36,062 nucleotides of DNA from Burkholderiales bacterium (GTDB lineage Bacteria > Pseudomonadota > Gammaproteobacteria > Burkholderiales > Burkholderiaceae_B): contig JAJTDO010000025.1 of assembly GCA_021300475.1 (NCBI GenBank), forward strand, positions 26,750 through 62,811, written 5' to 3'. The notes beneath the pieces are model-generated. The model saw only the letters and a program-made list of their open reading frames with translations, searched no databases and had not been told where the DNA came from. Position 1 is the first letter of the stretch. Each line of letters begins with the position of its first letter. The position numbers were made by a program, and so were the translations under genes. Shown one piece after another: positions 1-36,062 of this stretch.

Positions 1-1
1 A

Positions 2-1093
2 CACAATCTGGGTTCTTTGGACCTGACCACAGGCCTGACCCATTTGTCTGACACTTTTTCTGAGTTCGGCATTGCTTCCAGCGACGCCCAGCAACTGAAT
101 ATACTGGAGTTGTGGCAGCGCATTGTGCACCCGGAAGACTTTCCCGTTTTGAAGGCCACTCTGGAAGCCTACCTTACCCGCGAAACAGACACTTTCAAGC
201 GTGTGGTCAGGGCATTGATGCCCGGCGACAATGAGGCCGTGGTGCGACTGCAGGGGTGTGCGGTCTGGAGCAGTCTGAACAACCAGCCCTTGTTGTTTGA
301 GGGCACGCAAATCGATATTACCGAAGAATCATTGGAAAACTTTCAGTTGGGGCGTTCCCGCAGGCGGCAGTCGCAGGCGCTCAATATTATCGGGCACGAC
401 CTGGGCACGCCGTTGGCATCAATTTCCATGTCTGCAGACCTTTTGCTGGCACAGTCGGACAGGCTGGAATTAAATCCGATGGTCAGCCGCTACTTAAAGA
501 ACATCAAGACCGCCAGCATGAACGCCAGGGAATACCTGGACTCCACCTTGCTGTATGCCCGCGGTGAAAATGAAAGCAAGTCTGACGGGCTGCAGGATGT
601 TGCAGCCAAGGACTTTGTTCGCAGCATTGTATTGAAACATTTGGACCGTTATTCCGCCGCGTCAGACAAAGTGCAAATCGAAGTCGACAACCGCCTGGTG
701 GTTAAAAAAGTGCGGCGGTTTGCATTGGAAATGGTGATGAACAACCTGATTTCCAACGCAGTGAAGTACGCGCCGCTGCCAGGCTCAAAGGTGAAGGTCA
801 CTGTAAAAACAGCCGAACCGGGCGAGCACCCGATCTTTTCTGAGAAAGCAGCCACCATTATCGAGGTGCACGATGAAGGCATTGGCATTCCTGAGGAATT
901 TCGAATCAACCTTTTCAGTTCCTATGCCCGTGCAGGCAATGTAGACGATTTACCCGGTTTGGGCTTGGGTCTCACCATTGTCAAGCAGGGCTGCGAAATG
1001 CTGGAAGCGCACCTTGAAGTGAAAAGCAAACCCGAGCTTGAAAAAGGCACTTTATTCAGGTTGGTGCTGCCTTGCGAATCGATAATTGCTTAA
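2..1093 (+). CDS. Sensor histidine kinase, 5'-truncated by window edge
   Basis: The reading frame is open to the left edge, so the TTG at 17 is probably not the true start and the N-terminus lies outside the window. The visible protein has a PAS-like segment (about residues 10-105 counted from 17, ending in a typical GTQIDITEE strand), then a dimerisation/phosphoacceptor helix with the H-box IIGHDLGTPLASI, and an HATPase domain with N-box NNLISNAVKYAP, G1 box HDEGIGIPEE and G2 box GLGLGLTIVKQ. It should autophosphorylate on the H-box histidine and pass phosphate to a response regulator, but no partner is visible. No membrane segment is seen in this portion, so it may be cytosolic or anchored upstream. 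Its 3' end overlaps the convergent EamA gene by 42 bp. Confidence 0.9.
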   Translation, partial: HNLGSLDLTTGLTHLSDTFSEFGIASSDAQQLNILELWQRIVHPEDFPVLKATLEAYLTRETDTFKRVVRALMPGDNEAVVRLQGCAVWSSLNNQPLLFEGTQIDITEESLENFQLGRSRRRQSQALNIIGHDLGTPLASISMSADLLLAQSDRLELNPMVSRYLKNIKTASMNAREYLDSTLLYARGENESKSDGLQDVAAKDFVRSIVLKHLDRYSAASDKVQIEVDNRLVVKKVRRFALEMVMNNLISNAVKYAPLPGSKVKVTVKTAEPGEHPIFSEKAATIIEVHDEGIGIPEEFRINLFSSYARAGNVDDLPGLGLGLTIVKQGCEMLEAHLEVKSKPELEKGTLFRLVLPCESIIA

Positions 1094-1951
1094 CCACGCA
1101 CCGGCGCTGACCAACACCAAACCCAACACCACCCAAGGCGACAACGCCTCATTGAGCAAAGGCACCGCAGCGACACCGGCCAAGGCCGGTATCAAAGCCA
1201 TCAGGGTGCCCAAGCGGGTGGGGCCTATCAAGGCCACGGTTTTTACAAACAGCACCATTTGAATGGTGGTGGCAAACACCCCCTGGTAAATGGCCTGCAG
1301 TGCCACGGTTTGCAGCGGGGCCTCAAGAATGTTTTTCGGCAAAAACAGCAGGTAGGCGGGCAGAAACAACAAGGCTGTCAGCACATTGACTGCAATGGTG
1401 GCATTGAGGGCAGGCGTTTTCCAACGTTTTAGCAGCACGGAATAACTGGCCCAGCAAAGCGAAGCGGCCAGCATCAGCAAATCGCCTTCAATGGCTTGCG
1501 GATTGAAGTGCACTGCATCAAAGCCCAGACAAACCAAACCGCTGGCAATAACAAACAAGCCGGCCAACCGGCTCTTACCCGGCTTTTCTTTCAATACAAA
1601 CCACGCCAGCATTGCAATCAAAAACGGCTGCGTACCCGGCAGCAGAACACCGGCATGCGCCGCCAGTGTCAGCTTGAACCCCATAAAAGCAAAGCTGGCG
1701 TAGGCCAATCCACCCACCATGCAGAGCGCCAGGTATTTCCGGGTAAAAAAGTTTTCCCGCCCCCGAAAAAACCAGATGGGCAACAATACAGCGGCGGCCG
1801 TGGTGTAGCGCAGCGCAATAATGTCCCAGGGGGTCAGTTGGCTGATGCCCCCCATGCGCGACACAAGAATAAAACCCGTCCAGATGGAAATAACAATGGC
1901 GGCATAGGCGTAGCCCCGCAGCGGCGGGGCGGTTTGAAGTTCAACTGACAC
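1052..1951 (-). CDS. EamA/DMT-family membrane transporter
   Basis: A 299-aa protein with about ten hydrophobic segments arranged as two EamA-like repeats, typical of drug/metabolite exporters. It should export small metabolites across the inner membrane; the substrate cannot be told. I start it at the GTG at 1951 because an AAGG lies 6 nt upstream and the membrane domain begins directly after; a longer open frame to 2074 would run back into the neighbouring gene and add non-membrane residues. The gene is 7 nt downstream of the unknown gene ending at 1959, so the two are probably co-transcribed. The 3' end overlaps the convergent histidine kinase by 42 bp, leaving no room for a terminator between them. 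Confidence 0.88.
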   Translation of the reverse strand: MSVELQTAPPLRGYAYAAIVISIWTGFILVSRMGGISQLTPWDIIALRYTTAAAVLLPIWFFRGRENFFTRKYLALCMVGGLAYASFAFMGFKLTLAAHAGVLLPGTQPFLIAMLAWFVLKEKPGKSRLAGLFVIASGLVCLGFDAVHFNPQAIEGDLLMLAASLCWASYSVLLKRWKTPALNATIAVNVLTALLFLPAYLLFLPKNILEAPLQTVALQAIYQGVFATTIQMVLFVKTVALIGPTRLGTLMALIPALAGVAAVPLLNEALSPWVVLGLVLVSAGAWLSNYRFARQHQPE

Positions 1952-1958
1952 GTAAGCC

Positions 1959-2660
1959 TTACTTTGTGACCACGAAACTGCCCAAATGCGTGGCAACCAT
2001 GACGTAGCTGTCTTCTGGCAGTTGCTTGCCCAGTTTGCGGATGATTTTGTAACCGACGCCCTTGAGCAGCCCAATGACGCCCCCCAAGGTTTTATCCACC
2101 ACCAAGTTGAATTTCATGATGCGTTTTGGGTCTTCAACCACATGAACAATGGCGGCGTCAGTGGCTTCAATCAGAATTTCGATGCCTTGCTCAATGTTGG
2201 TTGAGCTGCCGTCTATCAGGCTGTTCAGGTTCAGTGATGCTTTCTCGGACAGGGCCACGCTGATCGGCAGTTTCAGGAAATGCGCTTGGTCGCTGCCCGG
2301 TTCGGCCTTCACCACCAGGCTGTCGAAATGGTGAATCACTTTAATTACTTTTTCAGTGGCCAAAAAACCGGAAATCCAACCCATGTAGTGTCGGGCCTTG
2401 CTTTGAATTTCTTCAATCACCGCTTGGGCTTCTGCCAGCGTTTTAATGTCGTGTTTTTCATTGACTTGTTTGAGCAGTTCGCCAAAACAGGTGTCCAACA
2501 GTGCGCAATACACTTCTGTGAGCATGGCAACGCTGAGTTTTTTGTCTGCGTCGCTCAAGCCGTTTTTAGCTTGTGCCACCAAATACGCCAGGTCGTCGGC
2601 GGTTTTTTGATCAACAGTGAACGTCAGGTAAGGGGTGAAAGTCAGGTAAGGAGTGGTCAT
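1959..2660 (-). CDS. Unknown soluble protein of 233 aa with duplicated N-terminal hexapeptide
   Basis: I do not recognise the family. The protein is mostly helical by composition, has no signal peptide or clear membrane span, and has a hydrophobic, glycine-containing stretch near the C-terminus (GGVIGLLKGVGYKI). The N-terminus carries PYLTFT twice in a row, caused by an 18-nt tandem duplication at about 2623-2658, so the first residues may be a recent change rather than conserved sequence. The gene probably forms a two-gene unit with the EamA exporter downstream, with a 7-nt gap. No convincing ribosome site precedes the ATG at 2660. It is divergent from ccoI, and the shared 149-bp upstream region holds a strong inverted repeat and an FNR box. 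Confidence 0.75.
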   Translation of the reverse strand: MTTPYLTFTPYLTFTVDQKTADDLAYLVAQAKNGLSDADKKLSVAMLTEVYCALLDTCFGELLKQVNEKHDIKTLAEAQAVIEEIQSKARHYMGWISGFLATEKVIKVIHHFDSLVVKAEPGSDQAHFLKLPISVALSEKASLNLNSLIDGSSTNIEQGIEILIEATDAAIVHVVEDPKRIMKFNLVVDKTLGGVIGLLKGVGYKIIRKLGKQLPEDSYVMVATHLGSFVVTK

Positions 2661-2738
2661 GTTGCTTTTTAGTCCGTATTGAATAAGGGAGTGAGCAGGT
2701 AAAGGCGTCTTCGGTGCCTAAGCACACATTTTAAGTGG

Positions 2739-2760
2739 GTTTCACTCCAAAGAGTGAAAC
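2739..2760. repeat. Perfect 9-bp inverted repeat with 4-nt spacer beside an FNR box
   Basis: The arms GTTTCACTC (2739-2747) and GAGTGAAAC (2752-2760) are exact reverse complements around CAAA. The repeat ends 1 nt before the FNR box at 2762, in the divergent region between the unknown 233-aa gene and ccoI. It could be an operator for a dimeric repressor or activator. As an RNA hairpin it is followed by only three T residues, so a terminator is less likely. Confidence 0.7.
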
Positions 2761-2761
2761 T

Positions 2762-2775
2762 TTGACGTGGATCAA
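2762..2775. promoter_or_regulatory. FNR/Anr box upstream of ccoI
   Basis: TTGACGTGGATCAA matches the known FNR consensus TTGAT-N4-ATCAA at nine of ten fixed positions. Its centre lies 41.5 bp before the ATG at 2810. In class II FNR-activated promoters the box is centred near -41.5, so transcription would begin at or very near that ATG. This supports oxygen-limited induction of ccoI and argues against any start codon upstream of the box. Confidence 0.85.
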
Positions 2776-2809
2776 GATTGCAATTAACTTGCCTCGGCAA
2801 ACTCTCAAT

Positions 2810-5077
2810 ATGGATCGTTGCCTTACCACCCCAATTCAAGCCTTGGCTGACACAGCTTTTTCCGACATGGAATTTGCAGTTGATGGCATGACCTGCGGCT
2901 TGTGTGCCTTCGAGCTCGAACGTTTGTTGCTGAAGTCGCCTTGGGTGGCATCGGTTCAGGTCAATCCGGTTTCGCAGTTGGCTGCCGTTCAAGTGAAACA
3001 TTCAGTACCGGGCGCGCTCACGTCTGCTGCTGCTTGGTTAAACCATTTTGCCGGGTTGCTGGCCCGCACGCCTTACCGTTTGCTCGCCTTTGACCCTGTG
3101 CATGGTAGCAAGGCCGCTGCGCGCAGTGTAAGGCAGGCCTTGTTGCGTTTTCTGGTCGCCTTGCTGATCTGGATGCAAATCATGATGTACAGCGCCCCCG
3201 AATATTTCTACACCGTGGAGGAGTTGACGCCACAGGCTGTGCTGTTGTTGCGTTGGGCGCAGTGGATGTTGAGTCTGCCGCTGATCTTGTATTGTGCCCA
3301 GCCCATTTTCAGCGCTGCGTGGCGGGCCCTGTGTTTACGCCGTGCCAGCATGGACCAACCCGTTGCAGCGGCCTTGCTGTCAGCTTTTTTGGTGAGCAGT
3401 CAGGCCACGTTTTCAGGCGACGGTGTGGTCTGGTTTGATTCACTCAGCATGTTTTTAACCCTGCTGCTGGCGGCGCGTTACCTCACGCAGGGTTTGCGAC
3501 ATCAGGCCTTGGCGTATGTGGGTGCAGTGTCTCCTGATTTGCCTGAGCTTGTGTTGCGCAAGGTCGGGCAAGGTTTTCAATCTGTGCCCCGAACGCAACT
3601 GCAAATACACGATGAGTGCAAGGTGCTGGTGCAACAGGTGGTGCCTGCAGATGGTTTCTTGCTTTCGGAAGCGGCTTGGGTGTCTGAGGCCATGCTCACC
3701 GGGGAATCTACGGCCTTACAAAAACACATGGGTGAATTCATTCGCGCAGGCAGCCGGGTGCAGTCGCCTGTTTTGTTGTTGAAAGTGACGGCAACCGGTG
3801 CGCAAAGTTCGATGGGGCGCATTGCGCAATCAGTGACCAGGGCCATGCAGCACAAACCCATCATCGCTGCGCTTGCACAGCGTTGGTCGCTGTGGGTGTT
3901 GCTGCTGTTGGTGGTGTTGTCTGTGGGCTCAGGTTTGTTTTGGGAATGGCAAACGCCAGGGCGTGGTGGGTCGGTGTTCATTGCTGTGCTGATGGTGAGT
4001 TGCCCCTGTGCAATTGCCTTGGCTGCACCAGTGGCGCAGTGGGTAGCGGGTATTTCATTGATAAAAAATGGGGTGGTTCTAAGTAACCCGCAGGCCTTGG
4101 AATTGTTGCCTGAAATGACAGATGTGGTGTTTGATAAAACTGGAACACTCACCCAATCTGAAGGACTCACACAATTGCACTGGTTTGATGAAAGCCTGCA
4201 GGTGTTTGATGCATCGGGCTTCATTGAGTTTCAGTCATTTTTAGCGGGCATGGCGTTTCATTCTGAACATCCGGTGGCGCGCGCCTTGGCGCAACATTTT
4301 CAGCGAATGAAGTTGCCCTTGGTTAAAACCTTTCTTAAGCCCGGCGCTGAGTCTGCAGAAAAAAATTTAGAACTTACCGAGCGGGTGGGGCAGGGTTTGG
4401 AAGCGTGTTTTAAAAATGGCATTGCACGCGTTGGTTCTGCCGAGTTTTGCTCAGCCAGTGTGCGACAGCAAACAGACCACGATGCGCAGTTGTGGGTGAG
4501 CTACCAACCTGCGGGCAAGTTGCCGGTGTGTCTGGCATTCGGTGAAGTGCACTGCAGTACTCGCCAGGGATACGGGGCTTTGTTGGAGTCGTTGCGTAAA
4601 GCGCACATGCAACTGCATGTGTGGTCTGGTGACCAAACCTGCCGTGTCAGGGCGCTTGCTGAACAACTGCACATTGACGACTGGAAAGCGAAGCAATCCT
4701 CGGAAGACAAACTAAGTGCTGTCACGCGATTGCAACAAAGCGGCTGCAAAGTAATGATGGTGGGCGACGGTTTGAACGATGCTCCCATTATGGCTCAGGC
4801 CCATGTTTCTGTGGCGATGGTGGGCGCCACTCAGGTGGCTGCGCAGCAGGCAGATATTTTGTTGCTCAACGGCGATTTAAACACCCTGCGCTACACCATT
4901 GAGTTGGCGAAAAAGCTCAGGCGGGTGGTGCGGCAAAATCTGGTTTGGTCGTTGCTATACAACCTTGCAGCGGTGCCGCTGGCCTGCTTCGGTTTAATGC
5001 CGCCTCTGTGGGCGGGTGTGGGAATGGCACTGAGTTCATTGCTTGTTTTAGGAAATGCCCTGCGTTTGAAAAATTGA
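2810..5077 (+). CDS. ccoI: Copper-translocating P1B-type ATPase, cbb3 oxidase assembly
   Basis: About 755 aa. It has an N-terminal heavy-metal-binding domain with GMTCGLC (residues 26-32), then eight or so membrane segments with the P1B copper motif CPC at about 398-400, the phosphorylation motif DKTGT at about 442, and the hinge GDGLND at about 652. Such pumps (CcoI/FixI) move copper across the inner membrane for insertion into the cbb3 oxidase. The frame opens upstream at 2735, but that region contains the FNR box, so I start at the ATG at 2810; the ATG at 2867 is the alternative and would give a leader of about 57 nt. Neither has a clear Shine-Dalgarno site. ccoS follows 33 nt downstream. 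Assignment to CcoI rather than a general CopA is supported by the cco neighbours. Confidence 0.93.
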   Translation: MDRCLTTPIQALADTAFSDMEFAVDGMTCGLCAFELERLLLKSPWVASVQVNPVSQLAAVQVKHSVPGALTSAAAWLNHFAGLLARTPYRLLAFDPVHGSKAAARSVRQALLRFLVALLIWMQIMMYSAPEYFYTVEELTPQAVLLLRWAQWMLSLPLILYCAQPIFSAAWRALCLRRASMDQPVAAALLSAFLVSSQATFSGDGVVWFDSLSMFLTLLLAARYLTQGLRHQALAYVGAVSPDLPELVLRKVGQGFQSVPRTQLQIHDECKVLVQQVVPADGFLLSEAAWVSEAMLTGESTALQKHMGEFIRAGSRVQSPVLLLKVTATGAQSSMGRIAQSVTRAMQHKPIIAALAQRWSLWVLLLLVVLSVGSGLFWEWQTPGRGGSVFIAVLMVSCPCAIALAAPVAQWVAGISLIKNGVVLSNPQALELLPEMTDVVFDKTGTLTQSEGLTQLHWFDESLQVFDASGFIEFQSFLAGMAFHSEHPVARALAQHFQRMKLPLVKTFLKPGAESAEKNLELTERVGQGLEACFKNGIARVGSAEFCSASVRQQTDHDAQLWVSYQPAGKLPVCLAFGEVHCSTRQGYGALLESLRKAHMQLHVWSGDQTCRVRALAEQLHIDDWKAKQSSEDKLSAVTRLQQSGCKVMMVGDGLNDAPIMAQAHVSVAMVGATQVAAQQADILLLNGDLNTLRYTIELAKKLRRVVRQNLVWSLLYNLAAVPLACFGLMPPLWAGVGMALSSLLVLGNALRLKN

Positions 5078-5110
5078 ATGCAGTTTGTGAATAAAAAATG
5101 GAGTTTTAAA

Positions 5111-5254
5111 ATGGATATTCTCTTTTTATTGATACCGTTGTCTGTGGTTTTGATTTTCTTCATTGTGGCCGTGTTGGCGTGGAGTGTGTTGTCAGGTCAA
5201 TTTGATGAAATGGAAAAATTCGCTGAACTTGCTTTGAACGACGCAACCGATTGA
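5111..5254 (+). CDS. ccoS: cbb3-type cytochrome oxidase assembly protein CcoS
   Basis: A 47-aa protein beginning MDILFLLIPLSVV, with one membrane helix and a short acidic tail containing SGQFDEME. This matches the CcoS family (hydrophobic helix, then a W-x(6-8)-GQFDD/E-like motif). CcoS is needed to obtain active, cofactor-loaded cbb3 oxidase. GGAG at 5100-5103 gives a 7-nt spacing to the ATG. It lies between ccoI and ccoN, as expected for its role. Its stop codon (5252-5254) falls inside the FNR box that drives ccoN. Confidence 0.92.
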   Translation: MDILFLLIPLSVVLIFFIVAVLAWSVLSGQFDEMEKFAELALNDATD

Positions 5255-5264
5255 TCTGGATCAA
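5251..5264. promoter_or_regulatory. Perfect FNR/Anr box upstream of ccoN
   Basis: TTGATCTGGATCAA is an exact match to the FNR consensus half sites. It overlaps the last four bases of ccoS. Its centre is 65.5 bp before the ccoN ATG, so a class II start would be near 5299 with a leader of about 24 nt. A small inverted repeat (CCCATG 5294-5299, CATGGG 5312-5317) lies in or at the edge of that leader. Confidence 0.92.
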
Positions 5265-5322
5265 TATGCATTTTTAGCTTTGCCATCACACTCCCCATGG
5301 TTTCAATAACTCATGGGTTCTT

Positions 5323-6765
5323 ATGCGAAGTGGCTCAGCGAAGCAGGAAAATTACAATGACAAAGTGGTCAGGCTTTTTAGCTTGGCAGCAGTTGTTTGG
5401 GGTGTTGTGGGCATGGCGGTGGGCTGTTTTATTGCCGCCCAGTTGGCTTGGCCTGAATTGGGCCACGGTATTGCTTGGTTGAGCTATGGTCGTTTGCGGC
5501 CCTTGCACACCAATGCTGTTATTTTTGCCTTCGGTGGCTGTGCTTTGTTTGCCACCAGTTACTACGTGGTTCAACGTACGTGCCATACGCGTTTGTTTTC
5601 TGACGCACTTGCAGAATTTACTTTTTGGGGTTGGCAGGCCGTGATTGTGGCCGCCGCCATTACCTTGCCTTTGGGCTACAACCAAAGCAAGGAATACGCA
5701 GAACTTGAATGGCCCATTGATATTCTCATCACCGTTGTGTGGGTGGCGTATGCAGCGGTATTTTTTGGTACCTTGGCCATACGCCGAGTTAAACACATTT
5801 ATGTCGCCAACTGGTTTTATGGCGCTTTTATCGTGGCTGTTGCCTTGCTGCATGTGGTCAACAGTGCAGCCATTCCCGCGGGTTGGTTGAAGTCCTATTC
5901 CGTCTATGCAGGCGTGCAAGACGCCATGGTGCAATGGTGGTATGGGCACAATGCGGTGGGTTTCTTTTTAACCGCTGGTTTTCTGGGAATGATGTACTAC
6001 TTCATTCCGAAACAGGTGGGTCGCCCGGTGTATTCCTACCGGCTTTCCATTGTGCATTTCTGGGCCTTGATATTTACATATATGTGGGCCGGCCCACACC
6101 ATTTGCATTACACCGCACTGCCTGACTGGACCCAGTCGCTGGGCATGGTCTTTTCCTTGATATTGCTGGCGCCCAGTTGGGGCGGCATGATCAACGGCAT
6201 CATGACATTATCGGGCTCCTGGCACAAATTACGCACAGACCCGGTGCTGCGTTTTTTAATTGTCTCTTTGTCCTTCTACGGCATGTCCACGTTTGAAGGG
6301 CCGATGATGGCCATTAAAACAGTTAATGCATTGTCGCACTACACCGACTGGACCATAGGCCACGTGCATTCCGGTGCCTTGGGTTGGGTGGGCTTGATTT
6401 CCATGGGGTCTTTGTACTACCTGATTCCGCGCATGTATGGCAAACAGGAAATGTATTCCAAGCCAGCCATTGAATTGCATTTTTGGGTCTCCACCGTGGG
6501 CATTGTGCTGTACATCGCAGCCATGTGGATTGCTGGTGTGATGCAGGGCCTGATGTGGCGCTCCATCAATGCCGATGGCACGCTGACCTACACCTTCGTG
6601 GAAAGCGTGAAAGCCACTTACCCGTTTTATGTGGTGCGGTTTATTGGTGGTTTGCTGTATGTCTTTGGCATGTTGGTCATGGCGTGGAACGTATGGCAGA
6701 CCGCTAGAAGCAACCGGTTTGTTCCCGTTCCAGTTCGCACTGTTACCCAACTGGCTCACGCTTGA
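5323..6765 (+). CDS. ccoN: cbb3-type cytochrome c oxidase subunit I
   Basis: A 480-aa protein with about twelve membrane helices. It is the catalytic heme-copper subunit that reduces oxygen at the inner membrane. Expected ligands can be seen: His62 in RPLHTNAV and His349 for low-spin heme b, His209 in WWYGHNAVG and His259/His260 in AGPHHLHY for CuB, His347 in IGHVHSG for heme b3, and Tyr253 just before the double His as the likely cross-linked tyrosine. Individual ligand roles follow the family and were not modelled. The ATG at 5323 gives a normal N-terminus (YNDKVVR before helix 1), though the ribosome site is weak. It heads a tight ccoNOQPG run, with ccoO 18 nt downstream, and is probably FNR-activated. 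Confidence 0.97.
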
Positions 6766-6783
6766 ATTGAATTGGAGTTTGCA

Positions 6784-7383
6784 ATGAAGTTATCGCATGA
6801 ACGCATAGAAACCAATTCATGGCTGATGCTGGTTTTGGTGTTGCTGGTGGTCTGTGTGGGCGGCTTGGTTGAAATTGTGCCCTTGTTTTATCAGAAATCA
6901 ACCACGCAGGTGCACCCTGGCTTGAAACCCTACAACGCATTGGAATTGGCGGGTCGCGATGTGTATCAGCGTGAAGGTTGCTATGGTTGCCACTCGCAGA
7001 TGATACGCCCGTTCCGTTCGGAAACATTGCGCTACGGCGAGTATTCCAAGGCCGATGAATCTGTCTACGACCATCCTTTCCAATGGGGCAGCAAGCGCAC
7101 AGGTCCTGACTTGGCGCGTGTCGGTGGCCGCTACAGCGATGAGTGGCATCGCCTGCATTTGCTTAATCCTCGAGATCTGGTGCCTGAATCAAACATGCCC
7201 GCCTACCCGTGGCTGGAACAGGCTGCGCCTTCTGCAGACACCATGCGCAAACACATGCAGGCGCTGCAAACAGTGGGAGTGCCTTATTCCGCGCAAGACT
7301 ATTCCGCAGCCGATGAATTGATGAAAAACAAAACTGAACTGGATTCTGTGGTGGCGTATTTACAGCGTCTGGGTCGCTATTAA
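6784..7383 (+). CDS. ccoO: cbb3-type cytochrome c oxidase subunit II (monoheme)
   Basis: A 199-aa protein with one N-terminal membrane helix (about residues 14-34) and a periplasmic monoheme cytochrome c domain. The heme site is GCYGCHSQM and the likely axial methionine is in NMPAYPW. It carries electrons from CcoP to CcoN. I start at the ATG at 6784, which has GGAG 6 nt upstream; a TTG at 6772 would place that ribosome site inside the gene. The spacing to ccoN and ccoQ is short, consistent with one operon. Confidence 0.96.
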
Positions 7384-7395
7384 AGAGGTTTCAAG

Positions 7396-7590
7396 ATGGA
7401 TTTGAATACATTGCGTGTGGTGGTGACAGTTGTTTCATTTTTATGTTTTTTACTGATTTTACTGTGGGCTTACGGCCGGAAAAATGCCGCGGATTTTCAG
7501 CGGTTAGGGCATGAGTGTCTGGACCTTCCGCCAAGCAACACATGGAAGAAAAAAACCACTGCAGAAAAAATCGACGGAGTGTGCCCATGA
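7396..7590 (+). CDS. ccoQ: cbb3-type oxidase small subunit CcoQ
   Basis: A 64-aa protein with one membrane helix (about residues 8-26) followed by WAYGRKNAADFQ, which is typical of CcoQ/FixQ. CcoQ stabilises the oxidase complex. The C-terminal half (TWKKKTTAEKIDG) is polar and cytosolic. The stop codon overlaps the ccoP start as ATGA at 7587-7590, indicating translational coupling. Confidence 0.92.
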   Translation: MDLNTLRVVVTVVSFLCFLLILLWAYGRKNAADFQRLGHECLDLPPSNTWKKKTTAEKIDGVCP

Positions 7591-8519
7591 GCGATTTCAC
7601 GCTGCCGGTTTTGCCGGTTCTACTCTGTATTGTGGTGTTGTTCAGTGTTCTTGTGTGTGGCGTTTTTTTATATGTTCAGGCCAGGCAGAAAGTACGCTTG
7701 TCTTCCGACGAAAATTCCAACACCACAGGCCACGTGTGGGATGAAAATCTCAGGGAACTCAACAACCCCATGCCGCGTTGGTGGATGTGGTTGTTTTACG
7801 GAAACATTGTGTTTGCGCTGGCCTACCTGTGGATGTTTCCCGGCCTCGGCGGTTTTGTGGGCATGCTGGACTGGACTTCTGAACAGCAATACCAGACAGA
7901 AGCCAAAAAACTCAACGACGACATTGAACCCCTGTATGCGCAATTTAGAACCCAGCCGCTGGAGGCTGTGGCCACCGATACGCGCGCCAAAGCCATTGGC
8001 CAGCGTTTGTTTCTCAACAATTGCGCGCAATGCCACGGTTCTGATGCCAGAGGCAGCAAAGGCTTTCCGAACCTGGCAGACAAGGACTGGTTGTACGGTG
8101 GCAGTCTGCAAGCCATTCAAACTTCAATTGCCAACGGGCGCAAGGGCATGATGCCTTCTATGCTGGCGGCTGTGGGTGACGATAAAGACGCACGTCAGGT
8201 GGCGCAATATGTATTGTCACTTTCCGGCTTGGAAAATGATGCGGTGAAAGCCCAGTTGGGTCGGGAAAAATTCAAGGCTGTGTGCACCGGTTGCCACGGT
8301 GGCGAGGGCACCGGAAATCCGCTGTTGGGTGCACCCAATTTAACTGATAAGGTGTGGCTGCACGGAGGCACGGAAACCGCCATTGTTGAAACCATCAGCA
8401 GGGGTAGGGCAGGAAACATGCCGGCACATGAAGCCCTGCTGTCTGCCGATCAAATCCGTTTGTTGTCTGCCTACGTCTGGGGTTTGTCCAACACCGTTCA
8501 AACTGCATCGTTACAGTGA
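7587..8519 (+). CDS. ccoP: cbb3-type cytochrome c oxidase subunit III (diheme)
   Basis: A 310-aa protein with two N-terminal membrane helices (about 5-32 and 66-88) and two cytochrome c domains. The heme-binding motifs are CAQCH and CTGCH, with candidate axial methionines in MMPSM and NMPAH. CcoP accepts electrons from soluble cytochrome c. I start at 7587 because GGAG lies 7 nt upstream and the ATGA overlap with ccoQ is typical; the longer open frame from 7515 would run through ccoQ and gives a nonsense N-terminus. Confidence 0.96.
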   Translation: MSDFTLPVLPVLLCIVVLFSVLVCGVFLYVQARQKVRLSSDENSNTTGHVWDENLRELNNPMPRWWMWLFYGNIVFALAYLWMFPGLGGFVGMLDWTSEQQYQTEAKKLNDDIEPLYAQFRTQPLEAVATDTRAKAIGQRLFLNNCAQCHGSDARGSKGFPNLADKDWLYGGSLQAIQTSIANGRKGMMPSMLAAVGDDKDARQVAQYVLSLSGLENDAVKAQLGREKFKAVCTGCHGGEGTGNPLLGAPNLTDKVWLHGGTETAIVETISRGRAGNMPAHEALLSADQIRLLSAYVWGLSNTVQTASLQ

Positions 8520-8544
8520 TGTTTCCCGCAAGAGGAAAGCCAAC

Positions 8545-9993
8545 ATGAGCACCTCACAACACGGTTCCCCGCTGTCTGAAAAGCCGATTCAATGGGTGTC
8601 CATGTGGCAGGGCCATCAAACCGTGCAGCCCCGCTGGATATGGGGCTCATGGACAGCCAGGCGTTGGTTGATGGTGTTACTGACACAAGCCCTGTTTTAC
8701 GGTCTGCCTTGGTTGCACTACAACGACAGGCCCTTGGTGTTGTTTGATTTGCTGGAGCGCAGGTTTTATTTGCTCGCTTGGGTGTTTTACCCCCAAGACC
8801 TGATCTACCTCACTGTGTTGTTGGTGGTTTGTGCGCTTGCGCTGTTTTTGTTCACCACCGTGGCCGGGCGTGTGTGGTGTGGTTTTGCTTGTCCGCAAAC
8901 TGTCTACAGCGAAATTTTTATGGGCATTGAACGTTTGTTCGAAGGCGACCGTTCATCGCGTTTGAAAATTGATGCGGATCCATGGCATTTTCCAGGTGTG
9001 TTTAGGAGGTTGGGCAAACATGGTGTGTGGTTGCTGATTGCCGCTTGGACAGGTTTTAGCTTCGTGGGTTACTTCACCCCCATTGATGCATTGGGGCAGT
9101 CGCTGCTGCAAGCTAAAGCCAGCGGTTGGGAAACCTTTTGGGTGGGGTTTTACGGTTTGGCCACGTATGGAAATGCAGGTTTCATGCGGGAGCAGTTGTG
9201 CAAATACCTTTGCCCTTATGCGCGGTTTCAAGGTGCCATGTTTGACACCGATTCCTTGATCGTATCCTACGACGCTGCCCGTGGCGAGCCGCGCGGCACG
9301 CGTGGTCGCAAAGACGATTTTTTTGCCCAAGGCTTGGGCGCCTGTGTCGATTGCGGTTTGTGTGTTCAAGTCTGCCCCACGGGTATTGATATTCGCAAAG
9401 GTCTGCAATACGAGTGCATCAGTTGCGCAGCCTGCATTGATGCCTGCAACCTGATGATGGACAAAATGCGTTACCCCCGCGGTCTGGTGAAGTTCACCAG
9501 TGAGCGTGCTCAGGCCCGGGGTTGGGGCAGCGGGAAAATCTGGCTCAGTTTAACGCGACCGCGTGTATTGCTGTATTCCCTGCTGTTGTGGTTATTGATG
9601 GCGGGAACCACGCTGGCCTTGGTGATGCGGCCTGATTTCCGCGCAGACATTGTGCGCGACAGGGCCGCTCTCTACCGTATCAATGAACAAGGTCGGGTTG
9701 AAAATGTGTACCGCTTGCAATTGATGAACAACAGCGAGCACCGCCTGCAATTGGCTTTGAACATTGAAGGCTTGCCGGGCGGCGTGTTGGCGGAAAGCAG
9801 CGTTTATGTTTTGCCAGCTGCCAAAACACAGTGGGTGGTGGTGCATGCCAGCGCAGCAGAAGACCTCGCTGCAGGTACCCATGGCTTTGACTTTGTAATT
9901 ACTGCACGGCGTTTGCCAATTCAAGGGCAGAGCACAGAAGCCGGGGTGGCAGAAACCCGCCGTGAGAAAACCGTGTTTATTCAACCCCGTTAA
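8545..9993 (+). CDS. ccoG: cbb3 oxidase accessory protein CcoG, membrane iron-sulfur protein
   Basis: A 482-aa protein with about five membrane segments, an N-terminal GRVWCGFACPQTVYSE motif, and two ferredoxin-like cysteine clusters (CVDCGLCVQVCPTG and CISCAACIDACN). CcoG (FixG/RdxA) is thought to act in copper reduction during cbb3 assembly. The periplasmic C-terminal domain (about 350-480) is beta-rich, as in the family. An AGAGGAAAG ribosome site precedes the ATG at 8545, so the upstream frame from 8383, which overlaps ccoP, is rejected. The gene lies 25 nt after ccoP. Confidence 0.95.
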   Translation: MSTSQHGSPLSEKPIQWVSMWQGHQTVQPRWIWGSWTARRWLMVLLTQALFYGLPWLHYNDRPLVLFDLLERRFYLLAWVFYPQDLIYLTVLLVVCALALFLFTTVAGRVWCGFACPQTVYSEIFMGIERLFEGDRSSRLKIDADPWHFPGVFRRLGKHGVWLLIAAWTGFSFVGYFTPIDALGQSLLQAKASGWETFWVGFYGLATYGNAGFMREQLCKYLCPYARFQGAMFDTDSLIVSYDAARGEPRGTRGRKDDFFAQGLGACVDCGLCVQVCPTGIDIRKGLQYECISCAACIDACNLMMDKMRYPRGLVKFTSERAQARGWGSGKIWLSLTRPRVLLYSLLLWLLMAGTTLALVMRPDFRADIVRDRAALYRINEQGRVENVYRLQLMNNSEHRLQLALNIEGLPGGVLAESSVYVLPAAKTQWVVVHASAAEDLAAGTHGFDFVITARRLPIQGQSTEAGVAETRREKTVFIQPR

Positions 9994-10017
9994 GTCAAAA
10001 ATATTAAAGGACGCACC

Positions 10018-10164
10018 ATGAAAAACCAGAACGCAATTGAACTGCAAACCACCTCAGTTGTTTGGTGGAAAGAGCCCATGATGTGGATGGTCGTTGGTTT
10101 GCCCGCCAGCGTTGTACTGGCAGGCATTGCCACGTTTATTCTGGCGTGCCAATCAGCACCCTGA
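10018..10164 (+). CDS. Short FixH-like membrane protein (48 aa)
   Basis: The protein begins MKNQNAIELQTTSVVWWKEP and has a single membrane helix (VVGLPASVVLAGIATFILA). The pattern of aromatic residues then MVVGLP then VLAG is like the start of FixH/CcoH proteins, which follow ccoG in cbb3 clusters. The family normally continues into a DDYYK-type region and a periplasmic domain; here it stops after LACQSAP. It is either a naturally minimal form or a truncated one. It starts 24 nt after ccoG with AAAGG upstream, and its last 29 bp overlap the convergent fnr gene, so the truncation may reflect a rearrangement at this junction. Confidence 0.65.
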   Translation: MKNQNAIELQTTSVVWWKEPMMWMVVGLPASVVLAGIATFILACQSAP

Positions 10165-10936
10165 GTGCTGTTGAATTTAAAATTTTAATGTGGCGCTGTT
10201 CTACTTGTATCAGCGCTTCTTCTTGCAACTTTGACAGTGTGCGGCTCACGGTTTCCAGTTTTAACCCAAGGTAGTTGCCGATTTCCTCACGGGTCATGCG
10301 CAACATCATTTCTTGCCCGGAAAACCCTCTGGCCTGCTGGCGTTGCACCAGGTTCAGCAAAAACGCCGCGAGGCGTTGTTCCGCGTTCATGCTGCCCAAA
10401 AGCATCATCATGTTGCGGTCGCGAACAATTTCACGGCTCATGACACGGTGAAAGTGTTTTTGCAAAGACGGAAAAACATTGGCCAGCGTTTGAAAATGTT
10501 GGTAGTCAATGACGCAAACCTCGGAGTCTTCAAGCGCCACCGCATCGCAGGCGTGCTTGTCCATGCTGATGCCCTCCAGACCCAGAATTTCGCCAGCCAT
10601 TTGAAAGCCGGTGACCTGATCTTTGCCGTCACCCCCATGAACCCGCGATTTAAAGGTACCCAAACGAATGGCGTAAAACGCATTGAAGGCGTCGCCTGCC
10701 CGGAAAAGCGCATGGCCTTTCTTGACTTTTTTCCGGGTTGAAACCAGTTGGTCCAAACGGTTGAGCTCCTCCGGATTCAAACCCACGGGCATGCAAACAT
10801 CGCGCAATTTGCAACTGGAACATGCCAGTTTGCCGGGGGCTTCCGCGCTGGGCTGAGTGCGTTCCGGCGCACCCTGCGCAGACTGAACCGAGGTCTGATT
10901 TTGTGTTGTTGAAGAAGACTCCTTGAGAATTTCCAT
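10136..10936 (-). CDS. fnr: FNR-type oxygen-sensing transcription regulator (Crp/Fnr family)
   Basis: A 266-aa protein with a cyclic-nucleotide-binding-like fold and a C-terminal helix-turn-helix. It carries Cys39, Cys42 and Cys48 (CSSCKLRDVC) plus Cys130 (KHACDAV), the four-cysteine set that binds an oxygen-labile [4Fe-4S] cluster in FNR. The recognition helix has ETVSR, the E-x2-SR signature for TTGAT half sites. It is therefore expected to bind the three boxes seen at 2762, 5251 and 10996 when oxygen is low. It is divergent from hemN, and the shared box lies about 66 bp before its own start, which would fit autoregulation. The N-terminal 35 residues are low complexity. A name such as anr or fnrL is equally possible. 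Confidence 0.93.
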   Translation of the reverse strand: MEILKESSSTTQNQTSVQSAQGAPERTQPSAEAPGKLACSSCKLRDVCMPVGLNPEELNRLDQLVSTRKKVKKGHALFRAGDAFNAFYAIRLGTFKSRVHGGDGKDQVTGFQMAGEILGLEGISMDKHACDAVALEDSEVCVIDYQHFQTLANVFPSLQKHFHRVMSREIVRDRNMMMLLGSMNAEQRLAAFLLNLVQRQQARGFSGQEMMLRMTREEIGNYLGLKLETVSRTLSKLQEEALIQVEQRHIKILNSTALRVLIGTPE

Positions 10937-10995
10937 GATGCACTTCCACTGCTTTTCGGTTGTTCAAAATTATGACCCACTTGCCTTGCAATACC

Positions 10996-11009
10996 TTGAC
11001 ATGGATCAA
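10996..11009. promoter_or_regulatory. FNR/Anr box in the fnr-hemN intergenic region
   Basis: TTGACATGGATCAA matches nine of ten fixed consensus positions. It is the only such box in the 108-bp divergent region. Its centre is 42.5 bp before the hemN ATG and about 66 bp before the fnr ATG, so it fits a class II promoter for hemN and could also control fnr. Confidence 0.88.
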
Positions 11010-11031
11010 GGAAGCTTCGCTAGGCCTTGTC

Positions 11032-11037
11032 TAACAT
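11032..11037 (+). promoter_or_regulatory. Likely -10 element of hemN, implying a leaderless mRNA
   Basis: TAACAT matches four of six bases of the TATAAT consensus and sits where a -10 element should be relative to the FNR box. Only 7 nt separate it from the ATG at 11045, so transcription would begin at about the start codon. No Shine-Dalgarno sequence is present in the 20 nt before the ATG, which fits leaderless translation. Confidence 0.55.
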
Positions 11038-11044
11038 TGCCGCT

Positions 11045-12421
11045 ATGAATACACCAAATGCACTCTCTGACATTCTGGCGCAGGCCACCGGACCGCGTTA
11101 TACATCCTACCCCAGCGCAGACAGGTTTTCTGAAGCTGTGTGCGAAAGAACCTTTCTGGATGCCCTGCATGACAGGTCGCTTGCGCCGGCGCAAACACCG
11201 CTTTCCTTGTATGTGCATCTGCCCTTTTGCAAAAGTATTTGTTACTACTGCGCTTGCAACAAGGTGGTGACGCGCAACACGGATTTGGTGCCTGAATACA
11301 TGGAAGCGGTGTTCCGTGAAATTGACATGGTGACCAAGGCTTTGCGTTCGCCTGCGCCGGTGCTGCAATTGCACTTGGGCGGTGGAACGCCAACCTACCT
11401 AACGGATGGGCAGTTGGAGTTGCTCGTTTTGAAGTTGGAGTCTTCTTTTGTGTTTGGCGCAAAGGCGGAGCGCAGCATAGAAGTGGATCCGCGTACGGTA
11501 GACAAAGAACGACTTTCTGCCTTGCGTACCATGGGGTTTAACCGCTTGAGTTTGGGGGTGCAAGATTTTAATCTGGAAACGCAGAAAGCGGTGAACCGCC
11601 TGCAACCGTTTGAACAGGTCGCTCATTTGAGCGAGTCGGCCCGGGCCCTCGGGTTTGAGTCGCTGAACTTTGATTTCATTTTAGGCCTGCCCCACCAAAG
11701 CCGGGCTTCCTTGCAAGAAACCTTGCGAAAAACCCTGAAATTGCGCCCCGACCGTTTGGCCATCTACAACTATGCGCATTTGCCGGAACGTTTTAAACCC
11801 CAACGTCGCATTTTGATTGAAACCTTGCCAAGCGTTTCAGAAAAGATTGCGATGCAGACCATGGCCATAGAAACCCTGCAAGCAGCGGGTTATGAACACA
11901 TTGGCATGGACCATTTTGCATTGCCCACCGATGAATTGGCGGTTGCAAAGCGACAAGGGCTTTTGCACCGCAATTTTCAAGGCTACACCACGCTGCCGGA
12001 TGCAGACCTGTTGGGGTTTGGTGTCTCGGCCATCAGCCGGGTCGGGGCTACTTTTACCCAAAACGAGCGCGATCTGGAAAGCTACCAGGACGCTGTGAAC
12101 ATGTGGTTGTTGCCCATTGCTCGCGGGCATGTCTGTGGTTTGGAAGACTTGTTGAGGCAGCACGTGATCATGGCGCTGATGTGTCAGGGGTTCATTGATT
12201 TTCAGTCGGTGGAAGCTGCTTTTCTCATCGACTTTAAAAAGCACTTTGCCAGAGAATATGCAGCGCTTCAGTCGTATGCCTCGGCCGGGCATTTGGTGTT
12301 GACCGAAGAATCTGTGGAGCTGACTGAAACCGGTTGGTTTTTGTTGCGCAACATTGCCATGGTGTTTGATGCCTACCTGCACCAGTGCCGTTTGTTGTCC
12401 AACTATTCCCGGGTGCTGTGA
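11045..12421 (+). CDS. hemN: Oxygen-independent coproporphyrinogen III dehydrogenase
   Basis: A 458-aa radical SAM enzyme that decarboxylates coproporphyrinogen III to protoporphyrinogen IX without oxygen. The cluster motif CKSICYYCACN is the HemN form (CxxxCxxC followed by C), and GGGTPTYL is the usual SAM-binding glycine motif. Length agrees with HemN rather than the shorter HemW. I use the ATG at 11045; the TTG at 11027 has no better ribosome site and would lie upstream of the inferred -10. FNR control makes sense because heme is needed for cbb3 oxidase when oxygen is scarce. The next gene begins at the base after its stop codon. Confidence 0.95.
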   Translation: MNTPNALSDILAQATGPRYTSYPSADRFSEAVCERTFLDALHDRSLAPAQTPLSLYVHLPFCKSICYYCACNKVVTRNTDLVPEYMEAVFREIDMVTKALRSPAPVLQLHLGGGTPTYLTDGQLELLVLKLESSFVFGAKAERSIEVDPRTVDKERLSALRTMGFNRLSLGVQDFNLETQKAVNRLQPFEQVAHLSESARALGFESLNFDFILGLPHQSRASLQETLRKTLKLRPDRLAIYNYAHLPERFKPQRRILIETLPSVSEKIAMQTMAIETLQAAGYEHIGMDHFALPTDELAVAKRQGLLHRNFQGYTTLPDADLLGFGVSAISRVGATFTQNERDLESYQDAVNMWLLPIARGHVCGLEDLLRQHVIMALMCQGFIDFQSVEAAFLIDFKKHFAREYAALQSYASAGHLVLTEESVELTETGWFLLRNIAMVFDAYLHQCRLLSNYSRVL

Positions 12422-13153
12422 ATGGCATGGGGGCTGCTGTTGTCCAGCCTGATGTTGGGGGTCTTGGGCGGCGTTCATTGCACGGCCATGTGCGCTGGCA
12501 TGGTTTGCAGTCTTTGTGGTTCCCATGAAGTAAAAAGCCAGTTCCCGTTGTTATGCGGACGTTTGTTTTCCTATACCGCTGCAGGCACATTGCTGGGCGG
12601 TGGTGCTTCGTTTTTGGCACAGTTCATGGTGAAGGGGTCTGCATTTGCAGCTTTCGCCCATATTTTTCAGGGGGCGGCTGTGGTGCTTGCCATGTTGATG
12701 TTGTTGGCTCCGCATCTGAATTTTTTTCAAGGTCGTGTGCCTTTGCGGCTGCAAACCGCGGCGGATGCTCCGGTTCAGTGGGCGCAGGTCGGGCAGGGTT
12801 TGCCGCTTCAGGCTGTTGTTAAAAAGCGTGCGGGTCGTTTTTATCTGGGTTTGCTATGGGTGGGTTTGCCTTGCGGCTTGTTGCAGGCGGCGTTAATGCT
12901 GGCCTGGTTTTCTGGCAGTGCCTGGTTGGGTGGGCTTAGCATGGCGGTGTTTGCCTTGGTTTCGGGGGCTTGTTTGCTGGCTTCGGGGCAGGTGTTGGCC
13001 AGTGTGTTGAAGCGGTGGCCGTCGCGGGAGCTTGTAATTCGCCGTGCGACCGGCGCATTGTTGTTGGCGGGCCTGTCCAGTGTGTATTTTGCAGGCGGGG
13101 GCGCAGGCCAGGTGGGCTCGGGTGATGCTTTTTTCTGTTTGCCACAGTTTTAG
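12422..13153 (+). CDS. TauE/SafE-like (UreH-domain) membrane protein of the cco region
   Basis: A 243-aa protein with about six membrane helices. The N-terminal helix has GVLGGVHCTAMCAGMVC, matching the LGGxHCxxMCGG signature of the small TauE/SafE-like proteins (COG2836 type) often found beside cco and heme genes. The Cys/His-rich motif may bind metal, and a role in copper handling for oxidase assembly has been suggested for relatives; this is not shown here. The ATG directly follows the hemN stop, so it is co-transcribed with hemN and likely under the same FNR control. Confidence 0.82.
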   Translation: MAWGLLLSSLMLGVLGGVHCTAMCAGMVCSLCGSHEVKSQFPLLCGRLFSYTAAGTLLGGGASFLAQFMVKGSAFAAFAHIFQGAAVVLAMLMLLAPHLNFFQGRVPLRLQTAADAPVQWAQVGQGLPLQAVVKKRAGRFYLGLLWVGLPCGLLQAALMLAWFSGSAWLGGLSMAVFALVSGACLLASGQVLASVLKRWPSRELVIRRATGALLLAGLSSVYFAGGGAGQVGSGDAFFCLPQF

Positions 13154-13231
13154 GGCTCCTCATTTATACAATTGTGCAAAGAGTCTGTAAAATCTGAATC
13201 TTGGTTATCAAACACACTTACGAGCCACCCA

Positions 13232-14307
13232 ATGAGCATGTTTACTTCTGTCGTCCTTGCCCCCGCCGATCCTATTCTCGGCCTCAATGAACAATTCAAC
13301 GCTGATGTCCGCACAGACAAAGTGAACCTCGCGGTTGGCGTGTACTACGACACAAACGGTAAATTGCCTCTGCTGGAATGCGTAAAAGCCGCTGAGGCTC
13401 AAATGATGTCGCCGCCCACTGCACGCGGTTACCAACCCATTGACGGCATTGCCGCCTATAACAAGGCTGTGCAAGGTTTGGTGTTTGGCGAAACTTCTGA
13501 AGCAGTGACCTCCGGCCGTGTTGCCACCGTGCAGGCCTTGGGCGGTACCGGCGCTTTGAAAATTGGCGCAGATTTCCTGAAAACCATTGCACCGCAAGCC
13601 ACCGTGCTGGTCAGCGACCCCACCTGGGATAACCACCGCTGTTGCATGCCTGTTGCCACAACCCCACCGGCTACGATTTGTCTTCCGAGCAGTGGGCGCA
13701 GGTGATTGAAGTGCTCAAGGCGCGCAATCTGGTGCCTTTCCTTGACATGGCCTACCAAGGTTTCGGTGCCGGTATCCGTGAAGACGGCGCCGTTATCGAA
13801 CAATTCCTGGCTGCAGGCATTCAGTTCTTCGTATCCACTTCATTCTCCAAAAACTTCTCCTTGTATGGTGAACGTGTGGGTGCGTTGTCTGTGGTTTGCG
13901 CAGACAAGGAAGAGTGCAAGCGTGTGTTGTCACAGTTGAAAATCCGTATTCGCACCAACTATTCAAATCCACCTACACATGGCGCAAAAATTATTTCCAT
14001 TGTGTTGGGCAACCCTGAATTGCGCGTGCAGTGGGAAAGTGAATTGGCGGGCATGCGTGTTCGCATCAAGGAAATGCGCAGCATGCTGGTTGAAAAAGCC
14101 AAAGCGGCCGGCGTCAAGCAAGACCTCTCCTACATCAATGAGCAACGCGGCATGTTCAGCTATTCCGGCATGAGTAAAGAACAGATGCAGCGCCTGCGTT
14201 CAGAGTTTGGCATTTATGGCGTAGATTCCGGCCGTATTTGTGTGGCGGCCTTGAATCCTAAAAACATTGATGCCATTGCAGCGGCCATTGCCGAAGTAAC
14301 CAAGTAA
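13232..14307 (+). pseudogene. Aromatic/aspartate aminotransferase with internal out-of-frame deletion
   Basis: The N-terminal 136 residues (MSMFTSVVLAPADPILGLNE onward) are a normal class I aminotransferase up to SDPTWDNHR near 13640. The sequence then jumps in another frame to LHACCHNPTGYDLS, which continues to the natural end at 14307. In AspC/TyrB proteins about 44 residues lie between these two motifs, and they are absent here; the joint also shifts the reading frame. The C-terminal part keeps the PLP lysine motif SFSKNFSLYGERVGA and DMAYQGFG. As written, the first frame stops at 13705 after unrelated residues, so no active enzyme is expected. The junction has the repeat TGTTGC twice within 17 nt, which could have mediated the loss. 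An assembly error is an alternative. Confidence 0.85.
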
Positions 14308-14324
14308 ATTACCAAGCAAGCCGT

Positions 14325-15530
14325 TTAGCGTTGTGAGCTGTAAATCCCTGTTTTCCCTGAAAACAGGGTGCTCACTGCGCAGGCAGCGGCCGCATAGCCG
14401 CCCGCTTCAACACCAAACAATTCCACAGCCATAAAGGCGCACGCAATCGGCGTGTTCGCCGCACCTGCAAACACGGCTACAAAACCCAAGCCCGCCAGAA
14501 ATGCCACAGGCAGATGCAGCAAGGGCGCCAGCGCATTTCCCAAGGCCGCTCCAATGTAGAACAATGGCGTGACTTCGCCACCTTTAAAGCCGCTGCCCAA
14601 CGAAGCGATTGTGAACGCCATTTTTCCAGCGAAATCATACGGTGCCAGTGTATGTTCGAAAGCTGCGCTCAAGGTGTTCAGCCCCAGACCCAAATACCGG
14701 TCTGTACCCGAGGCCGTGGCCGCTGCGGCAATTACCACGCCGCCAAGCAGCGGGCGAATTGGCGCGTAGGCAATTTTTTGCTTCAACCAGTGGCTTAATT
14801 GGTGGTTGCCAGTGGCAAACACGCGGGCAGCTAAACCAAACAGACAGGCTGCCAGCAAAACAGTCAGCAGGGTTTGCAGGCCGAACGCTGGTATTTGCCC
14901 CATGCTGTAGTGGCTGTGTTGCACGCCCCAGGCAATGCCCACCTGGTCCGCCAGAAAAGCCGACAGCACGCAGGCTAAAAAGCTGCGTTGTTGCAGTTGC
15001 CCCACCGCAAGCACTTCTAGGGCGAACACTGCCCCGGCCAGAGGTGTTCCAAATACAGAAGCAAAGCCTGCGCTGATGCCGGCCATCAACAGGGTTTTAC
15101 GGTCTTCTGCCTGAAGTTTAAACAGTGGTGTGAGCTGATCTGCCAGCGCACCCCCCATTTGTACGGCGGTGCCTTCGCGCCCCACCGAGGCGCCGAACAA
15201 GTGCGACACCAAGGTGCCGATTAAAACAAGCGGTGCCATGCGCAAAGGTATGCGCTGCATTGGTTGGTGTATTTCATTGAGCAACAAGTTGTTGCCGGCT
15301 TCAACGGACTTGCCCCATTGCAAGTACACCCAGGCCACCGCAAAACCGGCCACCGGCAGTAAAAACAGCAGCCAGGGGTGTTGTGTATGGGTTTGTCCCG
15401 CCCAAGCCAAAGTGAATAAAAACACTGCTGACGCTGTACCCGCCAGGGCCGCCACAGCGCAACACAACACCAGCCATTTGAAGGTGTAGAGGCAGATATC
15501 AAGCGGGGGCATGTATTTAAGGGTTTTCAT
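14325..15530 (-). CDS. CLC-family anion transporter, possibly fluoride type
   Basis: A 401-aa membrane protein with about ten helices. GREGTAVQMGG contains the CLC gating-glutamate motif, and GFKGGEVTPLFYIGAALGN replaces the usual GGxFxPxLxxGA motif. The chloride-selectivity motif GSGIP is absent; the matching region reads EAGNNLLLNEI. These changes resemble the CLC-F branch of fluoride/proton antiporters, so fluoride export is my preferred guess, with chloride transport as the alternative. I see no convincing fluoride riboswitch in the 84 nt upstream. It is divergent from the outer-membrane protein gene at 15615 and convergent with the broken aminotransferase 17 nt away. Confidence 0.85.
   Translation of the reverse strand: MKTLKYMPPLDICLYTFKWLVLCCAVAALAGTASAVFLFTLAWAGQTHTQHPWLLFLLPVAGFAVAWVYLQWGKSVEAGNNLLLNEIHQPMQRIPLRMAPLVLIGTLVSHLFGASVGREGTAVQMGGALADQLTPLFKLQAEDRKTLLMAGISAGFASVFGTPLAGAVFALEVLAVGQLQQRSFLACVLSAFLADQVGIAWGVQHSHYSMGQIPAFGLQTLLTVLLAACLFGLAARVFATGNHQLSHWLKQKIAYAPIRPLLGGVVIAAAATASGTDRYLGLGLNTLSAAFEHTLAPYDFAGKMAFTIASLGSGFKGGEVTPLFYIGAALGNALAPLLHLPVAFLAGLGFVAVFAGAANTPIACAFMAVELFGVEAGGYAAAACAVSTLFSGKTGIYSSQR
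14346..14368. repeat. Perfect 10-bp hairpin at the 3' end of the CLC gene
   Basis: The arms CCCTGTTTTC and GAAAACAGGG are exact reverse complements around CCT. The hairpin lies inside the last codons of the CLC gene and 38 nt after the aminotransferase stop. Transcripts from either side would fold it, but no T-run follows, so it is not a standard intrinsic terminator; it could still protect or slow convergent transcripts. Confidence 0.5.
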
Positions 15531-15614
15531 TTGAGCCGATTTTAAATGAATTTGTCATCCGGTATGGCTAAACTCTCGTATTCAGAATTCGGCTGACTTT
15601 TTAGGGCAAGGCGC

Positions 15615-16310
15615 ATGGTCGGGAAGTTGTTTGTGTTGTTGTTGGGCGCGTGTGGTTTGCAAATGGCTTGGGCGGCGCGGCCTTTTGTCACTGATGATGC
15701 ACGCCTCACCACCGCAGGCAGTTGTCAGCTTGAAACCTGGTTGCTCAGTTACCGCAACAGTACAGAGGCGTGGTTTTTGCCCGCATGCAACCCATCGGGG
15801 AATTTTGAAATCACCGCTGGTGTTGGCAGGAATTATCAGGGGCAGGGCGATTCCAGCGACTACATCGTGCAGTTGAAAACGCTCCTGAAACCTTTGAAGC
15901 CCAACGGGGTGGGCGTGGGTTTTGCGTTGGGGCAGGTCAGCCACCCCAGCGTTTATCCGGGTCCTAATCTCTTTGGTAACCGCTATGCGTATGTGCCCGT
16001 CTCGGTTTCCCTGTTAGACGATCAACTCATCTTGCACACCAACCTCGGCTTAATACAAGACAAACTCAGCCACCGGTCCACCCAAACCTTCGGTGTCGGG
16101 GCTGAGCTGGCGTTGAAGCCGCGTTGGCTGGGCATTGCTGAACTTTATGGCGATCAGCGAGGCGCTAGGTTCTATCAGGCGGGTGTTCGTTATTCTGTCA
16201 TTCCTGACCTGTTTCAACTTGATGCCACCGTGGGTGGAAAACCTGAGGGGGCTGCGGAGAGCCGCTGGCTCTCCGTGGGAATCCGCTACACCCCTGATCG
16301 CTTGTTCTAG
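15615..16310 (+). CDS. Probable outer-membrane beta-barrel protein
   Basis: A 231-aa protein with a signal peptide (MVGKLFVLLLGACGLQMAWA, likely cut after AWA). The mature start ARPFVTDDA is a phrase common to a group of proteobacterial outer-membrane proteins of unknown function. The rest alternates polar and hydrophobic residues and ends in phenylalanine, typical for barrel insertion. The ribosome site AAGG lies about 6 nt before the ATG. It stands alone: divergent from the CLC gene and convergent with the LysR gene. The function is unknown; a porin-like or structural role is possible. Confidence 0.72.
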   Translation: MVGKLFVLLLGACGLQMAWAARPFVTDDARLTTAGSCQLETWLLSYRNSTEAWFLPACNPSGNFEITAGVGRNYQGQGDSSDYIVQLKTLLKPLKPNGVGVGFALGQVSHPSVYPGPNLFGNRYAYVPVSVSLLDDQLILHTNLGLIQDKLSHRSTQTFGVGAELALKPRWLGIAELYGDQRGARFYQAGVRYSVIPDLFQLDATVGGKPEGAAESRWLSVGIRYTPDRLF

Positions 16311-16330
16311 CATCGGCCTTGGCGTTTTTT

Positions 16331-17221
16331 TTAACGCTGCGTCTGGCTCAACAGGTGCTGCTCAAACACAGTGGCAATGGGAGAAAGCTGCTTCCCCTTC
16401 TGATGCACAATTTGCCAGTTTGACTCAATCGGGAAGTTTTCCACAGGCAATATTGCCACTGCGCTTGTGGCCAAATGTGGGCGCAAGGTGTGCTCAGACA
16501 GCACCGCAATGCCCAAGCCGCCAGCCACAGCCTCTTTAATCGCCTCATTGCTGCCAAGTTCCAAACGCAAATTCGGGTTGAACCCGTACAGTTTAAAGTG
16601 AGCATCAACCGCCATGCGGGTGCCTGAACCGCGCTCCCTCAAAATAAAGCGCTCGTTGTTAAGCTCTTTTAAAGTAATTTTTTTGCGATCTACCAGAAGA
16701 TGCTGTGCATTTGCGATAACAACCAAAGGGTTTGGCAAAAAAGCCCTGCAGTGCAGATCCATGTCGTGTGGGGGCTTGGTCATGATGTACAAATCGTCCA
16801 TGTTGTTTCGCAAGCGGCTGACCACCCCATCCCGATTCAATATTTCCAGAGAAATATCAATGTCCGGGTAACGTTTGCAGAAGTCGCCCAACAGGCGGGG
16901 AATAAAATATTTTGCGGTGCTGACGACTGCAACATTGAGCTTGCCCCTGGTCAGGCCTTTGATGCCATCCACGGCTTGAATGAAAGATTCCCATTCCCCT
17001 GAAATGGCCCTTGCTGTTCTGGCCAATTCCTGACCCGCCTGTGTCAGGTGCACCCGCTTTGAAATAACTTCATACAAGGGCACACCGACAGCCTCCGTGA
17101 TGTCTTTCAATTGCATGGAGGCGGTGGGTTGCGTGACATGGTTTGCTTTTGCCGCACCACCGACACTGCCTGTTTCAGCCAGTGCCAAAAAAAGCTGAAG
17201 TTGTCTAAAAGTAATGTTCAT
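16331..17221 (-). CDS. LysR-family transcription regulator
   Basis: A 296-aa protein with an N-terminal winged helix (FRQLQLFLALAETGSVGGAAK, then QPTASMQLKDI) and a substrate-binding effector domain. The sequence style is close to CbbR/CmpR regulators, which control carbon fixation or bicarbonate uptake. It is divergent from the SbtA-like permease gene, with 98 bp between the starts, so it very probably controls that gene and itself. A CTAT-GT-ATAG element near 17232-17241 is a possible operator half, but the boxes cannot be fixed by eye. Confidence 0.9.
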   Translation of the reverse strand: MNITFRQLQLFLALAETGSVGGAAKANHVTQPTASMQLKDITEAVGVPLYEVISKRVHLTQAGQELARTARAISGEWESFIQAVDGIKGLTRGKLNVAVVSTAKYFIPRLLGDFCKRYPDIDISLEILNRDGVVSRLRNNMDDLYIMTKPPHDMDLHCRAFLPNPLVVIANAQHLLVDRKKITLKELNNERFILRERGSGTRMAVDAHFKLYGFNPNLRLELGSNEAIKEAVAGGLGIAVLSEHTLRPHLATSAVAILPVENFPIESNWQIVHQKGKQLSPIATVFEQHLLSQTQR

Positions 17222-17279
17222 AGGTTTTTATCTATGTATAGTGCTTCAAAAATCAATTTTACACGAAGTGTTTACGTCC

Positions 17280-17309
17280 TTAACATACGCGGTCTTCATA
17301 AACTATAAG
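17280..17309 (+). promoter_or_regulatory. Promoter of the SbtA-like gene with a very short leader
   Basis: TTAACA (17280-17285) and TATAAG (17304-17309) are separated by 18 bp and resemble sigma70 -35 and -10 elements. The expected start is near 17316, about 4 nt before the ATG at 17320. No Shine-Dalgarno site is seen, so the mRNA is predicted to be leaderless or nearly so. Confidence 0.5.
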
Positions 17310-17319
17310 TACCAAAGCA

Positions 17320-18342
17320 ATGCAAAACTTACTTGACCCAGCCATTCTGTTTTTTGTATTTGGTATTTTTGCAGGGCTCATGAAATCCGATCTTGAAGTG
17401 CCACCGGCCATTGCAAAATTCATTTCCATGTATTTGCTGATGGCCATTGGTTTGAAGGGTGGTTTTGCCCTGGCCGATGCTGGTTTTACCTCGCAGTTGG
17501 CTGCCAGTTTGTTTGCGGCTGTTACCATGGCCATTGTCGTACCGGCCTTGGGCTACCAGTTTCTTAAAAAGCGGATGTCGAAATTCGATGCAGCAGCCAT
17601 TGCAGCATCCTACGGTTCTGTCAGCGCTGTTACCTTTGTAACAGCAACCCAGTTTCTTGAAAATCATCAACTGCCGTTTGGCGGACACATGATGGTTGCG
17701 ATGGTGGTTATGGAATCTCCCGCCATTCTGATGGCGGTGTTGTTGGCCAACAGTTTGCGTCACGAGGCTGTGTCGTCTTCGTCTGTGCGGATTGTTGGAG
17801 GCGTGGGTGCGGCGCAGGCGGTGTTGGCACCGCCCACTGCTGTAATGTCCATTCCCGTGAAAAAAATTCTCCACGAGTCTTTCACCAACGGTTCGCACCT
17901 GCTGCTGTTGGGCTCGTTGCTGATCGGCTTTCTCAGCGCGGAGGCTGGGCAGGCGGTAATGCGACCTTTCGCAGTAGACCTGTTTAAAGGCTTGCTGGCT
18001 TTCTTTCTGCTGGACATGGGTTTGTTGGTTGCGAAAAACGCTGGGGGTTTGCGTAACATGCCGCCTGTCTTGTGGGTCTATGCGCTCGGCGGTCCTGTGT
18101 TGCATGCAAGCCTGGCGCTGTTGTTGGCCACAGTCTTGGGCATGGCGGTGGCAGACGCTGTTCTCCTCATGGTTCTGTCTGCCAGTGCATCCTATATTGT
18201 GGTGCCGGCCGTGTTGCGCTATGCAATACCAGAGGCTCAACCCTCTTTGTACTGCGGTTTGTCTTTGGGCATTACGTTTCCGTTCAATATGCTGTTGGGT
18301 ATTCCGGTGTACACGTTTGTTGCGCAGCGGTTTTTAGGGTGA
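17320..18342 (+). CDS. SbtA-like sodium-dependent bicarbonate permease
   Basis: A 340-aa protein with about ten membrane helices in two repeats. The opening (LDPAILFFVFGIFAGLMKSDLEVPPAIAKFISMYLLMAIGLKGG) is characteristic of the SbtA/DUF897 family; GLKGG in helix 2 and the SASASYIVVPAVLRYAIPEA-type segment near the C-terminus are conserved. Family members take up bicarbonate with sodium in cyanobacteria and are also found in proteobacteria. The neighbouring CbbR/CmpR-like regulator fits inorganic-carbon control. No carboxysome or RuBisCO gene and no PII-like SbtB is in the window, so here it may feed carboxylases in a heterotroph. Confidence 0.85.
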   Translation: MQNLLDPAILFFVFGIFAGLMKSDLEVPPAIAKFISMYLLMAIGLKGGFALADAGFTSQLAASLFAAVTMAIVVPALGYQFLKKRMSKFDAAAIAASYGSVSAVTFVTATQFLENHQLPFGGHMMVAMVVMESPAILMAVLLANSLRHEAVSSSSVRIVGGVGAAQAVLAPPTAVMSIPVKKILHESFTNGSHLLLLGSLLIGFLSAEAGQAVMRPFAVDLFKGLLAFFLLDMGLLVAKNAGGLRNMPPVLWVYALGGPVLHASLALLLATVLGMAVADAVLLMVLSASASYIVVPAVLRYAIPEAQPSLYCGLSLGITFPFNMLLGIPVYTFVAQRFLG

Positions 18343-18373
18343 AGCTGTTATTTTAAAGTGTTAAACTAGGCAA

Positions 18374-20164
18374 ATGAAAAATTTACAATTCATTTTGGGT
18401 TTACAAAATTCAACTCGTTCACGTCTTTGGTTGGTATACCTTGCGGCGGTATCGCTGATTGTTTTGCTCATCGTTTCCTTGGCGGCGTTTTCCATTGATC
18501 AGGAAAAACGGCGCTACCGGGAACGAGCCTCCATTGCGACACAAAATATTGCAGGGTTGTTGGACAGACACATGTCTGATGTCTTTGAAAAAATTGATAT
18601 CAGCTTGCAGGCGGGGGCATTTTTTTACACCAACCAGGCAGCCTCCGGTCGTCTGGATCCAAAAAAAATCAATGCTTACCTGGCAAATCAAACCCTGCTC
18701 CTTCCGGAACTAGACAGTTTGCGAATAATGGACAAAGAGGGTTTTGTTCGCTTTGGTATCAAAGAAAACAGAACAGATTTGGTAAATCTGAGCGACCGCG
18801 AGTATTTTATTCAAGCGCGCGATTCTTCAGACCAAAAGGTGGTGATCGCCGGCCCTATCTTTGCAAAAATTGCCCAAAAATGGGTCATCGTGTTTGCCAG
18901 AAGAATCAACGCGCCGGACGGTTCTTTCGCTGGCGTTATTTATGCCAACCTTCCCACCGTGAGTTTCCAAACTGTCTTTTCTTCAGTGGCCTTGGGCAAG
19001 TACGGCGCAGCCACTGTTCGCACCACAGACTTGGCCTTGGTGCACCGCGTACCAGACACAAAAAATGCAGTGGGCAGCAAAGGCGTTTCGAAACAATTGG
19101 CACAAGCCGTTGAATTGAAACCCGAGGGTGGCACCTATCTGGCCCCCACTGCGTTGGATGGCATTGAACGCACCAATGCCTATCGCCGTTTAAAAAATTA
19201 TCCTTTTTATGTGTTGGTGGGTTTGGCGACTGATGACTACTTGGGTGGCTGGGTAGAAAGCACCGTCATTGTCTCCGGCTTGGCAGGGCTTGCGATTCTA
19301 ATTACCTTGTTGGCGGCCATCCTTATTTTCCGGGCTCATCGACGCTTGCGTGAAGATTTGGCCGAGCGTACCCGCATCTCCAATGAATTGGCGCTTTCTC
19401 TGACCCAGCGGTCTGAATTGAACGCGCAACTTGAGGTGCGTATGAGGCAGGCCGAAGCGGCCAATGTGGCTAAAAATGCATTCCTTGCCAATATGTCCCA
19501 TGAAATGATGACTCCTTTGCACCAGATTGCCGGCGTGGCTGGTTTGGTGAAGCGTGGTCCCCTCACAGAACGCCAAAGCGATTGGATGCGCAAGCTTGAG
19601 ACTGCCAGTCTGCGCATGGCTGAAATCGTGGAAACTGTGCTTGAGCTGACAAAAATGGAGGCTGACCAACTCACCCTTGAAGAAACGCCTGTGCATTTGA
19701 GAGCATGGCTGGAGACGTTTTGTCTGCCATATGAACAGAAGGCGGCTGAAAAATCGGTGACGCTGCTTACAGACTTTTCAGCGCTGCCAGACCTGACGCT
19801 GATGGCCGATGTAAAGCAGATTCGGGTGGCCTTGCGCAACTACATCAACAATGCGGTGAAATTTACAGAACGAGGCGAAATTACAGTTCGGGTCGGCTTG
19901 CTTGAGCAAGACGATTTCACCGCCACGCTGAAATTTGAAGTGCAAGACACCGGTGTCGGTATTGAACCAGAGGCACTGGCACGCTTGTTCAGTATTTTTG
20001 AACAAGCGGACAACTCTTCCACACGCCCGCACGACGGCTTGGGCTTGGGTCTCGCCATTGTGCGCAAGTTGGCCCAATTGATGGGCGGTCAGGCGGGTTG
20101 CGATAGCCGCGTGGGGCAGGGCAGTTGTTTCTGGTTTACAGTCAGACTTAAAAAAGCGGTCTGA
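18374..20164 (+). CDS. Membrane sensor histidine kinase with extracytoplasmic Cache-type domain
   Basis: A 596-aa protein. A membrane helix (about 18-42) is followed by a periplasmic domain of about 240 residues with Cache-like features (LSDREYFIQARDSS, then VVIAGPIFAKIAQKWVIVFARRI), a second helix (about 292-320), a coiled linker, and a HisKA/HATPase core. The phosphoacceptor is His376 in SHEMMTPLH; most kinases have SHEMRTPL, so Arg is replaced by Met. The N-box NYINNAVKFTERG, G1 QDTGVGIEPE and G2 GLGLGLAIVRKL are intact. No receiver domain is fused and no response regulator is adjacent, so the partner is elsewhere. It starts 32 nt after the SbtA-like gene and may share its transcript. Confidence 0.9.
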   Translation: MKNLQFILGLQNSTRSRLWLVYLAAVSLIVLLIVSLAAFSIDQEKRRYRERASIATQNIAGLLDRHMSDVFEKIDISLQAGAFFYTNQAASGRLDPKKINAYLANQTLLLPELDSLRIMDKEGFVRFGIKENRTDLVNLSDREYFIQARDSSDQKVVIAGPIFAKIAQKWVIVFARRINAPDGSFAGVIYANLPTVSFQTVFSSVALGKYGAATVRTTDLALVHRVPDTKNAVGSKGVSKQLAQAVELKPEGGTYLAPTALDGIERTNAYRRLKNYPFYVLVGLATDDYLGGWVESTVIVSGLAGLAILITLLAAILIFRAHRRLREDLAERTRISNELALSLTQRSELNAQLEVRMRQAEAANVAKNAFLANMSHEMMTPLHQIAGVAGLVKRGPLTERQSDWMRKLETASLRMAEIVETVLELTKMEADQLTLEETPVHLRAWLETFCLPYEQKAAEKSVTLLTDFSALPDLTLMADVKQIRVALRNYINNAVKFTERGEITVRVGLLEQDDFTATLKFEVQDTGVGIEPEALARLFSIFEQADNSSTRPHDGLGLGLAIVRKLAQLMGGQAGCDSRVGQGSCFWFTVRLKKAV

Positions 20165-20171
20165 TATTTTC

Positions 20172-21746
20172 CTAGGCGCCAGCGTTACCTGCCTCCAGGC
20201 GCAGTATGTGACCCCAAAAATTTGACTGTGCCGTGGCTCTGTCTTGCATTTGGGCTAAGCGTTCGGTGTCTTCATCGGGGTCTAGTTGTAGGGAGATGCT
20301 GGGCCCTTTTACTTGAAGCCTTCCGGGGTCGGCACCCACAATCATGTTTAACGGGCCACATTGCCAACTGCCGTTGGCCTCAGCCGTACCGATCGCCTGG
20401 GTTAGCAGCACCGGTTGTGTAAACAAGGCAGGGCTGTTTACGTAGTAATGCAGTTCATGAGGCCAATTATGCCCTTGCTTGTTGGCCTTGTTTTGAGTGA
20501 CCCAAATGTGCAGTGTGTCAGGTGCATTCAGTTCAAGTGCACTGCCACCAGCGGCGCGGGTGTTTGCAACCAATGTGTTGCAGGCAAGCAGCGTACGCAT
20601 GTCATCCAGTAACAGTTCGCCTTTTTCATAAAACTCTACCAGGCTGTCTGGCATCTGTTGCAGTTCTTCGTTTTTCATCAAAAAACTCAACAGGCGTTGT
20701 TGCAGCGGAATGCTGCTCAGGCTTGTCTGCAACAACGACAGCAGTTTGTCTGCCTGCGCGGCTTGTCTTGGAAACGCCGTTTGAAAACGCATGGCGCTTA
20801 ACCACGATTCAGCCCGAGACATCACTGCGGAGTTGCCAGCGTAAAAACTGGTGTGTGCCCGACCTGTCGCTTTTGGCAACAAGGTAATTTGAATGGGTTG
20901 GTGGTCGGAAAATGCCCTTGGGTGGTCAATTAGATGCAGTAGCTCAAGGGTCGGATGCGTCATCAGGTTGTGAACCAACCCTCGTTGCGCCAAAAGCGGT
21001 TCAGGTTGTTCAGGGGCCGTGAAATGGTCTTCAAAACCGTCGTCTCGTCTGGGCCACGTCAGCACGGTCGGCGAACCTTGCGCGGCGTGGTCGGTGTATT
21101 TGCGCAGGCCTTGGTCCCAGCCAAAATGAAAGGTTGGAAAGGTCTCCGGGCGCTTTCCCGGAATCCATTGTGGCATTTGAATGTGAAATGCGCCGCCATC
21201 AAGCCAGTCTTCAGTACTGAACCACAAGTTCCCATCCTGAAAACAAGCGGCCCAGGCACGCATGTCTTTTGGCGAGCCGGGAAATACGTTTCTACCCTTG
21301 CCACTTTCTTGAAAATCATTTCCAAATAAAGACTTCAGAAGCTTTTTTGCATCAACTGCATTTACAAAAGGCAAGTGTTCCGGAATGCCGGCTTGCTGTA
21401 AGTGCCCACGCAGTTGTTGGGCTTCCGTCTTGGTGTGCACGCTTGCAAAGGGCGCAAGTAGTTTTAGCAATGTCATGGGTGCCGCAGACTCGACCAAGTA
21501 ACCCGATCGTTGCTCAAGGTCTTGAAACAACCAACGACCCATGCCTGTTTTGTCCGGAATGACCCGAACCCGTGCCGGCGCCTGAAAATTGTTGGTCGTC
21601 AGCCAATTGTTGAGTTGTCGCAGGGCTTTGTAAGGGGGGGTAGCGGTTTCAGATGAGCGCGACTCTGTACTTTCGCTTTGTGCCTTGATTGGCTGCAACG
21701 TACGCCGAACAGCCAAGGGCTGCGTATATGAAAAAACCTTGGGCAC
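20172..21746 (-). CDS. Unknown 524-aa protein
   Basis: I do not recognise a family. There is no signal peptide and no membrane helix. The first 35 residues are low complexity and rich in Ser, Thr and Glu. The middle holds many aromatic residues and short strand-like runs (FHIQMPQWIPGKRPETFPTFHFGWDQG), and the C-terminus ends LRLEAGNAGA. The codon pattern matches its neighbours, so it is a real gene. It is convergent with the histidine kinase (7-bp gap) and divergent from the iron operon. The 188-bp upstream region contains the Fur-box promoter pointing the other way. It could be a cytosolic enzyme or scaffold; nothing more can be said. Confidence 0.75.
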   Translation of the reverse strand: MPKVFSYTQPLAVRRTLQPIKAQSESTESRSSETATPPYKALRQLNNWLTTNNFQAPARVRVIPDKTGMGRWLFQDLEQRSGYLVESAAPMTLLKLLAPFASVHTKTEAQQLRGHLQQAGIPEHLPFVNAVDAKKLLKSLFGNDFQESGKGRNVFPGSPKDMRAWAACFQDGNLWFSTEDWLDGGAFHIQMPQWIPGKRPETFPTFHFGWDQGLRKYTDHAAQGSPTVLTWPRRDDGFEDHFTAPEQPEPLLAQRGLVHNLMTHPTLELLHLIDHPRAFSDHQPIQITLLPKATGRAHTSFYAGNSAVMSRAESWLSAMRFQTAFPRQAAQADKLLSLLQTSLSSIPLQQRLLSFLMKNEELQQMPDSLVEFYEKGELLLDDMRTLLACNTLVANTRAAGGSALELNAPDTLHIWVTQNKANKQGHNWPHELHYYVNSPALFTQPVLLTQAIGTAEANGSWQCGPLNMIVGADPGRLQVKGPSISLQLDPDEDTERLAQMQDRATAQSNFWGHILRLEAGNAGA

Positions 21747-21867
21747 GGGTTACCCCAAAAAAGTCGCTAAGACTTGTGAGTAACCGTTAGACGAAATGAG
21801 TTCCAGTCAATGGTGGAGGGCGAGCGTTTAAGACTTTGACTTTCGATTAAGAATAAAAAAACTCAAT

Positions 21868-21896
21868 TTGTAATGAGAATCATTATCATTTACACT
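21868..21896 (+). promoter_or_regulatory. Fur-repressed promoter of the iron operon
   Basis: A -35 (TTGTAA, 21868-21873) and -10 (TACACT, 21891-21896) are separated by 17 bp. TGTAATGAGAATCATTATC (21869-21887) overlaps the spacer and matches 16 of 19 bases of the known Fur consensus. Iron-loaded Fur bound here would block RNA polymerase, so the operon is expected to be made when iron is scarce. Confidence 0.85.
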
Positions 21897-21934
21897 GTTA
21901 TTTCTGAAACTAAAAAACGCCCAAGGGTCTCTCT

Positions 21935-22273
21935 ATGGAAACTTCATTGCGAAAGCTCATCACGTTCTCTGTGATGTCTTTGTTGCTCAGTCAGCCAGTG
22001 TTTGCTGCAGATCAGGAAATCGCCTTGTTCATTCACGCGCATCAATTTCAACCCTCCGAGCTCAAGGTGCCTGCCCATCAACGCATCAGGCTGGCTGTAA
22101 AAAATCTGGATGACACGCCAGAGGAGTTTGAAAGCCACGCATTAAATCGAGAGAAGTTGATTCCGGCGGGTGGCTCGGCTGTTATTTACATCGGACCGTT
22201 AAAGCCGGGGCGATATGACTTTTTTGGTGAGTTCAATCCGTCGAGCGCCAAAGGCGTGGTCATTGTTGAATAA
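21935..22273 (+). CDS. Periplasmic cupredoxin-like protein of EfeO/FtrB type
   Basis: A 112-aa protein with a signal peptide (likely cut after PVFA) and a single cupredoxin-fold domain. The core has FQPSELKVPAHQRIRLAVKN, EEFESHALNREKLIPAG and GRYDFFGEF, matching the N-terminal domain of EfeO and stand-alone FtrB. There is no cysteine in the mature part, so it lacks a type 1 copper site; family members use Glu/His residues (here EFESH and REK) for iron or copper. The peptidase-like C-terminal domain of full EfeO is missing. AAGGG lies 7 nt before the ATG. FTR1 follows after 12 nt. Confidence 0.88.
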   Translation: METSLRKLITFSVMSLLLSQPVFAADQEIALFIHAHQFQPSELKVPAHQRIRLAVKNLDDTPEEFESHALNREKLIPAGGSAVIYIGPLKPGRYDFFGEFNPSSAKGVVIVE

Positions 22274-22285
22274 AGGAGTGCGAGC

Positions 22286-23125
22286 GTGTTTGGAACCGGA
22301 CTTATTGTTTTTAGGGAAACGCTTGAAGCGGCGCTTTTTGTGGGCATCATTGCAGCGGCAACGAACGGTGTATTCAATAGAACCCGTTGGCTTTCATTTG
22401 GCATTCTTGCAGGTGCGTTTGGCTCTGCTTTACTGGCTTTGACTATGCGTGAGCTCAGTGTCTGGGCAGATGGCATTGGTCAGGATTTCGTTTCAACTTT
22501 GGTGTTGAGCCTCGCGCTTTGCATGCTGGCATGGCACTGTATCTGGGTCTCCACCCACTCTCAGGCCTTGGCAGGGGATGCGAAATGCCTCGGAGCCTCA
22601 ATGGTGCGGGGGCAAAAAACCTTGGGGGCACTTGCCGTGGCGGTTGCATTGTCGGTATTGCGCGAGGGCGCTGAGACGGTTCTCTTTGTCGCGGGTTTAA
22701 TGGCGCACTCAGAGTCGTCTCCCGGGGCGCTCGCATTCAGTATCACCTCAGGGTTGGCGGTTGGCATGCTGGTCGGTTGGCTGCTTTATCGGGGGCTTGG
22801 AAAAATACAACCGCGACGCCTTTTTCTTGTCACCAACGGTTTAATCCTTCTGCTGGCGGGCAGTTTGGCAAGTCAGCTTGCCAAAACGCTGAGTCAGGCT
22901 GGTTGGGTCTCCACTCTTGATGAGCGTGCCTGGGACATCTCTTCGCTGATGCCTGACGACACCCTACTTGGCATGGCGTTGCATGGTGTCATGGGTTATG
23001 AAGCCAGCCCCAGCCAACTGCAGTTGCTTTTTTATCTCTCTGCAATATTGCTGATTTCGGTTTCCGCAAAGCTTGTGAGTTTCAACATTTCACAGTGCAG
23101 GCACTTAAGGTCCACAGTCGCCTGA
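22286..23125 (+). CDS. FTR1-family high-affinity iron permease
   Basis: A 279-aa inner-membrane protein with seven or so helices. It has both REXXE iron-transport motifs: RETLE near the N-terminus (FRETLEAALF) and REGAE in the middle (VLREGAETVLF). These bind and move ferric iron during permeation. It starts at the GTG at 22286, with GGAG 7 nt upstream. It would work with the cupredoxin before it and the peroxidase after it, as EfeU works with EfeO and EfeB. FtrC is an equally good name. Fur control is inherited from the operon promoter. Confidence 0.92.
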   Translation: MFGTGLIVFRETLEAALFVGIIAAATNGVFNRTRWLSFGILAGAFGSALLALTMRELSVWADGIGQDFVSTLVLSLALCMLAWHCIWVSTHSQALAGDAKCLGASMVRGQKTLGALAVAVALSVLREGAETVLFVAGLMAHSESSPGALAFSITSGLAVGMLVGWLLYRGLGKIQPRRLFLVTNGLILLLAGSLASQLAKTLSQAGWVSTLDERAWDISSLMPDDTLLGMALHGVMGYEASPSQLQLLFYLSAILLISVSAKLVSFNISQCRHLRSTVA

Positions 23126-23142
23126 TATCAAAAGGATTTTCC

Positions 23143-23886
23143 ATGATTTTTAAAAAAATGGCCATGCTGGTCGTGGCCCCGCTTTGTCTTTTTAATGCGA
23201 ACTCAAGTCTGGCCGGCCCCGAGGACTACATCAGACTCCCCGTTGTGGAATACGGTGAGCGTGAGATCGACTTTAAATCTGGTGTGCAGCGTAACCGCGA
23301 TGGCAGCAGTCAAGCGGCAACCTCGATTGGTTACGGCTTTACCCCCAGTGCGCAGTGGTTCACAGAAGTGTATGCAAAATACGCAAGGCAACCGGAAGAG
23401 GGGCAGCGTTTTGATGCTTATGAATGGGAAAACAGATTTCAGCTGACACAAACCGGTCGGTACCCTGTGGATCTTGGTTTCTTGCTTGAAATTGAGCGCC
23501 CCAAGGACAGAACAGAAGGCTATGAAGTGACCTATGGGCCCATGTTGCAGTCTGAGTGGGGAAAGTTTCAAGGCAATGCAAACCTCTTCATACAAAAGCA
23601 TGTTCGCGCAACCGAGGCTTTCGACACCGAACTTCGCTATCAACTGCAACTTAAATACCGCCACGCAGAAAAGCTGGAGTGGGGTGTTCAGGCGTTTGGA
23701 AATACGGGGCAGTGGAATCATTGGAGCGCGAGATCCGCGCAGGAATTCAAGATCGGTCCTGCATTGTTTGGAAAAATAAAATTGGGGGGCAAAGAGGCGA
23801 TTAAATGGAATGCAGCGCTACTCACGGGCACCACACAGGCAACACCGAGCAACACATTCAGATTACAAGCGGAGTATGAGTTTTAA
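23143..23886 (+). CDS. Probable outer-membrane beta-barrel in the iron operon
   Basis: A 247-aa protein with a signal peptide ending near NSSLAG and a mature part of alternating amphipathic strands (SIGYGFTPSAQWFTEVYAKY, ELRYQLQLKYRH), ending in phenylalanine. This is the usual look of an outer-membrane barrel, perhaps ten to twelve strands. The ATG at 23143 follows AAGGA by 6 nt; an earlier ATG-type start in the FTR1 gene is rejected. Its place between the permease and the peroxidase suggests a role in iron entry or in anchoring the periplasmic partners, but it has no TonB-receptor plug and is far too short for one. The family is unknown to me. Confidence 0.75.
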   Translation: MIFKKMAMLVVAPLCLFNANSSLAGPEDYIRLPVVEYGEREIDFKSGVQRNRDGSSQAATSIGYGFTPSAQWFTEVYAKYARQPEEGQRFDAYEWENRFQLTQTGRYPVDLGFLLEIERPKDRTEGYEVTYGPMLQSEWGKFQGNANLFIQKHVRATEAFDTELRYQLQLKYRHAEKLEWGVQAFGNTGQWNHWSARSAQEFKIGPALFGKIKLGGKEAIKWNAALLTGTTQATPSNTFRLQAEYEF

Positions 23887-23891
23887 ACGTG

Positions 23892-25070
23892 ATGGGCAAA
23901 CAATTTAATCGTCTTTTATTGGCGCTGATTCTAATTTCGCAAATACCCATATTGGACGGATGTACCGAGGCTTCAACAGAGCAGGCTACACTCAGCCCAA
24001 TTGCAAAACTTGGAGCCAAGGCTTTTGTCGACTCCTCTTTGTCAGCCTCTGGTCTTCAATCGTGCGCGTCTTGCCATGCGCCGGAGACCGGACACTCAGC
24101 GCCAAACTCAGCACCTGTTCAACTGGGGGGTACTGATTTGAACATTCAGGGCTTGCGCAATGCACAGACGCTTCGCTACCTTGTTCACAACCCCGCTTTT
24201 CATTTTGATGAATCCGGTAAACCTGTGGGGGGCTTTTTTTGGGATGGTCGAGCCGATAGCTTGTCTGAACAAGCAGCAGGCCCACTGTTGGGCGCGCGGG
24301 AAATGGCGAATCCAGACAAAGCAGCAGTCGTTGCAAAAATAGCCCGTTCAAATTGGGCCAACGAATTCAAACAGGTCTTTGGTTCAAACATTTTTCAAAA
24401 TATTGATCTCGCCTTCGAAAAACTGACATTTGCGTTGCAACAATTCCAATTGGAAGACGCTGCATTCAACAGTTTCACCAGCAAATATGATGCGGTGCTT
24501 AGGGGGCGGGCCACACTCACTGAGCAAGAGGCGCGTGGTCTAAGTGCGTTTAATGACCCAAACAAAGGCAACTGTGCCGCTTGTCACACGTCTTCCAAAG
24601 CACCTGGTGGCGATCACCCTGTGTTCACGGATTTCAGTTATGACAATCTCGGAATTCCCCGGAATACACGCATCTCTGCCAATGAAGATTCCACTTACTT
24701 TGACCTGGGGTTGTGTGCACGCAGTGGGCTGACAGATCGTACTGATCTTTGTGGAGCGTTCAAGGTGCCCACCTTACGTAATGTGGCGATTAAACCCTCT
24801 TTCTTTCACAACGGTAAGTTCACCACCCTAAAAGATGTGATCAGCTTTTATGTCCAACGCGATACCCATCCTGAAAAATGGTATGGACGAAATTCAGATG
24901 GTGCTGTGAAGAAATTCGATGATCTGCCTACCCTGTATCAGGCCAATGTGAATGTCACAGAAGGCCCTTACAACAGGAAACTTAGTGAGGTGCCTGCTTT
25001 AAGCGATTCCGAAATCGACGATGTGATTGCATTTTTAATGACGCTGACCGACGGTTGGATGGGGCGGTGA
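23892..25070 (+). CDS. Di-heme cytochrome c peroxidase/MauG-family protein, possible lipoprotein
   Basis: About 392 aa with two heme c motifs, CASCH (near residue 60) and CAACH (near residue 230). Other family marks are FFWDGRADSLSEQA after the first heme and SFFHNGKFTTLKDVISFYV near the C-terminus. Such proteins reduce peroxide or carry out heme-based oxidation in the periplasm. The N-terminus has a hydrophobic stretch ending LDGC, a possible but imperfect lipobox. The start may be GTG at 23889 or ATG at 23892. As the last gene of the Fur operon it stands where EfeB, a DyP-type heme peroxidase, stands in EfeUOB, which suggests it handles iron redox state for FTR1. Confidence 0.9.
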   Translation: MGKQFNRLLLALILISQIPILDGCTEASTEQATLSPIAKLGAKAFVDSSLSASGLQSCASCHAPETGHSAPNSAPVQLGGTDLNIQGLRNAQTLRYLVHNPAFHFDESGKPVGGFFWDGRADSLSEQAAGPLLGAREMANPDKAAVVAKIARSNWANEFKQVFGSNIFQNIDLAFEKLTFALQQFQLEDAAFNSFTSKYDAVLRGRATLTEQEARGLSAFNDPNKGNCAACHTSSKAPGGDHPVFTDFSYDNLGIPRNTRISANEDSTYFDLGLCARSGLTDRTDLCGAFKVPTLRNVAIKPSFFHNGKFTTLKDVISFYVQRDTHPEKWYGRNSDGAVKKFDDLPTLYQANVNVTEGPYNRKLSEVPALSDSEIDDVIAFLMTLTDGWMGR

Positions 25071-25163
25071 GGACGACGAACCGCAACCAGCCGGTGGTGA
25101 AGTCTGCAACGCAGAGTAAAGCGTTCAAACTGTTGCCCAGTGGTATTTTCAGGTGGCACCGGT

Positions 25164-25638
25164 TCAGCCGGTGGTCTGCGTTAAGGACTGAAGCTTCTTT
25201 TTGAAAAACTGATTTTCGCTCTTTCTTGCATACTCCCAGTCATTCAGCTCGGGCACGTCAAGTGCCTCAGTGGAGTCGGGTTTCTCTATTAACGAATCCA
25301 GGTCCACTGTGCGCACTCCCCATGCACCGTAAGGCTTATTGTTTGCCCCTGTAAAGTTCAATTGCGATTATTTTCGCATCAGGGTATTTCCGCTTGAAAT
25401 ACAGAACAGAATATCCTACGTTCGCCCCAGCATCCACGATGGTCATGGCCTGCGCGGGGAAAGCAGGGTGAGAATACTCTTCCTTGATAAATATTTGCTG
25501 GAATACCTCTGGGTCTGTTTCGCACATTCGACAAATAAAGCGACCCTCCAATCCCTCAATTGGGAAGGTGATTTCATCGATTACAAATTTGCTAAATATT
25601 TCGACCGGCACAGAATTTTCACCAATATGCAATCTCAT
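25164..25638 (-). pseudogene. Degraded FkbM-family methyltransferase
   Basis: The first frame (from 25638) has an N-terminal domain and the SAM-binding motif TIVDAGANVGYSVLYFKRKY followed by AKIIAIE, as in FkbM methyltransferases, then stops at 25336. A second frame continues with GANNKPYGAWGVRTVDLDSLIEK, which resembles the later xVxTVTLDSLLE strand of the family, and ends at 25164. Roughly 50 residues expected between these parts are missing and the frame shifts. The LKIDIEGAE motif expected after it is also not found. The gene is therefore a remnant. It is isolated on the minus strand, with no sugar or capsule genes nearby, consistent with a decayed transferred gene. Confidence 0.65.
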
Positions 25639-25930
25639 TTAATTTTTCCCCAAAAATACGCCTGTTGTAAATGCACTAAAGCGAAATACAACACTTATGT
25701 TTATTATCGCTGCTGCAGCTTCTTCAATCATCGAAATGCTGACCATCGAAAGATCCATCTTGCACAGAGATTCTTTGCATGCGAACCTTTCGCTAACGCT
25801 GTGGTTTTGTAGCCTATCCTGTTTGGGGTACAGATAAACACAGCAACAGAAACAAAGTTCCGAGCGAGTGGGGTCATATTCACTTTGTTCATGATGCGTA
25901 TTCAACTTTTTGCAGAAAGTAGCCTTCAAA
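25639..25930. other. Gene-free region between the FkbM remnant and a membrane-protein gene
   Basis: About 290 bp with no convincing coding frame on either strand. It is AT-richer than the flanks. Short frames here lack ribosome sites and have cysteine-rich, unlikely translations. Promoters for the flanking divergent genes should lie here, but no clear -35/-10 pair or known operator can be fixed. Confidence 0.5.
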
Positions 25931-26311
25931 ATGAACATGATTATCGTTGTCTGTCTTTTGATCGCAGCCTTGGCTCACATTCCACCCGTTGCAGGTGTGC
26001 TGGGAAATGCCACACTCAAACGCCTGTATGGCATCGACATATCAGACCCCAATCTGTTGTTGCTGATGCAGCATCGGGGAATGCTGTTTGCAATTGTGGC
26101 TGCGGTTTTGCTATTTGCGGTTTTCAGGCCTGAATTTCGGCTGTTTGCCATTTTGGTGGGCTTGCTCAGTACGATCTCTTTTGTTGTGCTTGCAAGGCCG
26201 TCAGACATGTTTGATCCGCTGATCGTGCGAGTGGTCAGGGTGGACTGGGTGGTGATTGCAGCACTTCTGATTGCACTCGGGTGTCAGCTTAGCGCTTACG
26301 TTCATCACTGA
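25931..26311 (+). CDS. Small four-helix membrane protein
   Basis: A 126-aa protein with four membrane helices and the segments LKRLYGIDISDPNLLLLMQHRGMLFAIV and VRVVRVDWVVIAALLI. It looks like a family of short proteobacterial membrane proteins with an LYGVxxxDPNLxLLxRHRAxLF pattern, often mis-named in databases. The function is unknown. I start at the ATG at 25931; TTG at 25910 and ATG at 25937 are also in frame. It has no operon partner: the gene before it is a divergent remnant and the next gene is convergent. Confidence 0.75.
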   Translation: MNMIIVVCLLIAALAHIPPVAGVLGNATLKRLYGIDISDPNLLLLMQHRGMLFAIVAAVLLFAVFRPEFRLFAILVGLLSTISFVVLARPSDMFDPLIVRVVRVDWVVIAALLIALGCQLSAYVHH

Positions 26312-26494
26312 GAGGGTTTTACAGTTTCATGACAAAAAGCGGGAAACGCAACGTACTTCCAGACAAGGCCTCGCGTCAGCGTAAGCTCTATTTTTCCACG
26401 ACGCCACGCTAGGGAGGAACCCCACCCCTGTGCGCTTGGGCAACTTACGTTCCCACTCGCACCTGAGAGGCGTGGTATGACAATCGAGTACGGT

Positions 26495-26956
26495 TTAAGC
26501 TCGCCTGTCAAGCTTCTTCTTAGACACTGCTGTCATGAAATCAACGACGAAATTGCAGACCTCATCCTGCAGTACGCTCATGTCACCTGAGGCAACGGGC
26601 CCCACATAACTACGAATCACTTGCAGACCGGCGATACGCTCATCAATTTTTGACAAAAGTTCTCCAGCAAGGTGTTGTATGGCTTGCTCATCGAGTTCAC
26701 CTTGGTCGCGTTCGGACAATAAAAGCGCGATTTCAGCCAAAGTGAAGCCTAGTTCCTTCAAATGCATGATGGCCTTTAGCCGATCAATCGTATCGCTGCC
26801 ATATTGGCGATAACCTGCTTTAGTCCGGCTCTGTGGCGTAATCAGACCTTCCTCCTCATACAGACGCAATTGCCCGCGGGTGACGTTGGCGGCTTTGCAC
26901 AAGCTGCAGGTTGTCAGCGGCGATTTGAAGGTATTGACGATGGTTAAAATTGTCAT
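26495..26956 (-). CDS. MerR-family transcription regulator
   Basis: A 153-aa protein with the MerR winged helix: TCSLCKAANVTRGQLRLYEEEGLITP, then SRTKAGYRQYGSDTIDRLKAI and LKELGFTLAEIALLL, and a long dimerisation helix. The C-terminal part lacks the paired cysteines of metal-sensing MerR or CueR proteins, so it probably senses an organic ligand or redox state. It is divergent from the SDR oxidoreductase gene, with 294 bp between, and that region contains a promoter of MerR design. It probably activates the SDR/membrane-protein pair. Confidence 0.9.
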   Translation of the reverse strand: MTILTIVNTFKSPLTTCSLCKAANVTRGQLRLYEEEGLITPQSRTKAGYRQYGSDTIDRLKAIMHLKELGFTLAEIALLLSERDQGELDEQAIQHLAGELLSKIDERIAGLQVIRSYVGPVASGDMSVLQDEVCNFVVDFMTAVSKKKLDRRA

Positions 26957-27183
26957 GATTTATGGTTTTCAAGTAAAATTGCCTTAGAGTACCTGCTTTT
27001 TGATCAGGAAAGGTAGGGGGCCTAAACGCGAGTACCCGTCGCGCTTAATGGGATGACACCGTCCAACAGCCCGCTGGAAAAAAGAATTGGATTTCATTGT
27101 CTCTTGGGCGCCTTTTAAATCTGGTGAAAAGCTGCCAAGGTCACGTCTTTTCACCGCAATTTTATTTGAAGTCCCCTGTCTAC

Positions 27184-27215
27184 TTGACATGGCACCTTGG
27201 TGCCGGCTTTTTAAT
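27184..27215 (+). promoter_or_regulatory. MerR-type promoter with palindrome in an overlong spacer
   Basis: TTGACA (27184-27189) and TTTAAT (27210-27215) are separated by 20 bp, longer than the 17 bp optimum. The spacer holds the perfect inverted repeat GGCACC-TT-GGTGCC (27191-27204). This is the usual design of MerR-activated promoters, where the regulator twists the spacer to align the two elements. The expected start near 27222 leaves a GGAG ribosome site for the SDR gene at 27240. Confidence 0.75.
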
Positions 27216-27250
27216 CTCCAAATCAGCAGAAAGCTCGTTGGAGATTGAAC

Positions 27251-28048
27251 TTGAATAAAACCACAACAACCCATAAAACCGCACTTATTACCGGTGCCTC
27301 CTCAGGTATCGGTAAGGCGTTGTCCTATCAGTTTGCTCAAGACGGCTACCATCTCGTACTGGCCGCACGCAGCATGGTCAAAATGCAGGACCTTGCAGAC
27401 GATTTGCAACAGCGATTCAACGTACTCGTCACGGTCATCGGGGCGGACCTCCAAACCAACGAAGGCGCAGCGCGGCTCCATACCGACATTAAAGCGCGCG
27501 GCATCGTCCTAAGCGCCTTGGTCAACAACGCTGGTTACGGCGGATTCGGTGAGTTCAAGGACACATCTCTTGACTCAGAGATGGCCATGATGCAGTTGAA
27601 CATGAACTCGATTGTGGTACTGACAAAGCTCTTTTTGCCCGATCTGTTGGCAATGCAGGGCAAGATTCTAAACACTGCCTCCACAGCGGCCTTTCAGCCG
27701 GGCCCCTTCATGGCTGTGTATTACGCTACCAAGTCTTTTGTCTTGAGTTTCTCCGAAGCCATTGCGTCCGAGCTCGAAGACACCGGCGTCACCGTGACGG
27801 CGCTATGTCCTGGTCCCACGGCGTCTGGTTTCCAAGACAAAGCCGAATTGGGCAACTCGGCACTGGTCAAGGGCAAGAAACTTCCAACCGCTGAAGAGGT
27901 GGCCGCTTTGGGCTATCGGGCCATGCAGGACGGGCGACGGGTTTATATCCCGGGCTTCATGAACTGGGTGATGGCTCAAAGCATGCGTATTACGCCACGT
28001 AATTTGGCCACCAAGGTGGTCAAGACCCTGACCCGACCCGTCGTGTAA
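27251..28048 (+). CDS. Short-chain dehydrogenase/reductase (SDR)
   Basis: A 265-aa NAD(P)-dependent oxidoreductase with a classical SDR layout: cofactor motif TGASSGIGKA, structural NNAGYGG, catalytic serine in NTASTAAF, and YYATK as the YxxxK pair. The overall style is that of the DltE/YqjQ-like group; the substrate is unknown. I start at the TTG at 27251 because GGAG at 27240-27243 gives 7-nt spacing; a TTG at 27245 would be too close. The MerR-type promoter upstream and the small membrane protein 10 nt downstream suggest an inducible detoxification or stress pair. Confidence 0.88.
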   Translation: MNKTTTTHKTALITGASSGIGKALSYQFAQDGYHLVLAARSMVKMQDLADDLQQRFNVLVTVIGADLQTNEGAARLHTDIKARGIVLSALVNNAGYGGFGEFKDTSLDSEMAMMQLNMNSIVVLTKLFLPDLLAMQGKILNTASTAAFQPGPFMAVYYATKSFVLSFSEAIASELEDTGVTVTALCPGPTASGFQDKAELGNSALVKGKKLPTAEEVAALGYRAMQDGRRVYIPGFMNWVMAQSMRITPRNLATKVVKTLTRPVV

Positions 28049-28058
28049 GGACCGTACC

Positions 28059-28547
28059 ATGATTAACCCGATGAGCAGTTACTTCGCCGCAGAGAAACAG
28101 GAAAGCTTGATTTTCATCGTTGTCGGGCTAACGGCCATTGGCATCAGCGTTTGGCTCTGGATGAGCGGGCATCGGCTGAAGTCCATGGCCTATCCGCTGG
28201 TGTTAATTGCCTTGCTGCAACTCATGGTGGGGGGGACGATATACCTGCGCACCGACACCCAGTTATCAGCCTTAAACACGCGGTTGCAGGTAGACCCAGC
28301 GGCACTCAAGGCCGAAGAAACCACCCGGATGCAAACTGTCATGAAGAACTTTGCTATCTACAAGACCGTCGAAATGGTGCTGTTGTTTGTCGGGGTGGCT
28401 GTGATTTTTTTTCTGCAGCGCCACGACATGGCCGCGGGTATAGGTGTAGGCCTCGTGTTGCAGGCTGCCTTCACGCTAACGCTAGACATATTTGCCGAGA
28501 CTCGGGGGGCCGAGTATTTGTCGGTAATTCATTCAATGCCAGTTTGA
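28059..28547 (+). CDS. Unknown membrane protein of 162 aa, SDR operon
   Basis: Four membrane helices (about 17-36, 42-62, 101-120 and 125-145), with a hydrophilic loop of about 35 residues between helices 2 and 3 (RTDTQLSALNTRLQVDPAALKAEE). AAGGA precedes the ATG. It starts 10 nt after the SDR stop and is therefore co-transcribed and under the same MerR-type promoter. I do not recognise a named family. It may be a membrane partner of the SDR enzyme or an exporter fragment, but no transport motif is seen. Confidence 0.78.
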   Translation: MINPMSSYFAAEKQESLIFIVVGLTAIGISVWLWMSGHRLKSMAYPLVLIALLQLMVGGTIYLRTDTQLSALNTRLQVDPAALKAEETTRMQTVMKNFAIYKTVEMVLLFVGVAVIFFLQRHDMAAGIGVGLVLQAAFTLTLDIFAETRGAEYLSVIHSMPV

Positions 28548-28726
28548 AGTGCTGCGTGTATTAACTGCAGAAGGTATGAATACGTTTTCAGTTCAACGTG
28601 ACCGGTGATTTCTAAAAAAAGGCCGTTTAGCCGTTCTATTGGCTGTTAGACCACATGTGTCGAAACAGCCATCGGTTGGCGCACCACAAAAATGCGACAA
28701 AGCACAATGTGGTGGTTTATTCCGCA

Positions 28727-28760
28727 CCCACTTTCGTGGGCGTTTTTGTTTGATTGGTGG
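28727..28760. repeat. 34-bp direct repeat, copy 1
   Basis: Identical to 28907-28940, exactly 180 bp away. It contains the hairpin CCCAC-TTTC-GTGGG followed by GTTTTTG. This copy lacks the A-run on its left side, so it can act as a terminator only for rightward transcripts. Its right edge runs into the tRNA/tmRNA-like end. Confidence 0.9.
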
Positions 28761-28773
28761 AGCCGGCGGGAAT
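28755..28773 (-). other. Possible tRNA/tmRNA 3'-end remnant (attachment-site-like)
   Basis: Read on the minus strand the segment is ATTCCCGCCGGCTCCACCA: the end of a T-arm, an acceptor strand and CCA, very like the 3' end of tmRNA (compare the E. coli ending CCCGCCAGCTCCACCA). No matching 5' part is found next to it, so it is a fragment. Integrative elements often leave such fragments at ssrA or tRNA genes. Confidence 0.45.
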
Positions 28774-28899
28774 TTCCCTGTGCTCGCCTTGCAAGGCTCG
28801 CCCGTCTCAGCGGGCCGCCATGAATCAGTTCATGTCGGCTGTTTCCGCCTCGCCCCCGCGTCCCGCGGCTTCAATTCCTCTTGCCGGGGTTACGGACAC

Positions 28900-28927
28900 A
28901 AAAAAGCCCACTTTCGTGGGCGTTTTT
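28900..28927. terminator. Bidirectional intrinsic terminator
   Basis: The stem GCCCAC-TTTC-GTGGGC (28906-28921) is flanked by six A residues on the left and GTTTTT on the right, so it can stop transcription in both directions. It lies at copy 2 of the 34-bp repeat and would end leftward transcripts that run out of hsdR. Confidence 0.8.
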
Positions 28928-28940
28928 GTTTGATTGGTGG
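28907..28940. repeat. 34-bp direct repeat, copy 2
   Basis: Identical to 28727-28760. Outside the 34 bp the two copies differ on both sides, which is the pattern expected for a recombination core rather than for a long duplication. Confidence 0.9.
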
Positions 28941-29014
28941 CGGATGGTTGACCATGTTCCGACCGGCCTCTCGATCTGATGAGCAATGGTGCGGGTTGCT
29001 GCGGACTGGCGCGG

Positions 29015-29039
29015 AGTTATCCGGAATTTCCGGATAACT
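29015..29039. repeat. 25-bp palindrome
   Basis: Arms AGTTATCCGGA (29015-29025) and TCCGGATAACT (29029-29039) are exact reverse complements around ATT. It could be a protein-binding site of the island or a stem at the end of the hsdR transcript. No T-run follows on either strand. Confidence 0.8.
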
Positions 29040-29042
29040 GAC

Positions 29043-29144
29043 TTCTATCGCCCATCGTTGATGTGGATGTCACAGACTCATGGGCGATAGAAGCCATTGA
29101 TTTTGATGGCCAACCGGCAGTGCTGGTCATTTTCTATCGCCCAT
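29043..29144. repeat. Three copies of a 13-bp motif, one inverted
   Basis: TTCTATCGCCCAT occurs at 29043-29055 and 29132-29144, and its reverse complement at 29080-29092. The first two form a possible 13-bp stem with a 24-nt loop, just downstream of hsdR. A partial fourth copy (CTATCGCC) follows at 29145. The copies may be operator or iteron-like sites, or the trace of a small duplication. Confidence 0.8.
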
Positions 29145-29155
29145 CTATCGCCGAT

Positions 29156-32100
29156 TCACTTTGACCATTCGTTTGACAGCGACTCCGCCTGTTTAAGAAC
29201 CAGCTCGACCGCGTCGGCCTGCTGGTCGGGCGGGTACTTCCATTTTTGCAAGCAACGCCGCACCAGAATTCTCAGACGCGCCCGAACACTCTCGCGCACC
29301 TGCCAATCCACCGTCGTGCTGGCCCGTAGTTTTTCGGTGATCTCGATGGCGATCTTCTTCAGGATGTCATCGCCCAACTCACGGACCGCGCTTTCGTTGT
29401 TGGCCAGTGCGTCGTAGAAGGCAATTTCGTCCTGCCCCAATCCCAGTGCGGCTTCGCGCTCCAGCACGGCCTGGAATTCCTTGGCCATCTGGATTAGCTC
29501 CTCGATGACCTGTGCCGTTTCGATAGCACGGTTGTGGTACTTGCGCAGGGTCTCCAGCAGTCGGTCGCCGTATTTTTTCTCCTGCACTACGTTGTTGCGC
29601 GCCCGTGCCTTGATTTCATCGCGCAACAATTTTTCCAGCAACTCGACGGCCAGGTTGCGGCTCTCCATTTGGCGAACGTCTTCCAGAAACTCATCCGACA
29701 GCAGACCGATGTTCGGCTTGTCGAGCCCCGCCAGCGCAAAAATGTCTGCTACACCATCGGCAACTATCGCGTTGTCCAAGATCTGCTTCAGCGCACTGTT
29801 TTTCTCTTCGGTGGATCGTTTCTTGTCCACCGTGGTGAACTTGGTGATGGCCGCCTTGATGGCCGAGAAGTAGGCCTTGGCTACCGCCACCATCGTGTCC
29901 AGGAAGCGCTGCTTGCCGTCCTTCAGGCCCAGCAGGTGGTTGGCACAGGGCACCAGCAATGCCGCTGCTTTAGTTTCAAACCCGCTGTAGTCGCAGCCGT
30001 GCATCATGCCGCGCACGATGTCCATCTTCTCGAGCAACACGGCCAGCGCTTCGGCGGCGTTGTGCGTAGGGTCGCCTTTGCCCTTGGCTTCGGTGTAGGT
30101 CTTGAGCGCTGCCTTCAGTTCGTTGGCGATGCCGATGTAATCCACCACCAAACCGCCCGGCTTGTTCTTGAACACCCGGTTCACCCGCGCAATGGCTTGC
30201 ATCAGGTTGTGGCCCTTCATGGGTTTGTCCACATACATGGTGTGACAGCACGGCGCATCAAAGCCGGTCAGCCACATGTCGCGCACGATCACCAGCTTCA
30301 GCGGGTCTTTGGCATCCTTGAAACGCTTCTCCAGGCGCTTTTTCACCTGCTTGCTATACAGATGCGGTTGCAGCAACTCCTTGTCGGCCGCCGAACCAGT
30401 CATCACCACCTTGATGGCGCCTTTTTCCGGATCGTCGTCGTGCCAATCTGGCCGTAGGGTGACGATGGCCTTGTAAAGCTGGGCACAAATGTCGCGGCTC
30501 ATGCACACGATCATGGCCTTGCCGTCCAGCGTCGCGCTGCGGGTTTCGAAGTGCTCGACCAAATCCTTCGCCACTTGCGCCAGACGCGGCTCGGCACCCA
30601 CCAGCTTTTCCAAAGCGGCCCATTCGCTCTTGGTTTTCTCGCGGCTGGCAATGTCCTCTTCGTCCTCCACTACCTCGTCGACCTGCTCGTTGAGCGCGTC
30701 GATCTCAGCCTGCTTCACATCCAGCTTGGCTAGGCGGCTCTCGTAATAGATGGGCACTGTCGCGCCATCGTCCACGGCATCCTGAATGTCGTAGATGCTG
30801 ACGTAGTCGCCAAACACCGCGCGCGTGTCCTTGTCCTCTAGCGCAATCGGCGTGCCTGTGAAGCCGATGAAAGTGGCATTCTTTAGTGCGTCACGCAGGT
30901 GCTTGGCATAGCCGAACACATACTTGCCCGCCTTCTCATCGAAGCGCCCCTTGGTGCCGTACTGGCTGCGGTGCGCTTCATCCGAGATGACCACGATATT
31001 TGATCGGTCGGACAACAAAGGATGCTCTTCTTCCTCGTCCAACAGGGCAAATTTTTGCACCGTGGTGAAGATGATGCCGCCCGCCTGACGCGAGGCCAAC
31101 ATCTCGCGCAGCTCATCGCGGCTGCCCGCCTGTAATGGCGTTGTCTTGAGCAAGTCACTGGCTGCGCAGAAGGTGGCAAACAGCTGACCATCCAGATCGT
31201 TACGGTCCGTCACCACCACCAGCGTGGGGTTCTTCATCTCCGGCTGTTGCAGCAGCTTGCCTGCGTAGCAGGCCATGGTGATGCTCTTGCCCGAGCCCTG
31301 CGTGTGCCACACCACACCTGCCTTGCGTGAGCCCGGTTTCACCTCTTTGCCATAGGTTGCGCGCTCCTCTCGCACCTCCAGCAGCCCCTTGTCGGGCGAA
31401 CTCGCCGCGATCACCGTGGCGCGTACCGCCTCACGCACGGCATGGAACTGGTGATAGCCCGCGATTTTCTTGATTACCGCATCGCCATCCTGCTCGAACA
31501 GCACAAAGTGGCGGATGTAGTCGAGGAATAGCTCCGGCGCAAAAAAGCCGCGCACCACGGTTTCCAGCTCCAGTTGCAGGCGGGGGCGATCATCTTCGTT
31601 GGCGATGGTGCGCCAGGGCAGCATGCGTTCGGCATTGGCCGTGAGCGAGCCCACCCGCGCCGTCCAGCCATCGCTGACCACCAGCGCCTCATTACTATTG
31701 AACAGGTCGCTGATTTCGTCCTTATAGGTTTGCAACTGGTTGAAGGCATCCCAGACGTCGGTCTGCTCGTTGGCTGGGTTCTTCAGCTCAATCACCGCGA
31801 GCGGCAGGCCGTTGATGAAGACCACGAGATCAGGCCGCCGAGGCTGCTTGGTGCCCGTGACCGTGAACTGGTTAATGACCAGAAATTCGTTGTGCTGCGG
31901 GTTGGCGAAATCGATCAGGTGCACCAGATCGGCTTTCTTTTCGTCCCCTGCCGAGAACTCCACTGCCACACCAGATAGCAGCAACCGGTGAAAACTGCGG
32001 TTGCGCACCACGGCCTGCGGTTCGCTGATGGTTTGCACAATATGTACTGCCTGCTCCAGCGCAACGGCAGGAATGTGCGGGTTGATCCGGGCCAGCGCAG

Positions 32101-32251
32101 CCAGCAGCCGGTCACGCAGGATCACCTGACGGTAATCGGCTCGTTCCGGGTTGACACCATCGGGCGCAATGTCCGGCCCATGTACAAACTGCCAACCAGT
32201 TTCCTGAAACCAGCCAATGCACAGATCCTCGAGCTGTTGTTCGTTCATCAT
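29156..32251 (-). CDS. hsdR: Type I restriction enzyme, R (motor/nuclease) subunit
   Basis: A 1031-aa protein with the domains in the usual order: N-terminal PD-(D/E)xK nuclease (RRPDLVVF at about 138-145 and VIELKN at about 153-158), then two RecA-like motor domains with Walker A TQGSGKS (317-323), DEAH (424-427) and the SF2 motif FTGTP (464-468), and a helical C-terminal domain that binds the methylase core. It moves DNA and cleaves unmethylated foreign DNA. The first ATG at 32251 overlaps the stop of the gene before it as ATGA. The gene looks more GC-rich than the left part of the window, in line with transfer. All key residues seen are intact. Confidence 0.96.
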
Positions 32252-32790
32252 GGCGCGGCTCCTGCTGCCGGCAGAATCAAGCCATGCTGTTGCGCCAGTT
32301 CATGATTCAGCACCGCGACGGAAGTGGCGGGGAGTGCCCACGTTTTCACGACTGGCTTCAAGGCCTGTACCAATGCACTTTGCAGAGGTTCCAGCCACTC
32401 CTGCTTGTGCCCGTTGATGACCAGCACGAAGCGGAACCCCCGAGCCTTTAAATCGAGGGTTTTGAAAGCATCCGGCAGTTCGCTTTCCGCTGCCGGATGG
32501 CGTTGCAGTCGGGCGGCGACCGCCAACAAAAAGCCGTTGGTGAGCTTGGTGCGGATTTCGTCGATGAACTCCGCAAAGTTGGGCTTCGTCTCTGCTCTTG
32601 GGCTGCTGGACTTGGCTTCTACCACCCACACCGTAGGCCCTTGTTGCTGCTGTTTCAGCAACAAGAATTCCGCCATCTGCACACCTTCCTGAACCTTCTC
32701 GTAGCACGCGCTCTTCTCGATGTAAAAGCAATGCCCAGCCGGATAAGGGCCAAACGTCATCCCTGATTCGATGATGGCTTCCGTGGTCAT
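32248..32790 (-). CDS. Unknown 180-aa protein with possible PD-(D/E)xK nuclease motif
   Basis: A soluble protein with no signal peptide. The segment [26 protein letters not shown] (about 39-64) places an ExK (Glu58, Lys60) at the end of a hydrophobic strand, after an earlier acidic residue (Glu41), the arrangement seen in PD-(D/E)xK nucleases. A second strand, [18 protein letters not shown], follows. The fold match is a guess from pattern alone. It overlaps the ATPase gene upstream and hsdR downstream by 4 nt each (ATGA). ATPase-nuclease gene pairs are common in anti-phage systems, so it may be the effector driven by the ATPase. It could also be a non-enzymatic partner. Confidence 0.7.
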
Positions 32791-33800
32791 TTCAGGGTCA
32801 ACTCCACTTCCTGCTGGTAGAGGCGAATCGACTCGGCAATGATGGGGTTATCCGGCATGCCGTTCTTCAGGTCATCGCATGCCCAATCGTTGCCAGTGGC
32901 AGAAATCACCGGAATTGACCAGCCGCGTTCCTGCGCGATCAGGAACAATTTCTTGACCACAAAATAGGAATGGCTGGCCATAAAGAACTGGATGCCGCGC
33001 TCGGCGAGCATCGCTACGATGTCCAGCAGTTGCGAAATAGCAGTAGGATGCAAGGCCGATTCAGGCTCATCAATGAGTACCACAGAGTTGGTATCTAGAT
33101 AACGATTGCCGAGCAGCGTATCCAGAATGGCGATCTTCTTGATACCTTCCGCCGTCACACCTATCGGAAACTTGTGACGGCCTTTGACAAACAGCCAGCG
33201 GCCCGAGGCCTCGTCATACTCAACCACCCCACCCAGAATCTCCTCAAGCTGCGTGCGTGACTGAGCGAACTCTTTGAAGTTCTTGCCCATGCGGGGAGAA
33301 ATGCGCAGAGCTTTGGCGAGGTCGAAGTATGTGTCATCAAACCCAAAAGCCTTGTCCTGTTCCCGCGACTTCAAAATGACTTGATGTAATGACAGCACTT
33401 CCTTGGCAGGCAAGAAAACAGAGTTGCTAGCACGAGGCGGCACGTGATTCTCGAGGCTGGAAATCTGCTTGCTGGTGTCCTTGCCGAAACTGTAGGAGAA
33501 GTCCTTATTATCGATGGTGAGCGCACTCGACAAGGGCGCATCCGCCCCCTTGCTGACCAGGTCACCAATTTTCTCGGCCTGAAACGTCCAATACAGCTTG
33601 TCCGCAAGAATTTCAGAGGCCGAACGCTGCTCGTTGCCACGTTTGTAATCTTCCAGTGTGCGCAGGCTGCTGTAGATCGCCTTTAGCAGAAAGGTCTTGC
33701 CACTGCCATTGCCACCGATGACCAGGTTGATCTTGCCCAGTGCTGACCAATTGATTTTGGAGAGTGGTCCAAAGTTTTCGAGTTTGATTTGATTGATCAT
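32787..33800 (-). CDS. ABC-like AAA ATPase (AAA_15/AAA_21 type) in a restriction operon
   Basis: A 337-aa protein. Walker A is GGNGSGKT (29-36), the signature-like VTAEGIKK lies at 215-222, Walker B with D-loop is VVLIDEPESALHP (240-252), and the H-switch is ASHS (275-278). The order is that of SMC/Rad50-like single-gene ATPases found in PARIS, Septu and OLD-type defence systems. There is no Toprim domain, so it is not a full OLD nuclease; the nuclease may be the 180-aa partner. It overlaps DUF2971 upstream and the partner downstream by 4 nt each. It may sense phage functions or loss of the host restriction system and switch on its partners. Confidence 0.85.
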   Translation of the reverse strand: MINQIKLENFGPLSKINWSALGKINLVIGGNGSGKTFLLKAIYSSLRTLEDYKRGNEQRSASEILADKLYWTFQAEKIGDLVSKGADAPLSSALTIDNKDFSYSFGKDTSKQISSLENHVPPRASNSVFLPAKEVLSLHQVILKSREQDKAFGFDDTYFDLAKALRISPRMGKNFKEFAQSRTQLEEILGGVVEYDEASGRWLFVKGRHKFPIGVTAEGIKKIAILDTLLGNRYLDTNSVVLIDEPESALHPTAISQLLDIVAMLAERGIQFFMASHSYFVVKKLFLIAQERGWSIPVISATGNDWACDDLKNGMPDNPIIAESIRLYQQEVELTLK

Positions 33801-34648
33801 TGCTCACTATCTCCACCAGTCAGCACCCGCTCATCACGCAAATGCAAGGTTCTATCCAAGCCCACATTCACCCTTCGCAGGGGCAGTTTCCACTCCGCAC
33901 ACTTCTCAGCAAACAACTTGTTTTGCTCGCATGGTGATTTCGGCCCCAGCACGATGCTGGTCATCCTCATGCCAATGGGCATGTTGACCGTCTGGTCGCC
34001 ACCAGCGAGATGAATCAGACGCCACTCCTTCTCGTACGACCACGGGAGCGTTTTTGTGCTCAGAATTCGACTAACCGCCTCGTAAGGTGAGAACAGCAGC
34101 TCAGAGAGCGACGTTTGTTCAATACGTGAACCATAATTGACCCAGAACTGCCAGAAGGCACTGTTCTCGTTTGCATTGGCCATGTCCATCTGGCGAATGC
34201 AGTACTCAATGGCGAAGCCCTGCCAATTGCTGGCGTAATGCGCCCACATCGGTGGGCTGTCCCAGTTGGGGGTAAAGCAGGCAACGCCCAGCTGCAACAA
34301 GCGTTCGCGAAATTCGTGGCAAATATCAAGCGAGTGTCCACCGTTTACACTCCAGTATTGAATCTTCTGCAGCAGATCGTCTGTAATCAGCTCACGTGGA
34401 TACTGGTTCTGCTCTGGTGCGTACATCACCTTGGCCATGTCACGCAGCACAGGGCTATCGCCACCATCGCCTCGCATCAAATCATCCAGCGGATGATCAA
34501 TGTCCATTGGGTCATTCAGATTCTTGGGAGTTGAGAACCAGAGGGTCTCAGGCGAAATTTTGTTGGCCCGCAGACCACCACCCGCCTCATAACACGGCTG
34601 AAATCGATAAACCTTAATACCTTGGCAGTCATCGTCAAAAGTCGTCAT
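33797..34648 (-). CDS. DUF2971 protein in a restriction operon
   Basis: A 283-aa soluble protein. LWFSTPKNLNDPMD near the N-terminus, MWAHYASNWQGFAIEY in the middle, and LPWSYEKEWRLIHLAGG later are the hallmark motifs of DUF2971. The biochemical role of the family is not established as far as I know; members are often seen in variable and defence-rich regions. The conserved His, Tyr, Glu and Arg in these motifs suggest an enzymatic pocket. It overlaps hsdS upstream and the ATPase downstream by 4 nt (ATGA) each, so it is made in step with the specificity subunit. An effector or regulator role with the ATPase is an inference from this context. Confidence 0.85.
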   Translation of the reverse strand: MTTFDDDCQGIKVYRFQPCYEAGGGLRANKISPETLWFSTPKNLNDPMDIDHPLDDLMRGDGGDSPVLRDMAKVMYAPEQNQYPRELITDDLLQKIQYWSVNGGHSLDICHEFRERLLQLGVACFTPNWDSPPMWAHYASNWQGFAIEYCIRQMDMANANENSAFWQFWVNYGSRIEQTSLSELLFSPYEAVSRILSTKTLPWSYEKEWRLIHLAGGDQTVNMPIGMRMTSIVLGPKSPCEQNKLFAEKCAEWKLPLRRVNVGLDRTLHLRDERVLTGGDSEQ

Positions 34649-35970
34649 GTGCTTACCTCTCTCGTGACGTCAGTCACGGACAACTCGCCGGAGAGAAGTT
34701 TGGGGAGGAGGGTGTCGCGGAATGTGGCGAGATTTTCAGACTCCAACTCAAGCATTCGCATTTGCGAAATCAGCGGATGCAGAACTTTTCTGAAATGCGC
34801 TGTTAAATCTGATTGCGGAATTACTGCATCGGCGAGTACAAAATCTGGCCAATGGCCTTTGTATTCACTGAACCTTACCCTGTCTTTTGTAGCGTAATAA
34901 GCCCAAATAGTATCAACGCCTTTTCCAATAAATGGCAAGACATTCTGAATTGCCGAGAAATCAAATGTTATGAGCCTCATGTAGCAGGTGTGATTCGCAA
35001 AAACCACAACAGGCTTTTCTAGGCTTGCGCGGACACCAGGCAGTTCGTTATGAAAACCAATAATCCCTGACTTCCCTTGATCCAGTATTGGAACTAGGCC
35101 TTCTACAAGCGCTGTTTTTTGGTCGAATTTTTTACCCACAGAGATTCGATCAATAAAATCGCCAAACTTCTTGGCTCTCCACCCCCTCGGAATTTCCCCC
35201 GACTCCGACTCCTCCATCTCATCCGGAAACAGCGCGGCGGTGGCGGCGAGTTGTTTGTATTGCTCGGGCGGCAAGGCATCGAGTTCGGTGTCAGGCTTGC
35301 CGCTGATGGCGCTCATGGCAGCGCGCAGCGGGTCGCGGCCTTCCTGTTTGGCGGCGACCTTGGCTTTGACCGGGTCGAAATCGACAAACCACGATTTGAA
35401 GATGGCTTGCGCCATGGCTTCGAGGGTTCGGTTGATGCGGCGGTTAAGGTCAATCTTGCTGTCTATTGATTGAAGAACCCTAGCAATGCGTCTTTGAACA
35501 TCCAAACTGGGAAGCCGAATCTCCGCCCGCTTGAAATCCCGCAAGACTACGCGTGGAATCGCAGCGCCGGAGATGAAATTACTCTTCAGATAATCAATCG
35601 TTTCCGGCGAAGAAAGATAAAACTTCAGGAACACGGAGTCCAAGCACTTTGGATCTGGCCGCAGTATGGCAACAGAAGACAGCAATACGGCATCCAAAGG
35701 ATGGTCAACCATACAAACGGTATCAAGCGCGCTATTGCCATCCTTTGCGATCAAAACATCACCGACGTGTGGCTTGCAGCCTTGCTTGACCAATGCCTCA
35801 AAATCTTCGGTCGCAATATGCCTTGCACTTGTTAGGTCGACGCCAAATCTGGTCAAGTCCTTTACAGAAGCCATCGGTTTGCCGCGCGACACAGTTTTTG
35901 GGCTTTGGTGTGCACCGTCGGTGATCACGGTACAAACGTCGGCCAAGGTCAACGTCTGCCATTCATTCAT
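34645..35970 (-). CDS. hsdS: Type I restriction-modification specificity subunit
   Basis: A 441-aa protein with two target-recognition domains (about 1-160 and 240-395), each followed by a helical spacer. The central spacer LPSLDVQRRIARVLQSIDSKI and the helix with FKSWFVDFDPVKAK are typical of HsdS, and the C-terminal ELESENLATFRDTLLPKLLSGEL is the matching end helix. It sets the DNA sequence for methylation and cutting. Its ATG overlaps the last 8 bp of hsdM, and its stop overlaps the DUF2971 start by 4 nt. Both recognition domains appear complete, with no inverted repeats that would suggest phase-variable switching. Confidence 0.94.
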   Translation of the reverse strand: MNEWQTLTLADVCTVITDGAHQSPKTVSRGKPMASVKDLTRFGVDLTSARHIATEDFEALVKQGCKPHVGDVLIAKDGNSALDTVCMVDHPLDAVLLSSVAILRPDPKCLDSVFLKFYLSSPETIDYLKSNFISGAAIPRVVLRDFKRAEIRLPSLDVQRRIARVLQSIDSKIDLNRRINRTLEAMAQAIFKSWFVDFDPVKAKVAAKQEGRDPLRAAMSAISGKPDTELDALPPEQYKQLAATAALFPDEMEESESGEIPRGWRAKKFGDFIDRISVGKKFDQKTALVEGLVPILDQGKSGIIGFHNELPGVRASLEKPVVVFANHTCYMRLITFDFSAIQNVLPFIGKGVDTIWAYYATKDRVRFSEYKGHWPDFVLADAVIPQSDLTAHFRKVLHPLISQMRMLELESENLATFRDTLLPKLLSGELSVTDVTREVST

Positions 35971-36062
35971 AGCCCAACCCCGCCAAGTTCTTCTTGATCT
36001 CCCCCTCTAATTTGGCACTTTCGGCAAACTGCTCTGCCAGTTGCGTCGTCAGCCGCGCCATC
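35963..36062 (-). CDS. hsdM: Type I restriction-modification methylase, C-terminal end only
   Basis: The last 32 residues visible, from MARLTTQLAEQFAESAKLEG to NLAGLGYE, match the C-terminal helix that ends HsdM proteins. The rest lies beyond the window. It is the adenine methylase that protects host DNA. The stop at 35963-35965 overlaps the hsdS start by 8 bp, so hsdM is the upstream gene of the operon and the promoter is outside the window. Confidence 0.85.
   Translation of the reverse strand, partial: MARLTTQLAEQFAESAKLEGEIKKNLAGLGYE

Follow-up and report, generated by a model that had tools for sequence, protein, structure and literature searches.

Is a Fur-boxed putative iron operon that carries a di-heme peroxidase-like gene a version of EfeUOB rebuilt from other parts, or an import system of a familiar kind to which an enzyme has been added? 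The question is raised by four adjoining genes in a 36,062-nucleotide stretch of Burkholderiales DNA (the window), encoding a cupredoxin-fold protein, an FTR1 permease, a predicted outer-membrane barrel and a di-heme c-type cytochrome (Table 1). With the Fur box in front of them, a switch that would respond to iron shortage, these genes resemble a pathway that would bring iron in through the outer membrane and on across the inner one. We favor the reading, at a probability of roughly 0.55, that the locus joins a Fur-boxed core import operon to a rare di-heme add-on.

Gene content and promoter of the locus

The four open reading frames follow one another with intergenic gaps of 12, 17, and 5 nt, as read from the sequence. 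The gene content and spacing given in a sequence-only reading of the DNA stand. Start codons of the third and fourth genes were picked by eye inside the listed ORFs; an alternative GTG start at 23889 is possible for the di-heme gene.

Table 1. Positions of genes and promoter elements in the window
Feature	Position	Strand	Evidence
Weak sigma70-like promoter, overlaps Fur box	21868..21896	+	by eye, 8/12
Fur box TGAGAATCATTATCA	21874..21888	+	13/14 to TGATAATNATTATCA
Cupredoxin-fold protein, FtrB/EfeO-Cup type, 112 aa	21935..22273	+	Pfam PF13473; FtrB 8VUK match; alignment
FTR1 iron permease, 279 aa	22286..23125	+	Pfam PF03239; 28-row alignment
Predicted outer-membrane beta-barrel, 247 aa	23143..23886	+	AlphaFold2 model; Foldseek; VIA-align
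Di-heme MauG/BthA-type c-type cytochrome, 392 aa	23892..25070	+	Pfam PF03150; BthA/MauG matches; alignment

The box was scored against the 7-1-7 Fur consensus. Allowing at most one mismatch, the consensus matches once in the 36-kb window, where 0.01 matches are expected by chance, and the 19-mer at 21869–21887 agrees at 16 of 19 positions, a score equaled by none of 2,000 single-base shuffles. Genome-wide, the 20-mer of the box has one exact site and one further place with three mismatches. The sigma70-like elements were read by eye as TTGTAA (21868–21873) and TACACT (21891–21896) with a 17-nt spacer. A promoter scan requiring 9/12 reported no site at these elements, and over 6 kb it gave 1 site vs. 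4.3 in its shuffles. Of the Fur box over a sigma70 spacer described earlier, the box is thus well founded and unique in the window, whereas the sigma70 half is weak and falls below the scan cut-off. With its Fur box at the promoter the operon fits the Fur regulon, and we infer that Fur represses it.

The permease matches Pfam FTR1 above cut-off (1.4e-31) and is the only FTR1 match in the genome. Its RETLE and REGAE motifs, with R, E, and E invariant across the alignment, give the REXXE pattern that makes the locus an FTR1/OFeT-type system, a kind already known. The NCBIfam equivalog model for EfeU scores 125.5 bits against it, under the cut-off of 255. With EfeUOB the locus shares an FTR1 permease, an EfeO-type cupredoxin fold, a heme enzyme, and a Fur box. 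It differs in three respects: the M75 domain of EfeO, searched for within the operon, is absent, the 112-residue protein holding only Cupredoxin_1 (9.2e-29); a search with PF04261 for the DyP peroxidase EfeB gave no match in the draft genome, which is 97% complete; and the window operon has a barrel, unlike EfeUOB. The same DyP search gave matches in 3 of 14 control genomes. With M75 missing from the operon and a DyP match missing from the genome, the earlier reading of an FTR1-based system that lacks these EfeUOB parts is supported.

Among solved structures, the one nearest to the cupredoxin-fold protein is FtrB (8VUK, E 1.9e-12). Aligned with it, the protein retains the three glutamates of the FtrB iron site and has Gly and Asn in place of the copper ligands Asp118 and His121; its 112 residues include no Cys. 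Given the absent Cys and the altered ligand positions, copper is not favored as its cofactor. FtrB proteins of other clusters may themselves carry Gly at 118 (PMC11966278, excerpt). Among 29 aligned core cupredoxins, the Asp118 position is non-Asp in 28 and His121 is retained in 12, so that a general requirement for a dedicated di-heme ferroxidase can be discounted. EfeO-cupredoxins are reportedly treated by Rajasekaran (2010), which PMC9174327 (excerpt) cites. The proposal that the cupredoxin replaces EfeO is not supported in that form: the protein is a lone Cup domain nearest to FtrB of FtrABCD, a known kind of part. FtrABCD, the ferrous-iron system of Brucella and Bordetella, likewise pairs an FTR1-type permease with a lone Cup protein. 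By Pfam, P19 (FtrA) and FtrD are absent among the four genes of the window, which in turn has the barrel and the di-heme protein as extras.

The AlphaFold2 model of the 247-residue protein is a 12-strand barrel with a mean pLDDT of 88.1, and no Pfam or NCBIfam family matched the protein at E 0.01. The closed, even-stranded barrel, a signal stretch read by eye, and the C-terminal Phe are the marks of outer-membrane beta-barrels, here all by prediction, and the protein is predicted to sit in the outer membrane. Its role as an outer-membrane part, as first suggested, agrees with the modeled fold and with the company that barrels keep with this permease type in related loci. The best fold matches (Foldseek, VIA-align) were outer-membrane channels and translocators, namely FapF (Z 21.5), the COG4313 channel (20.8), and NanC (17.7). 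At 8 to 10% identity these reflect barrel architecture only, and we rejected a transfer of function from any of them. FapF, the top match, is a polypeptide exporter, which weighs against taking the presumed cargo of the channel, iron, as given. A precedent is FeoP, a porin-like protein with a predicted part in Fur-controlled uptake of ferrous iron (PMC2631029, excerpt): FeoPABC of Acidithiobacillus combines a Fur box, an OprB-type porin, and feoABC, and differs from the window in permease and in porin family.

Recurrence of a three-gene core

In 30 loci of the same order with a window-type FTR1, the permease is adjoined by the cupredoxin gene in 29 and by the barrel gene in 27, with the same strand and order wherever the genes are present; several of these contigs stop within 5 kb (e.g., L045, L051, L060, and L063). 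Among named loci (the best 80 of at least 543), the cupredoxin is found in 80/80 and the barrel in 58/80, rates that apply to close relatives; some contigs of the 22 barrel-less loci end soon past FTR1 (L133, L152, and L181). Named carriers of all three core genes include Thiobacillus thioparus DSM 505 (L168) and Ramlibacter monticola (L138). The two sets overlap in at least four contigs of equal length (L035/L126, L042/L177, L044/L202, and L047/L170). Only one of nine EfeU/FtrC-type control loci has a barrel. In 3 of the 30 order loci and 4 of the best 80 named loci (of at least 543), permease and barrel are fused as one ORF, with a signal-peptide-like stretch between the two parts.

The promoters give a matching picture. 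Among 29 window-type promoters, 25 have a Fur-like box that outscores 95% of shuffles, a level reached by none of seven control promoters without a barrel; the shuffles preserve single-base content only. The box fails (P 0.143) at L071, the second copy in genome G049. Of 77 named promoters, drawn from the best 80 of at least 543 loci, 41 score at least 11/14, vs. 1.1% of 1,418 background windows. The cupredoxin–FTR1–barrel series is therefore a recurring operon, usually Fur-boxed.

The di-heme gene is a rare add-on outside this three-gene core. It is found in none of the 30 order loci and in 1 of the best 80 named loci (of at least 543), so that a conserved four-gene operon has to be rejected: the order, whose absence the sequence-only reading had set as a refuting condition, is missing in 30/30 and 79/80, respectively. 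In the single exception, L130, all four genes are present, but the di-heme gene opens the series instead of closing it.

The di-heme protein and its relatives

The 392-residue protein has two CXXCH motifs and provides the only CCP_MauG match in the genome (3.4e-36). Against solved structures it matches BthA (6NX0, E 4.5e-77) and MauG (E 5.3e-59), while the MauG equivalog model gives 84.8 bits, under its cut-off of 443.85. In the alignment the key MauG positions are occupied by Trp, Glu, and Tyr: with BthA and MauG the protein shares the two heme motifs, the Tyr-type sixth ligand, and the catalytic Glu of their group within CCP_MauG, with MauG also the inter-heme Trp, and with BthA also a Cys pair. 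An ILDGC motif, read by eye, marks it as a possible lipoprotein. Its gene lies outside any mau operon, and it does not share the putative phosphatase gene that adjoins bthA (PMC6405878, excerpt); its clade is instead lipoprotein-like by eye and carries Fur-like boxes. In the same source, BthA turns over H2O2 with an external donor and its function is called undiscovered, and MauG is termed a poor peroxidase. The window protein is most likely a peroxide-consuming enzyme.

We collected 35 loci of its relatives (the same-genus homologue, five of the six closest in the order, and the 29 best of the L130 family besides L130 itself), leaving out L107, whose contig stops at the gene. The usual operon, found in 32 of the 35, consists of di-heme, porin, FMN_bind, ApbE, and b-type-cytochrome-like genes, and in 7 of 35 the di-heme gene stands beside FeoAB. 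FeoB takes Fe2+, and replacement of EfeB is thus not the obvious reading of the di-heme protein; the neighbors of its relatives would favor peroxide handling or reduction as much as ferroxidation. No FeoB_C, Dyp_perox_N, or FMN_bind match was found in the window's own genome (97% complete draft).

A Fur-like box precedes 32 of 35 close di-heme relatives vs. 1 of 23 distant ones, as scored with a matrix from 24 core promoters and 40 dinucleotide shuffles per promoter. The 35 close promoters include that of L206, the di-heme gene of L130, and exclude one locus whose upstream DNA is too short; most come from the L130 family, whereas the 23 distant homologues all belong to the order set, in which the box passes for 5 of 6 close homologues. 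The same-genus homologue (L239) stands alone, and no FTR1 was found in its 66% complete genome.

The di-heme tree kept rows longer than 300 residues; in it, the window protein and L206 are sisters with support of 100/99. The window and L130 are not sisters in the FTR1 and barrel trees, built from 41 of the 80 named permeases (the best 80 of at least 543), 27 of their barrels, and the window, and two changes are forced. That the linkage arose once and was then simply inherited vertically is not supported, since the di-heme proteins are sisters and the permeases and barrels are not. The di-heme gene may have been gained twice, lost in between, or exchanged, histories that the trees do not separate, and another operon linked to iron appears to be its source. 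A di-heme match of 1e-130 or better occurs in six other genomes, one of which (G003) also has a window-type FTR1, so that no excess of co-occurrence of the clade with the core is visible.

Several described clusters resemble parts of this picture. Fur-repressed PepSY clusters have been described, as have flavinylation genes that accompany VIT1 or P19-FTR1 (PMC8238504, excerpt); such ApbE and FMN_bind clusters are similar to the usual operon of the di-heme clade, and the window operon has no flavin gene. The words porin, peroxidase, and DUF4405 are absent from the main text of PMC8238504. Imelysin/DUF1111 operons also have di-heme peroxidase genes adjoining iron-uptake genes, with DUF1111 and imelysin where the window has CCP_MauG; EfeB itself is termed a likely di-heme DUF1111 protein in an excerpt of PMC3143127 and a DyP in one of PMC3577903. 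Judged by titles and the beginnings of abstracts among the matches listed, the open-license literature on FTR1, the flavin operon, and BthA describes neither the core nor the flavin operon.

A possible route for iron and the role of the di-heme protein

In the import route that we infer, the 12-strand channel would admit iron to the periplasm, and the cupredoxin-fold protein would bind it at its acidic site and pass it on to the FTR1 permease in the inner membrane. Yeast Ftr1p accepts only Fe3+ that its oxidase generates in situ, and the same mode of action is proposed for bacterial FtrC (PMC11966278, excerpt); a fungal FTR1 is reported to function without a ferroxidase partner (PMC11836134, excerpt). 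The di-heme protein of the usual operon would receive its electrons from the flavoprotein chain. As no FMN_bind match was found in the window's genome, we propose Fe2+, the nearest donor, in its place: the enzyme would oxidize Fe2+ with H2O2 and deliver Fe3+ to FTR1. The donor and the oxidation step are the least certain part of the explanation and are put forward tentatively. Against a ferroxidase role stand the absence of a linked di-heme gene beside the core in all loci seen except two, and the position of the clade beside FeoAB, where an Fe2+ importer would be a poor site for a ferroxidase.

Rather unlikely, yet in keeping with both the FeoAB and the FTR1 neighborhoods, is a protective role, in which the di-heme protein clears periplasmic H2O2 and averts Fenton chemistry with incoming Fe2+ and does not feed FTR1. 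The retained catalytic Glu and heme motifs and the Fur-like boxes in both settings agree with this, but the operon encodes no electron donor, and the genome search for FMN_bind gave no match. The di-heme gene could also share only its regulation with the core, lying behind or in front of it under a Fur promoter with a function apart from FTR1. The linkage is rare (2 of roughly 105–110 loci, including the window), its position differs, and the same-genus homologue is alone; we nevertheless hold this unlikely, as the two linkages involve the same di-heme clade in separated permease lineages and the clade has Fur-like boxes elsewhere.

We regard as improbable a rebuilt EfeUOB in which the di-heme protein would be a dedicated stand-in for the DyP peroxidase EfeB and the cupredoxin would take the place of EfeO. 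In its favor are the presence of FTR1, the operon's lack of M75, the lack of a genomic DyP match, and the di-heme gene inside the operon in the window and L130. Most three-gene cores are without a linked di-heme gene, the di-heme clade is mostly in another operon, and the role of EfeB is itself unsettled between electron shuttling for iron oxidation and heme iron release (PMC3577903, excerpt). Least probable is a MauG/MbnH-like modifier that matures the barrel or cupredoxin by oxidizing Trp or Tyr, for in spite of the MauG-type Tyr ligand, inter-heme Trp, and catalytic Glu, and of a barrel gene in both operon types, the barrel and cupredoxin families occur in most loci without a linked di-heme gene and no modified residue is known.

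The passage of unchelated iron across the outer membrane is usually ascribed to general porins for FTR1-type systems. This crossing becomes testable through a usually Fur-boxed barrel that accompanies the permease and in some loci is joined to it in one ORF. It is conceivable, if doubtful, that in many Proteobacteria FTR1 import is envelope-spanning with its own channel, even as one polyprotein, and that the di-heme enzyme of the flavin operon can be plugged in as an H2O2-driven iron oxidase. If the favored reading of a core with an add-on is true, orphan BthA/MauG-like di-heme enzymes would gain a role in iron supply, and the barrel, annotated as a hypothetical protein in plasmid records, a likely function.

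The operon and its recurrent core

Within the window genome (2.73 Mb in 118 contigs, 97.38% complete), the first, second and fourth operon genes match Cupredoxin_1, FTR1 and CCP_MauG, and the third, a predicted outer-membrane barrel, matches no family. The sequence-only reading had described a run of four genes with short gaps, headed by a Fur box over a sigma70 spacer. The run was confirmed (see table), as was the box: TGAGAATCATTATCA ends 46 nt upstream of the first gene, matches the Fur consensus at 13 of 14 positions and stands alone in the window at a limit of one mismatch, where 0.01 sites are expected. The promoter reaches only an 8/12 match, and a scan at 9/12 gave no hit there.

Coordinates of the operon and neighboring features in the window
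Feature	Position	Strand	Remarks
Sbt_1 bicarbonate transporter gene, then dCache histidine kinase gene	17320-20164		Upstream of the operon
Four-gene operon	21935-25070	+ (all genes)	Gaps of 12, 17 and 5 nt
100-residue ORF	25336-25638	-	Behind the operon; lacks a Pfam match; its DAGANVGYS stretch, read by eye, resembles methyltransferases; possible gene remnant

We searched 300 genomes of the order, the window's own included, and found FTR1 at E 1e-10 or better in 93. The matches split in two: in 30 genomes besides the window's own they reach E < 1e-43, at 35 to 61% identity; the remainder are at 1.2e-25 or worse. One locus was fetched from each of the 30 genomes, together with a second copy from one genome and nine controls from the second group. 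Around the window-type FTR1, a cupredoxin was present in 29 of the 30 loci and a barrel in 27, in the order cupredoxin–FTR1–barrel on a single strand; two of the 27 barrels (L037 and L047) are broken or short as read, and few other ORF families recur. Among the nine controls, eight had a cupredoxin and one a barrel. In a second collection, the best 80 of at least 543 named loci, all 80 contained the cupredoxin and 58 the barrel, the sources including Comamonadaceae, Thiobacillus, Gallionella, Limnobacter (without the barrel), Lysobacter and others. Two plasmids that were read, one from Pseudoalteromonas and the other from Alteromonas, carry the trio; their annotation calls the barrel a hypothetical protein.

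The core is commonly preceded by a Fur-like box. A box beating 95% of shuffles was found in 25 of 29 order core promoters (L040, L042, L050 and L056 failing, as does the second copy, L071). Of the controls, all seven promoters from loci lacking a barrel failed, and L072, the sole control with a barrel, passed. A Fur-like site of at least 11/14 was present in 41 of the 77 named-set promoters, as opposed to 1.1% of 1418 background stretches taken from those loci.

Two local arrangements deserve mention. In the two plasmids (L236 and L237), genes annotated as a response regulator and an ATP-binding protein precede the trio, which may thus be under different control. L037 and L071 lie on one contig that carries the permease and barrel twice; the barrel is interrupted as read in both copies, and one copy has no detectable cupredoxin.

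Barrel and cupredoxin

An AlphaFold2 model of the barrel, built on an alignment of 26 homologues, has 12 strands and a mean pLDDT of 88.1, with residues 1-24 under 50, as expected for a signal peptide. Its top matches among solved structures are outer-membrane channels and translocators, including FapF (Z 21.5), the COG4313 channel (Z 20.8), autotransporter barrels, KdgM and NanC. FTR1 and the barrel form a single open frame of ~520 residues in three order loci (L051, L057, L059) and four named loci (L183, L184, L186, L201), which ties the barrel to the permease. A hydrophobic, signal-like stretch ending in Ala lies between the two parts, and the fusion is probably a polyprotein cut by signal peptidase.

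The solved structure closest to the window cupredoxin is Brucella FtrB (8VUK, E 1.9e-12). Copper binding by FtrB reportedly requires D118, with H121 proposed as the second ligand, and an iron site is proposed at E84, E86 and E93 (PMC11966278). Because the three Glu are kept in the alignment and Gly and Asn replace the two copper positions, the window protein more probably carries iron than acts as a copper ferroxidase. Across 29 order core cupredoxins, the first copper position holds Gly in 23 and Asp in 1, and the second His in 12 and Asn in 16.

The di-heme gene and its relatives

The nearest solved relatives of the di-heme protein are BthA (6NX0, E 4.5e-77) and MauG (E 5.3e-59). At positions as read from the alignment, it has Tyr at the BthA ligand position, the catalytic Glu, and Trp as in MauG where BthA has Ser (roles of these residues from PMC6405878). 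The expected conservation of the four-gene order was not borne out: none of the 30 order relatives has the di-heme gene nearby (to ~5 kb where the contig allows), and it lies beside the core in 1 of the best 80 of at least 543 named loci, there in first place. This locus, L130 from a Comamonadaceae bin, has di-heme–cupredoxin–FTR1–barrel in one run, with 31 nt between the first two genes. The Fur-like site upstream of its di-heme gene is no better than shuffles by consensus (12/19, p 0.135) but beats all 40 shuffles by matrix, and none of the eight best Fur-like sites falls between the di-heme gene and the cupredoxin.

Di-heme homologues were found in 48 of the 300 order genomes (E 1e-40, the window's counted); in the family of L130, 42 of 399 genomes had homologues at E 1e-100, L130's counted. 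With 1.5 kb flanks, a porin-like gene adjoins the di-heme gene in 28 of the 30 best family loci, all except L130's own and L224. Among 35 loci read with longer flanks, 33 have porin, FMN_bind and ApbE genes downstream, 32 a cytochrome-b-like protein as well, and 7 FeoA-FeoB nearby (5 downstream, 2 upstream). The set is missing from two, L239, the homologue of the same genus, which stands alone, and L259, which lies beside FeoAB. Pfam scans of example loci placed FMN_bind, ApbE, FeoA and FeoB above the cut-off; Porin_O_P was above it in two example porins and absent in a third, and b561 and DUF4405 stayed below it in the cytochrome-b-like examples. A Fur-like site passes upstream of 32 of 35 close homologues (at least 51% identity; L209, L220 and L077 fail) and 1 of 23 more distant ones.

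The five-gene operon of L242, L243, L255, L257 and 28 others (di-heme, porin-like barrel, FMN_bind, ApbE and a weakly matching b561/DUF4405-like gene), which often has a Fur-like box, resembles an independent periplasmic iron redox system; one of the seven loci with FeoAB lacks the set.

The di-heme tree (60 proteins) makes those of the window and L130 (there L206) sisters (100/99) within a 39-row clade (97/99) shared with porin-linked proteins; support for the fork that sets the pair among the porin-linked rows, instead of next to some of them, is 87/92. In the FTR1 tree, the window groups with L126 (99/86), whose 12.8 kb contain no di-heme gene, and supported branches force two changes in di-heme linkage; the barrel tree agrees. 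As the di-heme proteins are sisters but the core trees force these changes, the gene joined the core more than once, or was lost or exchanged. The main sign of shared function is this repeated pairing of one di-heme clade with one core.

Precedents and possible role

The individual parts have precedents: FTR1 with a Cup protein in FtrABCD and EfeUOB, a predicted Fur-boxed porin with a ferrous transporter in Acidithiobacillus FeoP (PMC2631029), di-heme peroxidases of DUF1111 beside iron-uptake genes (PMC3143127), and flavinylation clusters with iron transporters (PMC8238504). No counterpart of the barrel combined with FTR1, the fused barrel-permease or the MauG-type enzyme in an FTR1 operon was found among the matches listed for open-licence literature on FTR1 systems, the flavin operon and BthA.

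Yeast Ftr1p uses Fe3+ produced by its oxidase, and the same is proposed for bacterial FtrC (PMC11966278); FTR1 without an oxidase partner is also reported (PMC11836134). As an FMN_bind-family flavoprotein was not found and the cupredoxin lacks the FtrB copper ligands, Fe2+ would be the nearest electron donor for the di-heme peroxidase in the window organism, which would make the protein an H2O2-driven iron oxidase. The counter-evidence is that the core mostly manages without the di-heme gene and that the di-heme clade is also found with FeoB, which takes Fe2+. About equally probable is that the protein guards against peroxide, which accounts for the FTR1 and FeoB settings about equally well. 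Less probable than either are that the gene shares regulation only or that its product modifies a protein.

The window genome has one FTR1 match, one CCP_MauG match and none to Dyp_perox_N, FeoB_C or FMN_bind, absence from a draft being no proof; given these missing matches, FTR1 may be its main route for unchelated iron.
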